Shown piece by piece: positions 1-56,825 of a DNA stretch of 56,825 nucleotides (position 1 is the first letter of the stretch; every line of letters starts with the position of its first letter). The notes under the pieces are model-generated. The model was not told the origin of the DNA and did not search any database. It saw only the letters and a list, made by a program, of their open reading frames with translations. Both the position numbers and the translations under genes were made by a program. Source of the DNA: Alphaproteobacteria bacterium (GTDB lineage: Bacteria > Pseudomonadota > Alphaproteobacteria > Ferrovibrionales > Ferrovibrionaceae); the NCBI GenBank assembly GCA_947473805.1, contig CANJGB010000022.1, forward strand, positions 1-56,825, given 5' to 3'.

Positions 1-84
1 CCCCGTCGTCCCGCCTTGCGCCAGAATAATCTCAGCCTCGCGCAGCTTGCCGATAATCTCCTCAGGCCCGTGTCTCTTGCCCAT
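1..84 (-). CDS. IS3-family transposase OrfA, N-terminal part
   Basis: The frame starts with ATG at 84 and stays open for all 28 codons to the window edge. It begins MGKRHGPEEIIGKLREAE, the typical start of IS3/IS911-type OrfA helix-turn-helix proteins, which bind the element's ends and are normally fused to the DDE catalytic OrfB by programmed frameshifting. A purine-rich AAGGAGAAGGAA precedes the start. Only the first part of the helix-turn-helix region is present here, so activity of the element cannot be judged. Confidence 0.7.
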   Translation of the reverse strand, partial: MGKRHGPEEIIGKLREAEIILAQGGTTG

Positions 85-147
85 TTTCCTTCTCCTTCAG
101 GGTCCAGACTAAAATAGTCGATGGACCACTCTGAAGGGGGCAGATCA
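1..147 (-). mobile_element. IS3-family insertion sequence, left end (cut by window edge)
   Basis: The terminal stretch, read on the minus strand from 147, begins TGATCTGCCCCCTTC and runs about 60 bp to an OrfA-like reading frame that leaves the window at base 1. This matches the usual layout of an IS3-family left end: a TG terminus, a short leader and orfA. The element lies directly against a broken amino-acid permease frame starting at 148, so the boundary is set by where the permease homology stops. The other end, the orfB frame and any target duplication lie outside the window. Assignment to IS3 rests on the OrfA N-terminus and the end sequence. Confidence 0.75.
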
Positions 148-280
148 CAGCTACGCCGACGAGTACGTAAATTCCTGCTCCGACGGTGACGCCGAGCCCA
201 TAGAGCACCGCGTGGGTCAGGGTAAGTGACCTCAGAAGGCGCGGCGTCGCGCCTCTCACGTGTACAGTGTCGGCGGTCAT
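148..280 (-). pseudogene. Amino-acid permease (APC family), N-terminal fragment cut by the IS
   Basis: The frame opens with ATG at 280 after a good GAAGGAGA ribosome site and encodes about 44 residues. They end in LYGLGVTVGAGIYVLVGVA, the first transmembrane helix and G-rich substrate motif of APC/cationic amino-acid transporters. Family members are 400-500 residues with 12 or more helices. Here the homology stops exactly where the IS3-type end begins at 147, and the frame then runs into IS sequence. The promoter and start are intact, so the gene was probably functional before insertion. The remainder may lie beyond the IS, outside the window. Confidence 0.7.
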
Positions 281-672
281 GGAATGGTCTCCTTCTTCGC
301 CAACCAAGCTCGGCGACACAACCCGGCACAATGGCCCAGCCCCGTCACGGCGAATTCGAGTGCATCACAATCCTGAAGCGTTCACCTTGCGATGAAAACA
401 GGACGCGATGACATGTAAATCAAACTCTGGCGCAGACGATAGACGATGCAACGCATCCTTCCCCAAGCTTTCTTCAGCCAACTTTCGCGCGGCTCGTCTT
501 CTGAACAATAAAAAGCCGGGGAACTTGTCGGCTTTGACGGCAAGTCTGTGTGTTCCCGTGACCCCGCCCCGTGGAATTGATGTCGATCAATCCGCGCTGA
601 CGCCTGTAGCACTAAGGTGGCGCCGAGCGGAGCCTACTTTGCGTAGTCTATCCGCAGGAAGGCAGATTGCTT
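281..672. other. Non-coding interval between permease fragment and cytochrome b561
   Basis: I see no convincing gene in this stretch; the frames that are open lack ribosome sites and have no recognisable motifs. It holds the ribosome site of the broken permease near 285-297, an FNR/FixK box at 577-590 and the leader of the b561 gene with AGGAAGG at about 656-662. The composition is visibly less GC-rich than the housekeeping part of the window. Confidence 0.5.
577..590 (+). promoter_or_regulatory. FNR/FixK-type box upstream of cytochrome b561
   Basis: TTGATGTCGATCAA is a perfect TTGAT-N4-ATCAA palindrome, the consensus for CRP/FNR-family oxygen regulators (FnrL, FixK). Its centre lies about 89 bp before the b561 ATG. 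A promoter with the box at -41.5 would place its start site near 625, so this is compatible with class II activation. Binding by a regulator is inferred. Confidence 0.7.
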
Positions 673-1233
673 ATGCAGGTCATTCGGCGCTTACGCTCCT
701 ACCACGCGGTGCTCGGCATTCTGGTGATGCTTGCCTATGTCACCGGCGACGACAACCTGATCCATGCCTGGCTGGGATATGGTGTAGCAGCGATCATCCT
801 GGTTCGGCTCGCCTGGGCGCTGACCGGCGTACCACAATTAGGTCTCGTGCGCTTCTATCCGCAATTCGAAGGCCTTCGTCTTACCACCGCGATGATGCAT
901 CCGGCGATAAGCCGCACGCTGCTGCTCGGCATTGCGACATGTCTGATTGCGGTAACACTGACCGGTATCGCCATGGATGGCGGTCACGCCGTTGGTGCTG
1001 AAAACTGGACAATCACTAGCGCAGCTCTCGCGGATAGTGATCGAGGCCCAGGAGACGGAGCTCATGACGGCGATAAGGACGGGAGCATTGTAGGTGAAGT
1101 TCACGAAGCATTCGCCAATCTGCTCATGCTACTAGTCCTGACGCACGTAACTTATCTCGTGCTCTTCAAGAGACCGCTCGCCTTGTTCATGCTTTTTCTT
1201 CATACGCCCGCAAAAAGGGATGGTTCTCCGTGA
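673..1233 (+). CDS. Cytochrome b561 family protein
   Basis: A 186-residue membrane protein with four predicted helices, read as a di-haem cytochrome b561 that moves electrons between quinone and a periplasmic or inner-membrane partner. Candidate haem ligands are His11 (SYHAVLG), His31 (LIHAWLGYG) and the histidines of EVHEAFANLLMLLVLTHV near the C-terminus. LRLTTAMMHP and RTLLLGIATC mark the middle helices. An acidic, Gly/Asp-rich loop with GAHDGDKDG sits before the last helix and is unusual. ATG at 673 is preferred over TTG at 667 because AGGAAGG is about 10 bp upstream. The FNR/FixK box upstream suggests induction when oxygen is low. Confidence 0.8.
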   Translation: MQVIRRLRSYHAVLGILVMLAYVTGDDNLIHAWLGYGVAAIILVRLAWALTGVPQLGLVRFYPQFEGLRLTTAMMHPAISRTLLLGIATCLIAVTLTGIAMDGGHAVGAENWTITSAALADSDRGPGDGAHDGDKDGSIVGEVHEAFANLLMLLVLTHVTYLVLFKRPLALFMLFLHTPAKRDGSP

Positions 1234-1659
1234 AATTGTGATGTCGGCGATGACGTGGCACATCCCGGTATAGGCCGTCATCAGGATGACCGGCACGATC
1301 GGATTGGCGTTCGCCAGTCCGTTGCGGATCCTGCGGGTCAGCTCACACCGTCGTGCCACGCCCCGGAGTGCGACCTGTATCGCCCGTCTCTCCTTGGGCG
1401 TACGCCGCACGCGAGTTCGCCATCGCCCAGACCATTCAACAGAGCCGCACGACAGGGAGATTTGGCGCCTTAACCGAACAAGGCCGCCAGATCGCGCCGG
1501 GGATTTTCCGACAATGGCGCCTGGCAGCAGTCAGCGCGTAAGTTTAACGTCAAACGCCCGAGATTTGCGGCGACGCATGTTGTGCCTGCAGGTATCCTGT
1601 TGCTCGCCTGTCCGTTTTCGCGATCATCGTTGCAGGAGGCACTCACCATAGACGGCTCG
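1234..1659. other. Interval of gene debris: response-regulator and BON fragments
   Basis: No intact gene is seen. Bases 1241-1344 resemble, in minus orientation, the middle of the response regulator at 3338-3844 (roughly 80% identity by eye over 1267-1344), giving ELTRRIRNGLANANPIVP followed by VILMTAYT. Bases 1354-1401 match 2603-2650, part of the BON domain of the CBS-BON gene, at 47 of 48 positions. The two pieces are abutted in an order opposite to the intact genes. Bases 1402-1640 hold nothing recognisable, and AGGAGG at 1634-1639 precedes the ABC ATPase. Confidence 0.6.
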
Positions 1660-2397
1660 ATGCATCAGGGACCATCTGTCACGCTTCAAAACGTGTTTGT
1701 CGAATTGGGGGGCAAAACCATTTTGCAGGGGGTGGACCTGTTCGTGAACGGGGGCACCTCGCTCGTGATCGTCGGCCCGTCGGGGTCAGGCAAAACAGTG
1801 CTGTTGAAAACGATTGCCGGAATCTACCCACCGTCGGCCGGCTCGCTTTCTTTTGAACGTTCGCCGCGCATGGGGATGCTGTTCCAGAAGTCCGCGTTGT
1901 TCGACAGTCTCAGGGTCTGGGAGAACATCTCTTTCAGAGGCTTGCAGGATCGATCGTTGACGATGCCCGAGGCGCGCGCCCTTGCGCTGGAAAAGCTGGA
2001 GATGGTCGGGCTGGGCAGGTCCGAACTTGACCTTCTGCCCGTGGAGCTGTCGGGCGGCATGCAAAGGCGTGTGGGCCTCGCCCGTGCACTTGCCGATAAA
2101 CCCGATCTCCTGTTGCTTGATGATCCAACTGCAGGGCTCGACCCCATAACCGGCAATATGATCAATGATCTCATTGTCGGTATTACCGACCGCCTTGGCG
2201 CGACCGTGCTTTCGGTGAACAGCGACATGGAAGCTGCCGGAAGGATCGCCCAATTTGCGGTGATGCTCCACGAGGGAAAAATTGTCTGGCAAGGGCGGGC
2301 TGCCGAGATGCGCTCGTCCACCAATCCCTATATTGACCAGCTGGTCAATCATCGTATCAACGGGCCAATTCCGACCGTGACGTTCACGTCGTCCTGA
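1660..2397 (+). CDS. MlaF-like ABC transporter ATP-binding protein, substituted catalytic residues
   Basis: A 245-residue ABC ATPase with Walker A GPSGSGKT, a Q-loop in GMLFQKSALFDSL, signature LSGGMQRRVGLARAL and Walker B LLLLDDPTAGLDP. The LFDSL segment and the C-terminal NPYIDQLV...GPIP are typical of MlaF/Ttg2A, which powers phospholipid trafficking with MlaE and MlaD. No such partners lie nearby. The catalytic Glu after Walker B is Asp155, and the H-loop His is Ser188 (SVNSDM), so hydrolysis may be weak. ATG at 1660 is 20 bp from AGGAGG at 1634-1639. An in-frame ATA at 1648 has ideal spacing, suggesting a lost ATG. Confidence 0.8.
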   Translation: MHQGPSVTLQNVFVELGGKTILQGVDLFVNGGTSLVIVGPSGSGKTVLLKTIAGIYPPSAGSLSFERSPRMGMLFQKSALFDSLRVWENISFRGLQDRSLTMPEARALALEKLEMVGLGRSELDLLPVELSGGMQRRVGLARALADKPDLLLLDDPTAGLDPITGNMINDLIVGITDRLGATVLSVNSDMEAAGRIAQFAVMLHEGKIVWQGRAAEMRSSTNPYIDQLVNHRINGPIPTVTFTSS

Positions 2398-2462
2398 CGG
2401 CCCGTGCGCTGGCTCGAAAGGCAGGGAAGCAAGTCGCTAAGGCGCAGCGTGCGCCGGGCGGA

Positions 2463-2539
2463 GGGCGGATCCTGCGCGTCGGTCCGACGCCGTCATGGAC
2501 GACATGACGGCGCCGGCGATGATCAGGCGGGTCGCCGGG
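2463..2539 (-). pseudogene. Response-regulator fragment (second piece)
   Basis: Read on the minus strand, this encodes PATRLIIAGAVMSS and then, after a one-base frame change, HDGVGPTRRIR. It aligns with TPADLIITDYVMSPIDGVELTRTIR of the intact regulator at 3338-3844. It lies immediately beyond the stop codon of the CBS-BON gene. The piece ends where the other fragment (1241-1344) begins, both containing GCGGATCCTGCG, so the two may be halves of one former gene now separated by the ABC ATPase. Confidence 0.5.
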
Positions 2540-3229
2540 CTACATCCAGGCGTTGATCCCCGGACTGTATGTCCGCATGTGGTCCTTGACCGACTTCACG
2601 CCTGCCACGCCCTGGAGTGCGACCTGTATCGCCCGTCTCTCCTTGGGCGTCCCGACCGTTCCCCACACATGAAGAACGCCATCGCGGACGATGACGTTTT
2701 TGGCGATAGGCTGCCACCTGTGGCGCTCGATCTCCGCCAGTGCAGCCTTCCGGATGGTCCTGTCGGACCGCGGCCCCACCTTGCCCGGCGGCATCATGCT
2801 CAGCGCCCTGACAATGTTTGCGCGCGAGACCACGCCGACAATTTTGTCCTCGTCAACAACGGCAACCCGCTTAATGTCGTGCGCCTCGAGCAGGACCGCC
2901 ACCTCGGCGATGGGCGTATTGCGGTCGACCTGGAGGACCTTTTTGGTCATCACGTCCTTTGCCAGCTTGCCGTGCTCCTTGACATATTCGGCGGCTTGGC
3001 TGGCGGCGGTCAGAAAGAAGTCGGCCCAGCGCGAGTGATGATGACCGGTCCCGAGGTCGGCCCGGCGGAGCAGGTCCTGCTCGCTCACGATGCCGATGGG
3101 CTTGTTCTCCTTGTTCACCACAAAAACGGCGCTGATCCCGTGATCGACCATGGCGCGCGCGACGTCCGCGACGGGCGCGTTGCGTTGCACACAGATGGCA
3201 GGGCTTGTCATTATGTCGCCAGCAAGCAT
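2540..3229 (-). CDS. CBS-domain pair plus BON domain protein
   Basis: A 229-residue cytoplasmic protein with two CBS domains at roughly 1-60 and 75-135. The first holds DIMTSPAICVQRNAPVADVA and GIVSEQDLLRR; the second holds DVMTKKVLQVDRNTPIAEVA and VGVVSRANIVRAL. A C-terminal BON domain (about 155-229) contains VLHVWGTVGTPKERRAI. CBS pairs bind adenine nucleotides and sense energy state; BON domains bind membranes or partners. Proteins of this architecture recur among low-oxygen and stress genes. ATG at 3229 is chosen because GGAGG lies 5 bp upstream. An FNR/FixK-like box is centred about 57 bp before the start. The partner is unknown. Confidence 0.82.
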   Translation of the reverse strand: MLAGDIMTSPAICVQRNAPVADVARAMVDHGISAVFVVNKENKPIGIVSEQDLLRRADLGTGHHHSRWADFFLTAASQAAEYVKEHGKLAKDVMTKKVLQVDRNTPIAEVAVLLEAHDIKRVAVVDEDKIVGVVSRANIVRALSMMPPGKVGPRSDRTIRKAALAEIERHRWQPIAKNVIVRDGVLHVWGTVGTPKERRAIQVALQGVAGVKSVKDHMRTYSPGINAWM

Positions 3230-3278
3230 TTCAACCTCCACCGAAGCGGACAGGCTATGCCGCCCCCCAGACAGTGCA

Positions 3279-3292
3279 TTGACGCCGATCAA
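3279..3292 (-). promoter_or_regulatory. FNR/FixK-type box upstream of the CBS-BON gene
   Basis: The sequence TTGACGCCGATCAA fits the FixK/FNR consensus TTGAY-N4-RTCAA. On the minus strand a -10-like TAGCCT at 3252-3257 lies about 31 bp from the box centre, the distance expected when the box sits at -41.5. Together with the box before cytochrome b561 this suggests a shared oxygen-responsive regulator. The regulator gene is not in the window. Confidence 0.65.
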
Positions 3293-3337
3293 TTATCGGC
3301 TGCGCGAGCGGCTTCGTTGCGATGCGGGGCTGGCCCC

Positions 3338-3844
3338 TCACCCCGGCAACAGCACCGCCTTCCGCCGCTCCTCGCCGGGATACTTCGTCTCGCCCGTCCG
3401 CCGGCGGTCCGGGCCGAAATAGTCTTTCGCGCGGACGAACCGGCGCGGGCGCTCGATGCAGGTGATCACCCGTTCCAGCACGGAGTTCACCGTCACCGGC
3501 TTGGCGAGGAATTCGGTGATGCCGGCGTCGCGCGCGGCGATGACGCGGCTTTTTTCGGTATAGGCGGTCATCAGGATGATCGGCACGAACGGGTTGGTGT
3601 TCGCCAGCTCGTTGCGAATTGTCCTGGTCAGTTCGACGCCGTCGATGGGCGACATGACGTAGTCGGTGATGATGAGGTCGGCGGGCGTCAGCGACTGGTG
3701 GTGCAGGGCCTCGGCGCCATCGGCGGCGAGGTGAAAGTCGCGCACGCCGAAGCCGTGCAGGATGCCCATGACCAGCGAGCGCATGAACTTGCTGTCGTCA
3801 ACGATCAGCACGCTGATCTTGCTGAAATCATACGCACCCAGCAT
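3338..3844 (-). CDS. CheY-like single-domain response regulator
   Basis: About 168 residues with a full receiver domain. VLIVDDSKFMRSL holds the acidic pocket, LIITDYVMSPIDG carries the phospho-accepting Asp, ILMTAYT has the switch Thr, and FLAKPVT contains the conserved Lys. After residue 125 there is no DNA-binding domain, only a charged tail with DYFGPDRRRTG and YPGEERR that occurs in some alphaproteobacterial single-domain regulators. It would receive phosphate from a histidine kinase that is not encoded here. ATG at 3844 is used; a TTG 15 bp upstream is possible. Broken copies of this gene lie at 1241-1344 and 2463-2539. Confidence 0.82.
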   Translation of the reverse strand: MLGAYDFSKISVLIVDDSKFMRSLVMGILHGFGVRDFHLAADGAEALHHQSLTPADLIITDYVMSPIDGVELTRTIRNELANTNPFVPIILMTAYTEKSRVIAARDAGITEFLAKPVTVNSVLERVITCIERPRRFVRAKDYFGPDRRRTGETKYPGEERRKAVLLPG

Positions 3845-3889
3845 ACGCTTTAGCCCCAACCATTTTCCGGCAGGCTAGCAGATGCGGGC

Positions 3890-4080
3890 GCCATGAACTA
3901 CCCGGCGGTGCGCGCGGGTGGCGGGCCCAGGCGCGCGGGGCGCCGGGCCTGACGGCGGCGATCCGGGCGGTGTACCTGCACGGCCAGGCGGGACGGATGC
4001 GGCGCACATGGCGAGGTCGGCTTCCTCGCCCGCGAGATCCCGGGCGAGGAAGCCGGCCCAGCTGGGCCGGCTGTTCAAAG
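3890..4080 (+). pseudogene. Possible degraded tail of a NAD(P)H-hydrate dehydratase
   Basis: One plus-strand frame reads LTAAIRAVYLHGQAG and, after a frame change, GAHGEVGFLAREIPGE. Together these resemble the C-terminal signature of NnrD/YjeF-type NAD(P)HX dehydratases (a VYLHG-AGD block followed by LLA-DL-P). No start codon or intact frame exists, and two strong inverted repeats overlap the region. The similarity is short and judged by eye, so this is a weak call; the stretch may simply be a non-coding terminator region. Confidence 0.2.
4018..4072 (-). terminator. Two abutting strong inverted repeats downstream of the monooxygenase gene
   Basis: Arms 4018-4032 and 4041-4055 form a perfect 15-bp stem with an 8-base loop. 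Bases 4051-4072 are a perfect 22-bp palindrome centred between 4061 and 4062 (core CCCAGCTGGG). The two share bases 4051-4055. They begin about 23 bp beyond the monooxygenase stop, so on the minus strand they could end its transcript, although no T-run follows. The overlapping arms could also allow alternative folds. Confidence 0.5.
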
Positions 4081-4094
4081 GCTAGCGGCGGCCC

Positions 4095-6020
4095 TCAGTA
4101 GACGTTGAAGTCCTTCATGTCGGGCTCGTAGGAAAAGTCGAAATATTCGGCGTTGTAGAAGGCGCCATTCGTCGCGATGCGGCCATGCTCGTTCCAGAAG
4201 TAGGACTGCCCGGCGACGCTGAACACCATCTGCTTCAGCCGCTTGTCGAGCTCGCGGTTATAGGCGTCGTACGGCGCCTCCTTCACGTCCACCGCCTGCT
4301 TGCCCTGCTGCATCAGGTTGCGGATGCACTTGATCGCGTAGCGCACCTGCATCTCGCCCCAGGCAGCAGGGCCCACCGCGCGGCCGTTCGTGTTGGGGCC
4401 GTAGAGATAGAACAGGTTGGGGAAGTGCGGAATCGTCATGCCCCAATAGGCGCGCGCGCCGTCCTTGCTCCAGAAGTCCTTGATCGAGGTGCCGTCGCCC
4501 TGCACGTCGATGGTGAGCAGGAACTCCGTCGCCGTGAAGCCGGTCGCCAGCACGATAGTGTCGAATTCGTGCTCCTTGCCGTCCCTGGTGCGGATGCCCG
4601 CCGGGGTGATCCGGTCGATGGGCGTGGTGATGACATCCACATTGTCCTGCAGCACCGCGTCGTACCAGCCATTGTCCTTGGGCAGGCGGCGGGCCAGCGG
4701 CGGATAGTTCGGAATGCACTTGGCGAGCAGTTCCGGGCGGTGGCCGATCTTGCTTTTCATGTAGGCCAGCAGGTTTTCCCGCAGGCGGTTGTTGGTGGCG
4801 TTGACGCTGATGTTCGGCGGCTCTTTCCAGTTCGGGTCGATGTCCAGCGCCTTGCCGTAACTGTCACCCACGCCGTACACGCCCGTCAGCCGCAGCCAGT
4901 TGCGGTAATAGGGCATATTGGTCATGAGCCAGCGCTGCGCATCGGACACCTTGTCCTCGTAGCCCGCCACGTTGGCGATCCACGCGCCGCCGCGCTGGAA
5001 GATAGAGAGGTGCTTCACCTTCTTCGCGATGGGGCCGACCACCTGCACGCCGCTGGAGCCGTTGCCGATCACCGCGACGCGCTTGCCGGTCACGTCATAC
5101 GTCTCGTCCCACTCGGACGTATGCATGAGCCGGCCCTTGAACGAGTCCATCCCCGCAATGTCCGGAAACGAGGTGCGGCCGAACAGGCCCATGGCGCAGA
5201 TGACGAAGCGCGCGCGCAGCGTCTCCTTGCCCTTGGCGCCGTTAATGTCGACATGCCAGACGTTCGCCGCCCGGTCCCAGCGCATGGCGGTCACCGGCGT
5301 GCTGAGCCGGATGTGCGGGGCCAGATCGTGCTTCTTCACGATGTGGTTGAAGTAGTCGATCAGTTCCGGCTGTTCGGCGTAGTTGTGCTTCCACGGATAG
5401 AACGGCTCGAACGTGTTGCAGTACGACAGGCTGGCGACGTCGACCCGCGCGCCGGGGTAGCGGTTGCGGAACCAGGTGCCGCCAATGCCGGCGTTCTGCT
5501 CGACGATGGTGAACGGAATGCCGGCGTCCTTCAGCGCCACGCCGGCGCCGATGCCGTTCATGCCGGCGCCGATCACCAGCACGTTGTAGTCTTGCACCAG
5601 CTTCGGGTCCGGGCGGTCGAGCGCCACGGCGCGCGGCAGGGGGCTGGTGCCGAACTCTTCCCACCAGAAGCGTGCGGCGGGATCGGACAGCTTTTCCGAC
5701 AGGAACATTTCCGACAGCGGGCGGAACTGCTCCAGCGTCGGCGGCGGCGGCACCTTGACCGAGCTGTCGCGCACGCGCCGCAGCACGTCGAGCGCCTTTT
5801 GCCGGACGAGCTGCCGGTCGGCCTCGGACTCAAGCGGCGGCACGACCATGCGGTCGGCGGGAGCGCCCGCGACGCCCGTTGTCAGCGCGCGCAGCTCGGC
5901 ATCGCCCGTCACCTGGACCAGGGCGGCGCGCAGACAGGTCACGTCCGCGTCCTTCAGGATCGCCTCGATGTCCTGGTCAGTCATGGCGGCAAGGGCGGGA
6001 GTTTGGCTCGATACGGTCAT
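4095..6020 (-). CDS. Baeyer-Villiger monooxygenase, 4-hydroxyacetophenone monooxygenase type
   Basis: A 641-residue flavoprotein expected to insert oxygen into ketones using FAD and NADPH. The FAD Rossmann motif GAGMNGIGAG is near residue 155 and the NADPH motif GNGSSGVQ near 320. The Baeyer-Villiger fingerprint FKGRLMHTSEWD lies just before the latter, with Asp ending the FxGxxxHxxxW-P/D pattern. DVASLSYCNTFEP and ATGFTATEF are also typical. The roughly 130-residue N-terminal extension and total length match the HAPMO group rather than the shorter cyclohexanone type. ATG at 6020 follows CTGGAG. The gene diverges from frmA across 290 bp. The natural substrate cannot be read from sequence. Confidence 0.85.
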   Translation of the reverse strand: MTVSSQTPALAAMTDQDIEAILKDADVTCLRAALVQVTGDAELRALTTGVAGAPADRMVVPPLESEADRQLVRQKALDVLRRVRDSSVKVPPPPTLEQFRPLSEMFLSEKLSDPAARFWWEEFGTSPLPRAVALDRPDPKLVQDYNVLVIGAGMNGIGAGVALKDAGIPFTIVEQNAGIGGTWFRNRYPGARVDVASLSYCNTFEPFYPWKHNYAEQPELIDYFNHIVKKHDLAPHIRLSTPVTAMRWDRAANVWHVDINGAKGKETLRARFVICAMGLFGRTSFPDIAGMDSFKGRLMHTSEWDETYDVTGKRVAVIGNGSSGVQVVGPIAKKVKHLSIFQRGGAWIANVAGYEDKVSDAQRWLMTNMPYYRNWLRLTGVYGVGDSYGKALDIDPNWKEPPNISVNATNNRLRENLLAYMKSKIGHRPELLAKCIPNYPPLARRLPKDNGWYDAVLQDNVDVITTPIDRITPAGIRTRDGKEHEFDTIVLATGFTATEFLLTIDVQGDGTSIKDFWSKDGARAYWGMTIPHFPNLFYLYGPNTNGRAVGPAAWGEMQVRYAIKCIRNLMQQGKQAVDVKEAPYDAYNRELDKRLKQMVFSVAGQSYFWNEHGRIATNGAFYNAEYFDFSYEPDMKDFNVY

Positions 6021-6175
6021 GCTGGCTCCAGACGCTGGGCAGATACAAGGGTCGATGGGGGGCTGGTAAAAGGCCAGGCTATGCCTGTTCCGCGATCGCC
6101 ATGTTTCCACCCGCATCATTTCATTTTTTGAAGCTTGCAGGACAACGCCTGGCGGCGCCCGGACTGCAGCTTCAT

Positions 6176-6189
6176 ATTGTCCGGACAAT
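6176..6189. promoter_or_regulatory. Perfect 14-bp palindrome, candidate operator
   Basis: ATTGTCCGGACAAT is a perfect palindrome in the 290-bp space between the divergent monooxygenase (start 6020) and frmA (start 6311). It lies about 156 bp from the former start and 122 bp from the latter. The form TTGTC-GACAA resembles operators of GntR- or TetR-type regulators. No regulator gene is adjacent. The rest of the interval shows nothing else I can name. Confidence 0.45.
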
Positions 6190-6310
6190 CGTAGCGAAGC
6201 CAACACGGTGAGACAACGCCGACCGCGGGTTCATGAGTGTGAATCGGTAGATGTTCGCCCCACCCTTCGATATGGTTCCCCGCATCAATTGACCGGCCGA
6301 GGGAAATATC

Positions 6311-7420
6311 ATGGAAGTCCGCGCAGCGGTGGCGTGGGAGGCGGGCAAGCCGCTCTCGATTGAAACGGTCGATCTCGAAGGCCCGAAAGGCAACGAGGTC
6401 CTGATCGAGATCAAGGCCACCGGCATCTGCCACACCGACAAGTTCACCCTGTCGGGCGCCGATCCGGAAGGCATTTTCCCCGCCATTCTGGGCCATGAGG
6501 GCGCGGGCATCGTCATCGATGTCGGTCCCGACGTGCGCAGCCTGAAGAAGGGCGACCACGTCATTCCGCTCTACACACCGGAATGCCGCCAGTGCAAGTC
6601 GTGCACCAGCCGCAAGACCAACCTCTGCACGTCTATTCGTGCGACCCAGGGCAAGGGCCTGATGCCCGACGGCACGACGCGCTTTTCCAAGAACGGCAAG
6701 CCGATCTTTCACTACATGGGCTGCTCGACCTTCGCCAATTACACGGTCATGCCCGAGATCGCGGTGGCCAAGGTGCGCAGTGACGCGCCGTTCGAGAAGA
6801 TCTGCTACATCGGCTGCGGCGTGACCACCGGCATCGGCGCCGTCATCTACACCGCCAAGGTTGAGCCCGGCGCGAACGTGGTCGTGTTCGGCCTGGGCGG
6901 CATCGGCCTGAACGTCATCCAGGGCGCGAAGATGGCCGGCGCCGACATGATCGTCGGCGTCGACCTGAACGGCGGACGCGAGGCTTTGGGCCGGCAGTTC
7001 GGCATGACACATTTCGTGAACCCGGCAAAGGTGAAGGGCGACCTGGTCGCGCACCTGGTGGAACTGACCGATGGTGGCGCGGATTACAGCTTCGAGTGCG
7101 TCGGCAATGTAAAGCTGATGCGCCAGGCGCTGGAATGCTGCCACCGTGGCTGGGGCCAGAGCATCGTCATCGGCGTGGCGGGCGCGGGCCAAGAGATCGC
7201 CACGCGGCCGTTCCAGCTGGTCACGGGACGCGTGTGGAAGGGTTCAGCCTTTGGCGGCGCGCGCGGGCGTACCGACGTGCCGGGCATCGTCGACTGGTAC
7301 ATGGACAAGAAGATCAACATCGACGACCTGATCACCCACGTCATGCCGCTGGACAAGATCAACGACGCGTTCGACCTGATGGTCCGGGGCGAGAGCATCC
7401 GCAGCGTGGTCGTGTACTGA
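6311..7420 (+). CDS. frmA: S-(hydroxymethyl)glutathione dehydrogenase (class III alcohol dehydrogenase)
   Basis: A 369-residue zinc alcohol dehydrogenase that oxidises S-hydroxymethylglutathione, formed from formaldehyde and glutathione, to S-formylglutathione with NAD. Catalytic zinc ligands are in ATGICHTD (about residue 38), GHEGAG (about 62) and GCGVTTG. The structural zinc is held by the Cys cluster CRQCKSCTSRKTNLC. The nucleotide fold is FGLGGIGLNV, followed by VGVDLN. The length is normal for the family. The next gene, 2 bp after the stop, encodes S-formylglutathione hydrolase, which confirms the pathway. Class III enzymes can also reduce S-nitrosoglutathione. Confidence 0.93.
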   Translation: MEVRAAVAWEAGKPLSIETVDLEGPKGNEVLIEIKATGICHTDKFTLSGADPEGIFPAILGHEGAGIVIDVGPDVRSLKKGDHVIPLYTPECRQCKSCTSRKTNLCTSIRATQGKGLMPDGTTRFSKNGKPIFHYMGCSTFANYTVMPEIAVAKVRSDAPFEKICYIGCGVTTGIGAVIYTAKVEPGANVVVFGLGGIGLNVIQGAKMAGADMIVGVDLNGGREALGRQFGMTHFVNPAKVKGDLVAHLVELTDGGADYSFECVGNVKLMRQALECCHRGWGQSIVIGVAGAGQEIATRPFQLVTGRVWKGSAFGGARGRTDVPGIVDWYMDKKINIDDLITHVMPLDKINDAFDLMVRGESIRSVVVY

Positions 7421-7422
7421 GC

Positions 7423-8262
7423 ATGGTCACGACGCGCAGCGAACAGGCTTGTTTCGGCGGGACGATCGGCTTTTACAGCCACGCCTCGACCGAGACCGGC
7501 ACGGAGATGAAGGTCGCTGTGTTCGTGCCGCCGCAGGCGATGATCGCGCGTGTGCCGGTTCTGTATTACCTAGCCGGCCTGACCTGCACGGAAGAGACGT
7601 TCATGATCAAGGCGGGTGCGCTGCGCCTTGCCGCCGAACGGAGCCTGATCCTCGTCGCGCCGGATACCAGCCCACGCGGCCTGAACCTGCCGGGCGAGGA
7701 CGCTGACTGGGACTTCGGCACCGGCGCGGGTTTTTACCTGGATGCGGAGGCCGAGCCGTGGAAACCGCATTACCGCATGTATTCGTATGTGACGCGGGAG
7801 CTCCCGGCCCTTGTTGAAAGCATCTTTCCGGCGCGTGCGGACCAGCGCGGCATCTTCGGCCATTCCATGGGCGGGCACGGCGCGCTGGTCATCGCGCTGA
7901 AGAACCCGGACCGCTATCAGTCGGTGTCGGCCTTCGCACCCATCGCCAATCCGGTGGCGGTGCCGTGGGGCGAGAAGGCGTTCGGCAATTATCTGGGCCC
8001 CGACCGCGCGCGCTGGGCGGCGTGGGACGCCAGCCTGCTGATGCGGGCTGCGCCCTATCCCGGCGCGATCCTCGTGGACCAGGGGCTGGATGATCAATTC
8101 TTGAAGAACCAGCTGCACCCCGAGGCATTGGAAGATGCGGCCAAGGCGAGCGGGCAAAAGCTGCACCTGCGCCGCCACGCCGGCTACGATCATTCATACT
8201 GGTTCGTGCAGAGCTTCATGGCCGACCACCTGGCGTGGCACGCGGATCGGCTGGGGGGCTGA
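7423..8262 (+). CDS. fghA: S-formylglutathione hydrolase
   Basis: A 279-residue alpha/beta hydrolase of the esterase D family that splits S-formylglutathione into formate and glutathione, the second step after frmA. The nucleophile Ser is in GHSMGGHGAL near residue 147. The acid is probably in DQGLDDQFL and the His in AGYDHSYWF, both at the expected places. YYLAGLTCTEETF is a strong family signature. ATG at 7423 lies 2 bp after the frmA stop, so the two are co-translated. The frame is open further upstream inside frmA, but homology starts here. Confidence 0.93.
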   Translation: MVTTRSEQACFGGTIGFYSHASTETGTEMKVAVFVPPQAMIARVPVLYYLAGLTCTEETFMIKAGALRLAAERSLILVAPDTSPRGLNLPGEDADWDFGTGAGFYLDAEAEPWKPHYRMYSYVTRELPALVESIFPARADQRGIFGHSMGGHGALVIALKNPDRYQSVSAFAPIANPVAVPWGEKAFGNYLGPDRARWAAWDASLLMRAAPYPGAILVDQGLDDQFLKNQLHPEALEDAAKASGQKLHLRRHAGYDHSYWFVQSFMADHLAWHADRLGG

Positions 8263-8264
8263 AC

Positions 8265-8945
8265 ATGGCCGGTATGGAACTGCCGAACTGGACAGGCGCG
8301 AAGCGGCCGGACCGCGTGGTGCTGGACGGACGCTACGCGCGACTGGAACCGCTGGATGCCGCGCGCCATGGCGAGCACCTGCTGGCCTCGGCCATGGAAC
8401 CCGGCGCGGAGGACCGCTTTCGTTATCTCGCCGCGCCGCCGCCCACGGGCATGGGCGACTTCACGCCGTGGCTGCTGGATTCCGCAAAGTCGACCGACCC
8501 GCTGTTCTACGCTGTCATCGACAAGGCCACCGGCCGGGCCGAAGGGCGGCAGGCCTTCATGCGCATCGAGCCGGCGCATGGCAGCATCGAGATCGGCAAC
8601 GTGCTGTGGGGGCCCGCCATCGCACGCTCGCGCGTGCCGACCGAGGGGTTGTACCTGTTTGCGCGCCACGCGTTCGAGGTGCTGGGCTATCGCCGCTTCG
8701 AGTGGAAGTGCAACACCGAGAACGAGGCATCGAGGCGCGCGGCCTTGCGTTTCCGCTTCACCTATGAAGGCGTATTCCGCCAGCACATGGTGGTGAAGGG
8801 GCGCAGCCGCGACACCGCGTGGTTCTCGATGCTCGACAGCGAATGGCCGCGCCTGAAGGCCGGTTATGAGAAATGGCTGGCGCCGGAGAATTTTGACAGC
8901 GATGGCCGGCAGCGCACGAAGCTGGCAGTTTCCCTGAGCGCGTGA
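8265..8945 (+). CDS. GNAT-family N-acetyltransferase (RimJ/RimL type)
   Basis: A 226-residue acetyltransferase starting 2 bp after fghA, so probably in the same transcript. It begins with the RimJ/RimL-like VVLDGRYARLEPLDAARH. It carries a GNAT core with IGNVLWGPAIARSRVPTEGLYL and YRRFEWKCNTENEASRRAALRFRFTYEGVFRQHMVVKGRSRDTAWFSMLD-like C-terminal motifs. Members acetylate amino groups of proteins, polyamines or small molecules from acetyl-CoA. The substrate is not identifiable, and a direct role in formaldehyde removal is only suggested by position. Confidence 0.8.
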   Translation: MAGMELPNWTGAKRPDRVVLDGRYARLEPLDAARHGEHLLASAMEPGAEDRFRYLAAPPPTGMGDFTPWLLDSAKSTDPLFYAVIDKATGRAEGRQAFMRIEPAHGSIEIGNVLWGPAIARSRVPTEGLYLFARHAFEVLGYRRFEWKCNTENEASRRAALRFRFTYEGVFRQHMVVKGRSRDTAWFSMLDSEWPRLKAGYEKWLAPENFDSDGRQRTKLAVSLSA

Positions 8946-9025
8946 GACTTATCCACGTTACCCACAGACCGGCGCCGGCATTTCGGCTTGCCCGGGCGGT
9001 AAGTATCCGTTAACCCGTTCCCCCC
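8946..9025 (+). promoter_or_regulatory. Leader of lytic transglycosylase with DnaA-box-like site
   Basis: This 80-bp space contains TTATCCACG at 8949-8957, one mismatch from the DnaA box TTATCCACA, and GTTAAC at about 9010-9015. No ribosome site is obvious before ATG at 9026. A role for DnaA here is only a possibility. Confidence 0.25.
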
Positions 9026-10900
9026 ATGAGTGCCGCCGCCGGCATAAAGGTGGGTTCGCGCCGCAATCTGGCACGAACCGCCGCTCTTCTCGGGTTGCTG
9101 CTGGCGGCCCGGCCCCTGTACACGCCGGCGACCGCCGCCACGCGTGACGCCCTGTCCACGCCGGTGCTGGACGCGGCACTGCCGCCCGCTTTCCATCCGC
9201 TGGCGCAGTCTGACCTCGCGCGCTACCAGACGATCTTCGATCTGCAGCGCCAGGGCCGCTGGGCCGATGCGGACCGCGAGATCGGACGCCTGACGAACAA
9301 GCTGCTGGTCGGGCATGTGCTGTTGCAGCGCTACGCGCCGGCGACGGGCGCGAACGGCGCCAAGCCAACCTATCGCGACCTGGCGGACTGGATGACGAAG
9401 TATCGCGACCATCCGGGCGCGGACCAGATCTACAAGCTGGCGCTGGCGCAGAAGCCCAAGGCTGAGAAAGGCCCGCCAGCCCCCGTCGCCGCCGATGTGG
9501 GCGAGTTCGCGGGCGAGGCCCTGGTCCCCACCGCGCCGGCAAAGGCGCGGCCGATCCGCAAGTCGCGCACCGCGGCCGAGAAGCGCGTGGTGCAGCAGGC
9601 GGAGACGGCGATGATGCGCCACATCCGCGCCGGCGACCCGGACCAGGCCGAGAAGGTGACCGAGCGCGCCGACGTGCGCCAGGCGCTGAGCCCGTCGGAA
9701 CTGGATGAATGGAAGAAGCGCGTCGCGCAGAGCCACTTCATCGACGGCGACGACACGCGCGCCCTGGCGCTGGCCAGCGCGGCGGCGCAGCGGTCGCGCG
9801 CACAGGTGCCCGACGCGGACTGGATCGCCGGCCTCAGCGCGTGGCGCACCGGCCGCTACGACAACGCCGCCTTTCATTTCGAACAGCTGTCGATGTCGCA
9901 GACCGGCAGCACGTGGGACGTATCGGCCGGCGCGTACTGGGCCGGCCGTGTCGCGCTGAAGCTCCGCCAGCCGCAGGAGTTCAGCCGCATGATGAACCGC
10001 GCGGCGGACAATCCGCGCACCTTCTACGGCATGCTGGCGCTGCGCCAGCTGGGCCAGGACCTGCCGATGGTGTGGCAGGCGCCGGCGCTGAAACCCGACG
10101 ATGCGCAGAAACTGGCGGCGATGCCGGCGGTGCGCCGCGCGGTGGCGCTGTCCGACATCGGCCAGACGATTGCGGCCGAGCGCGAGCTGCGCCAGTTGCG
10201 CCCCATGCTGAACGACCAGCTTGCCGGCGCGCTGCTGGCGCTCGCCAGCCGGCTGGACACCCCGGCCAGCCTGTTCCAGCTGGGTCTGGCGTGGCGGGAA
10301 TCAACCGGCGAGGCGGTCGATGTGGCGCTGTATCCGCTGCCGACCTGGGAGCCCGAGAACGGTTTCCAGGTGGACCGCGCGCTGGTGTTCGCCTTCATGC
10401 GCCAGGAAAGCGCGTTCAACGCCCGCGCCATGAGCCCGGCCGGCGCCAGCGGCCTAATGCAGCTGATGCCGCGCACCGCCAGTTTCGTCGCCGGGCAGAG
10501 CACGCTGCGGCAGAAGCAGAACCGCCATCGCCTGTTCGCGCCCGAGTACAATATCGAACTGGGACAGCGCTACCTGCAGCACCTGCTGGAAAACCCGCCG
10601 GTCAACGGCAACCTGCTGTACCTCGCCGCCGCGTACAATGCCGGGCCGGGCAATCTGCAGAAGTGGATCAAGGCGCTGCGCTTCGACGACGACCCGCTGC
10701 TGTTCGCCGAGATGATCCCGCTGGCCGAGACGCGCAACTTCGTCGAGCGGATCACGACAAACCTGTGGATCTACCGCGCGCGGCTGGGCCTGCCGACCCC
10801 GTCGCTGGACAACCTCACCGTCGGCAACTGGCCGACCTATGACGGCGACGACCGTGGCCTGCCGGGCGAAACGATGGCGACGGGCAGTGGCACCAACTGA
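9026..10900 (+). CDS. Soluble lytic murein transglycosylase (SLT family)
   Basis: A 624-residue periplasmic enzyme that cleaves peptidoglycan between MurNAc and GlcNAc with formation of anhydro-MurNAc. A basic N-terminus and hydrophobic stretch ([16 protein letters not shown]) look like a signal peptide. Residues about 60-420 are an alpha-helical superhelical domain, typical of Slt70. The catalytic SLT domain follows: the catalytic Glu is in [20 protein letters not shown] (about residue 461), then LMQLMPRTA and [10 protein letters not shown]. It ends with [17 protein letters not shown]. The moaB-like gene overlaps its 3' end by 14 bp. Confidence 0.9.
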
Positions 10901-11423
10901 ACGCGCCTTCATCCCCGTCCGCATTGCGGTCCTGACCGTATCCGACACGCGCACGCCGGCCGACGACAAGTCCGGCGACACGCTGGTCGAACGGCTTCTG
11001 GGCGCCGGCCACATCCTGGCCGCCCGCGCCATCGTGGCCGACGATGTGGCCGCGATAACCACGCAGGTGCGGCGCTGGATCGACGACCCCGCGGTGGACG
11101 TCGTGATATCGACTGGCGGTACCGGCGTGACCGGGCGCGACGTGACGCCCGAGGCGTTCCAGCAGATGTATGACAAGCCGATCGAGGGCTTCGGCGAACT
11201 GTTCCGCTGGCTGAGTTTCCAGAAGATCGGCACCTCGACCATCCAGAGCCGCGCCACTGGCGGCGTGGCGCACGGCACATTCCTGTTCGCCCTGCCCGGC
11301 TCCCCGTCCGCGTGCCGCGACGGGTGGGACCTGATCCTCAAGGACCAGCTGGATTACCGTCACAAGCCCTGCAATTTCGTCGAACTGTTCCCGCGCCTGC
11401 TGGAGCACGAGCGGCGCAAGTAG
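10887..11423 (+). CDS. moaB: Molybdenum cofactor biosynthesis protein B
   Basis: A 178-residue MoaB/Mog-fold protein. [26 protein letters not shown] at the start and [17 protein letters not shown] in the middle are the MPT-binding signatures; [15 protein letters not shown] follows. It would act in adenylation or handling of molybdopterin in the cytoplasm. GTG at 10887 is chosen because homology begins a few residues later and it overlaps the transglycosylase stop by 14 bp. The longer frame upstream is out-of-frame shadow. No other moco genes are in the window. Confidence 0.88.
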
Positions 11424-11427
11424 CGCC

Positions 11428-11643
11428 CTAGCGCACGAACATGTTGCGCACCACGCAGATCACAGCGGCCATGACGGCGAGACCGATGGCCATGCCCGCC
11501 AACTGCATCAGCGCCTGAAGCGCCGCCTCACCGCCCCGCGTCAGCGCCTTCCCATGTTCGGGCAGGCCGATGATGACGCCGGCAATGAGGCCGATAATGG
11601 CTGCGCGGACGGGATTCCACTTCTGCACTGTCGTTCGGCCCAA
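11428..11643 (-). CDS. Small two-helix membrane protein
   Basis: A 71-residue protein with two hydrophobic segments, AAIIGLIAGVIIGLP and LAGMAIGLAVMAAVICVV. I do not recognise the family. It follows the DUF4386 gene by only 4 bp on the same strand, which supports co-transcription. The start is uncertain: TTG at 11643 is the furthest, GTG at 11628 is an alternative giving MQKWNPV, and neither has a strong ribosome site. The downstream end is convergent with moaB, 4 bp apart. Confidence 0.5.
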   Translation of the reverse strand: MGRTTVQKWNPVRAAIIGLIAGVIIGLPEHGKALTRGGEAALQALMQLAGMAIGLAVMAAVICVVRNMFVR

Positions 11644-11647
11644 AGGT

Positions 11648-12361
11648 TCAGGTGCGCGCCGGCCGCAAGATGCAAAGGAATCCGGTCCAGATCAACCAGA
11701 CAGTGAGGAGGAGAAATCCGACCATTGCCGCCAGGCCAAAGACTCCGGCATCGAACGCGAGTACGGTGGCCAGCCCCTCGACCAGACCGAGCAGCAGCAC
11801 GATCCCGGCCACCGCGCCCAGAGCGGCGGGCGCCTTGCCGAAGCGCGGATGCGCGGACTGCCCAAGCGCCACGCCGATCAGCCAGAAGGCCGTCAGCGAT
11901 TGCCCGATCGCCTCGCCAATGCCGACGCCGGCAAACTGGTGCAGGGCAATGAACACGGCTTCGATTGATCCCCGCGCCGCCGGATCGGCCGTCCAGGCGG
12001 CGGCGAGGCCCGGCACCGCATAGACCCAGCGTGACAATCCGATCGCCTGCGTGATGCCGGCGGCGATGCCCAGCGCAGCGACCGCCGATGACGCATGCCC
12101 GGCGCGCCGGGTTACTGCCGCCATGGCGATGGCGACCGGGGCAAACAGCAACGCCGCGAGGGCGAATGCCGCCCATGCGAGAATCAGCGGTCGGCCGCCG
12201 GCGGCAAAGGCGGCGAGGACGACGCCCGGGGGACTGCGCAAGATCGCGGGATAGTCGAACGCGGAAGCGAGCCACGCATAGGGAAGGTTGAAAGCGATGG
12301 CGAACAGGATGAACACAATCCCCATGGCCTGCACGCCGCGCGTTTCCGTCAACTGGTTCAT
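11648..12361 (-). CDS. DUF4386 family integral membrane protein
   Basis: A 237-residue protein with six or seven hydrophobic helices, including AMGIVFILFAIAFNLPYAW, LGAVAGIVLLLGLVEGLAT and LAAMVGFLLLTVWLIWTGFL. The layout fits DUF4386 proteins, whose function is unknown. ATG at 12361 follows GAGGGGGA at good spacing, so the longer frame upstream is not used. It diverges from the radical SAM gene, and the LexA-type box lies 80 bp from this start, so DNA damage might affect both. The small membrane gene 4 bp downstream is probably its partner. Confidence 0.7.
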   Translation of the reverse strand: MNQLTETRGVQAMGIVFILFAIAFNLPYAWLASAFDYPAILRSPPGVVLAAFAAGGRPLILAWAAFALAALLFAPVAIAMAAVTRRAGHASSAVAALGIAAGITQAIGLSRWVYAVPGLAAAWTADPAARGSIEAVFIALHQFAGVGIGEAIGQSLTAFWLIGVALGQSAHPRFGKAPAALGAVAGIVLLLGLVEGLATVLAFDAGVFGLAAMVGFLLLTVWLIWTGFLCILRPART

Positions 12362-12440
12362 GTCGTCCCCCTCGCCCAAGCCCATAACCGCTACCCTTTT
12401 CGTTGATAGAAGCAAACCGTCGCGTTCAAGTAGGAAAAAT

Positions 12441-12455
12441 GTTCTTGATTTGTTC
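12441..12455 (+). promoter_or_regulatory. LexA (SOS) box, alphaproteobacterial type
   Basis: GTTCTTGATTTGTTC is an exact GTTC-N7-GTTC direct repeat, the LexA operator of alphaproteobacteria. It ends 23 bp before the start of the radical SAM gene, in an AT-rich patch where the promoter should be, so LexA bound here would repress that gene. The site is short, and a chance match is possible, but its position and the repair-like nature of the gene support it. Confidence 0.65.
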
Positions 12456-12478
12456 TTATTGGAGCATATGCTGGCCGC

Positions 12479-13621
12479 ATGGCCCAGCCTCTGGATGAAG
12501 ACAGCAACGAGACGCTGCCGCCCGAACTCGACCCGATGTTCGGTACGGTGCGCTACCAGCCGGATGCGCGGCGCGGGCGCGGCACCGGGACCAATGCGTC
12601 GGGCCGGTTCGAGGACGAGCGGCGCGAACTGGTCGATGACGGCTGGGGCAACCTGGACGACGAGCCGCCGCCGCTGCGCACCACGGTGACGCGCGACACC
12701 TCGCGCACGATCATCAACCGGGTCAACTCGCCGGACATTTCATTCGATCGCACGATCAACCCGTATCGCGGCTGCGAGCATGGCTGCGTGTACTGCTTCG
12801 CGCGTCCGACGCACGCCTATCTCGGCCTGTCGCCAGGGCTGGATTTCGAAAGCCGGCTGTTCGCCAAACCGGGCGCCGCCGAACTGCTGGCGCGCGAGTT
12901 GCGCGACCCGAAGTACCGCGTGCGGCCCATCGCCATGGGCACCAACACCGACCCGTACCAGCCGATCGAGCGCGAGTGGAAGATCATGCGCGAGGTGCTG
13001 GAAGTGCTGTCGGCGTTCAACCACCCGGTCACCATCGTCACCAAGTCGGCGCTGGTGTTGCGCGACCTCGATATCCTCGGTGACATGGCGAAGCGCAACC
13101 TCGTCTGGGTCGGCCTGTCGGTCACCACACTGGACCGCAAGCTGGCGCGCAAGATGGAGCCGCGCGCGGCGACGCCGGAAAAACGCCTGGCGGCGATCCG
13201 CGGCCTCAGCGCCGCCGGCGTGCCGGTCGGCGTGATGGCGGCGCCCATCGTGCCGGCGCTGACCGACGCGGAACTGGAGAACATCCTGACCGCGGCGAAG
13301 GAGGCGGGCGCGACCGGCGCGGGCTATGTGCTGCTGCGTCTGCCGCTCGAGATCAAGGACCTGTGGAAGGACTGGCTGGCGGAGAACTTCCCCGACCGCG
13401 CCGCGCGCATCATGGGCCAGATCCCCGCCATGCGGGGCGGCCGCGACTACGACCCGAACTGGATGGCCCGCCAGACCGGCACCGGCGAATATGCCGTGCT
13501 GCTGCGCAAGCGGTTCAAGCTGGCGGCGAAGCGACTGGGGCTGGATGGCACGCGCGGCGAACTGGACTGCACGATCTTCAAGCCCCCGCCGGCGAAGGGC
13601 GACCAGCTGAAATTGTTCTAG
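12479..13621 (+). CDS. PA0069-family radical SAM protein (SplB-like)
   Basis: A 380-residue radical SAM enzyme. The 4Fe-4S cluster is bound by the CxxxCxxC motif in YRGCEHGCVYCFARP near residue 100. Downstream motifs GTNTDPYQPIERE and VTIVTKSALVLRDLD are typical of the PA0069/Rv2578c family, which is related to spore photoproduct lyase. SplB repairs UV photoproducts by radical chemistry; the exact reaction of this family is not settled. The C-terminal RRG/DxxW half continues to LKLF. The LexA box just upstream makes a DNA-damage role likely. ATG at 12479 lies 14 bp after GGAG. Confidence 0.85.
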   Translation: MAQPLDEDSNETLPPELDPMFGTVRYQPDARRGRGTGTNASGRFEDERRELVDDGWGNLDDEPPPLRTTVTRDTSRTIINRVNSPDISFDRTINPYRGCEHGCVYCFARPTHAYLGLSPGLDFESRLFAKPGAAELLARELRDPKYRVRPIAMGTNTDPYQPIEREWKIMREVLEVLSAFNHPVTIVTKSALVLRDLDILGDMAKRNLVWVGLSVTTLDRKLARKMEPRAATPEKRLAAIRGLSAAGVPVGVMAAPIVPALTDAELENILTAAKEAGATGAGYVLLRLPLEIKDLWKDWLAENFPDRAARIMGQIPAMRGGRDYDPNWMARQTGTGEYAVLLRKRFKLAAKRLGLDGTRGELDCTIFKPPPAKGDQLKLF

Positions 13622-13674
13622 AACGGTTGCGGGCCGCCGGCGTTAAGCTGCGGACGACAGCGACGGAGGAAGAC

Positions 13675-14028
13675 ATGACGAAGCACAACGGTGGCTGCCA
13701 TTGCGGCAAGGTGGCCTTTGAGGTGGAGCTTGATCTCAGCCAGCCGGTGCTCAGTTGCAATTGCTCGATCTGCAGCAAGCGCGGGTCGCTGCTGGCCTTT
13801 ACCACGCCGAAGCACTTCGACCTGAAGTCGGGCGAGGCGGACCTGACCGACTATCAGTTCAACAAGCACAACATCCACCACCTGTTCTGCGCGACCTGCG
13901 GCATCCTCTCCTTCGCCCGGGCCAAGACGCCGGATGGCGACGACGGCATCGCCATCAACGTGCGCTGCCTGGAAGGCGTCGAGATCGACAAGCTGAAACT
14001 GCACCCCTACGACGGCCGCAGCGCCTAG
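13675..14028 (+). CDS. GFA-family (CENP-V/GFA domain) zinc protein
   Basis: A 117-residue protein with the zinc-binding pattern of the GFA fold: GGCHCGKVAFEVE, then CNCSICSKRG, then FCATCGILSF. The founding member was described as glutathione-dependent formaldehyde-activating enzyme, but most short homologues have no proven activity. ATG at 13675 has GGAGGA five bases upstream. It follows the radical SAM gene by 53 bp and may be co-transcribed. A link with frmA-fghA 5 kb upstream is possible but not shown. Confidence 0.82.
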   Translation: MTKHNGGCHCGKVAFEVELDLSQPVLSCNCSICSKRGSLLAFTTPKHFDLKSGEADLTDYQFNKHNIHHLFCATCGILSFARAKTPDGDDGIAINVRCLEGVEIDKLKLHPYDGRSA

Positions 14029-14146
14029 GCTGGACGACGCCCAGCCGCCGCGCTAGTCTGCGTCTGTCGGGGCTTCGCAGACTCCCGGCCCTCCTGAAGA
14101 TGGCGCGCCATCCAAGTTCTGCTCGATCCTGTAACGGGAGGCGAGC

Positions 14147-14956
14147 ATGGCTTGCACCGATGTTTCCATTTCACCGCAAATCCTTCACGGCCTGATGGGC
14201 AGGGGCACAACACCGCATGTCATCGACGTGCGGCGCGCCCCGCGCTTCGACGCCGCGGACACGATGATTGCCGGCGCGCTGCGCCGCCTGCCGGAACAGG
14301 CCGCAGACTGGGCGGCGTCATTCGCCGGCCAGGCGGTCGTGGTCTATTGCGTCTTCGGCCACGAGGTGAGCCAGCAAGCGGCGGCCCTGCTGCGGACCCA
14401 CGGCATCGACGCCCGCTTCCTCGACGGCGGGATCGATGCGTGGGAGAAGGCCGGTTATCCGGTTGTGAACAAGAGCGCCGCGCTGGCCGCGCAAGCAGCG
14501 GGCACGTGGATCACACGCGAGCGGCCGAAGATTGACCGCCTCGCCTGTCCGTGGCTGGTCAGTCGGTTCGTCGATCCGGCGGCGCGCTTCCTGTACCGCC
14601 CCACGCCCGATGTACTGGCGCTGGCGGCGCGCGAGAATGCCATTGCCTATGACATCCCCGGCGGCCGTTTCGAGCATGACGGCGAATTGTGCACGTTCGA
14701 CACGATGCTGCGGCACTTCGGCCTGCACGACCCGGCGCTGGACAAGCTGGCAACCATCGTGCGCGGCGCCGACACAGCGCGGCTGGACCTGGCGCCGGAA
14801 TCCGCCGGGTTGCTGGCGATCTCGCTGGGCCTCGGTCGCCTGATCGCCGATGACGAGGCGCTCTTGGCGCGGGGGCTGGACGTGTACGACGCGCTGTACG
14901 CCTGGGCCCGCGCACCGGGCGAGGTGCACAACTGGGTGCCTGCACCGGCGAGCTGA
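14147..14956 (+). CDS. Rhodanese domain fused to ChrB-type chromate resistance domain
   Basis: A 269-residue two-domain protein. Residues 1-110 form a rhodanese domain: HVIDVRRAPRFD near the start and an active-site loop with Cys in VVYCVFGHEVS. Residues about 125-265 match the ChrB C-terminal domain: RPKIDRLACPWLVSRFVDP, FEHDGELCTFDTMLRHFGL and SAGLLAISLGLGRL. ChrB is linked to chromate-responsive control of the ChrA efflux pump, but no chrA is in the window. GGGAGG at 14136-14141 supports ATG at 14147. The activity, sulfurtransferase or metal sensing, is open. Confidence 0.82.
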   Translation: MACTDVSISPQILHGLMGRGTTPHVIDVRRAPRFDAADTMIAGALRRLPEQAADWAASFAGQAVVVYCVFGHEVSQQAAALLRTHGIDARFLDGGIDAWEKAGYPVVNKSAALAAQAAGTWITRERPKIDRLACPWLVSRFVDPAARFLYRPTPDVLALAARENAIAYDIPGGRFEHDGELCTFDTMLRHFGLHDPALDKLATIVRGADTARLDLAPESAGLLAISLGLGRLIADDEALLARGLDVYDALYAWARAPGEVHNWVPAPAS

Positions 14957-14970
14957 GATAAACTGCGCCG

Positions 14971-16796
<1,826 letters not shown>

Positions 16797-16814
16797 GCAG
16801 CGGGAGCAAAGGCG

Positions 16815-17633
16815 CTAAGCGGCAGCGTCGTTCGCGACCTCATCGGCCCAGACGCGGAACGATTTCAGCGTATGGGCGCCGAAGGAGTGGAGCAGCGGCA
16901 CGTCGGTCGCATCGCGGCCACGCGCCACCACGATGCGGCCGATGCGGCGCTTGTCGTTGCGTGGATCGAAGCCATGCCACTGGCCGCCGATGAACACTTC
17001 CATCGACGCGCTGAAATCCATCGGCGCCGGATCGAACGGCACGCCGATATCGCCGAGATAGGAGTTCACATAGCGCGCCGGAATGTTCAGGCAGCGGCAC
17101 AGCGCTATGGCGAGGTGGGCGAAATCACGACAGACGCCGACGCGCTCCTGGAAGGCGCCATAGGCGGTACGCGTTGCCGATGCACGCTGGTAGTCGAACG
17201 TCAGGTGCTTGTTCACGAAGGTGTTAATCGCCTGGACGCGCGACCAGCCCCGGGGCAGGTGGCCGAACAGGTTCCACGCCGCCTGACTCAGCAGATCGGT
17301 CTCGCAATACCGGCTACCGAGCAGATAGACGAGATAGGCGTCCGGGAGGCGCTCGACCGGAACCTCGGGCGCATCGGGTTCGACGGGATCAGGCAGGCCG
17401 TCGTCAACGACCAGGCCATCGACCCGCACGGAAGATTCACCCGCCGGGGCAATGAAGCGCCGGCAGGAATTGCCAAAGGCATCGGTGTAGATCGTGTGGG
17501 GTACGCCCGGCTGCACGTCGAATGACTGGCGGCGCACCTGCGACACATCACCGCCGCGCGCCTCAAGCAATGCGATCACCGGGGTCGGCGCCACGCATTC
17601 GATTTTAATCTCGCAGCCGAACCTGATGAGCAT
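16815..17633 (-). CDS. Transglutaminase-like family protein
   Basis: A 272-residue cytoplasmic protein with a bacterial transglutaminase-like (cysteine protease fold) core. The catalytic Cys is in ERVGVCRDFAHLAIALCRCL (about residue 168). The His is in SMEVFIGGQWHGFDPRND and is followed by the Asp. The N-terminal 90 residues form the beta-rich domain usual in this group (IKIECVAPTPVIALLEARG). The substrates of such proteins, often peptides, are mostly unknown. A terminator for the upstream gene lies 20 bp before the ATG, so this gene should have its own promoter in a very short space. Confidence 0.85.
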   Translation of the reverse strand: MLIRFGCEIKIECVAPTPVIALLEARGGDVSQVRRQSFDVQPGVPHTIYTDAFGNSCRRFIAPAGESSVRVDGLVVDDGLPDPVEPDAPEVPVERLPDAYLVYLLGSRYCETDLLSQAAWNLFGHLPRGWSRVQAINTFVNKHLTFDYQRASATRTAYGAFQERVGVCRDFAHLAIALCRCLNIPARYVNSYLGDIGVPFDPAPMDFSASMEVFIGGQWHGFDPRNDKRRIGRIVVARGRDATDVPLLHSFGAHTLKSFRVWADEVANDAAA

Positions 17634-17652
17634 CGAGCATCCCTAAATAAAA

Positions 17653-17682
17653 GGCGGCGGCACTGTCTGCCGCCGCCATTAG
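17653..17682 (-). terminator. Rho-independent terminator of the RcnB-like gene
   Basis: On the minus strand, arms at 17668-17677 and 17653-17662 (GGCGGCGGCA and its complement) form a perfect 10-bp stem with a 5-base loop. They are followed by TTTTATTTA, the usual terminator tail. The hairpin starts about 20 bp after the stop codon at 17698. Confidence 0.8.
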
Positions 17683-17697
17683 GCGTTAACGGAGTTT

Positions 17698-18134
17698 TCA
17701 GCCGGCAATGCCGGGCAACACATCGACCACGCGCAAGGTGTTGAGTTCGATCAGCGCCACGTCGGAACCGACCACCACGCGGGCATAGCCCCGCCGCACA
17801 GGCGGCAAACGCCGGTCGAGATCAACCGGCAAACGCTTATAGCATGAGTTGCAGGGCAACGGTGCGTTGCGCACCACGCGCGGCGCCGAAGCGAGACGAA
17901 TTTCCCGCGCGCCGTAATGATCCGAGATCAGCATGCGTTCGGCATCGCTGAACGAGATGGTCGGGCGGTTGCTGGTCGGCGGGTTCGCACGCGGCACGGG
18001 GCGCACGTCGGCCGACTCTACCGCAGGCCGGCCAGAAGGTCGGTCGGCGCGCCGGCGAAAGCGAACTGCGCGCCCGCCAGCACCACCAGCGACGCGACGA
18101 ATATTGCGAGCACGAACACGCGAAACTCCACCAT
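17698..18134 (-). pseudogene. RcnB/CigR-like secreted protein, frameshifted
   Basis: The start at 18134 has an excellent GGAGG ribosome site and encodes a signal peptide (FVLAIFVASLVVLAGAQFAFAGA), but this frame stops after 38 codons at 18018. The remainder is open in another frame and reads SFSDAERMLISDHYG, then LPPVRRGYARVVVGSDVALIEL. That is the C-terminal pattern of RcnB/CigR-like periplasmic proteins (GY-RVIVGDDV). A shift near 18020-18040 would join the signal peptide to PAVESADVRPVPRANPP. It is either a recent mutation, a sequencing error or programmed frameshifting. A proper terminator follows. Confidence 0.6.
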
Positions 18135-18198
18135 GGCCCACCTCCGTCAATTCCTGGAGGCGCAACGCCATGTTTGTTCCACGGTTCCGCCGCAGTAT

Positions 18199-19251
18199 TC
18201 AGGCGGACGCCAATGTCACGACCTTGTCCATTAAAGTCGGCAGGGCGAGCGAACCAAACGTCGCCGGCTGGTGCCACAGGCCATCGACCTTCCTGGCCTC
18301 GCTGGCGGCAAGGCGCGCGGTTGCCACCTGCAGCACGAGGTGGAAGTGGGTGAAGGTGTGTTCGACCGCGCCGTCCACGAGACGCCAGGCAAGACGTGCC
18401 GGCGCCTCTGCCATGGCCGCCTTCAACGTCCACTCCTCCTGCCGCCACGGCGTGGACGGCACCTCGACCATACCACCCAGCAGACCCTTCTCGGGCCGGC
18501 GGCGCAGCAGCACCGCGCCATCGGTCCGCACCAGCCAGAAGGCGATGCCATGGCGCACCGGTCGCGCAGCCTTGGGCGCGCGGCGCGGCAATTCGGCGGC
18601 GATGCCCTGCGCATAGGCATCGCAGCGGTCGCGCAACGGGCAAATAAGGCAGTTCGGATTGCGCGGGGTGCAGACCGTGGCGCCGAGATCCATCAGCGCC
18701 TGGGCGTGGTCGCCGGGACGGCTGGCGGGCACGAGGCCGGCGGCCAGGTCGCGCAGGCGCGCCTTGGCCTGCGGCAGCGCCTGTTCGACCGCGAACAGGC
18801 GCGCGACCACGCGCTCGACATTGCCGTCCACCACATTGGCGCTGCGGTCGAACGCAATCGCGGCGATGGCAGCCGCGGTATAGGGGCCGATTCCCGGCAG
18901 CTTGAGCAGGTCGTCCTCGTGCGACGGGAACACGCCCTTGAGGTCGCGGGCGACGACCTCGGCGCAGCGCTTCAGGTTGCGGGCACGGGCGTAGTAGCCA
19001 AGCCCCGCCCATTCGACGAGCACGTCGTCCAGCGGCGCGGCGGCCAGCGCCTGGACCGTGGGCCAGCGCGCAATGAAGCGGCGGAAATAGGGGCCGACCG
19101 TCACCACGGTGGTCTGCTGCAGCATGATCTCGCTGAGCCACACCGCATAGGGGTCGGGCCGCTGGCCCGGTCCGGCGCGCCAGGGCATTTCGCGGCGAAA
19201 GCGGTCGTACCAGTCGAGAAGTGCTGGGCTTATACTGCGGCGGTCGGGCAC
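18199..19251 (-). CDS. mutY: Adenine DNA glycosylase MutY
   Basis: A 350-residue repair enzyme that removes adenine mispaired with 8-oxoguanine. SEIMLQQTTVVTV near residue 40 gives the MutY-specific QQT. The helix-hairpin-helix is LPGIGPYTAAAIAAIAF, and the catalytic Asp is in VVDGNVERV. A 4Fe-4S cluster is held by the four cysteines of CTPRNPNCLICPLRDRC. The C-terminal Nudix-like domain (VLLRRRPEKGLLGGMVEVP) recognises oxoG. ATG at 19251 is 28 bp from the divergent DUF721 gene, so the promoters overlap the opposite coding starts. Confidence 0.93.
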   Translation of the reverse strand: MPDRRSISPALLDWYDRFRREMPWRAGPGQRPDPYAVWLSEIMLQQTTVVTVGPYFRRFIARWPTVQALAAAPLDDVLVEWAGLGYYARARNLKRCAEVVARDLKGVFPSHEDDLLKLPGIGPYTAAAIAAIAFDRSANVVDGNVERVVARLFAVEQALPQAKARLRDLAAGLVPASRPGDHAQALMDLGATVCTPRNPNCLICPLRDRCDAYAQGIAAELPRRAPKAARPVRHGIAFWLVRTDGAVLLRRRPEKGLLGGMVEVPSTPWRQEEWTLKAAMAEAPARLAWRLVDGAVEHTFTHFHLVLQVATARLAASEARKVDGLWHQPATFGSLALPTLMDKVVTLASA

Positions 19252-19279
19252 GCCCGGACCTTAACCTGCCGGCAGGTGG

Positions 19280-19744
19280 ATGGCCTACACCCCACGGACG
19301 ATCGGATCGAGCGTCGGTCGCATTGCGCGCCCGGTCCTGAAGGCGCGCGGCTTTGCCGCCGCCGATATCCTGGCCAAGTGGCGGCTGGTGGTCGGCGACG
19401 TGCTGGCCGACCGCACCGCGCCCGAACGGCTGGTCTGGCCGGCTGGCCGGTCGGAAGGAGCGGTCCTGAAACTGCGCGTCGCACCGGGTTTTGCCCCCGA
19501 GGTGCAGCACCTGGCACCGCTGATCATCGACCGGATCAACACATTCTTCGGCTACCGCGCAGTTGCCCGCCTCGGCCTGTCGCAAGGACCCCTGCCGAAA
19601 CCGCCGGCACCGCCGAAACCGCCGCCGCGCGCGCTGCTTCCCGAGGAACAGGCGCGACTCGACGGATTGCTTGGCGAAATACAGGATGAGGGCCTGCGGG
19701 CCAGCCTGGCGCGACTCGGCCACGGCCTTATCGCCGCCAAATAG
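19280..19744 (+). CDS. DUF721 / DciA-like protein
   Basis: A 154-residue basic protein with the DUF721 core in its first 95 residues (ILAKWRLVVGDVLADRTAPERLVWP, then LAPLIIDRINTFFGY). In other bacteria DciA proteins of this family help load the replicative helicase DnaB. A Pro-rich linker (LPKPPAPPKPPPRALLP) joins a short helical tail. It is divergent from mutY and followed by dsbA-like and smc genes, a neighbourhood seen widely in alphaproteobacteria. The role in helicase loading is inferred from the family. Confidence 0.8.
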   Translation: MAYTPRTIGSSVGRIARPVLKARGFAAADILAKWRLVVGDVLADRTAPERLVWPAGRSEGAVLKLRVAPGFAPEVQHLAPLIIDRINTFFGYRAVARLGLSQGPLPKPPAPPKPPPRALLPEEQARLDGLLGEIQDEGLRASLARLGHGLIAAK

Positions 19745-19769
19745 ACCGCATAAGGCAAGGCCAGAAACC

Positions 19770-19778
19770 TGTGGATAA
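19770..19778 (-). promoter_or_regulatory. Perfect DnaA box between dciA-like and dsbA-like genes
   Basis: TGTGGATAA is the exact complement of the DnaA box TTATCCACA. It lies in the 107-bp space before the DsbA-like start and 25 bp after the DUF721 stop. A single box is not an origin; it could serve for DnaA-linked transcription control or be chance. Confidence 0.35.
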
Positions 19779-19851
19779 GGTCTTTCGTCCGTTGATGGAG
19801 GTTATGTTGCAGCCCTATAGTCCCACCATATCTAGTGGTCAGGCGTGGAAA

Positions 19852-20568
19852 ATGAGGCAGATAAAGCATTGGGTTATGGGTTTCGGCATCGGCGCCTTGC
19901 TGGCGCTGGGCCTCGCCATGCCCGCGAGCGCGCAGCCGTCCCCCAACCCGGGCGACATGGTGCTGGGCAAGGACGACGCGCCGGTCACGGTGATCGAATA
20001 TGCCTCGCTGACCTGCCCGCACTGCGCCCACTTCCATGAGGAAGTCTGGCCGGAGCTGAAGAAGCAGTACATCGACACCGGCAAGATCAAGTTCATCTAC
20101 CGCGACTTCCCGCTGGACGAGGCGGCGATGCGCGGCTCGCAGCTGGCGCGCTGCAAGGGTGACACGGCCAGCTTCTATGCCTTCGCCGACATCCTGTTCA
20201 CCCAGCAGCGGACCTGGGCGACCCAGGCATGGGCCGACAACCTGGCGCAGATCGCGCGCCTCGGCGGCATCGGCGCGGACCAGTTCAAGGCCTGCATGAA
20301 CGACAAGGCGCTGTCGGACTCGATCCTGAAGTCGCGGCTGGACGCCCAGAACAAGTATGCCGTCAGCGGCACGCCAACCCTGATCGTCAACGAGAAGAAC
20401 GTCGGCAGCCCGGCGACCTTCGAGGACATGCGCAAGGCCATCGACGCGGTCCTGCCGCGCGGCACGGCCAGCGCGGCGCCCACTGTTACGACGACCGCGA
20501 CGGCGACGCCCGCCAAGGTCGAGCCGCAGGGCGTGTGGGCCAGAATCAAGAGCTGGTTCGGCTCGTAA
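19852..20568 (+). CDS. DsbA-family thiol-disulfide protein, periplasmic
   Basis: A 238-residue secreted thioredoxin-fold protein. The signal peptide is KHWVMGFGIGALLALGLAMPASA. The active site CPHC is in EYASLTCPHCAHFHEEVWPELKK, near residue 60, and the cis-Pro loop is VSGTPTLIVN. It resembles the BdbD/DsbA group that oxidises or shuffles disulfides. The last 40 residues are a Thr/Ala-rich linker and WARIKSWFG, an unusual amphipathic tail. ATG at 19852 gives a normal signal peptide; the frame is open upstream but without support. smc starts 28 bp after the stop. Confidence 0.88.
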   Translation: MRQIKHWVMGFGIGALLALGLAMPASAQPSPNPGDMVLGKDDAPVTVIEYASLTCPHCAHFHEEVWPELKKQYIDTGKIKFIYRDFPLDEAAMRGSQLARCKGDTASFYAFADILFTQQRTWATQAWADNLAQIARLGGIGADQFKACMNDKALSDSILKSRLDAQNKYAVSGTPTLIVNEKNVGSPATFEDMRKAIDAVLPRGTASAAPTVTTTATATPAKVEPQGVWARIKSWFGS

Positions 20569-20596
20569 GAAACCAAGTACGCGAGGAGTTACGATC

Positions 20597-23500
20597 TTGC
20601 AGTTCACCAAGATGCGGCTGTCCGGCTTCAAGTCGTTCGTCGAGCCGACCGAAGTGGCGATCCATCCCGGCCTGACGGGCCTGGTGGGCCCCAACGGTTG
20701 CGGCAAGTCGAACCTTGTCGAGGCGCTGCGCTGGGTGATGGGCGAGAACTCGCCGAAGAAGATGCGCGGCGGGTCGATGGACGACGTGATCTTTGCCGGC
20801 ACGTCGTCGCGCCCGTCGCGCAACATCGCGGAAGTGTCGCTGACGCTCGACAATTCGTCGCGCTCGGCCCCGGCCGCGTTCAACGACACGACCGACATCG
20901 AGATCGTCCGCAAGATCGAGCGCGAGCATGGCTCGGCCTATTCGATCAACGGCTCGGAAGCGCGCGCGCGCGACGTGCAACTGCTGTTCGCGGACCTGGC
21001 ATCGGGCGCGCACTCGACCGCCATGGTCAGCCAGGGCCGCGTCGGCGCGCTGATCAACGCCAAGCCGACCGACCGCCGTGTCCTGCTGGAAGAGGCGGCG
21101 GGCATTACCGGCCTGCACTCGCGCCGGCACGAGGCGGAGCTGCGCCTGAAGGGCGCCGAGCAGAACCTGGCCCGCGTCGATGACGTGCTGGGCCAGCTCG
21201 ATCAGCAATTGCAGGGCCTGAAGCGCCAGGCGCGCCAGGCCAACCGCTATCGCAACCTGTCGGGCCATATCCGCCGCGCCGAAGCGGTGATGTACCACCT
21301 GCGCTTCGTGCAGACGGCCACCGCCCTGGCCGAGGCCGAAGAGGCGGTGAAAGAGATCGAGGCGCTGGTCGCCGAGCTGACGCAACAGGCCGCCGCCGCG
21401 CAGGTGGCCGAGGCCGAGGCGTCCGAGGCCCTGCCGCCGCTGCGCCAGGCCGAGGCCGAGGCCGCCGCCGCCCTGCACCGCCTGTCGGTCGCGCGCGACG
21501 GACTGGACGCCGAGGAACGCCGCGCCCTGCAGACCAAGGCGCAACTGGAACAGCGCCTGGGCCAGATCGCCGCCGACACCGGCCGCGAGGAAGCATTGGC
21601 CCGCGATGCGCAGGAAGCCATTGGCCGGCTGGACACCGAGAACAGCGAGATTGAACAGCAGCGTGCCGGCGAGGCCGAGGCGCAGCAAACCGCCAGCACC
21701 GATGTCGAGCAGCGCGTCACCGAAGTGCGCGAGCGCCAGGCCGAACTCGACCGCCTGACCGAGCGCGCCGCGCAGGAACAGGCCGCCCGCACGCGTCTAA
21801 ACCAGGGCCTGGCGGAAACGCAGAAGCGCCTGCAGCGCCTGGCGCTGCGCCGCGCCGAAGTCGAAGGCGAGCGCGACCGTCTGGTTGCCGCCGGCGACGA
21901 CATCGCGAAGTCGGAAGCGGCGAGCGAAGCCGTTGTGGCGGCGCAGGCTCGTGCAGAGGCAGCACGCACCGCCTTGGTCGAGGCCGAGCAGGCGCGTAAC
22001 GCCGCGCAGGGCGACGAAGCCACGGCGCGCGAAGCGGCACAGAAGCTGGAAGCCGCCGCGACGCGTCTCGCCGCCGAAGAAGCCGGCCTAGCCAAGCTGC
22101 TGGCGGTAAACGAGAACGACCTGTGGCCGCCGATGATCGACGCCGTTGGCGTCGCCGCCGGCTACGAAAAGGCGATTGGCGCGGCGCTGGGCGAAGACCT
22201 GAACGCCGCCGCCGACACCGCGGCGCCGATGCACTGGACCGTGCTGCCGCCGTTGGAAGATGCACCGGCTTTGCCGCACGGCGCCGTGCCGCTGAGCGAA
22301 TTCGTTACCGCGCCGCCGGCGCTTGCCCGCCGCCTGGCGCAGATCGGCGTTGTCGAAGATGAAGCCGGCGAGGCCTTGCAGGCGACCCTGCGCCCGGGCC
22401 AGCGCCTGGTTTCGAAGTCGGGCGCGCTGTGGCGCTGGGATGGTTTCACCGCCAAGGCGGGAGCGCCGACCTCGGCCTCGCTGCGCCTGGAGCAGCGCAA
22501 CCGGCTGAACCAGCTGCGCGGCGAACTGGGCGAACTGCGCGAGCGCCTGACCGGCGCGCAGACCGCGTTCGGCACTGCCCGCCAGGCTTCGCAGGCGGCA
22601 CAGGCCGCCGACCGCGCAGCCCGTGACGCGACCCGCGAAGCCGATGCGGCGCTGAACCGCGCCCGCGACGAACAGGCCCGCGCGATCCAGCAAGCGGCGG
22701 CGCGCGCCTCGCGCCTCGCCGCCCTGGCCGAAGCCATCGAACAGGTCGTGCGCGACGAGACCGAAACCCGCGCCCGCCTGGAGCAGGACAATGCGGCGCT
22801 TGCCGGCCTGCCGCCGGAACAGGAGGTGCGCGAGCTGATCGCGACATTGCGCACCGAGATGGAACAGCTGCGCCAGGCCCTGGCAGAAGCGCGCAGCGCG
22901 CTGGACCTCCTGCGCCGCGACGCCAGCCAGCGCGCCCGCCGCATGGAGGCCATCGGCATCGAGCGCCGCTCGTGGACCAACCGTGCGGAAGGCGCGGCCC
23001 AGCACATCGCGCAGCTGGCCGAACGCGGCGCCGAGGCGAACGTCGAACTGGAAGCCGTGTCGAAGATTCCCGGCGAGATCGCCGAGAAGCGCAACGCGCT
23101 GCTGGACCAGATCGGCATTGCCGAGACCGAGCGCCGCGAACGCGCCGACGCGCTGGCCACGGCCGAGAACGAACTTTCGACGCGCGCCAAGTCATCGAAG
23201 GACCTGAACAACCAGCTGGGCGGCGCCCGCGAAGAACGCGTCCGTCGCCAGGGCGAGCACGACCATATCGGCTCGGTCCTGCAGGACATCGCCGTCCGCA
23301 TCCGCGAGGCGCTGGAATGCGCGCCGAACGAGGCGCTGGCCGTGGCCGAGGTGCCGGCGAACGAGCCGCTGCCGGAACTGCCGGCGATCGAGACCAAGCT
23401 GGAGCGCCTGAAGAAGGAGCGCGACACGATGGGCCCGGTCAACCTGCGCGCCGAGATCGAGGCGACGGAGGTGGAGCAGCAGCTGACCGGCCTGCAGACC

Positions 23501-24055
23501 GAGAAGGACGACCTGATCGCCGCCATCGACCGGCTGCGCCAGGGCATTTCGTCGCTGAACAAGGAAGGCCGCGAGCGTCTGCTGGAGGCCTTCAAGAAGG
23601 TCGACGAGCATTTCCAGAAGCTGTTCGTCCAGGTGTTCGGTGGCGGCAAGGCGCACCTGACCCTGACGGAAGCGGCCGACCCGCTGGACGCCGGCCTCGA
23701 GATCATGGCGTCGCCGCCGGGCAAGCGCCTGCAGACGCTCAGCCTGCTTTCCGGCGGCGAGCAGGCCCTGACCGCGCTCAGCCTGCTGTTTGCGGTGTTC
23801 ATGACCAACCCGGCGCCGATCTGTGTGCTGGACGAAGTGGACGCCCCGCTGGACGACGCCAACGTCGAGCGGCTGTGCAACCTGCTCGACACCATGGTGC
23901 GTGCCGGCGAGACCCGCTTCATCGTGGTCACCCACCACCCGATCACCATGGCGCGCATGGACCGCCTGCTGGGCGTCACCATGGCGGAGCGCGGCGTCTC
24001 GACGCTCGTCTCCGTCGATCTGCAGGGCGCGCAGGAACTGCGCAAGACGGCCTAG
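20597..24055 (+). CDS. smc: Chromosome segregation protein SMC
   Basis: A 1152-residue condensin ATPase that extrudes and organises DNA loops. Walker A is GLVGPNGCGKSN (about residue 34); signature LSGGEQAL is near 1052 and Walker B PICVLDEVDAPLDD near 1073. Between them are two long Ala/Glu/Arg-rich coiled-coil arms and a hinge at about 505-625. The start is TTG at 20597: MQFTKMRLSGFKSFVEP is the exact expected N-terminus and GAGGAG lies 8 bp upstream. ScpA and ScpB are not here. A strong hairpin follows the stop. Confidence 0.95.
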   Translation: MQFTKMRLSGFKSFVEPTEVAIHPGLTGLVGPNGCGKSNLVEALRWVMGENSPKKMRGGSMDDVIFAGTSSRPSRNIAEVSLTLDNSSRSAPAAFNDTTDIEIVRKIEREHGSAYSINGSEARARDVQLLFADLASGAHSTAMVSQGRVGALINAKPTDRRVLLEEAAGITGLHSRRHEAELRLKGAEQNLARVDDVLGQLDQQLQGLKRQARQANRYRNLSGHIRRAEAVMYHLRFVQTATALAEAEEAVKEIEALVAELTQQAAAAQVAEAEASEALPPLRQAEAEAAAALHRLSVARDGLDAEERRALQTKAQLEQRLGQIAADTGREEALARDAQEAIGRLDTENSEIEQQRAGEAEAQQTASTDVEQRVTEVRERQAELDRLTERAAQEQAARTRLNQGLAETQKRLQRLALRRAEVEGERDRLVAAGDDIAKSEAASEAVVAAQARAEAARTALVEAEQARNAAQGDEATAREAAQKLEAAATRLAAEEAGLAKLLAVNENDLWPPMIDAVGVAAGYEKAIGAALGEDLNAAADTAAPMHWTVLPPLEDAPALPHGAVPLSEFVTAPPALARRLAQIGVVEDEAGEALQATLRPGQRLVSKSGALWRWDGFTAKAGAPTSASLRLEQRNRLNQLRGELGELRERLTGAQTAFGTARQASQAAQAADRAARDATREADAALNRARDEQARAIQQAAARASRLAALAEAIEQVVRDETETRARLEQDNAALAGLPPEQEVRELIATLRTEMEQLRQALAEARSALDLLRRDASQRARRMEAIGIERRSWTNRAEGAAQHIAQLAERGAEANVELEAVSKIPGEIAEKRNALLDQIGIAETERRERADALATAENELSTRAKSSKDLNNQLGGAREERVRRQGEHDHIGSVLQDIAVRIREALECAPNEALAVAEVPANEPLPELPAIETKLERLKKERDTMGPVNLRAEIEATEVEQQLTGLQTEKDDLIAAIDRLRQGISSLNKEGRERLLEAFKKVDEHFQKLFVQVFGGGKAHLTLTEAADPLDAGLEIMASPPGKRLQTLSLLSGGEQALTALSLLFAVFMTNPAPICVLDEVDAPLDDANVERLCNLLDTMVRAGETRFIVVTHHPITMARMDRLLGVTMAERGVSTLVSVDLQGAQELRKTA

Positions 24056-24066
24056 ACCCTTAGTGA

Positions 24067-24096
24067 CCCCGCGCCTGGCCAATGGCCGGCGCGGGG
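24067..24096 (+). terminator. Hairpin after smc
   Basis: CCCCGCGCC at 24067-24075 pairs with GGCGCGGGG at 24088-24096, and an inner GGCC/GGCC extends the stem around a three-base loop. The structure starts 11 bp after the smc stop. It is followed by GTGGCTTTA rather than a clean T-run, so the terminator is probable but not ideal. Confidence 0.55.
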
Positions 24097-24168
24097 GTGG
24101 CTTTACAGCCCGCCTTCCGCTGGCCATGCTGGGGCCTGAGCGGGTGGAAACGACAGCGGGCGAGAGCA

Positions 24169-24900
24169 ATGCGCGTCAGCGGCGTCACCATTTCATTCCT
24201 GGACATCCCGGCGGGCACCGATGCGGCGTTCGCGCAATGGTGCGACCACGATCATGTGCCCGAAATTGTCAGCCTGCCGGCGGTGGCGGCGGGACGGCGC
24301 TATTTTGCCTCGCCCGACCTGCTGGCGCGGCGGGCCAGCCAGGGCCATGTGCTGGACGGCGGCAAGGGCCGCTATTGCAGCACATATCTGCTGAGCGGCG
24401 ACCTTGACGTCGCGCGGGCGCAGATCGCGGAGCGAGCCAAGGCGCTGATCGCCGCCGGGCGGACGTTTCCCGGCCGCGAGGTTGTGTTCTCGAAAATGTA
24501 TCGCCTGACCGGCGTCTACAAATCATCGCGCGTCGAGGTCGGCGACGAGGCGGTGCCGTATCTCGGCCACCAGGGCATCCAGGTGGCGTTCGGCGAGGTG
24601 ACGAACCCCGCGAACGCCCGCACGGCAACGGCCTGGTGGGACGAGTTCCATTATCCCGACATGCTGAGCGTGCCGGGCTGGCTGGCGGCGCTGAAGTTCG
24701 AGCCGGTGGGCGAGGAAGGCCTGGGAAAATTCATGCACCTGTTCCTGCTGGACCGGCCGCCGGAGGAAGCGCACGTGGAACTGCAGAAGGTGGTGCAGGG
24801 CTGGCGGCGCGCCGGGCGCAGCCCGTCACCCAACGGGATCTACAGGCGGAGCATCGCGGCGCCGTTCGCGCTGGTCACGCCCAACGGCACGGCACGCTGA
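24169..24900 (+). CDS. Duplicated EthD-like (dimeric alpha-beta barrel) protein, first paralogue
   Basis: A 243-residue protein with two ferredoxin-like half-domains, each showing the pattern W-x3-H-x-P followed by a P-G/A turn and an RY/KFE strand. The halves are QWCDHDHVPEIVSLPAVAAG at about 22-42 and WWDEFHYPDMLSVPGWLAAL at about 150-170. The fold is that of EthD/antibiotic-monooxygenase barrels, small catalysts or binding proteins in degradation pathways. No catalytic function can be assigned. ATG at 24169 is the first good start; a ribosome site GCGAGAG is weak. The next gene, 9 bp downstream, is a paralogue. Confidence 0.6.
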   Translation: MRVSGVTISFLDIPAGTDAAFAQWCDHDHVPEIVSLPAVAAGRRYFASPDLLARRASQGHVLDGGKGRYCSTYLLSGDLDVARAQIAERAKALIAAGRTFPGREVVFSKMYRLTGVYKSSRVEVGDEAVPYLGHQGIQVAFGEVTNPANARTATAWWDEFHYPDMLSVPGWLAALKFEPVGEEGLGKFMHLFLLDRPPEEAHVELQKVVQGWRRAGRSPSPNGIYRRSIAAPFALVTPNGTAR

Positions 24901-24909
24901 GGAGACACC

Positions 24910-25542
24910 ATGACCGAGCGCGGCAACAACATCGTCATCATCTACGCTGACTGCACGCCCGAGGCGGATGCCGAATACAACAGGTGGTACGACACGCGGC
25001 ACATGCCGCAGCGCCTCACCGTGCCGGGCTATCTGGCCACCGTGCGCTACCAGAACACCGGCAAGGGAGCGAAGTACGTGATGCTGTACGAGCTCAGCGG
25101 CGCCGACGTGCTGGACAGCGCGCCGGTCAAGCAGATCAGCGCCACCTACGACGACTGGGACAGGAAGATGATGGCGGCGGCAACGGTGGAGGCGCGCGGC
25201 GTCTACCAGCGCGTCTTTACCGGCAAGCAGACGGTGCTGGATCACGCGCCGTTCCTGATCACGGTGCGCATCGAGGTGGATAAGGAAAACGACGCCGAGT
25301 TCAATGACTGGTACGGGCAGGACCACATGCCCGGACTGGCCGTCACGCCGGGCGTGCGCGCGGCGCGGCGCTACCGGCAGCTATCCGGCAATTCATCGAC
25401 CTATCTGGCGGTCTATGAACTGGACGACGGCAATATCCGGCAGAACCCCGTGTGGCAGAAGGCCAGCGATACCGAGTGGACGCGCCGCATGCTGCCCAAG
25501 CTGAAGAATCCGCGCCTGACCGAAGCCAGGCGCGTTTTCTAG
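24910..25542 (+). CDS. Duplicated EthD-like (dimeric alpha-beta barrel) protein, second paralogue
   Basis: A 210-residue protein with two repeats of one motif: RWYDTRHMPQRLTVPGYLAT at about 25-44 and DWYGQDHMPGLAVTPGVRAA at about 130-150, each followed by VRYQ or RRYR and a strand such as YVMLYEL or YLAVYEL. This is an EthD/Dabb-type fold duplicated within one chain, as in the preceding gene. A GGAGACACC ribosome site precedes ATG at 24910. It ends 2 bp before the convergent catalase stop. The function is unknown; the context suggests a catabolic or oxidative pathway. Confidence 0.6.
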   Translation: MTERGNNIVIIYADCTPEADAEYNRWYDTRHMPQRLTVPGYLATVRYQNTGKGAKYVMLYELSGADVLDSAPVKQISATYDDWDRKMMAAATVEARGVYQRVFTGKQTVLDHAPFLITVRIEVDKENDAEFNDWYGQDHMPGLAVTPGVRAARRYRQLSGNSSTYLAVYELDDGNIRQNPVWQKASDTEWTRRMLPKLKNPRLTEARRVF

Positions 25543-25544
25543 CC

Positions 25545-27620
25545 TCAGCCTGGCGTGCGCACGTGCGGTTCGCGCGCCCAGATGCGGTGCTTGCGGGCCG
25601 CCGCCATCAGCGTGGCGCCGCTGCCCTTGGCCAGCGGCACCATGCCCTCGTCCGCTTCCATCGGCACGTCGGCCTTGTCGAACAGCGCAGTGGCCGAGGC
25701 GACGTGGCCAATGGCCTTCAAGTGACCGAAGGCGTCGCGGATCCAGTCGATTGCCGCGGCCTCGTTGACGAGGGCCTCGGCGCCCTTGTCGGACGCCAGC
25801 ACCGCAACCGCATCGAACAGTACGGACGGCGCCGACGACAACGCGTGATCGGCGGCGATCGCCTGCCCGTCGCTGCCCGTCACGCCACCGATGCGCGGGG
25901 CAATGATCGCGACCTTCGCGCCCTCTGCCTTGGCCGCCTTGCGCAGGTCGGCCAGGACAGCGGCATCGACACCGTCCGTCACCAGCACACCCAGCTTGCG
26001 GCCCTTGAAGGTCTCCAACGCCTTGGAGATCAGGCTCAGCGCCGGCGACGGCTTCATGTCGTGCGGCGCCATCGCCGGCTTGATGGTCTCGACCTCGGTC
26101 GCGCCCAAAGCCGCCGCCACACCATCGGCAAGATCGCCGTTGATATGCTTGAGATGGCCCAGCATGCGGGCGCGAATGGCTGGCGTTTCCACCTTGCCCA
26201 GTTCAAACGCGAAGGCGTTGACGATGTGCATATGCTCCGGCCCGGTCATGGACGACCAGAACAGCCGCGCCTGGTTGTAGTGATCGGAAAACGTCTCGGA
26301 CCGCACCCGCACCTTCTCGCCCTCAAGGCCTGCCGCGAATGAGTGGAAGCCCTTGGCCTTGTCCTCGCGCGGACCATCCGGATCGAGGCTGTTCGGTTCG
26401 TAGGCGACGCGGCCCTTCGGCACGGTCGTCCGCATGTGGCCATCGCGCTGCAGGTTGTGCATCGGACAGACCGGGCGATTGATCGGAATTTCTTGGAAGT
26501 TCGGCCCACCGAGGCGGATCAGCTGCGTGTCGAGATAGGAGAACAGGCGACCCTGCAGCAGCGGGTCGTCGCTGACGTCGATGCCGGGTACGAGGTTGCC
26601 GGCCTGGAAGGCAACCTGCTCGGTCTCGGCGAAAAAGTTGTCGGGGTTGCGATCCAGCACCATGCGGCCGATGGGACGCAGCGGCACGACCTCCTCGGGG
26701 ATCAGCTTGGTCGGGTCGAGGATGTCGAAGTCGAAGCTGTCGGCGGTCTTCTGGTCGAAGGCCTGAATCGACAGTTCGAACTCCGGGAAGTCGCCTGAAG
26801 CGATGGCTTCCCAAAGGTCGCGGCGGTGGAAGTCGCAGTCGGCACCGGCGATCTTCACCGCTTCGTCCCAGATCAGCGAGGCGGAGCCGATGCTGGGCCG
26901 CCAGTGGAATTTCACGAAGGTGGACTTGCCGCTGGCATTGACCAGCCGGAAGGTGTGGACGCCGAACCCCTCCATCATGCGGTACGAGCGCGGGATGGCG
27001 CGGTCCGACATGGCCCACATCAGCATGTGCATGCTCTCCGGCGTCAGCGAGACGAAGTCCCAGAACGTGTCGTGGGCCGAGGCCGCCTGCGGGAAGCCGC
27101 GGTCGGGCTCCATCTTCACGGAATGGATCAGGTCGGGAAACTTCATCGCGTCCTGGATGAAGAAGACCGGAATATTGTTGCCGACGAGGTCGAAATTGCC
27201 TTCCTCGGTATAAAACTTGGTGGCGAAGCCGCGCACGTCGCGCACAGTATCGGCCGAGCCGGCGCCACCGGCGACAGTGGAGAAGCGCACGAACACGCGG
27301 GTCTTCGCCTTCGGGTCGTTCAGGAAGGCCGCCGAGGTGAGCGACGAAAGGGGCTCGTAGACCTGGAAATAGCCGTGCGCGGCGGAACCGCGGGCATGGA
27401 CGACGCGCTCGGGGATGCGCTCGTGGTCGAAGGCAGTGATCTTCTCGCGGAGGACGAAATCCTCCAGCAGGGTCGGCCCGCGGTTACCGGCACGCAGCGA
27501 ATTCTGGTTGTCGGCGACGACCACGCCCTGGTTGGTGGTGAGGCTGTTGTCACCACTGGCGTTCTGGTGCGTCTCGCCGCCATTGCCGCGCGTCGCGACC
27601 GTCGAGGGTTTCTTGGCCAT
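25545..27620 (-). CDS. katE: Large-subunit catalase (HPII type)
   Basis: A 691-residue clade-2 haem catalase that breaks down hydrogen peroxide in the cytoplasm. The distal His is in [14 protein letters not shown] near residue 75, and the Asn is in [18 protein letters not shown]. The proximal haem Tyr is in [10 protein letters not shown] near 360. Residues about 530-691 form the extra C-terminal flavodoxin/amidotransferase-like domain of HPII enzymes ([19 protein letters not shown]). The N-terminal arm ([21 protein letters not shown]) is typical. The start at 27620 follows a GGGAGGCA ribosome site. The promoter lies in the 166-bp space shared with the LLM gene. Confidence 0.93.
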
Positions 27621-27664
27621 TGCTGCCTCCCGGAATGAATTGGACAGGGCGGCAACGCGAGGAT

Positions 27665-27713
27665 TTTATAATCGTTCCAAAAAAGATCGTGACAACTGCT
27701 TCAGGTGGAACGA
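27665..27713. promoter_or_regulatory. Divergent promoter region with an 8-bp inverted repeat
   Basis: On the minus strand TTGTCA (27690-27695) with ATTATA (27667-27672, spacing 17) or TATAAA (27665-27670, spacing 19) makes a plausible sigma-70 promoter for the catalase. TCGTTCCA at 27672-27679 and TGGAACGA at 27706-27713 form an inverted repeat that brackets the -35 element. Such an arrangement suits a repressor or activator of both the catalase and the LLM gene. The regulator is unknown. Confidence 0.4.
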
Positions 27714-27786
27714 CCGCGTTCCCTTTCGGCAATTGTCCCCACGGCCAGTCTGGGCGACAGTCGGCGCAAGCGGGAGGAAACAAAGC

Positions 27787-28824
27787 ATGCGCTTCGGCAT
27801 CACCATCACGGCCGGTTACTACAACTACGATTCAACGCCGGCGGACTTCGTGCGCATGATCCGCGAACGCATCGACTGGGCCAAGGCGGCGCGGGATGCC
27901 GGCTTCACCTTCGTGTCGATCGGCCAGCACGTGCTGGGGCACGAGCCGCGCCACATGCTGCCACAGGTCATGCCCATGCTGGCGCGCCTGTCGGGCGAGG
28001 TGCCGGAAATGCACCTGCTAACCTCGATCCTGATCGCGCCGCTGCACAACCCGGTCATGCTGGCCGAGGAAGTGGCGACGCTGGACGGCCTCAGTGACGG
28101 CAAGATGATCCTGTGCCTGGGCCTGGGCTATCGCGACCACGAATACCCGCCATTCGGCACCACCAAGCAGGAGCGCGTGCCGCGTACCGAGGAACTGATC
28201 CACGTCATGAAGCAGATGTGGACGCAGAAGGAAGTGAACCACGAGGGGCGCTTCTTCAAGGTGCAGGGGCCGGGCTGCCCGCACCGCGTCGTCCACAAGC
28301 CCTATCCCACCCTGTGGCTGGGGACCGGCGCGGATGCCGGCACCCGCCGCGCGGCGCGCATGGCCGATGGCGTCTATCGCGCCGGCTTCACGCCGCTGGC
28401 CGAGCTGACCCATCAGCTCAACGTCTACAACGAAGCGCTGAAGGCGGAGGGCAAGGCGCCGGCACCCAAGGGCGGCACCTTCGCCATGCAGCGCGAGGTC
28501 TATCTGGGTGAGAGCCGCGCCAAGGTGGCGGCACGGGTTCTGCCGGAATTCCAGAAGACGCTGGCGTCGTACAAGGCGGCCGGCGTCGAGGACACGATGA
28601 TTCCGGCAGGCCTGGTCGGCGAAAAGGACCCCGGCGCCGAGCAGGTGCCATTTCTTATGGGCAGCCCGACCGAGTGCGCCGAGCAGCTGGCGATGTACCG
28701 CGACCGGCTGGGCGTGGAATGGATGAACCTGGGCTTCACCGCCTCGGGCATTCCGCACGAGCAGATCATGCGCAACATCCAGACCTTCGGGCGGGAAGTA
28801 TTGCCACAGTTGAAGCACCCGTAA
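27787..28824 (+). CDS. LLM-class flavin-dependent oxidoreductase
   Basis: A 345-residue luciferase-like TIM-barrel monooxygenase or dehydrogenase using FMN or F420. MRFGITITAGYYNYD opens the barrel; LTSILIAPLHNPVMLAEEVATLDGLSDGKMILCLGLGYRDHEY and PTLWLGTGADAGTRRAARMADG are typical of the family, as is the C-terminal MGSPTECAEQLAMYRDRLGVEWMNL. ATG at 27787 has GGGAGGAA 6 bp upstream. The next gene is a substrate-binding protein 63 bp away, which suggests that an imported compound is oxidised. The substrate is unknown. Confidence 0.82.
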   Translation: MRFGITITAGYYNYDSTPADFVRMIRERIDWAKAARDAGFTFVSIGQHVLGHEPRHMLPQVMPMLARLSGEVPEMHLLTSILIAPLHNPVMLAEEVATLDGLSDGKMILCLGLGYRDHEYPPFGTTKQERVPRTEELIHVMKQMWTQKEVNHEGRFFKVQGPGCPHRVVHKPYPTLWLGTGADAGTRRAARMADGVYRAGFTPLAELTHQLNVYNEALKAEGKAPAPKGGTFAMQREVYLGESRAKVAARVLPEFQKTLASYKAAGVEDTMIPAGLVGEKDPGAEQVPFLMGSPTECAEQLAMYRDRLGVEWMNLGFTASGIPHEQIMRNIQTFGREVLPQLKHP

Positions 28825-28887
28825 AGCGGGCGCATGCTACCCCTCGCGAAGCCGGATCAACCGGCCGCATCGAGGGAGATACAACCG

Positions 28888-30222
28888 ATGAAGCGCCACA
28901 TCCTGGCGGCCTGCGCCGCCGCGGCCCTGTTCGCGCCTGCGGCGCACGCCCAGTACACCGACAACGCCATCAAGATCGGCCTGCTGTCGAACTTCACTGC
29001 CGGCGGCAGCGAGATCACCGGCGAAAACTCCCTGATCGCGGTGCGCATGGCCATCGAGGATCCCGGCGGCAAGATCGGCAGCACGCCCATTGAACTGGTC
29101 TATGCCGACCACCAGGGCAAGGCCGATATCGGCGCGACCATCGTGCGCAAGTGGTTCGACGTCGATGGCGTCGACGTGGTGGTCGAGGCGCCGTTCTCGC
29201 CCATCACGCTGGCGGTGCACGAAATCGTGCGCGAGAAGAACAAGGTGTTCCTGGCCTCGGGCGGCGCCAGCACGCGTCTGACCGGCGACCTGTGTTCACC
29301 CAACACGGTGCACTGGTTCCCCGACAGCTATTCCTTCGTCAAGGCGACTGGCGAAGCCATCGTGAAAGAATACGGCGCGGTGCCGTGGTTCATCCTGACC
29401 CGCGACGATGCCTTTGGCAGCGACGTGGAAAAGCAGATCCGCGATTTCCTCGAGGCGAACGGCACCAAGCCCGCCGGCGTGGTGAAACATCCGCTGAACA
29501 ATGCCGACTTATCGTCCTTCATCCTGCAGGCCCAGGCGTCGAAGGCGAAGATCATCGCGGTGGCCAACGGTTCGCAGGACTTCGTCAACACGCTGAAACA
29601 GGCGGCGGAGTTCAACGTACTGAAGGACCAGAAGGTCGTGGCGCTCAGCACCTTCATCGAGGACATCCATGGCGTCGGTCCGAAGCTGACCCAGGGCGTG
29701 CTGGTGGCCAACGACTTCTACTGGGACCTGAACGACGACACCCGGAAGTTCTCGAAGCGGCTGATGGAGAAGAACGGGGGCAAGAAGCCGCCGAGCGTCA
29801 ACAATGCCGAGGCCTATTCCGAGGTCACCCACTACCTGAAGGCGGTGAAGGCGTTGGGCCGCGACACCGACGGCAAGGCGGTTGTGGCCAAGATGAAGGA
29901 ACTGCCAACCGACGACCTGGCCAAGGGCAAGGGTTCGATCCGCGAGGATGGCCGCGTCCTGTTCCCGGTCTACCTGTTCCAGGTAAAGTCGCCGGCAGAG
30001 TCGAAGAACGAGTGGGACCTGTTCAAACTCGTCAGCACCGTGCCCGGCGACAAGGCGTTCCGCCCCCTGTCGCAGAGCGACTGCCCGATGATCAAGAAAT
30101 GGGTCCCTGCCCCTCTCGTCCGGGCTGGATGGGAGGGGCGACCTAGGGTGATTCGGCCGCCCGGCACGTTCCGGGCGGACCCACGGCGGTCCAAATGGGT
30201 CGAAAAACTGGGTGTGGCATAA
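28888..30222 (+). CDS. ABC transporter substrate-binding protein (branched-chain amino-acid/aromatic type), probable stop-codon loss
   Basis: A 444-residue periplasmic binding protein with signal peptide KRHILAACAAAALFAPAAHA and a type-1 periplasmic fold (IKIGLLSNFTAGGSEITGENS, then VYADHQGKADIGATIVRKWFD). These proteins bind amino acids, aromatic acids or amides for Liv-type importers. No permease or ATPase genes are nearby. Homologues usually end at CPLVKK or similar; here SDCPMIKK is followed by TGG at 30100, a one-base change from TGA/TAG, and 40 extra Arg/Pro-rich residues encoded across two hairpins. A distant paralogue is at 49489-50715. GAGGGAGA supports ATG at 28888. Confidence 0.8.
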   Translation: MKRHILAACAAAALFAPAAHAQYTDNAIKIGLLSNFTAGGSEITGENSLIAVRMAIEDPGGKIGSTPIELVYADHQGKADIGATIVRKWFDVDGVDVVVEAPFSPITLAVHEIVREKNKVFLASGGASTRLTGDLCSPNTVHWFPDSYSFVKATGEAIVKEYGAVPWFILTRDDAFGSDVEKQIRDFLEANGTKPAGVVKHPLNNADLSSFILQAQASKAKIIAVANGSQDFVNTLKQAAEFNVLKDQKVVALSTFIEDIHGVGPKLTQGVLVANDFYWDLNDDTRKFSKRLMEKNGGKKPPSVNNAEAYSEVTHYLKAVKALGRDTDGKAVVAKMKELPTDDLAKGKGSIREDGRVLFPVYLFQVKSPAESKNEWDLFKLVSTVPGDKAFRPLSQSDCPMIKKWVPAPLVRAGWEGRPRVIRPPGTFRADPRRSKWVEKLGVA

Positions 30223-30287
30223 AGTCCACATTTCGAGTCATTTCCGTGGCAGATCAAAGGCTTACAAAGACCCCGCGGGCACCTGCC

Positions 30288-30312
30288 AAGGCCCTGAAAA
30301 ACCGGGCCTTTT
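30288..30312 (+). terminator. Terminator between the binding-protein gene and the atp operon
   Basis: AAGGCCC at 30288-30294 pairs with GGGCCTT at 30304-30310 across a nine-base A-rich loop, followed by TT. It lies 66 bp after the binding-protein stop and just before the atp promoter, as expected for a transcription boundary. Confidence 0.6.
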
Positions 30313-30316
30313 CGCC

Positions 30317-30345
30317 TTGACACTCACCTACCCTCCCCCTAGGTT
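30317..30345 (+). promoter_or_regulatory. Sigma-70-type promoter of the atp F0 operon
   Basis: A perfect -35 TTGACA at 30317-30322 is followed after 17 bp by TAGGTT at 30340-30345, a fair -10. Transcription would start near 30352, about 60 bp before atpI. The -10 is weak, but position and spacing are right. Confidence 0.55.
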
Positions 30346-30411
30346 GCGCGCGCTTGCGGCGGGTTTTCCGGCCTTTTCGGTCGGCGGTCCTGTCGCCCCG
30401 ATGGGGGCTGA

Positions 30412-30807
30412 ATGAGCCAGGGTGATCAAGAACCCAAAGGCGAACGGTCCGCATCGTCCGACCAGCGGGGGTTGCCGGTACAACCCACCTCGCTCTCCGA
30501 TCTCGGCGCCCGCCTCGACGCGGTTCGCCAGCGCGAGCGGGATGAGGCCCGGCAAAATCCGAAATTGCCGCTGGAAACGGGCGCGTATGGGGCGGCATGG
30601 CGACTGTCGATGGAGATGGTTGCGGGCCTGGTAGGCGGCGGCGGCTTCGGCTGGTTGCTGGACTACTGGCTGGGAACCAAGCCGTGGTTCATGATCGTGT
30701 TCTTCGTTCTTGGCGCGGTTGCCGGAATGAACAGCGCGATCAGGGCCGCCCGGCAGATGAATGCCGCGGCAGAGCGCGACGATGGGGGCCCCAAGGGCCG
30801 CGACTGA
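30412..30807 (+). CDS. atpI: ATP synthase accessory protein AtpI
   Basis: A 131-residue protein with a hydrophilic N-terminal half and two membrane helices (MEMVAGLVGGGGFGWLLDYWLG and WFMIVFFVLGAVAGMNSAIRAARQM). This is the standard AtpI/AtpZ layout, with GxGxxxGxxLD helix packing and the NxxR motif at the end of the second helix. AtpI helps assemble the c-ring and may handle Mg2+. It is the first gene of the F0 operon; atpB starts 15 bp later. The F1 genes are not in the window, as usual in alphaproteobacteria. Confidence 0.88.
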   Translation: MSQGDQEPKGERSASSDQRGLPVQPTSLSDLGARLDAVRQRERDEARQNPKLPLETGAYGAAWRLSMEMVAGLVGGGGFGWLLDYWLGTKPWFMIVFFVLGAVAGMNSAIRAARQMNAAAERDDGGPKGRD

Positions 30808-30822
30808 GGCGACAGGTGTAGA

Positions 30823-31587
30823 GTGGCGGAAAAGACCGGCATCGATCCCATCCACCAGTTCATCATCCATGAACATGTGCCGCTGCATGTCGGCGGCGTG
30901 GACATCTCGTTCACCAATTCGTCGCTCTGGATGGCCATCATTTTCCTCGTCGTCACCGCGATCATGGTGCTGGGCATGCGCCCCAAGGCCATGGTGCCTG
31001 GCCGGCTGCAGTCGGTTGCCGAGCTGTCCTACACGTTCATCGCCGGCATGGTGCGCGACAACGTGGGCAAGGAAGGCATGGCCTTCTTCCCGTTCATCTT
31101 CACCCTTTTCATGTTCATCCTGACCGCGAACCTGCTAGGCATGATCCCCTACAGCTTCACGATCACCAGCCACATCATCGTGACCTTCGCGATGGCCTTC
31201 GTGGTGTTCATCGGTGTCACCATCATCGGCTTCGCCCGCCACGGCCTGAAGTTCCTGGGCTATTTCGTGCCGCACGGCGCGCCGGGCTGGCTGCTGCCGC
31301 TGATCGTCCTGATCGAGGTGATCTCGTATTTCGTCCGCCCGATCAGCCTGTCGGTGCGTCTGTTCGCCAACATGCTGGCCGGCCACACCATGATGAAGGT
31401 GTTCGCGGGCTTCATCATGCTGCTGTCGGCGGGCCTCGGCGCGGTCGGCCTGATGATCGGCATCCTGCCACTGATCTTCGTCGTGGCGCTGACCGGTCTC
31501 GAAATTCTCGTCGCGGTGCTGCAGGCCTATGTGTTCGCGATCCTGACCTGCATCTATCTCAACGACGCGATCCACCTCCACCACTAA
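30823..31587 (+). CDS. atpB: ATP synthase F0 subunit a
   Basis: A 254-residue integral membrane protein forming the proton half-channels next to the c-ring. It has five or six helices. The essential Arg is in RPISLSVRLFANMLAGHTMMKV near residue 180, and the C-terminal helix LEILVAVLQAYVFAILTCIYLNDAIHLHH is typical. The length matches the family. The start is GTG at 30823, 15 bp after atpI, preceded by a weak GGTGTAGAG. The gene continues the F0 operon. Confidence 0.93.
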   Translation: MAEKTGIDPIHQFIIHEHVPLHVGGVDISFTNSSLWMAIIFLVVTAIMVLGMRPKAMVPGRLQSVAELSYTFIAGMVRDNVGKEGMAFFPFIFTLFMFILTANLLGMIPYSFTITSHIIVTFAMAFVVFIGVTIIGFARHGLKFLGYFVPHGAPGWLLPLIVLIEVISYFVRPISLSVRLFANMLAGHTMMKVFAGFIMLLSAGLGAVGLMIGILPLIFVVALTGLEILVAVLQAYVFAILTCIYLNDAIHLHH

Positions 31588-31629
31588 CCCCTTCCAACCA
31601 ACCCACCTAACTCCTCGAAAGGAATCATC

Positions 31630-31857
31630 ATGGGTCCCGAAGCAGCGAAGCTCCTTGGCGCCGGTATCGCCACCCTCGCCCTCGCCGGTGTCGGCATCGG
31701 CCTCGGCAACATTTTCGGCTCGTTCCTCGCGGCGGCCGTGCGCAACCCGTCGGCCGCGCCGAAGGTGTTCGGCAACCTGCTGCTGGGCTTCGCCCTGACG
31801 GAAGCCGTCGCGCTGTTCGCGCTGGTCGTCGCGCTGCTGCTCCTGTTCGTGTTCTGA
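31630..31857 (+). CDS. atpE: ATP synthase F0 subunit c
   Basis: A 75-residue hairpin of two membrane helices that oligomerises into the rotor ring. The polar loop is [13 protein letters not shown], and the proton-carrying carboxylate is Glu in [17 protein letters not shown] near residue 58. The N-terminal helix has the Gly-rich motif [13 protein letters not shown]. Using Glu with the RNP loop is normal for proton-driven alphaproteobacterial enzymes; no sodium-type ligand set is evident. GAAAGGAATC provides the ribosome site. Confidence 0.95.
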
Positions 31858-31880
31858 GCAGCCGGACCTCGTCCGACAAC

Positions 31881-32432
31881 ATGCGCGCACTTGCCGCCTT
31901 CCTGACGCTGCTGGCCCCGGCGACGGCTTCCGCCGCCGAGGCCGGCCTGCCGCAGCTCAACCCCGCGACGTGGGCCTCCCAGCTTTTCTGGCTGGTGGTC
32001 ACCTTCGTGCTGCTCTACTTGGTCCTGTCCAAGGTGGCGCTGCCAAAGGTTCGCGTCGTCCTGGACGAGCGCGAGGGGCGGCTGCGCCGCGACCTCGACG
32101 AGGCGCAGCGCCTGAAGACGGAAACCGACAAGGCCATCGCCGACTACGAGGCCGCGCTCGCCGCGGCCCGGACCAAGGCGCAGGTCACCGCGGACCAGAC
32201 CCGCGCCCGGGTGAACGCCGAATCGGCGGCTGCCAAGGCAAAGGTCGAGGCCGAACTCGCGGAGAAGCTGAAGGCGGCGGAAGCGTCGATCCAGGCGACC
32301 AAGGCCCGCGCGCTGGGCAATGTCGATGCCGTGGCGACCGAAACCGCCGCGGTCATCGTCAGCCGCCTGAGCGGTTCGCCGGCCAGCGAGAGCGACATCA
32401 AGGCCGCCGTCGCGGCCGTAAAATCGGCCTAG
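31881..32432 (+). CDS. atpF': ATP synthase F0 subunit b' (AtpF2/AtpG)
   Basis: A 183-residue peripheral stalk subunit. After a short signal-like N-terminus (MRALAAFLTLLAPATASA) comes one membrane helix in ATWASQLFWLVVTFVLLYLVLS. A long charged, Ala-rich coiled coil then starts with VRVVLDEREGRLRRDLDEAQRLK. The duplicated and diverged b/b' pair is characteristic of alphaproteobacteria and photosynthetic bacteria. It follows atpE by 23 bp and precedes atpF by 15 bp. Confidence 0.9.
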   Translation: MRALAAFLTLLAPATASAAEAGLPQLNPATWASQLFWLVVTFVLLYLVLSKVALPKVRVVLDEREGRLRRDLDEAQRLKTETDKAIADYEAALAAARTKAQVTADQTRARVNAESAAAKAKVEAELAEKLKAAEASIQATKARALGNVDAVATETAAVIVSRLSGSPASESDIKAAVAAVKSA

Positions 32433-32447
32433 GCAGGGAGCACCGTT

Positions 32448-32927
32448 ATGGATGAATCAGCCTGGGTTGGCGTCGCCTTCGTCCTGTTCGTCGGCCTGCT
32501 GGGCTATATGGGCGTGTTCGGCAAGCTGACCGCCGCCCTCGATGACCGTGCGGCCAAGATCAAGGCCCAGCTCGAAGAGGCCCAGCGCCTGCGCGACGAG
32601 GCGCAGAAGCTGTTCGCCGAGTACCAGCAGAAGCAGCAGGCCGCGCTGAAGGAAGCCGAGGATATCGTCGCCCACGCGCAGGAAGAGGCCAAGCGCATCG
32701 CCGCCAAGGCCGAGGCCGACCTGAATGCCAGCCTGGGCCGCCGCCAGGCCATGGCCGAGCAGAAGATTGCCCAGGCCGAGAGCCAGGCCATCCTCGAAGT
32801 GCGCGCCGCCGCCGTCGACGTGGCGGTCGCGGCCGCCCGCAAGGTGCTGACCGACCGCATGAAGGGCGACGCAGCCAATACCGCCACTGACAATGCCATC
32901 GCGGATGTTCGCGCCCTGATGCACTGA
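32448..32927 (+). CDS. atpF: ATP synthase F0 subunit b
   Basis: A 159-residue stalk subunit with one N-terminal membrane helix (WVGVAFVLFVGLLGYMGVF). A coiled coil begins at LDDRAAKIKAQLEEAQRLRDEAQKLF and ends with AAARKVLTDRM. It dimerises with b' to form the peripheral stalk linking subunit a with F1. A GGGAGC ribosome site precedes ATG. This is the last gene of the F0 operon; a canonical terminator follows 27 bp after the stop. Confidence 0.92.
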   Translation: MDESAWVGVAFVLFVGLLGYMGVFGKLTAALDDRAAKIKAQLEEAQRLRDEAQKLFAEYQQKQQAALKEAEDIVAHAQEEAKRIAAKAEADLNASLGRRQAMAEQKIAQAESQAILEVRAAAVDVAVAAARKVLTDRMKGDAANTATDNAIADVRALMH

Positions 32928-32954
32928 GCCGCGACGACACGCGTTCGATACAAG

Positions 32955-32982
32955 GCCCGGCGGACCCCCCGCCGGGCTTTTT
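32955..32982 (+). terminator. Rho-independent terminator of the atp F0 operon
   Basis: GCCCGGCGG at 32955-32963 pairs with CCGCCGGGC at 32969-32977 around a five-base loop and is followed by TTTTT. It lies 27 bp after the atpF stop. Confidence 0.88.
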
Positions 32983-33138
32983 CGTTCTCCAGTTGCGCCT
33001 GCGGCTCCGCGCGGGCCGCACTGGATAGAACGGAAGGACGCAGCGACGGATGGACGGCGACGACCTTCTGGCACGGCTGCGTCAGATGCTGATCTGGCGT
33101 ACTGGTCCTGTCGCGTTTCGCCGGCGCGGCGGATAAAG

Positions 33139-33369
33139 ATGCGCGGCGCGCTGATTGTCAACCCGTTCGACATTGCGGGCACGGCGGAAAGCCTCGACCG
33201 CGCGCTGTCGCTCCCGCTGGAGGAGCGCAAGGAGCGGCACGCCAGCCTGATGGAGCAGCTGCGCCGTTACTCGCTGTCGCACTGGCGCGACCATTTCCTC
33301 CGCGATCTCGCGGTCGACGGGCCGGACATGGCGTCCGACCCTGCGCGCGAGACGCTGGAAAACGCCTGA
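33139..33369 (+). pseudogene. C-terminal fragment of trehalose-6-phosphate synthase (OtsA)
   Basis: The 76-residue frame reads GALIVNPFDIAGTAESLDRALSLPLEERKERHASLMEQLRRYSLSHWRDHFLRDLAVDG. This matches the last part of GT20-family OtsA, where VNPYD preceding a helix with MPLEER and W-R-FL is conserved. The full enzyme is about 460-500 residues, so the catalytic bulk is missing. Upstream lies only a 28-codon frame (33050-33136), then the atp terminator. The fragment is probably a relic of a deletion. It stops 3 bp from the convergent gcvPB stop. Confidence 0.65.
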
Positions 33370-33372
33370 CGC

Positions 33373-34926
33373 CTACTCCGCGGCCTGCGCCGGCGCCGGG
33401 GGCTTCCACCGCAGAACCGGCTGGCGGGCGGCGCGGGTCTCGTCCAGACGGCGGCGCGGGGCCAGCAGGGGCGCGGCAGCGAACCGCTCCTTGTCGCCGG
33501 CCTTGGCCCGCTCGGCCAGGTGGCGCAACGCACCGACGAAGGTGTCAATCGCGTCCTTCGATTCCGTTTCCGTCGGCTCGATCAGCATGGCGCCGTGCAC
33601 GACCAGCGGGAAGTACATGGTCATCGGATGATAGCCCTCGTCGATCATCGCCTTCGCGAAGTCGAGCGTGGTGACGCCGGTATCCTTCAGGAAGCGGTCG
33701 TCGAACAGGGCCTCGTGCATGCATGGCCCCTCGAACGCCGGGGTCATCACGTCCTTGAGAGACGCCATGACGTAGTTGGCGTTGAGCACCGCATCCTCCG
33801 CTACCTGGCGCAGGCCATCGGCGCCGTGGCTGAGCATGTAGGTCAAGGCACGGATGAACATGCCCATCTGGCCGTGGAAACCCTTGAGGCGGCCGAACGA
33901 ATGGCCGCCCGCGCCTTCATGCTCCACCAGCTGGAAGCCCTTCGCGTCGTGTACGACGTAGGGCACCGGCACGAAGCTGGCCAAGGCCTCGGACAAGACC
34001 ACGGGGCCGGAGCCCGGTCCGCCGCCGCCGTGCGGCGTCGAGAAGGTCTTGTGCAGGTTGATATGCATGGCGTCGATGCCGAGGTCGCCCGGGCGCACGC
34101 GGCCGACAATGGCGTTGAAGTTCGCGCCATCGCAATAGAAGTAGGCGCCGGCCTTGTGCGTCAGCTCCGCCACCTTGATGACGTCGCGTTCGAACAGGCC
34201 GCAGGTGTTCGGGTTGGTCAGCATGACCGCCGCGACGTCGGGCCCCAGCGCCCTGGCCAGCGCATCGAGATCGACGCGGCCTTCTTCATTGGCCGGGATC
34301 GACTCAACCTCGTAGCCGCAGAAGGCGGCCGTCGCCGGATTGGTGCCGTGCGCCGATTCCGGTACCAGCACCTTTTTGCGCGCGTCGCCGCGGGCACGGT
34401 GCGCGGCCCGTATGGCCATCAGGCCGCACAGCTCGCCGTGCGCACCGGCGGCCGGCGACATGGCGACGGCGGGCATGCCGGTCAGCGTCTTGAGCCAATG
34501 GGCCAGCGTGTCGATCAGTTCCAGCGCACCCTGCACGGTGGACACCGGCTGCATCGGGTGCAGGTCGCCGAGGCCTGGCAGGCGCGCGGCCTTCTCGTTC
34601 AGACGCGGATTGTGCTTCATCGTGCACGAGCCCAGCGGATAGAGGCCGCTGTCGATCGCGTAATTCTTGCGGCTGAGGCGCACAAAGTGGCGGACCACCT
34701 GGGGCTCGGACAGGCCAGGCAGGCCGATGGCATCGCGGCGGGCGAGGCCGCCGAGGCGCTCGGTTGTCTTCGGCGGCGCCGGCAGATCGACGCCGCAGCG
34801 ACCCGGGGCATCCTGCTCGAAACTCAGCAGTTCCTCGTGGTCGAGGCCGCGATTGCCGGTAAAGGTGGTGATGGCCGTGCCGTTGTCGTTGCCCGGCGCG
34901 GTGGGGCGGCCCTGGCGGTTCAGCAT
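33373..34926 (-). CDS. gcvPB: Glycine dehydrogenase (P protein) subunit 2
   Basis: A 517-residue PLP subunit of the two-part P protein that decarboxylates glycine and passes the aminomethyl group to lipoyl-GcvH. The PLP-binding Lys is in INLHKTFSTPHGGGGPG near residue 290. Further landmarks are YPLGSCTMKHNPRLNEK and SAHGTNPATAAFCGY. ATG at 34926 overlaps the gcvPA stop in TGATG, indicating coupling. The C-terminal tail is Pro/Ala-rich. It is the last gene of the gcv operon controlled by the glycine riboswitch. Confidence 0.95.
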   Translation of the reverse strand: MLNRQGRPTAPGNDNGTAITTFTGNRGLDHEELLSFEQDAPGRCGVDLPAPPKTTERLGGLARRDAIGLPGLSEPQVVRHFVRLSRKNYAIDSGLYPLGSCTMKHNPRLNEKAARLPGLGDLHPMQPVSTVQGALELIDTLAHWLKTLTGMPAVAMSPAAGAHGELCGLMAIRAAHRARGDARKKVLVPESAHGTNPATAAFCGYEVESIPANEEGRVDLDALARALGPDVAAVMLTNPNTCGLFERDVIKVAELTHKAGAYFYCDGANFNAIVGRVRPGDLGIDAMHINLHKTFSTPHGGGGPGSGPVVLSEALASFVPVPYVVHDAKGFQLVEHEGAGGHSFGRLKGFHGQMGMFIRALTYMLSHGADGLRQVAEDAVLNANYVMASLKDVMTPAFEGPCMHEALFDDRFLKDTGVTTLDFAKAMIDEGYHPMTMYFPLVVHGAMLIEPTETESKDAIDTFVGALRHLAERAKAGDKERFAAAPLLAPRRRLDETRAARQPVLRWKPPAPAQAAE

Positions 34927-36257
34927 CACAACACCTCTTTCAGGGCGGCGACGAGGCGGTCCATGTCAGCCTCGGTATTGGTTTCGGTCGCGGCGAGCAA
35001 CAGCACATTGGCCAGCGACGTATCGCCCGGATAAAGGCGCGACACTGGCACGCCGCCGAGAATGCCCTTTGCGGCCAATGCCTCGACGATCGCGGCGGCG
35101 GGCTTGGTCAGGCGAACGGCGAACTCGTTGAAGAACGTCTTGTTCAACGGCGTCACACCCGGCACCGCCGCCAGCTTGTCGGCCAGCTGCCCGGCCTTGG
35201 CGTGGTTCAGCCTGGCCAGGCCGGCAAAGCCCGCCTCGCCCAGCAGGGTCAGGTGGATGCAGAAGGCCAACGCGCAGAGCCCGGAATTGGTACAGATGTT
35301 TGAGGTCGCCTTTTCGCGGCGGATATGCTGCTCGCGGGTCGAGAGCGTCAACACGAAGCCGCGGCGGCCATCGGCATCGACGGTTTCGCCGCACAGGCGA
35401 CCCGGCATCTGGCGTACGAACTTCTCGCGCGTCGCGAACAGGCCCACATAGGGCCCGCCGAACGACAACGGCACGCCCAGCGACTGGCCCTCGGCCACCA
35501 CGATGTCGGCGCCCATCTCACCCGGCGGCGTGATCGCGCCCAGCGACACAATCTCGGCTACCGCGACGACCAGCAGCGCGCCCTTGGCGTGGCAGGCGGC
35601 GGCCAGCGGGCGCAGGTCGCGCACATGGCCGAACAGGGTCGGGTTCTGCACCACAACGCAGGCGGTGGTGTCGTCCACCAGCGCGCCCAGGTCCTCGACA
35701 CCATCGGGATCGGCTGGGGCGAGCACCGCGCTTTCGTCCAGCGTGCGGGTGGCGTCGCGATAATGCGGGTGCAGGCCGCCGGACAAAACCGCCTTCTTGC
35801 GGCGCGTCACGCGCTGCGCCATCAGCACCGCCTCGGCGCACGAAGTCGCGCCGTCATACATCGACGCATTCGCCACATCCATGCCGGTGATCAAGGCCAC
35901 CTGGGTCTGGAATTCGAACAGGTATTGCAGCGTGCCCTGGCTGATCTCGGGCTGGTACGGCGTGTAAGACGTGAGGAATTCCGAGCGCTGGATCAAATGA
36001 TCGGCGCTGGCCGGAATGTGATGGCGATAGGCGCCGGCGCCGAGGAAGCACGGCGCGGTCGCGGGCGACAGGTTCTTCGCCGCAAAGCCCATAATGACGC
36101 GCTCGACCTCGAGCTCACCCTGGTGGAACGGCAAGTCGACGGGTTTGGCCAGTTGCGCCGATGCCGGCACGTCGCGGAACAGCGCGTCGATGTTTTTCAC
36201 GCCGATGGTGGCGAGCATGGCCCGCCGGTCGGGGTCGGTCAGCGGCAAATAGCGCAT
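34926..36257 (-). CDS. gcvPA: Glycine dehydrogenase (P protein) subunit 1
   Basis: A 443-residue partner of gcvPB, forming the alpha2beta2 P protein. It begins with [20 protein letters not shown], typical of this subunit. [19 protein letters not shown] and [19 protein letters not shown] are conserved, as is [14 protein letters not shown]. It carries no PLP Lys; that lies in subunit 2. It is preceded 2 bp upstream by the gcvH stop and overlaps gcvPB by one base. The split P protein is one of two known arrangements; the other is a single long GcvP. Confidence 0.95.
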
Positions 36258-36259
36258 GA

Positions 36260-36637
36260 TCAGCCCAGTCCTTTCACGAAGTCGGCATAGGCGGCCTCGT
36301 CCATCAGTTCGGCCAGCTCGGCCGGGTTGGACAGTTTCAGTTTCACGAACCAGCCCTCGCCCATCGGGTCGCGGTTGACCAGCGCCGGATCGCCGGACAG
36401 CTGATCGTTGGCGCCGATCACCTCGCCGCCCACGGGCGCGTAGACCTCGCTGGCGGCCTTGACGGATTCAACCACCGCCGCCTCGCCGCCCTTGGCGACC
36501 TTCTTGCCGACATCGGGCAGGTCGACGAAGACCACGTCGCCCAGCTGGTTCTGGGCGTAGTCGCTGATGCCCACGGTGGCGGTGTCGCCCTCGACGCGGA
36601 TCCATTCGTGGTCCTTGGTGTAGCGAATCTCACTCAT
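36260..36637 (-). CDS. gcvH: Glycine cleavage system H protein
   Basis: A 125-residue lipoyl carrier that shuttles the aminomethyl group between P and T proteins. The lipoylated Lys is in [19 protein letters not shown] near residue 62. ITDYAQ-like [18 protein letters not shown] and the C-terminal [21 protein letters not shown] complete the fold. ATG at 36637 with GAGGAC upstream gives [17 protein letters not shown], the standard N-terminus; the longer open frame overlaps gcvT and is not used. Confidence 0.95.
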
Positions 36638-36647
36638 ATTGCGTCCT

Positions 36648-37760
36648 CTAACTGGCGTAGCGTTTGGCGGTGAAGGGCATGGCGGCGACGCGCGCCGGCA
36701 AGGGTTTGCCGCGCACGACGAGCTGAAGCGGCGTGTCGGTTTTGGCGAGCGCCGTGGGCACGTAGCCCATGGCAATCGGGCCGTTGACGGTCGGTCCGAA
36801 ACCGCCTGACGTGATCTCGCCCACTATCGCGCCGGCAGCATCAGTAATGGGCGTGTGTTCGCGGGCGGGCGCACGCCCCTCGGGCCGAATGCCAACGCGC
36901 TTGCGCGTCGGCCCCTCGGCCAATTGCTTCTGGATAACCGCCGCGCCGGGAAAGCCGCCCTCGGCACGGCGGCGCTTGCCGATGCTCCACGCAATGGCCG
37001 CTTCGACCGGCGTGGTCGTGGTATCGATGTCGTGACCGTAGAGGCAGAGGCCGGCTTCGAGCCGGAGCGAATCCCGCGCACCGAGGCCGATGGGCTTCAC
37101 TTCGGGTTCGGCCAGAAGCAGGCGGGCCAGGCGCTCGGCCGCATCGTTCGGCACCGAGATTTCGAAGCCATCCTCGCCGGTATAACCCGAGCGCGTCACG
37201 AAGCAGCGCACACCGGCAATATCGACCTCGGCATAGGACATGAACGCCACGGCCGAAACGGCAGGCGCATAACGCGCCAGGGCAGTGACCGCGGCGGGTC
37301 CCTGCAGCGCCAGCAGCGCGCGGTCGAGGATCGGCTCGACGGCGCAGTCCCGCAGGCCGGTGGCGAGCAGCGCGAAATCCTGCTCCTTGCAGCCGGCATT
37401 GACGACGAGGAACAGGTCGCCCGCGCGGCGCGTGACCATCAGGTCATCAAGGATGCCGCCTGTCTCGTTGGTGAATTGCGTGTAGCGCGTGCGGCCTGGT
37501 TCGAGGCCCATAATGTCGCCGGGCACCAGGCGTTCCAGCGACCTCGCCGGATCGGCACCGGAAATGCGCACCTGCCCCATATGCGAGACATCGAACAGGC
37601 CAGCCTGGGCGCGTGTCTGCAGATGTTCGGCGAGGATGCCTGCCGGATACTGCACCGGCATCGCATAGCCCGCGAACGGCACCATGCGGGCGCCCAGCGC
37701 CACGTGCAGGTCATTCAGCGGGGTGGTCTTGAGGTCGCCGGCAGCGGCCGAGTTATCCAC
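36648..37760 (-). CDS. gcvT: Glycine cleavage system T protein (aminomethyltransferase)
   Basis: A 370-residue folate-binding protein that releases ammonia and forms methylene-THF from aminomethyl-lipoyl-GcvH. [36 protein letters not shown] and [12 protein letters not shown] are family signatures; [18 protein letters not shown] contains the folate site. The start is GTG at 37760 with GGAG 9 bases upstream, 50 bp after the riboswitch. A perfect DnaA-box sequence overlaps the start codon, possibly by chance. It is the first gene of gcvT-H-PA-PB. Confidence 0.95.
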
Positions 37761-37761
37761 A
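37753..37761 (+). promoter_or_regulatory. DnaA-box sequence at the gcvT start
   Basis: TTATCCACA, an exact DnaA box, overlaps the GTG start codon of gcvT and the base before it. Its coding context (VDN) makes a chance match quite possible. Confidence 0.2.
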
Positions 37762-37810
37762 GGTTACTCCATCCAGAATCCGAACGTCGTTGCCACCGGC
37801 ATCGACGCCC

Positions 37811-38010
37811 CGCTCTGTCTGGGGACCTGAGAGATTTCGCCATCCAGCACCAGCGGCCGGCGGCTTACTCCTTCGGTGAGGCTAGCGCCTCACGGCGCCG
37901 CCTGCTTTCCAGAGTTCCATCACCTCGCGGTCCGGGTGCCTGAGAGTTTCCGGGGCGGTTGCTCCTTCGGCGCCGCTGGCCGGTTGTGCCGGCCTGGCGG
38001 TCTCTCCCGC
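37811..38010 (-). ncRNA. Tandem glycine riboswitch
   Basis: On the minus strand two aptamers are arranged in series. The first, from 38010, contains GGGAGAGACC, then GCGCCGAAGGAGCAACC and AACTCTCAGGCACC. The second, from about 37920, contains CTCTGGA, CACCGAAGGAGTAAGCC and ATCTCTCAGGTCCC, ending in CAGACAGAG near 37811. These are the conserved cores of the gcvT motif. The gene directly downstream is gcvT, so glycine should turn the operon on, by relieving termination or by opening the ribosome site. Confidence 0.92.
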
Positions 38011-38057
38011 GAGGGTCTCGTGTATGGCCTATCGGCTTGCGCCAGTGGTCGTGGGCG

Positions 38058-38085
38058 ATACTAGTTGGGGTGCCCCACGAGTCAA
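38058..38085 (-). promoter_or_regulatory. Sigma-70 promoter of the gcv operon
   Basis: On the minus strand TTGACT (38080-38085) and TAGTAT (38058-38063) are separated by 16 bp. Transcription would begin near 38050, about 40 bp before the first riboswitch aptamer. The spacer contains an inverted repeat, TGGGG-TG-CCCCA at 38066-38077, which could be an operator. This promoter is among the clearest in the window. Confidence 0.7.
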
Positions 38086-38181
38086 CGATTCCCGGCCGCA
38101 GGCCACAAACGCGGGAGAATCCTCGTGTAATTGGTGACAAACAGGATTGCGCTCCTCAGCGCCGGAGCGTGCCGCAAACGA

Positions 38182-38207
38182 CTCGGGGGCGCCGACGCAC
38201 CCCCGAG
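38182..38207 (-). terminator. Hairpin after the glycine-rich protein gene
   Basis: CTCGGGGG at 38182-38189 pairs with CCCCCGAG at 38200-38207 over a 10-base loop. It lies 20 bp beyond the stop of the minus-strand glycine-rich gene. The tail (TCGTTTG) has few T residues, so efficiency is unclear. Confidence 0.5.
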
Positions 38208-38226
38208 GTTTAACTGCGATGCGGGT

Positions 38227-38592
38227 CTAGTTGACCTTGACCGCGCCGGCCCCCGAACCGGAACCCGAAATGGTCGGCGGATGCGGCTGCGGCACGGTTA
38301 CCGAGCCGGAGCCGCTGGTGCCGCCCGAACCGGACGCACCGCTGCCATACGCGCCGGAATTGGTGCGCGCCCTGGTACGCTGGTTAGTGGTGGCACTGCC
38401 CGAGGCGCTGGTGCCCGTGGAGGCGCCGTTGCCACCGGCCGATGCGCCAGCCCCGGCGCCGACACCCACGCCCACACCCGGAACGTTCACAGTCGCGCCG
38501 GTACCAGTACCCACGCCAACGTTCTGGGCCAGGGCCGGACCTGCGATCAGCAGCGCGCCAATGGCCGCCGCGCCAATCTTGTTGATACTCAT
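38227..38592 (-). CDS. Secreted Gly/Ser/Ala-rich low-complexity protein
   Basis: A 121-residue protein with signal peptide SINKIGAAAIGALLIAGPALA, then Gly-Val and Gly-Ala repeats (GVGTGTGATVNVPGVGVGVG) and Gly-Ser repeats with an Arg-containing stretch TTNQRTRARTN. I recognise no domain. AAGGAG lies 8 bp before the ATG. The composition suggests an extended envelope or extracellular polypeptide. The opposite strand is open as a Pro/Glu-rich frame over the same interval, a side effect of the Gly-rich codons. A hairpin follows the stop. Confidence 0.6.
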   Translation of the reverse strand: MSINKIGAAAIGALLIAGPALAQNVGVGTGTGATVNVPGVGVGVGAGAGASAGGNGASTGTSASGSATTNQRTRARTNSGAYGSGASGSGGTSGSGSVTVPQPHPPTISGSGSGAGAVKVN

Positions 38593-38734
38593 GATGTAGC
38601 TCCTTGGTTCTTGTTCAGCTCTGCTTCCACAGCAAAGAAACGGAGGGCCATCTGGGCAGGTTCCGGCCTTTCATTTGCCGCGATTGACCGACCCCGGTAC
38701 GATTTGGGCAATACAGGGGCACCGGGAGGCAGGC

Positions 38735-39235
38735 ATGAACCCGTTCTTCATCGACCAGATGGCGATGTACTCCGCCTATCACCGCAACGGCCGCAACCGG
38801 GCGACACACTTTGTCGGCATACCGCTGATCGTGTTCGCGATCTTCGTGCCGCTGGCGATGGTGCGGGTATGGGACCAGGTGTCGCTGGGCATGGTGCTGT
38901 TCGTGCTGGCCGGCCTGTTCTATCTCTGGCTCGACCGAACGCTGGGCGCACTGATGGCGCTGGTCCTGCTGTTGCTGCTGGTACTGGGCGAATGGGTCGC
39001 GGCCCAGGGCACCACGACAGCGTGGAGCGTGTTTGCCATCGCCTTCGTCGGCGGCTGGGCCTTCCAGCTGGTCGGCCATGTCTACGAGCGCCGCCGGCCC
39101 GCTCTGGCCGACAACCTGCTACAGGCGCTGATCGGCCCGATGTTCCTGGTGGCGGAGACCGCATTCGCGCTCGGCTTCAAACGTCCGATGCACGATGCGG
39201 TCGAGGCGCGGTGGAGCCGCTACGCGGCAGCCTGA
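38735..39235 (+). CDS. DUF962 / Mpo1-like membrane protein
   Basis: A 166-residue protein with four hydrophobic helices. It begins FIDQMAMYSAYHRNGRNRATHFVGIPLIVF, the DUF962 signature whose histidines in yeast Mpo1 bind iron for alpha-oxidation of 2-hydroxy fatty acids. A second His motif is FQLVGHVYERRRPAL. The length is normal. The enzyme activity is known for yeast; for bacterial members it is inferred. GGGAGG lies just upstream of ATG at 38735. It ends 4 bp from the convergent lipoprotein stop. Confidence 0.8.
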   Translation: MNPFFIDQMAMYSAYHRNGRNRATHFVGIPLIVFAIFVPLAMVRVWDQVSLGMVLFVLAGLFYLWLDRTLGALMALVLLLLLVLGEWVAAQGTTTAWSVFAIAFVGGWAFQLVGHVYERRRPALADNLLQALIGPMFLVAETAFALGFKRPMHDAVEARWSRYAAA

Positions 39236-39239
39236 CGGT

Positions 39240-39779
39240 TCAGGGCGTGCCGCGCTGCTGGCGGTTGAACTGCAACTGCTCTTCGCTGAGTTGCAGGCCG
39301 ACCAGGATTTCGATTTCCGACGAGCGCTTCCCGTTGAGCGGAATGCGCTGCACGGTCTCCTCGACGACGCCGGCGCGACGGCGGCCGGCCGGCAGGTCGA
39401 TGCGGGATTCGAACGCCTCCCTGACCAGGATCTGCTGAGTGGAATCGACGACAGCGACAAAGTAGGAAATGGTCGAGACGACGTCGCCCTGCGAGGCCGG
39501 CCCGCGCGTGGCGGCAACGCCCAGCGTCGTGGTCACAACGACATTGGCATTCTTGTCCTTGAATTCGCAGACGGCGTCGAGACCGACCACATCGACCTGG
39601 AAGGCGACGTCGGTGGCGTCACGGCCCGTACCCTGGCGGAACTGGGTCAGCTTGTTGGCGTCGCCCAACAGGCGCACCTTCGGGCAGGGAGGCGGAACTT
39701 CCTTGCTGGTGCCCATCATGCCGCAGCCGGCCAGGGCCGACACCAAAAGGGCCGCCGAAACAACGCGCCAGAATTTCAT
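39240..39779 (-). CDS. Lipoprotein of unknown function
   Basis: A 179-residue exported protein with a lipobox LAGC at residues 17-20 (SAALLVSALAGCGMMG), so anchored to a membrane. The mature part has VAFQVDVVGLDAVCEFKDKNANVVVTTTLGVAATRGP, a pattern of beta strands, and ends with Gln-rich LSEEQLQFNRQQ. I recognise no named family, though similar lipoproteins occur in Rhodospirillales. ATG at 39779 is used because it gives the signal peptide; the frame is open upstream but lacks support. It diverges from ispH. Confidence 0.65.
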   Translation of the reverse strand: MKFWRVVSAALLVSALAGCGMMGTSKEVPPPCPKVRLLGDANKLTQFRQGTGRDATDVAFQVDVVGLDAVCEFKDKNANVVVTTTLGVAATRGPASQGDVVSTISYFVAVVDSTQQILVREAFESRIDLPAGRRRAGVVEETVQRIPLNGKRSSEIEILVGLQLSEEQLQFNRQQRGTP

Positions 39780-39936
39780 CGAAACAGGTTCCCGAAAGGC
39801 AAGGTCACATAAGCAGGGCGGCGGCGCACCGGTCGCCGGCCCCGGAGTATAGGGATGCCCTTGCGCGCGTCCAAGCGAGGCTTTATCGACAGTATCCAAG
39901 CCGCCTGCCTGGGACAATTCGCCCTACATATACGCC

Positions 39937-40884
39937 ATGACCAAGCCCCCCCTCACCATCCTGCTGGCCGCCCCGCGCGGCTTTTGCGCCGGCGTCGACC
40001 GGGCCGTGCAGATTGTCGAGCTGGCTTTGGCCAAGTTCGGGCCGCCGGTCTATGTCCGCCACGAGATCGTGCACAACCGCTTCGTGGTCGAGGGGCTGGA
40101 GCGCGCCGGCGCGGTGTTCGTCGACGAGCTGGACCAGGTGCCGGCTGGCGCGCCGGTCATCTTCTCCGCCCATGGCGTGCCGAAATCGGTCCCCGCCGAG
40201 GCCGAACGCCGCAATCTCGTTTATCTCGACGCCACCTGCCCGCTGGTCAGCAAGGTGCACCGCGAGGCCGAGCGCCACGACGCCGATGGCCGCCAGATCG
40301 TCCTGGTCGGCCATGCCGGCCACCCGGAAGTGATCGGCACGATGGGACAATTGCCCGAAGGCAATGTGGTGCTGGTCGAAACGCTGGCCGATGTCGAGCG
40401 GCTTGTGGTGCGCGACCCCGACAACGTGGCCTATGCCACGCAGACGACGCTGTCGGTCGATGACACGGCCGAGATCATGGCGGCGCTCAAGGCGCGCTTC
40501 CCCAACATCACCGGACCGCGCAAGGAAGACATCTGCTACGCCACCACCAACCGCCAGGCGGCGGTAAAGGCCATTGCGGCGCAGTGCGATGCGCTGCTGG
40601 TGATCGGCGCGCCGAACTCGTCCAATTCGCGCCGGCTGGTCGAGGTGGCGACGCGGGCCGGCTGCGCCAATGCGTTCCTGGTCCAGCGCGCCCGCGATAT
40701 CGACTGGATGGCCCTGGGCACGCCAATGGTGCTGGGCATCACCGCCGGTGCCAGCGCGCCTGATGTGCTGGTCGACGAGGTGATCGCAACATGCGAGGAG
40801 CGGTTCCAGGTGACGCGCCGTGAAGTGGCGGTGACGACCGAGGACGTGCACTTCAAGCTGCCGCGCGCACTGGAAACGGCCTGA
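39937..40884 (+). CDS. ispH: 4-hydroxy-3-methylbut-2-enyl diphosphate reductase
   Basis: A 315-residue Fe-S enzyme of the last step of the MEP isoprenoid pathway, producing IPP and DMAPP. Cluster cysteines are in [13 protein letters not shown] (about 13), [11 protein letters not shown] (about 97) and [12 protein letters not shown] (about 198). The catalytic Glu/Thr region lies in [11 protein letters not shown], and the substrate-binding [15 protein letters not shown] follows. The gene precedes thrB by 3 bp, an arrangement common in alphaproteobacteria. Confidence 0.95.
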
Positions 40885-40887
40885 ACC

Positions 40888-41868
40888 GTGGCGGTCTATA
40901 CCGAAGTCGATGACGACGACCTGGGTGCGCTGCTGGCGCACTACGACATCGGCACGGCGGTGGCGTGCAAGGGCATTGCCGAGGGCGTCGAGAATTCGAA
41001 CTACCTGCTGTCGACGACGACGGGCAACTTCATCCTGACCCTGTACGAGAAACGGGTGAAGGTTGAGGACCTGCCGTATTTCGTCGGCCTGATGGAACAT
41101 CTGGCAGCGAAGGGCGTCGCCTGCCCCACGCCGGTCAAGGATCGCAGCGGCAATGTGCTGCACCAGGTTGCAGGACGGCCGGCGGCGATCGTCAGTTTCC
41201 TGCAGGGCGTTTCGCCGCGCCGGGCCAGCGCGCAGCATTGCGCGGGCGTCGGCGGCGCGCTGGCAAAGCTGCATGTGGCCAGCGCCGATTTTCCGTTGTG
41301 GCGCGAGAATGCGCTGTCGGTCGCCGGCTGGCGGCCGCTGTTCGAGTCCTGCCGCGCGCGCGCCGACGAGGTTAAGCCGGGCCTGGCCGCCGAACTGTCG
41401 CGCGAACTGGACAGCCTTGAGGCGTCATGGCCGCGGCTGGGCGAAAGCCGCTCGCTGCCGGCCGGCGTCATCCATGCTGACCTGTTTCCCGACAACGTGT
41501 TCTTTCTCGACGGCCGGGTCAGCGGCATCATCGACTTCTACTTCGCGTGCAACGACTACTTTGTCTATGACCTGGCCATCGCGCTGAACGCCTGGTGCTT
41601 CGAGGCTGACGGCGCGTTCAACGTGACGAAGGCGCGGCTGTTGCTGCAGCACTATCGCGCCGGACGCACGGTGACGGAATCCGAACTGTTCAGCCTGCCG
41701 CTGTTCGCGCGCGGCGCGGCGTTGCGCTTCCTGCTGACGCGGCTGTACGACTGGCTGAACCAGGTGCCGGGCGCCCTGGTGAAGCCAAAGGACCCGCTGG
41801 AATATCTGCGCAAGCTGAAGTTCCACCAGCAGGTTCTGGGGCCGAGCGCGTACGGCCTCGAACTGTGA
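40888..41868 (+). CDS. thrB: Homoserine kinase (APH-fold type)
   Basis: A 326-residue enzyme that phosphorylates homoserine on the way to threonine. It belongs to the aminoglycoside-phosphotransferase fold, not the GHMP fold. The N-lobe has [28 protein letters not shown]; the catalytic loop is [13 protein letters not shown] near residue 195, followed by [19 protein letters not shown] with the metal Asp. GTG at 40888 is 3 bp after ispH. Threonine synthase is encoded 6 kb away on the other strand. Confidence 0.93.
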
Positions 41869-42302
41869 GCGAGATCGATATCTATACGGATGGCGCGTGC
41901 AGCGGCAATCCGGGTCCGGGTGGCTGGGGCGCGCTGCTGGTGTGGAACGGCACCGAGCGCGAAATGTCGGGCGGCGAGCCGGCGACCACCAACAACCGCA
42001 TGGAGATGATGGCCGCGATCTCGGCGCTTGAGGCGCTGAAGCGGCCCAGCATCGTGCGGCTGCATACAGACAGCCAGTATCTGCGTGACGGCATCACCAA
42101 GTGGATCGCCGGCTGGAAGCGCAAGGGGTGGCTCACCGCCGACAAGAAGCCGGTGAAGAACGTCGACCTGTGGCAGCGGCTGGAAGCCGCGGCGGCGATC
42201 CACAAGATCGAGTGGCTGTGGGTGCGTGGCCATGATGGCCATCCCGAGAACGAGCGCGCCGATGCCCTGGCGCGCGGCGGCATCCCCGGAGCCAAACGTT
42301 GA
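41865..42302 (+). CDS. rnhA: Ribonuclease HI
   Basis: A 145-residue type 1 RNase H that degrades RNA in RNA-DNA hybrids. Catalytic residues lie in [17 protein letters not shown] (Asp), [16 protein letters not shown] (Glu), [12 protein letters not shown] (Asp) and [11 protein letters not shown] (Asp). A basic KRKGW handle is present. Its GTG start overlaps the thrB stop in GTGA, and its own stop overlaps the next gene by four bases, so ispH-thrB-rnhA-ghrA form one transcript. Confidence 0.95.
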
Positions 42303-43222
42303 GCATCGCGCTGCTGACGCGCCTGCCCGCCGCGGAAGCCGCGCGGTGGCGCGGCCTGCTGGAAGAGGCGCTGGGCGAGGCCATTCCGGCCAAGCCGGAC
42401 CCTGCGACTGTCGATATTGCGCTGGTCGCCAACCCGCCGGCGGGGTCGTTCGAGGCCCTGCCGAACCTGAAGTTCATCCAGAGCCTGTGGGCCGGCGTAG
42501 ACAGCCTGCTGGCAGATGCATCGCGTCCGCGCAACGTCCCGCTGGCGCGCCTGATTGACCCCGCCATGGCGGACACGATGGCCGAGGCGGTCGCGGCCTA
42601 TGTGCTGGACCTGCACCGGCAGGGCCCGCTGTACCGCCAGCAACAGGCGAAGCGCGTGTGGAAGCAGCACCTGCAGCCGCGCCCGGCGGAACGGCGCATC
42701 GGCATCCTGGGCATGGGCGCGATGGGGCAAAGGTCGGCGGAGGTGCTGCGCGCGTTGGGCTTCACCGTGTCGGGCTGGAGCCGCACGGGCGCCACGGTCG
42801 AAGGCGTCACCATGCAAGCGGGCGATGACGGGCTGGAGGCTCTGCTTACCGACACCGACATCCTGGTCAACCTGCTGCCGCTGACAAAGGAAACGCGCGG
42901 CCTGCTGGACCGGCTGCTGTTCGGGCAATTGCCGAGGGGGGCATCGGTCATCAACTTCGCCCGCGGTGGACACCTGGTTGCGGCCGACCTGCTGGCGGCG
43001 CTGGACGACGGCCACCTGGATCACGCGGTGCTGGACGTGTTCGAAACCGAGCCCCTGCCCGCCGACGATCCGCTGTGGCGGCACGCCAAGGTGACGCTGC
43101 TGCCGCACGTGGCGGCCTCGACCGATCCGCGCACGGCGGCGGCGTTCGTCGCCGCCAACGTCAGGGCGTGGCGGGCCGGAGAACCGGTCAAGGGCCTGGT
43201 CGCCGCCGAGCGCGGCTACTGA
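42299..43222 (+). CDS. ghrA: Glyoxylate/hydroxypyruvate reductase A-type dehydrogenase
   Basis: A 307-residue D-2-hydroxyacid dehydrogenase that reduces glyoxylate or hydroxypyruvate with NADPH or NADH. The Rossmann motif is [20 protein letters not shown] near residue 140. The substrate Arg is in [11 protein letters not shown]; the catalytic Glu lies in [16 protein letters not shown] and the His in LLPHVAAST. The N-terminal [16 protein letters not shown] is typical of GhrA. The TTG start at 42299 overlaps rnhA by four bases. A symmetric terminator follows the stop. Confidence 0.85.
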
Positions 43223-43252
43223 CGAAAAAGGGGGCCAGAGGCCCCCTTCGTC
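43221..43252. terminator. Bidirectional terminator between ghrA and the peroxiredoxin
   Basis: AAGGGGGCC (43228-43236) and GGCCCCCTT (43240-43248) form a nine-bp stem with a three-base loop, flanked by GACGAA and TTCGTC that can extend it. It sits between convergent stop codons at 43222 and 43272 and has A/T runs on both sides, so it can serve both transcripts. Confidence 0.8.
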
Positions 43253-43271
43253 TCAAGCGAACCGGTAAGGC

Positions 43272-43754
43272 CTAGAGCTGCTTCAGCATCGTGCCCGCAT
43301 CGGACACTTCGAACGCGCCGGGCGCCTCGACGTTCAGCTTGGTAACGCTGCCGTCCTTGACCAGCATCGAGAAGCGCTGCGAGCGGCTGCCGAGGTTGAA
43401 CTTCGAGCCGTCCATTTCGAGGCCCAGCGCCTTGGTGAACTCGCCATTGCCATCGGCCAGCATGACGACCTTGCCATCGACGTTCTGCGCCTTGCCCCAC
43501 GCGCCCATGACGAACGGGTCGTTGACCGCCATGCAGGCGATGACATCGACGCCCTTGTCCTTGAGTACCGCGGCCTGCTCGACATAACCCGGTAGGTGCT
43601 TGGCCGAGCAGGTCGGCGTGAAGGCGCCCGGCACGGCGAACAGGGCGACGGTCTTGCCCTTGAAGAACTCCGAGACCTGCACCGGGCCGGGGCCCTTGTC
43701 GGTCATGGTGAACAGCTTTACGTCGGGCAGCTTGTCGCCAACCTTGATGGTCAT
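43272..43754 (-). CDS. Peroxiredoxin, Prx5 type
   Basis: A 160-residue thiol peroxidase that reduces hydrogen peroxide and alkyl hydroperoxides. The peroxidatic Cys is in VPGAFTPTCSAKHLPGY near residue 49. LGSRSQRFSMLVKDGSV is the C-terminal signature of the Prx5 group. A second Cys, in VIACMAVND, lies where a resolving Cys could act, though in many members reduction uses glutathione or glutaredoxin. The frame starts MTIKVGDKLPDVKL, and GAGAAGGAATTCG precedes the ATG. Confidence 0.9.
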   Translation of the reverse strand: MTIKVGDKLPDVKLFTMTDKGPGPVQVSEFFKGKTVALFAVPGAFTPTCSAKHLPGYVEQAAVLKDKGVDVIACMAVNDPFVMGAWGKAQNVDGKVVMLADGNGEFTKALGLEMDGSKFNLGSRSQRFSMLVKDGSVTKLNVEAPGAFEVSDAGTMLKQL

Positions 43755-43828
43755 GGCTCGAATTCCTTCTCTGAAAAACGGATGACGGACCTTAGCGATT
43801 CATCCGCGCTTTGCAAGTTACGGACTGG

Positions 43829-44686
43829 TCACTTCTCCGCGACAAAGCCGTGCGCCTCCAGCGCGGCGGGGCCGTCGATCAGGGTCAGGGTGATGGGCGC
43901 GCCGGGCAGGTCGACCGCCCCCCGCGCCGGCAGGACCGGCAGGCGCCAGCGGGCCTCCAGGCCGTCCGCCAACAGGACCGGTTGGGCAGCGCCAAAGGAC
44001 ACCCCTTCCGGCCCCTCGATCAACAAGTCCATGCCGGGCCGGAACGCGGAGGGTGCGCTGAGACGGATTTCGAGGGCGGAACCGACGACGCTGATCTGCT
44101 CGATCTCGACCCCGGCCGTGGACGCGTCGGCCGGCACCCGGGCCGCATAGCGGGCCAACAGGTCGGCATAGGGCGTTGGCGCGCTTTTTCCCGGCCGCAA
44201 CGCCAAGGCCAGATCATGCTCGTAGGGGATGCAGATCTCGCGGCACACGCCGTAGGAGAGGCGCAGGCGCAGATCCGCGCTTTGGCCCTTGTTTTCCAGC
44301 GTCACGTTGATCGGCAGCACCACCTCGTCGTGATAGACGAACGAGGTCAGGCCCGCCTCGACCGTCCGTTCAGGCGTCGGCCAGCGCACCTCGATGCCGC
44401 CAACATTGCGCGAATTCGACCAGTCGAAATCGGGTGTCACGCCGGCATCGCCCGGGGTGCGCCAGTAGAACTTCCAGCCTGGCTCGAGCCGGACATGCAG
44501 GCCAAAGGCGAGTGCATCCGTGCCCTTGGCCACAGCGGATTCCGCGGCCACCAGCCGCAACTGGATTTCACGCTGGCTGGCCCAGGGCGAGGCCGCGGCG
44601 GTGGGGTCCGGGGGCGGCGCCGGCTGCTTTTTCTTCTGGGCGTGAGCGCCGGCCAGCGGCACAAGACATAAGGTTGCCACCAGCAA
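43829..44686 (-). CDS. DsbD N-terminal-domain (DsbC-like) protein
   Basis: About 285 residues. After a signal-like LVATLCLVPLAGAHA, residues 35-160 match the DsbD alpha domain: LRLEPGWKFYWRTPGDAGVTPDFDW and LRLSYGVCREICIPYEHDL, with the Cys pair CREIC. In DsbD this domain passes electrons to periplasmic thiol proteins, but the membrane and gamma domains are absent here, so its electron source is unknown. The start is uncertain: TTG at 44686 is chosen, since no ATG is in frame and the basic RRLCRW just upstream would overlap the algH start. It diverges from algH. Confidence 0.75.
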   Translation of the reverse strand: MLVATLCLVPLAGAHAQKKKQPAPPPDPTAAASPWASQREIQLRLVAAESAVAKGTDALAFGLHVRLEPGWKFYWRTPGDAGVTPDFDWSNSRNVGGIEVRWPTPERTVEAGLTSFVYHDEVVLPINVTLENKGQSADLRLRLSYGVCREICIPYEHDLALALRPGKSAPTPYADLLARYAARVPADASTAGVEIEQISVVGSALEIRLSAPSAFRPGMDLLIEGPEGVSFGAAQPVLLADGLEARWRLPVLPARGAVDLPGAPITLTLIDGPAALEAHGFVAEK

Positions 44687-44728
44687 AACCCATCGGCAAA
44701 GCCGGCGCGCCGGGCTAGACTGGCGATA

Positions 44729-45304
44729 ATGGCGAATACTTCCTCCACCGGCGGCTATCTGCAGGGGCACCTGCTGATTGCCATGCCCAGCATCGGCGAC
44801 CCGCGCTTCGACCGCACCGTCATTTACCTGTGCGCGCACAGCGCCACCGGCGCCATGGGCATCGTGCTGAACAAGCTGCTCGACAATATCGCGTTCCCCG
44901 ACCTGCTGGACCAGTTGAACATCAAGGCCGGGCCCGCGAACGCGCAGATCCGCGTCCACTACGGCGGACCGGTGGAAAGCAATCGCGGCTTCGTGCTGCA
45001 CAGCGCCGACTTCGTCCGCGAAGGCACCGCGCTGGTCGGCCAGAACATCGGCCTGACCGGCACGCTGGACGTGCTGCGCGCCATGGCGCTGGGCCAGGGG
45101 CCGAAGCGCGCATTGCTGGCCCTCGGCTGTGCCGGCTGGGCGCCGGGGCAGCTGGATTCCGAAATCCAGGCCAATGGCTGGCTGACCGCACCGGCCGACC
45201 CGGACCTGATCTTCTCGCCCGACATCGGCGACACCTATGGCCGCGCCTTCGCCAAGATCGGCATCGACCTTGGCGCGCTGCACAGCACCGCAGGGCACGC
45301 CTGA
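44729..45304 (+). CDS. AlgH/YqgE family protein (DUF179)
   Basis: A 191-residue cytoplasmic protein of the YqgE/AlgH family. Signatures are GHLLIAMPSIGDPRFDRTVIYLCAHSATGAMGIVLNK, VHYGGPVESNRGFVLHS and ALGCAGWAPGQLDSEI. The family was first linked with alginate control in Pseudomonas but is widespread, and its biochemistry is unclear. ATG at 44729 diverges from the DsbD-domain gene with only 42 bp between starts. It is convergent with the acetyltransferase at 45306. Confidence 0.9.
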   Translation: MANTSSTGGYLQGHLLIAMPSIGDPRFDRTVIYLCAHSATGAMGIVLNKLLDNIAFPDLLDQLNIKAGPANAQIRVHYGGPVESNRGFVLHSADFVREGTALVGQNIGLTGTLDVLRAMALGQGPKRALLALGCAGWAPGQLDSEIQANGWLTAPADPDLIFSPDIGDTYGRAFAKIGIDLGALHSTAGHA

Positions 45305-45305
45305 C

Positions 45306-45887
45306 CTAGCGCCGCGGATCATTGGCCAGGAGACCATGCAGCACATGGTCACGCCACACGCCGTCGATGCAGAGATATTCCCGCGCCACCCCTTCCTCGG
45401 TGAAGCCGAGGCCACGCAGCAGTTTCCGGCTGCGCGTGTTCTCGGGCAGGCAGGCGGCCTCGAGCCGGTGCAGGCGCAACTGGCCGAAGCTGAAACCGAT
45501 CACCGCGCGCACCGCATCCTGCATGTAACCGCGGCCGACGAACGGCCGCCCCATCCAGTAGCCGACGGTGGCGGTCTGTGCGACGCCGCGGCGGATCTGC
45601 GCCAGGGTCACACCGCCCAGCAAGGCATCGTCGATCTGGCGGAAGACAAGGAAGGAGAAGCCGGTTTCCTCGCGCGCCTCGCGGGCATGCTGGCGCAGCC
45701 GGCGGCGGAAGGAACTGCGGTTCAGGGCGTCGACGGGCCAGGTCGGCTCCCACGGTTTCAGGTGTTCGCGGCTTTCGGCGCGGAGCCGCGCCCAGGCCGG
45801 CCAGTCGCCGGGCTGGGCCGTGCGCAGCACGACCTTCGCACCCCGGACCATCGGGCCGCTGCCGCCAAGCGCAAACCGTTCGAGCAC
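45306..45887 (-). CDS. RimJ/RimL-type GNAT acetyltransferase
   Basis: A 193-residue N-acetyltransferase. VLRTAQPGDWPAWARLRAESREHLKPWEP is the standard RimJ opening, and GYWMGRPFVGRGYMQDAVRAVIGF is the acetyl-CoA-binding loop. LHRLEAACLPENTRSRKLLRGLGFTEEG follows. Such enzymes acetylate N-termini, for example of ribosomal protein S5. GTG at 45887 is preferred because AGGAGG lies 5 bp upstream; ATG at 45908 is an alternative. It follows the M16 peptidase by 29 bp, an arrangement seen often in alphaproteobacteria. Confidence 0.85.
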   Translation of the reverse strand: MLERFALGGSGPMVRGAKVVLRTAQPGDWPAWARLRAESREHLKPWEPTWPVDALNRSSFRRRLRQHAREAREETGFSFLVFRQIDDALLGGVTLAQIRRGVAQTATVGYWMGRPFVGRGYMQDAVRAVIGFSFGQLRLHRLEAACLPENTRSRKLLRGLGFTEEGVAREYLCIDGVWRDHVLHGLLANDPRR

Positions 45888-45916
45888 CCCGCCTCCTGCA
45901 TGGTACACGCGACCCG

Positions 45917-47176
45917 TCAGGCGAATTGTGCGGCGATCTTGTCATAGGGCGCAAGCGCGCCGATAGGGCCGATGGCGGCTATTGTGGGCGCCCCGGCGGC
46001 AAGGACGCGCTGTGCCACTTTGGTAATCCGGGCGGCGTCGATCTGCTCGACCTTCGCAATGATCTCCTCGGTCGACAAGACGCGGCCATGGATCAGCATC
46101 TGGCGGCCGAACTGCTCGGCGCGGGACGACGGGCTTTCCAGCGACATCAGCAGGCCGGCCTTGAGCTGGGCGCGGGCGCGGGCGACCTCGGCGTCGCCGA
46201 CGGACTGCGATGTCTTGAACATCTGCTCGGCGACGACGGGCACCAGTTCCTTCAGGTCCCCGGCGCTGGTGCCGGCATAGACCGAGAACATGCCGCCGTC
46301 GCGATACGAGGTGGAAAACGAGAAGACCGAGTAAGCAAGGCCGCGCTTCTCGCGCACCTCCTGGAACAGGCGGGACGACATGCCGCCGCCCAGCAGGGTC
46401 GAATAGACCTGCATCGCATAGAAATCCGGGTCGCCAAACGGTACGCCGTGAAAACCCAGCGCCAGGTGCGCCTGGTCAAGGTCGCGGTCCTCGCGCAGCT
46501 CGCCGCCATCGTAGCGCGCCACTTCAAACATCGGTGCGGGCTGCGCCGGCAGGCCGGACAACAGGCGCGTAGCCTGTTCGACCAGCGCGTCGTGGTCGAT
46601 GCGGCCAGCGGCCGACAGGATCATGTCGTGCGCCTGGTAGTTGCGCTTCATGAAGCCGGAAAGTTCGTCGCGGCTCATGTCCTCGATGTGCTTTTCGGTG
46701 CCGAGGATCGAGCGGCCCATGGCCTGGCCGGGATAGGCGGCGGCCTGCAGGTTGTCGAACACCAGGTCATCGGGCGTGTCGCGGGTCTGCCCGATCTCCT
46801 GCAGGATCACGCCGCGCTCGCGCTCCAGCTCGTCGGGCGCGAAGGTCGAGTTCTGCAGGATGTCGGCAATGATATCGGTCGCCAGCGGCACGTCTTCCGC
46901 GAGCGTGCGGGCGAAATAGGCGGTCTGCTCGCGCGAGGTATAGGCGTTCAGGTGGCCGCCGACCGCCTCGATCTGCTCGGCGATGTCGAGCGCGGTGCGC
47001 TTCTCGGTCCCCTTGAAGGCCATGTGCTCGAGCATGTGGGCGACGCCATTGTTGGCGGCGGTTTCGTGTCGGGCGCCGACGCCGATCCAGATGCCGACGG
47101 AGGCCGTGGCCAGGTGCGGCATGTCCTCGGTGACGATGCGCAGGCCGTTGTTGAGCGTCGAGGTCTTGAGGGTCAT
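45917..47176 (-). CDS. M16-family zinc metallopeptidase
   Basis: A 419-residue peptidase of the mitochondrial processing peptidase/PqqL type. The inverted zinc motif HxxEH is in NGVAHMLEHMAFKGTEKR (His48, His52), with the distal Glu in the usual helix about 75 residues on (LERERGVILQEIGQ). The glycine-rich region LGGGMSSRLFQEVREKRGLAYSV is conserved. Bacterial members degrade small peptides or signal sequences; the natural substrate is unknown. It follows thrC by 23 bp; the pair thrC-M16 is conserved in alphaproteobacteria. Confidence 0.92.
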   Translation of the reverse strand: MTLKTSTLNNGLRIVTEDMPHLATASVGIWIGVGARHETAANNGVAHMLEHMAFKGTEKRTALDIAEQIEAVGGHLNAYTSREQTAYFARTLAEDVPLATDIIADILQNSTFAPDELERERGVILQEIGQTRDTPDDLVFDNLQAAAYPGQAMGRSILGTEKHIEDMSRDELSGFMKRNYQAHDMILSAAGRIDHDALVEQATRLLSGLPAQPAPMFEVARYDGGELREDRDLDQAHLALGFHGVPFGDPDFYAMQVYSTLLGGGMSSRLFQEVREKRGLAYSVFSFSTSYRDGGMFSVYAGTSAGDLKELVPVVAEQMFKTSQSVGDAEVARARAQLKAGLLMSLESPSSRAEQFGRQMLIHGRVLSTEEIIAKVEQIDAARITKVAQRVLAAGAPTIAAIGPIGALAPYDKIAAQFA

Positions 47177-47199
47177 GGATTCCTGACATCAGGCCGGGG

Positions 47200-48636
47200 T
47201 CAGACCGGGCGGGCGTGCTTTTCTATATGGGCACGGATCGCGCCAAAGTCATTGGGCAGGACGGTAAAGCGTTCCTTGCGGTCCAGCAGGTCGGCAAGGC
47301 GCGCGGGCAGCGCCGGGCGCTGGCCGGTGGCCTTCTCGACCGCGTCGGGAAACTTGGCCGGATGGGCAGTGGCGAGCGTCACCACCGGCACCTCGGCCGG
47401 GAGCACGCCGCTGCGCCGCATCATGCGCGCCACATGCAGGCCGACGGCGCTGTGCGGATCGACCTGCATGCCGCTCTCGGCATAGACGGCGCGCATAACC
47501 GCCAGTGTCTCGCCCTCGTCGGCGCGGCCGGCGCCGAACAGCAGTTTGGCCGCCTTCAGCCGGTCGGCCTTCACGGCGAAGGCCTTGCGGGTGCCGAGGT
47601 CGTCCATGAATTGCGAGATGACGGCGCCGTCGCGCTCCTCAAGTTCAAACAGCAGGCGTTCGAAATTCGACGAGATCTGGATGTCCATGCTGGGGCTGAT
47701 GGTCGGCTCGACGCCGGCCATGCGGTATTCGCCGCCCTTGAAGAAGCGGGTGAGGATGTCGTTGCGGTTGGTGGCGATGACCAGCTTCTCGACCGGCAGG
47801 CCCATGCGGTGGGCCGCATAGCCGGCATAGATGTCACCGAAATTGCCGGTCGGCACCACGAAGGCCAGGCGGCGCTGGCGCATGCCGCGCAGCGTCTTGG
47901 TCTGGGTCGCGCCGAGCGCGATGGCCGCCGTCACGTAATAGACGATCTGCGCCAGCACGCGGGCCCAGTTGATGGAGTTCACCGCCGAGAGGTTGAGCTT
48001 GGCGCGCGCCTCGACGTCGTTGAACAGCGACTTCACCAGCGCCTGGCAATCGTCGAACGTGCCCTCGACCGCGAGGCAGTGGACATTGGCATCGGCCACC
48101 GTGGTCATCTGCCGGCGCTGCACGTCTGACACGCGCCCATGCGGATAGAGGATGAACACATCCATCGCGTCGCGACCGCGGCAGCCCTCGATGGCGGCGG
48201 AGCCGGTGTCGCCCGATGTCGCGCCGACAATGGTGATTCGCCGGTTCTCGCGCTTCAGCACGTCGTCGAACAGCCGGCCAAGCAGTTGCAGCGCCACGTC
48301 CTTGAACGCGAGGGTCGGGCCGTGGAACAGCTCCATCAGCCAGTCGTTCGGACCGGTCTGGCGCAGCGGCGCGACGGCAGGGTGGCCGAACTTGCCGTAG
48401 ACGTCGGTGACCATGTGCTCGAACGCCTTGGGCGACACGCTCTCGCCCACGAAGGGGCGCATCACGGCGAGCGCGACCTCGGCATAGGACTTGCCTTCAA
48501 GGGCGGCGAAATCGTTGGCGGTGAGCTGCGGCCAGGTCTCGGGCACATAAAGGCCGCCGTCGCTGGCAAGGCCGGCGAGCAGGACGCCGCTGAACGGCAG
48601 GGTGGGCGCGCGGCCGCGGGTGGAGACGTAGTTCAC
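47200..48636 (-). CDS. thrC: Threonine synthase
   Basis: A 478-residue PLP enzyme that converts phosphohomoserine to threonine. The Schiff-base Lys is in ELFHGPTLAFKDVALQLLG near residue 113. The phosphate loop is ATSGDTGSAA, and FVVPTGNFGDIYAGY lies in the middle. The start is GTG at 48636, giving MNYVSTRGRAPTLPFSGVLLAGLASDGGLYVPE, the standard N-terminus. The leader holds a GGCGGC/GCCGCC hairpin (about 48657-48677) and, further up, the 10-bp repeat array. Confidence 0.95.
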   Translation of the reverse strand: MNYVSTRGRAPTLPFSGVLLAGLASDGGLYVPETWPQLTANDFAALEGKSYAEVALAVMRPFVGESVSPKAFEHMVTDVYGKFGHPAVAPLRQTGPNDWLMELFHGPTLAFKDVALQLLGRLFDDVLKRENRRITIVGATSGDTGSAAIEGCRGRDAMDVFILYPHGRVSDVQRRQMTTVADANVHCLAVEGTFDDCQALVKSLFNDVEARAKLNLSAVNSINWARVLAQIVYYVTAAIALGATQTKTLRGMRQRRLAFVVPTGNFGDIYAGYAAHRMGLPVEKLVIATNRNDILTRFFKGGEYRMAGVEPTISPSMDIQISSNFERLLFELEERDGAVISQFMDDLGTRKAFAVKADRLKAAKLLFGAGRADEGETLAVMRAVYAESGMQVDPHSAVGLHVARMMRRSGVLPAEVPVVTLATAHPAKFPDAVEKATGQRPALPARLADLLDRKERFTVLPNDFGAIRAHIEKHARPV

Positions 48637-48961
48637 GGGTGACTGATCCTTAAAGGGCGGCGGGAGATATAGCCGCCGGGGGCGGCAGCGTCGATAGCGG
48701 GCCGTCCGGCTTATTTAGGCTTATTCGCGCTTGTTCTGGCTTGTTTGGGCTTATTTCGGCTTGTTTGAGCTTATTTAGGCTTATCTGAAGCAATTGAATT
48801 CAGTTAAGTCACTGAAATGATTGACTGGTCCAGCCCGGCACCCGGTTTTCCCCGTGCGGCACAGGAGGACCAAAAAGAAAATGGTGGGAATTTTGTCTTT
48901 ATCAAGAGCGCCTGCGCTTGCAAGGGAATGCTAGAGTGAGCGCAACACAAAGGACACGGCC
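48637..48961. other. 325-bp divergent intergenic region between thrC and ppa
   Basis: No gene is evident. Read from thrC outward it holds a GC hairpin at about 48657-48677, the eight-unit 10-bp repeat at 48709-48788 and an AT-rich patch with TTGAATTCAG at about 48793. The ppa leader follows, with AGGAGG near 48865 before a 17-codon frame (ATGGTGGGA onward) and an extended -10-like TGCTAGAGT near 48930. The 17-codon frame is too short to support as a gene. Confidence 0.5.
48709..48788. repeat. Eight imperfect tandem copies of a 10-bp unit
   Basis: Eight consecutive 10-mers begin GCTT and fit GCTTRTTYNG loosely: examples are GCTTATTTAG (first and seventh copies), GCTTGTTTGG and GCTTATTTCG. The last copies degrade to GCTTATCTGA. 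There is no gap between units and the register never slips. The array is AT-rich in a GC-rich chromosome and contains stops in both orientations, so it is not coding. It lies 73-152 bp before the thrC start and 174-253 bp before the ppa start. The 10-bp period is close to the helical turn. Confidence 0.85.
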
Positions 48962-49492
48962 ATGGACCTGAGCAAGATACCGGTGGGGCGGAACCCGCCC
49001 GACGACGTGAACGCGGTGATCGAGATTCCGCAGGGCGGCCTGCCGGTGAAGTACGAGGTCGACAAGAAGTCGGGCGCGCTGTTCGTCGACCGTTTCCTGC
49101 ACACGGCGATGTTCTATCCGGCCAATTACGGGTTCATCCCCCACACCCTGTCGGAAGACGGCGACCCGTGCGACGTGCTGGTCATCAGCCAGATTCCGGT
49201 AGTGCCGGGCGCGGTCATCCGCTGCCGCCCCATTGGCGCGCTGCTGATGCAGGACGAAGCCGGACCTGACGAGAAGATCATTGCGGTGCCGGTGGACCAC
49301 CTGCACCCGTTCTATCGCGGCGTCACGTCATATACCGACCTGCCGGAAATCCTGCGCGCGCAGATCACGCACTTCTTCGAGCACTACAAGGATCTCGAAA
49401 AAGGGAAATGGGTGACGGTGGCGAAATGGATCGATGCCGCCGAGGCGCGCGAGCTGATCCTGCAGGGCATGGCCCGCGCGAAGGCGGCCTAG
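48962..49492 (+). CDS. ppa: Inorganic pyrophosphatase
   Basis: A 176-residue family-I pyrophosphatase that hydrolyses PPi to phosphate and so drives biosynthetic reactions. The metal site signature is [12 protein letters not shown] near residue 64. Further conserved parts are [19 protein letters not shown] and KIIAVPVDH, and [19 protein letters not shown] near the C-terminus. The length and order are normal. Its stop codon overlaps the stop of the convergent binding-protein gene in a shared CTAG. The promoter lies in the region with the 10-bp repeats. Confidence 0.95.
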
Positions 49493-50715
49493 CGCGCGGC
49501 GACCGGGCCCGTGAAGGCGGGGTAATCCGAATCGTGCGGCAGCGCGCATTGTGAACCGGCCACCGTCGGGAACGCCTGTTCGGCCGGCACGGTCGCGATC
49601 TGGACGAACTGGTCCCACGGCCCCCTGGACTCGCGCGGCGACTTGATCCGCACCAGCTGCATGTCATGCACCAGGCGGCCATTGGCCTGCAGGTGCGCAT
49701 TGCGGGCAAAGGCGTCGTCGATCTTCATCGTGCGCAACTGGGCGGCGACGAATTCCGGCTTCTTGCGGCCCGCGGCATCGACGGCGGCGAGATAGTTCAG
49801 CACCGACGAATAGACGCCGGCCTGGGCCATGTTCGGCTTGCGGCCGGTGCGTTCGTGAAACCGCTTCGACCACAGGCGGCTGCGCTCGTCCATGTTCCAG
49901 TAGAACGGCGTCGCCAGTTCGACGCCCTGCATGGTGTCGAGCCCGACGGCCGAAATATCGGTGTCGAAAGCGTAGAGGATGGCGATCTTCTGGCCATTGG
50001 CGGTGAAGTTGATATCGCGCGCGCGGTTCAGCAAGGCCACGAGGTCGGCGCCGGCCGAGGTAATCAGCACGACCTTCGCATTGCTGTTGCGCGCGGCCTG
50101 GAACACGGCGTCATACTCGGTCGCGCCGACCGCATGGCGCGCGGCGCCGATGAACCTGCCGCCCACCTCGGCGACGGTCTTGCGCGCGGCGTCTTCCCAC
50201 ATATGGCCGGCGCGGTAGTCGGCGCCGATGACGAACCATGAATCGGCGCCCTGCGCCTTCTGGCCGTACACGGCGGCGCGCACCAGCGACTGCATGCTCC
50301 ACGTCCAGCTGAACGCGACACCATTGCAGTCACTTCCGGCGAGGCGGTCGGACAGCGGGCTGCTGAACAGGGCGATGCGGTTGCGCTGACGGGCGACATT
50401 GTTCACGGCCATCGCGATGCCGGAGTTCGGCACGTCGGCAATGGCGTCGACGCCATCGCGGTCGTACCACTGGCGAACCAGGGTGAGCGCGACATCGGCG
50501 CGGTTCTGGTGATCGCCGACAATCAGTTCGACCGGCTGGCCGAGGGCAACGCCGTTGCGGTCCTCGATGGCGAGGCGGGCGGCCACGGCCGAGCCGGCGC
50601 CGGCAATGTCGGCCATCGGCGACGACATGTCGGTCAGCACACCGATTTTGACCTGTCCCAGCGCGGCAGACCCCAACGTGGTCGCCAGCGCCAGGCCCAA
50701 CACGGCCCGCAACAT
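49489..50715 (-). CDS. ABC transporter substrate-binding protein, branched-chain amino-acid type
   Basis: A 408-residue periplasmic protein with signal peptide [19 protein letters not shown], then [34 protein letters not shown]. It is a distant paralogue of the protein at 28888-30222, sharing the DHQ-RADV/ADI and VRQWYD/VRKWFD blocks and the C-terminal C-containing tail. No transport permease or ATPase is nearby, so it may serve a transporter elsewhere or act with a sensor. The specificity is unknown. Its last codon overlaps the ppa stop. Confidence 0.85.
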
Positions 50716-50821
50716 TCGGATTCGTCTCCGTCCCCCAGGGGCGCGGAGTGTCAGCGGAGGTCAGAAACGAGTCAAGCTGTTGATCTATAAAGAAAATTTT
50801 GCAGTGCAGCAAAGATTGGGC

Positions 50822-52318
50822 TTAGCTTTTGCCTAAGTACCGCTCCCGCAAGTGTTTTTTGAATGCTGCCGTGCCGAGGGGCGCGCCCGTGGCCCGCCGA
50901 ACCAGGTCATCAGTGGCCATTTCGCAGCCCAGCGAATGCACATTGGCGCGCAGCCAGCGCAGCAAATGGCTGAAATCGCCCTGCTCGATCCCGGGGACGA
51001 TGGCGGCATCCTGGGTGCGGGCGGCGGCAAAGAGCTGCGCCGCGGTCAGCGCGCCCAGCGTATAGGTCGGGAAGTAGCCGAAGCTGCCGCTGGGCCAGTG
51101 GATGTCCTGCAGGCAGCCGTCGCGGTCCGTTGGCACGGTAACCCCCAGCAGCTCCTTCATGCCATCGCGCCAGGTGCCGGGCAGATCGGCAATGCCGAGG
51201 TCGCCCGCCAGCAGCGCGCGCTCCAGCCGGTAGCGCAGGATGACATGGGCGGGATAGCAGACCTCGTCGGCATCGACGCGGATCAGGCCCGGGCGCACGC
51301 GCTTATAGAGGCGCGCGAGATTGTCCTCGGTCCAGGCCGGCCCCTCGCCGCCAAAGGCGGCGCGCAGGTGCGGCGCGGCGTAGCGGATGAAGGACAGGCC
51401 CCGGCACACCTGCATCTCGACCAGCAGGCTCTGGCTCTCGTGCATGACCATGCCGCGCGCCTCGCCGACCGGCTGGCCGGACCATTCGGCCGGCAGGCCC
51501 ATCTCGTAGAGCGCGTGGCCGGTCTCGTGCAGCACGCCCATCAGCGCGCCGGTGAAATCGTCCTCGCGGTAGCGCGTGGTGATGCGCACGTCCTGCGGCA
51601 CGCCCCCGGTGAAGGGATGCAGGCTGACATCAAGGCGGCCATGGTGAAAGTCGAAGCCGAGCGCCGTCATGAACTTGAGGCCGAGCTCGCGCTGCGCCGC
51701 GACCGGGAACGGCCCCTGCGGCACGATCGCGGCGGGACGCGCTGCCTGGTGCTCCAGCGCCTCGGCGAGGAAGCCCGGCAGGAAGGCGGCAAGGTCGTCG
51801 AAAATCACGTCGAACGACGCGGCACTGGCGCCGGGTTCGTATTCCTGGACCAGCGCATCGTAGGGCGCGAGGCCGAACGCCTCGGCCTTCGCCGCCGCCA
51901 CCTCGCGCGTGAGCCGCAGCACTTCGGTGAAGCTGGGGATGAAGCTCTTGAAGTCGTCGTTGGCGCGCGCCCTGCGCCAGACCATTTCGCACGCGGCCGC
52001 CGCGCGCGAGCGCGCCTCGACCAGGTCGGCCGGCAGGGCATTGGCATGGCGCCAGACGCGGCGCATCTCGCGCAGATTGGCGCGCCGCCAGGTGTCGAGC
52101 ACGCCAGACGCGCGCTCGGCCTCGTTCAGCAGTTCGGCCAGGCGCGGATCGGTCATCAGCTCGTGCTGGATGACGCTGAGCGTCGCGACCTGTTCCGTGC
52201 GGGCGTCGGAGCCGCCCTCGGGCATCATCGCCGAACGGTCCCATTCCAGCACCGCCATGGCGCCGCCAATCGCACCGGTGCGGCGAAACCGCTGGGCCAG
52301 ATCCTCGTAGGCGCTCAC
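50822..52318 (-). CDS. M32 family metallocarboxypeptidase
   Basis: A 498-residue zinc carboxypeptidase of the Taq type that removes C-terminal residues from peptides. The HExxH motif is in GVLHETGHALYEMG near residue 266, and the third ligand Glu lies in VMHESQSLLVEMQ about 28 residues on. GYFPTYTLGALTAAQLF is another M32 signature. The start is GTG at 52318, which overlaps the surf1 stop in GTGA, so the two are coupled. The longer open frame upstream lies inside surf1 and is not used. Confidence 0.9.
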   Translation of the reverse strand: MSAYEDLAQRFRRTGAIGGAMAVLEWDRSAMMPEGGSDARTEQVATLSVIQHELMTDPRLAELLNEAERASGVLDTWRRANLREMRRVWRHANALPADLVEARSRAAAACEMVWRRARANDDFKSFIPSFTEVLRLTREVAAAKAEAFGLAPYDALVQEYEPGASAASFDVIFDDLAAFLPGFLAEALEHQAARPAAIVPQGPFPVAAQRELGLKFMTALGFDFHHGRLDVSLHPFTGGVPQDVRITTRYREDDFTGALMGVLHETGHALYEMGLPAEWSGQPVGEARGMVMHESQSLLVEMQVCRGLSFIRYAAPHLRAAFGGEGPAWTEDNLARLYKRVRPGLIRVDADEVCYPAHVILRYRLERALLAGDLGIADLPGTWRDGMKELLGVTVPTDRDGCLQDIHWPSGSFGYFPTYTLGALTAAQLFAAARTQDAAIVPGIEQGDFSHLLRWLRANVHSLGCEMATDDLVRRATGAPLGTAAFKKHLRERYLGKS

Positions 52319-53022
52319 AGCCGGCCCTGCCTGCGGTGCCACATGACGTAAATCACCAGCAGCACGATAGTGAAGCCGTACCAGTTCACCGCATAGGCAA
52401 GGTGGTTGTTCGGGATGTTGAGGCGGGTCTGTCCACCAATGGGAAAGCCGCCGGGATTGGGCGCGGCATCGGCCTCGACAAACAGGGGCGGCGCGGTGAC
52501 GCCCATGACCTTCTGCATGGCGGCGGCGTCGCCGAAGAACCACAGGTTCCGGGCGGAATCGTTGTCGGGCACGAACCAGCCCTGGTGCCACGGCTTGCGC
52601 ACCACGCCGGTCACGGTGACTGGCCCGGCCACCTGTCCCTCGGCGCGGCGTTCGGCGGCCTTTCTCTCCTGCGGCACCCAGCCGCGGTCGACCAGCACGA
52701 AGCCGGCGCCATCGGCGCGCTCAAGCGGGGTGATGACGTGATAGCCGGGATTGCCGTTGACGCTGGTGGCGACGAGATGGACCTCGGCCGCATGGCGAAA
52801 CTGACCGGTCACGCTGACCTTGTGATACTCCATCGCATCGACGTCGATGCCCGAGGCCGGCAGCGGCACGGCCGGCGCGTCGAACCGCGCGGCGATGCGG
52901 GCGATGAGGTCGTTCTTCCACTCCAGGCGCTGGATCTGCCAGGTGCCGAGCGCCAGCAGCAGGACGATCGACGGGACGGTGAAGAGCGTCGGCCACAGGG
53001 CCGGTCGGAATTTCATGGTCAT
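52315..53022 (-). CDS. SURF1-family cytochrome oxidase assembly protein
   Basis: A 235-residue membrane protein with one helix at each end (LWPTLFTVPSIVLLLALGTWQIQRLEWK and AVNWYGFTIVLLVIYVMWHRR). The conserved GTWQ-RL and LVDRGWVP are family signatures, and LNIPNNHLAYAVNWYG precedes the last helix. SURF1 helps haem a reach subunit I. The start at 53022 gives MTMKFRPALWP, and an ATG 6 bp further on is possible. The gene is the last but one of the cox block and overlaps the carboxypeptidase gene. Confidence 0.93.
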   Translation of the reverse strand: MTMKFRPALWPTLFTVPSIVLLLALGTWQIQRLEWKNDLIARIAARFDAPAVPLPASGIDVDAMEYHKVSVTGQFRHAAEVHLVATSVNGNPGYHVITPLERADGAGFVLVDRGWVPQERKAAERRAEGQVAGPVTVTGVVRKPWHQGWFVPDNDSARNLWFFGDAAAMQKVMGVTAPPLFVEADAAPNPGGFPIGGQTRLNIPNNHLAYAVNWYGFTIVLLVIYVMWHRRQGRL

Positions 53023-53044
53023 GTCCGGAACATATAGGGCGCGT

Positions 53045-53317
53045 TCAATCCAGTTCGATCTCCTGCGACGCCTTGTGGCGGTACTGCAGGGCAATCAGCA
53101 CGGCCTTGAAGGGCCGCAACATGCCGAAAGAACCGACAATGATCAGCGGAATCCACAGCAGCAGGTGCACCCACATCGGCGGCTCGAACCGGACCTCGAC
53201 CCACAGAGCCAGGCCGACCACCACGAAGCCGAGAATCAGGATGATTAACACCGCCGGCCCGTCGCCGGAATCGACCCGCGAATAGTCCAGCCCGCAGGCC
53301 GGACACTCCTGCCGCAC
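53045..53317 (-). CDS. DUF983 family zinc-ribbon membrane protein (start uncertain)
   Basis: The supported frame gives 90 residues with ECPACGLDYSRVDSGDGP and two helices (AVLIILILGFVVVGLALWV and VHLLLWIPLIIVGSFGMLRPF). DUF983 proteins normally have a second Cys pair before this. Here it is present in frame upstream (FARCPRCGEGPLFKGFLD) back to about 53407, but that stretch has no ATG, GTG or TTG; CTG at 53395 or ACG are the only options. The gene lies between coxC and surf1, where DUF983 is usual. Its function in oxidase biogenesis is unknown. Confidence 0.75.
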   Translation of the reverse strand: MRQECPACGLDYSRVDSGDGPAVLIILILGFVVVGLALWVEVRFEPPMWVHLLLWIPLIIVGSFGMLRPFKAVLIALQYRHKASQEIELD

Positions 53318-53417
53318 GTCGAGGAAGCCCTTGAACAGGGGCCCCTCGCCGCACCGCGGACAACGCGCGAAGAGACCGGTGCGAAACGGCGACAGCGGCG
53401 GGTAATAGGCCGTCGTG

Positions 53418-54236
53418 CTACTCCGCGGCGTGCGCGACGGCGTGCAGCGAACCCCACCAGTAGATGCAGGCGAACAGGAACAGCCACACCACGTCGACGA
53501 AGTGCCAGTACCAGGCCGCGGCCTCGAAGCCGAAATGGTGGTTCGGCTTGAACTGGCCCTTGGCCGCGCGGATCAGGCACACCAGCAGGAAGATGGTGCC
53601 GACGAACACATGGAAACCGTGGAAGCCGGTCGCCATGTAGAAGGTCGAGGCATAGATGCCGTCGGTGAAGCCGAAGGCCGCGTGAGAATATTCATAGGCC
53701 TGCACGCACGAGAACAGCGCACCGAGGATGACGGTGCAGACCAGGCCGTTGATCAGGCCCTTGCGGTCGTTCTCGAGCAGGGCGTGGTGCGCCCAGGTGA
53801 CCGTGGTGCCCGAGAGCAGCAGGATCAGCGTGTTGACGAACGGCAGGTGCCAGGGATCGAACACCTCGATGTTCGCCGGCGGCCAGTGGTGGCCGATGGC
53901 CTCGGTCGGGTACAGGGCGGCATTGAAATAGGCCCAGAACCAGGCGACGAAGAACATCACTTCGGAAGCGATGAACAGGACCATGCCGTAGCGGTGGTGC
54001 AGCTGCACGACCGGGGTGTGGTGCCCCTCGAACTCGGCCTCGCGGACGACATCGCTCCACCAGGCGTACATGACGTAGAGGATCAGCAGGAAGCCCGGCG
54101 CGGCCCAGAGCCACGACGCGCCGTGCATCGCCGAAATCGCGCCGATGGCGGCCGCGAAGGCGCCGATCGCGCCGAGGACGGGCCACGGGCTGGGATTGAC
54201 CAGGTGGTAATCGTGGCCCTTCGCTTCTGCCGACAT
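53418..54236 (-). CDS. coxC: Cytochrome c oxidase subunit III
   Basis: A 272-residue membrane subunit with seven helices of the aa3-type oxidase. [36 protein letters not shown] carries the conserved Glu and His residues. [19 protein letters not shown] and [20 protein letters not shown] are family signatures. It stabilises proton uptake into subunit I. It follows ctaG by 33 bp and is followed by DUF983 and surf1. Confidence 0.95.
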
Positions 54237-54269
54237 CGGTCTTGCTCCCTCGTATCTCGCCGGACGGTT

Positions 54270-54842
54270 TTACCGTGCCACGGGCGCGGATGAAAGCGCG
54301 GCCTGCCGGGCCGGCTTCTCGAAAAACGTATAGGACAGGGTGATTTCCTGCACATCCTTGGCATTGGGGTCCTGCAGGATGGCGGGATCGACAAAAAACG
54401 ACACCGGCAGGTCGGCGGTCTGGCCCGGCTCGAGGCGCTGCTCGTCGAAGCAGAAGCAGGCGATCTTGTCGAAATAGACGCCGGCCTGGTCGGGCACGAC
54501 GTTGAAGGTCGCGACGCCGACGATCGGCCGGGTACCGGGATTGTGGGCGGTATAGTGGATCAGCGTTTCCTCGCCCAGCTTCACCTTGACCTGGCGCTGC
54601 GCCGGCTTGAACTGCCAGGTCATGCCCTGGGCGACGTCGGCATTGAAGCGCACGGTCATGATCCGGTTGACGGTGTTCTGCGGCGCGGACTCGGCGCGCT
54701 GCGTGGTGCCGCCGAAGCCGGTCGTCTTGCAGAACAGGTCGTACAGCGGGACCGACGCGAAGCTGAGGCCGACCATGGCGACGACGACGCCGACCGCGCT
54801 CCACGCGACGACCTTGTTGCGGCGGTCTTCCGACATGGCCAT
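54270..54842 (-). CDS. ctaG: Cytochrome c oxidase assembly protein CtaG (Cox11)
   Basis: A 190-residue copper chaperone that delivers copper to CuB of subunit I. It is anchored by one helix (VVAWSAVGVVVAMVGLSFASVPLYDLFCKTTGFGGTT) and exposes a beta domain to the periplasm. The copper-binding motif CFCF is in FDKIACFCFDEQRLEPGQ. The end ITLSYTFFEKP is conserved. Its ATG overlaps the stop of the small upstream gene in TGATG. Gene order ctaB-small-ctaG-coxC is standard in alphaproteobacteria. Confidence 0.95.
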   Translation of the reverse strand: MAMSEDRRNKVVAWSAVGVVVAMVGLSFASVPLYDLFCKTTGFGGTTQRAESAPQNTVNRIMTVRFNADVAQGMTWQFKPAQRQVKVKLGEETLIHYTAHNPGTRPIVGVATFNVVPDQAGVYFDKIACFCFDEQRLEPGQTADLPVSFFVDPAILQDPNAKDVQEITLSYTFFEKPARQAALSSAPVAR

Positions 54843-54961
54843 CAGGCGCCCTTCATCTTCACGATGGTGACGATGAAGAACAGGGCCACCAGGGCCGCGA
54901 GTACCCAGGCCATGGCCAGGTTGCGGCCGCGCCGCTCGCGGTGACGGTCACCGATCGGCAT
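54842..54961 (-). CDS. Small single-helix membrane protein of the cox cluster (CoxF-like)
   Basis: A 39-residue protein, [20 protein letters not shown] followed by LAALVALFFIVTIVKMKGA: a basic N-terminus and one membrane helix. Such tiny proteins sit between ctaB and ctaG in many alphaproteobacteria and are annotated as CoxF or hypothetical. Its ATG overlaps the ctaB stop by one base and its stop overlaps the ctaG start by one base, so translation of all three is coupled. No function is proven; assembly or stabilisation of the oxidase is inferred. Confidence 0.8.
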   Translation of the reverse strand: MPIGDRHRERRGRNLAMAWVLAALVALFFIVTIVKMKGA

Positions 54962-55920
54962 CAGACACTCCCGGCCGGGCCGAAGCCCAAGGCGTGTTCG
55001 ACCAGCAGCAGGGCGAACAGCAGAAACAGGTACAGGATCGAATAGGCGAACAGCTGCATGGCGGGCTTCTCGGCGCGAACGCGCCAGACGCGAATCGCCA
55101 GCGCCATGAACAGGCCGCCCAGGACCAGCGCGCCAAAGCCGTAGACCCAGCCGGCCAGGCCCAGCAGGGTCGGCGCCATGGTCAGCGGCCACAGCAGGGC
55201 CGAATAGATGACGATCTGGCGGCGGGTCGCCACGTCGCCCGCCACGACCGGCAGCATGGGCACGCCGGCCTTTTCGTATTCGCCGGAGCGGTACAAAGCC
55301 AGCGCCCAGAAGTGCGGCGGCGTCCACATGAAGACGATGGCGAACAGCAGCACCGGCAGCAGGCCGATGTCGCCGGTGACCGCCGCCCAGCCGATCATCG
55401 GCGGGAAGGCGCCGGCGGCGCCGCCGATGACGATGTTCTGCGGCGTGCGGCGCTTGAGCCACATCGTGTAGACGAAAATGTAGAAGCCGATGGTGAGGGC
55501 GAGAAGTGCCGCGGCGGCCCAGTTCACGAACAGGCCCATCATGGCGACCGAGCCGATGGCCAGCACGGTGCCGAAGGCCAAAGCCTCGCCCGCCGTGACG
55601 CGACCCGAGGGAATCGGGCGCTGGCGGGTGCGGTTCATGATTGCGTCGATGTCGGCGTCGAACCACATGTTGATCGCGCCCGACGCGCCCGCGCCGATGG
55701 CGATGCAGAGCAGGGCGACGGCGGCGATGACCGGGTGCAGGTGGCCCGGCGCCAGCGCCAGGCCGGCAAAGCCGGTGAACACCACCAGCGACATCACGCG
55801 CGGCTTCAGCAGGGCGAAGAAATCGGTCGCGACCGCGCCGGGCGACGGCGCCAGGCCTTGCATCATCGGACCCTGGCTCATCGAACCCTGGGTCATCGAC
55901 ATGTCGGAACCGCCTTGCAC
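54961..55920 (-). CDS. ctaB: Protohaem IX farnesyltransferase (haem O synthase)
   Basis: A 319-residue polytopic UbiA-family enzyme that attaches farnesyl to haem B, giving haem O for the oxidase. The first Asp-rich motif is [23 protein letters not shown] near residue 85. The second is in the loop after [39 protein letters not shown] opens the fold. GTG at 55920 has AAAGGAG 10 bp upstream; ATG at 55902 is an alternative, as the first 30 residues are Met/Gln/Gly-rich and not conserved. It lies between coxA and the small cox protein. Confidence 0.93.
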
Positions 55921-55994
55921 GCTACTGGGTCTCCTTTAAAGCGATGGGCCGCGACTGCCCCGAGGCTGCCGCGGCCCGCGCCGTTACGCGGCGA

Positions 55995-56825
<831 letters not shown>

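What the first reader, a model, noticed from the sequence alone, without database searches (positions are those of the whole stretch)
48709..48788. Eight in-register copies of a 10-bp AT-rich repeat between thrC and ppa
The array keeps an exact 10-bp period for 80 bp with GCTT at the start of every unit, while the remaining positions vary. It is non-coding, AT-rich in a GC-rich genome, and lies in a divergent promoter region. The period, near one helical turn, places the A/T tracts on one face, which would favour bending or cooperative binding of a protein along one side. The variation between units suggests selection on GCTT and on spacing rather than a recent slippage product. I know of no named element with this form.
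Basis: partly seen in the sequence, partly recalled or inferred. Interest (0 to 1): 0.7.

Follow-up and report, generated by a model that had tools for sequence, protein, structure and literature searches.

The report
Scattered helix-phased DNA arrays, HTH gene-linked
The 80-base repeat is one of at least ten closely similar copies scattered through this bacterium's genome, and such arrays are tied to a family of unannotated DNA-binding-type protein genes that often carry the same kind of array in their own tail end, which suggests an unrecognised protein-and-site system that wraps or coats DNA.

Summary
In detail: eight GCTT-led 10-bp units fill window 48709-48788. It is not a local thrC/ppa element. 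The same genome holds at least ten such arrays (A-type) spanning eight units in the same unit order, and at least nine of a second type (B). Several genomes of the same family, including Ferrovibrio, carry dispersed arrays with other unit sequences. Unit spacing is 10 or 11 bp, hardly ever 9 or 12.

The arrays go with an unannotated family of helix-turn-helix (HTH) proteins. The window's genome has four such genes: three carry an A-, B- or D-type array at the 3' end, the fourth its own 21-bp repeat. A dispersed D-type array was also present, in a region fetched earlier as a weak A-pattern hit. In 45 HTH genes the 3' regions are enriched for repeat lags near multiples of one helical turn, lag 10 most of all.

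Best reading: cooperative, possibly wrapped, binding sites for the HTH proteins, comparable in action to RemA, BldC or phage small terminase. Binding is inferred, not shown. Orthologous HTH proteins with nearly the same recognition helix can carry different array types, so direct sequence reading is doubtful. RNA-level and selfish-repeat explanations remain open.

The parts
48709..48788 (+). A-type array, eight 10-bp units GCTTRTTNNN; on the - strand AATAAGCCNN-type units
47200..48636 (-). thrC, threonine synthase; start codon GTG 72 bp from the array
48962..49492 (+). ppa, inorganic pyrophosphatase; ATG 173 bp from the array
48799..48816 (.). inverted repeat TTCAGT-N6-ACTGAA between array and ppa; possible separate operator (sequence only)
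   Evidence: read by eye; the hairpin also appears in the fold

Best explanation
The array is a dispersed copy of a helically phased direct-repeat element that belongs with a family of HTH proteins resembling phage small terminases. SHOWN: at least ten A-type arrays of about 80 bp (eight units) in the genome; type-matched arrays at the 3' end of HTH genes for three array types (A, B, D) in this genome, and the same arrangement in other genera; enrichment of lags near 10, 20-22 and 30-32 bp; core more conserved than spacer in two orthologous arrays; array type exchanged at a fixed site. INFERRED: HTH protomers (one per helical turn, or an oligomeric ring) occupy the units cooperatively on one face of the DNA, largely by shape (A/T-rich stretches alternating with G/C), and wrap or coat about 80 bp. 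At intergenic sites such as thrC/ppa this complex would modulate nearby transcription or fold the chromosome; at the HTH gene it would give autoregulation.
For: Own-genome copies. The HTH family was found through two array-bearing Ferrovibrio genes and then by homology; a profile finds it in 11 of 18 family genomes and 5 others of 387 (at most 16 candidates per genome were scored). In the window's genome: L056 carries a B-type array over its stop codon, L051 an A-type array, L489 a D-type array, L439 a 21-bp repeat. A model of 21 HTH sequences that included none from this genome finds L056 (2.8e-16), L051 (7.4e-9) and L439 (7.8e-8), and L489 (8e-11). A D-type solo array was present in L066, fetched as a weak A-pattern hit before the D gene was known. 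Lag scan: 29 of 45 HTH 3' regions reach the 99% level of 150 control windows at lag 10, 19 at lag 20, 14 at lag 32, 9 at lag 30, 8 at lags 21 and 22. Strictly above that level at lag 10 or 21: 25 of 32 family genes (counted from the rows). Spacing and core/spacer. The predicted HTH core (residues 71-150, block means of pLDDT 91 or more) best resembles phage protein phBC6A51 (Z 7.5, 3.0 A, 72 residues); Sf6 small terminase follows with Z 5.0. Analogues: RemA (PMC8481266), BldC (PMC5859096), SPP1 TerS (PMC4856287), passages seen. The array RNA has no unusual fold (z 0.11) and no Rfam match.
Against: No binding data. Recognition helices do not track array type: orthologous HTH 'a' carries 10-bp arrays in G003/G012 and 21-bp arrays in G013/G014 although the helix is nearly the same, and AATAAG-type arrays go with several different helices (read by eye). 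G013 has solo GTTCG arrays while none of its three HTH genes carries that type; G016 (72% complete) has arrays and no HTH hit. In the lag scan, lags 19, 25, 28 and 29 also reach 7-9 of 45, the control set is small, four of the 45 genes (L429, L395, L056, L051) were found in loci fetched for their arrays or promoter sites, and 7 of 32 family genes fail (one is cut by its contig end). Four Azospirillum homologues show no lag-10 excess (0.37-0.43 against a control level of 0.483; one is slightly over at lag 20). Structural Z values below 8 can be a common arrangement (note); Foldseek's best E-value was 0.98. The A-type HTH gene is frameshifted in this assembly. No dispersed C-type copy was seen in the 47 sources of this genome scanned, which are a small, array-biased part of it.
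Confidence: 0.42

Rival explanations
1. Non-functional or selfish dispersed repeat: arrays arise by slippage in HTH-gene 3' ends and spread to intergenic DNA without being bound; shared phasing is a by-product of common descent.
For: A-type copies share unit order, so they are copies; the neighbouring genes that were scanned have no common theme; simple 10-bp satellites are common elsewhere; unit number varies in Ferrovibrio, e.g. about 13, 13 and 9 at rplM by eye.
Against: Spacing almost limited to 10/11; 10-bp, 21-bp and 11-bp types with unrelated sequences recur at HTH genes; core held, spacer changed in two orthologous arrays; type exchange at a fixed site.
Confidence: 0.25
2. RNA-level element: the arrays work when transcribed. 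In Ferrovibrio a promoter with a GTTCN7GTTC (LexA-type) site often points into the array, giving a repeat RNA that binds a protein or small RNA, or acts as a leader or 3' end.
For: 16 of 19 G003 arrays have GAACN7GAAC with at most one mismatch within 160 bp on the array's right, either strand, against 50 of 1672 control windows (one strand, all loci); several HTH gene promoters carry the same type of site (by eye).
Against: No such site at the window array, and only 3 of 19 G000 arrays have one on the right side; the array RNA is not unusually structured; a 10/11-bp alternation has no obvious meaning in single-stranded RNA.
Confidence: 0.15
3. Ends or remnants of a mobile element whose transposition or packaging uses the HTH protein (small-terminase or transposase-like), the solo arrays being deletion derivatives.
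For: The HTH domain resembles phage phBC6A51 and, more weakly, Sf6 TerS; weak Pfam TnsD and HTH_23 matches; solo B copies align beyond the array with the B-type HTH gene region; one Azospirillum homologue lies about 1.5 kb from an IS5-like transposase.
Against: No transposase or terminase was recognised by eye beside the family HTH genes (not systematically annotated); HTH 'a' lies beside a Clp ATPase gene in G003 and beside the same gene by eye in G012, G013 and G014; some arrays are at orthologous sites in two to four species; two phage searches gave no match.
Confidence: 0.1
4. One reading: an operator array specific for the thrC and/or ppa promoters.
For: Position in a divergent promoter region; AT-rich and phased.
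Against: At least nine further copies, beside unrelated genes where scanned; not present upstream of ppa in 14 of 14 family relatives.
Confidence: 0.05

Closest known systems
RemA and its eps/tap sites (Bacillus; PMC8481266, abstract and passages seen)
   Same: AT-rich direct repeats, 7-bp protected stretches at 3-bp intervals (10-bp period), modest sequence conservation, octameric ring thought to wrap DNA
   Different: RemA has a LytTR-related DNA-binding domain, not an HTH; the passages seen describe no array inside its own gene; here arrays are scattered and of several types
BldC (Streptomyces; PMC5859096, part of abstract and passages seen)
   Same: small HTH protein coating a variable number of direct repeats head to tail, AT-rich groove shape read indirectly
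   Different: 9 bp per protomer, MerR-like winged HTH; sites are promoter operators, not matched arrays in its own 3' end
Phage small terminase at pac, e.g. SPP1 G1P (PMC4856287, passages seen)
   Same: DNA-binding domains around an oligomer, nucleosome-like wrapping, recognition of DNA structure more than sequence; phBC6A51 and Sf6 TerS are among the best structural neighbours
   Different: no phage context recognised; many chromosomal sites; weak structural scores
StbA/stbDRs of plasmid R388 (PMC3098194, passages seen)
   Same: protein bound to tandem 9-bp repeats spaced by 2 nt (11-bp period) beside its own gene, with further copies in other promoters
   Different: plasmid stability and transfer; repeats lie around the promoter, not the gene's 3' end
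Dispersed bacterial repeats (REP/BIME recalled; BOX and RUP seen only in a search listing)
   Same: small intergenic elements in many copies, sometimes tied to a cognate gene (recalled)
   Different: REP-type elements form hairpins (recalled); here direct repeats with helical phase and no unusual fold

Membership tests
RemA-type ring-wrapped sites | AT-rich direct repeats with 10-bp period | tested here: met
RemA-type ring-wrapped sites | RemA (LytTR-related) protein binds them | not tested
   no search for RemA was made; the linked protein is modelled with an HTH
Phage small terminase / pac | DNA-binding domain of TerS fold | tested here: inconclusive
   phBC6A51 Z 7.5, Sf6 TerS Z 5.0; Pfam Sf6_terminase in 2 of 25 members, best E 0.011
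Phage small terminase / pac | terminase large subunit and phage genes adjacent | tested here: inconclusive
   none recognised in the flanks read by eye, no systematic annotation of all flanks; no match in 50,697 phage records for two queries
BldC family | MerR-like winged HTH | tested here: inconclusive
   the model shows helices only around the HTH; a family not listed is not excluded
StbA/stbDR-type partition | direct repeats of about 10-11 bp next to the protein's own gene | tested here: met
   (repeats at the 3' end, not in the promoter)
StbA/stbDR-type partition | StbA homology and a plasmid stability role | not testable with these tools
   StbA is not among the 18 Pfam families returned, which does not exclude it; function needs experiments
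REP/BIME-like repeats | inverted repeats forming a stem-loop | tested here: not met
   direct repeats; the window array region folds no better than shuffles, z 0.11
Simple satellite (slippage) | near-identical units with variable copy number | tested here: not met
   A-type: unit sequences are position-specific; 6 of 10 arrays have eight consecutive units by a strict rule, the other four have a degenerate unit inside. In Ferrovibrio unit number does vary

The most novel reading that the evidence does not exclude
A previously undescribed chromosomal nucleoprotein system: paralogous HTH proteins, each encoded by a gene that carries its own helically phased binding array in its coding 3' end, with matching arrays spread over the genome as sites where DNA is wrapped; arrays of unrelated sequence can replace each other because shape and phase, not sequence, are read.
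Probability: 0.3. Interest if true: 0.9.

Novelty: new variant of a known kind. Interest (0 to 1): 0.72.

Why it matters
If the HTH proteins bind these arrays, a bacterium has several parallel protein/array pairs in which the site is carried in the gene itself and scattered through the genome. That would give a simple, testable case of DNA recognition by helical phase and shape, of co-spreading of a regulator and its sites, and possibly a domesticated phage packaging protein used to organise a chromosome. It also gives function candidates to a family of hypothetical proteins found in several Alphaproteobacteria.

Tried and rejected
RNA element: no Rfam match, fold z 0.11. SOS regulon: GAACN7GAAC sites flank most G003 arrays, but the ten left-hand genes scanned are metabolic, transport, ribosomal and tRNA-modification genes and one WYL regulator, so a plain SOS operon reading was dropped. 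Contig segregation of A and B types: no shared contig, but simulation gives this by chance in 10%. Of the 80 loci held and printed, most are simple 10-bp satellites, so that scan does not show the family's range. The viral scan (30 stretches) gave mostly the same. Structures: Foldseek gave no match at E 0.001 or better. A sequence profile search of the PDB gave 8vd6_A 'CAP repeat' (E 6.6e-11 for the whole chain, no stretch passing alone) and 2x48_A (E 5e-4); I did not use these. Azospirillum homologues (7 plasmids, 4 read) did not extend the array link. Curvature was not computed. RemA presence was not tested. The defence library (PADLOC) was not searched.

Mistakes: one search used an 11-bp unit by error and was repeated correctly; the pattern was too narrow; one G011 stretch (L373) missed its array; the C-type pattern did not fit the C array and was replaced; one search read four loci on the wrong strand, corrected. 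One of the seven spacer differences lies just beyond the last unit. An eight-unit count for all ten A arrays, first made by eye, holds for six of ten under a strict rule. One search was this report with four fields in the wrong format.

Novelty rests on searches of an open-licence PMC library. Only their listings were viewed, except for five papers opened (passages; 103 outline and abstract; two of these five came from searches). None of what was seen describes such arrays; other literature was not searched.

Full report
The array. Window 48709-48788 holds eight in-register 10-bp units that all begin GCTT; positions 3-8 of the unit are mostly A/T and positions 1-2 and 9-10 mostly G/C. It is far from chance. 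It lies between thrC (-) and ppa (+), both confirmed by Pfam.

Not unique. I fetched the nine others with flanks and aligned all ten. Six of the ten have eight consecutive units by a strict rule. In the other four (L051, L052, L053, L054) one inner unit is degenerate, but the units around it stay in register, so that by eye they also span eight; L052 has a one-base insertion and L054 perhaps a degenerate ninth unit. The units are position-specific: for example the two units nearest thrC in the window are nearly the same in all copies, while similarity stops at the array's edge. The copies are therefore related by descent, not a random satellite. A second type (B, GGTCCTTATT-like units, about five by eye) has at least nine copies with shared flanks, in most including a T-run on the distal side. 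In the six A copies whose neighbours were scanned (eight proteins) the genes have no common theme.

Relatives. In 385 genomes of the class an exact four-unit CTTR pattern hits 17 genomes; it gives 43 hits in the window's genome and 40 in G007 of the same family, few elsewhere. G003 of the same family has none but 66 on the reversed control, which turned out to be GTTCG-type arrays. One family genome (G016) has a contig of the same length, 908,791 bases, as the record titled Ferrovibrio sp. Gw_Bodden_bin_214, in which the same array was found, so genus g4 is taken as Ferrovibrio. The window's genus is another one in the same family. Among 18 family genomes the TTRTT pattern hits 6 and the RTTC pattern 8. 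Ferrovibrio arrays run from a few to well over ten units and can join two unit types (by eye).

Phasing and constraint. In 55 related loci (one, L373, without its array), spacings of exact core words that adjoin a 10- or 11-bp spacing are 10 (359), 11 (17), 9 (1), 14-16 (6), with 12 and 13 absent; 28 values of 3, 4 and 6 come from overlapping core words. Between G007 and G016 two orthologous arrays differ at 0 of 110 core positions, 7 of 100 spacer positions (one of these just past the last unit) and 27 of 920 flank positions (Fisher p 0.005 for core against spacer). This is the only orthologous pair of species counted.

Fixed sites, changing arrays. Downstream of ppa, G003 and G014 have a GTTCG/GAACG 10-bp array, and G013 has a 21-bp GAGTCAGGTC array at the same place, in G003 and G013 followed by the same AGAACGTATATRGAAC tail. 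By a three-unit rule these three are the only ones of 15 family loci with an array within 350 bp downstream (G006 shows only 64 bp, and G011 has a run of N there); upstream, only the window's genome has one. Upstream of rplM, G003, G014 and G012 share the array and its flanking site, and G011 has one there too (L375). Of the other loci that could be read there, G016, G007, G017, G010, G001 and G000 have none within 480 bp; G015 shows only 15 bp, and the remaining loci were not read.

The HTH genes. In G003 one array lies inside an ORF for an HTH-like protein and another follows a similar ORF. A protein search found the family in more Ferrovibrio genomes, often with an array in the 3' coding part (10-residue or 7-residue repeats) or just after the stop. 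A profile then found 11 of 18 family genomes and 5 others among 387 searched, with at most 16 candidates scored per genome. That profile contains three sequences of the window's genome, but an earlier model without them already found these three. The window's genome has four genes: L056 (B-type array across its stop), L051 (A-type array, gene frameshifted), L439 (C-type, 21-bp repeat) and L489 (D-type, GAATCTAAGC). The D type was afterwards recognised as a solo array in L066, a region fetched as a weak hit of the A pattern. In this genome the dispersed types A, B and D thus each have an HTH gene with the same array. No dispersed C-type array was seen in the 47 sources of this genome that I hold, which are a small part of it.

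A broader test: in the 3' regions of 45 HTH genes (260 bp on each side of the stop; L051 shifted because of its frameshift), the best 60-base self-match reaches the 99% control level at lag 10 in 29, lag 20 in 19, lag 32 in 14, lags 19 and 30 in 9 each, lags 21, 22 and 29 in 8 each, lags 25, 28 and 31 in 7 each, lag 11 in 6, and at the remaining lags from 6 to 33 in 0-4 (150 control windows from the same loci, so the 99% level is rough). Four of the 45 (L429, L395, L056, L051) lay in loci fetched for their arrays or promoter sites; the others came by homology.

The protein. The AlphaFold model of L056 is confident for residues 71-150: an HTH followed by a long helix. The best structural neighbour is phage protein phBC6A51 (Z 7.5, 3.0 A over 72 residues, 11% identity), then an R2 retrotransposon protein (Z 5.1) and Sf6 small terminase (Z 5.0), which are tied. 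These scores are below the level at which the tool itself calls a match safe. Pfam gives HTH_23 for 11 of 25 members (best E 2.5e-5; 15.5 bits against a cutoff of 24.6 in the one case shown). NCBIfam gives nothing usable for eight members. Seven Azospirillum plasmids have distant homologues; the four that I read are annotated as hypothetical proteins and show no lag-10 array.

Mechanism. RemA binds AT-rich direct repeats of 7 bp at 3-bp intervals and forms an octameric ring (PMC8481266). BldC coats direct repeats of variable number and reads groove shape (PMC5859096). SPP1 TerS is thought to wrap pac DNA and to read structure more than sequence (PMC4856287). The present arrays fit such a scheme: one HTH per turn, eight turns in the A type. 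Against a simple sequence-reading scheme, orthologous HTH proteins with nearly the same recognition helix carry arrays of different type, so either shape is read or another factor is involved. Nothing here shows binding.

Transcription. In G003, 16 of 19 arrays have a GAACN7GAAC site (at most one mismatch, either strand) within 160 bp on one side, against 50 of 1672 control windows on one strand; in the window's genome 3 of 19 arrays do. Several overlap promoter-like hexamers pointing into the array, and several HTH gene promoters have similar sites (read by eye). That GTTCN7GTTC is the LexA site of Alphaproteobacteria is recalled, not tested. The window array has no such site.

Verdict. The array is a member of a dispersed, helically phased, HTH-linked array family that I have not found described in the papers seen.

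Noticed in passing
L051 (G000:C14 about 82.8-83.5 kb): The HTH gene that carries the A-type array has a frameshift before the repeat; it may be broken or an assembly error.
   Followed up: partly
L056-L064: Most B-type copies have a T-run (AAATTTTTTTC) just beyond an AAATCAANGGCTTG motif; the reverse of that motif also occurs near some A-type and Ferrovibrio arrays.
   Followed up: no
L350-L368: GAACN7GAAC sites (LexA-type, recalled) next to most G003 arrays, with mostly metabolic and housekeeping genes around them.
   Followed up: partly
L356, L359, L367, L374, L379, L382: GCATACN4GTATGC-like palindromes near the array or promoter-like site in several Ferrovibrio elements (by eye).
   Followed up: no
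L374, L376, L378: A further array type in G011 with TATCGGCG-like units at about 10-11 bp, following GTTCG arrays.
   Followed up: no
L166, L197, L223: One Verrucomicrobiales MAG (Umea3_bin-0111) has three dispersed, degenerate CTTGTT 10-bp arrays, possibly an independent case.
   Followed up: no
window 48799-48816: Inverted repeat TTCAGT-N6-ACTGAA between the array and ppa.
   Followed up: no
L491, L493, L494, L497, L498: HTH homologues in other alphaproteobacterial families have GTTTCAC-like repeats near the 3' end rather than long arrays (by eye).
   Followed up: no
L507-L510: Azospirillum homologues have two GTTCCAC-like units 10 bp apart just after the gene (by eye).
   Followed up: no
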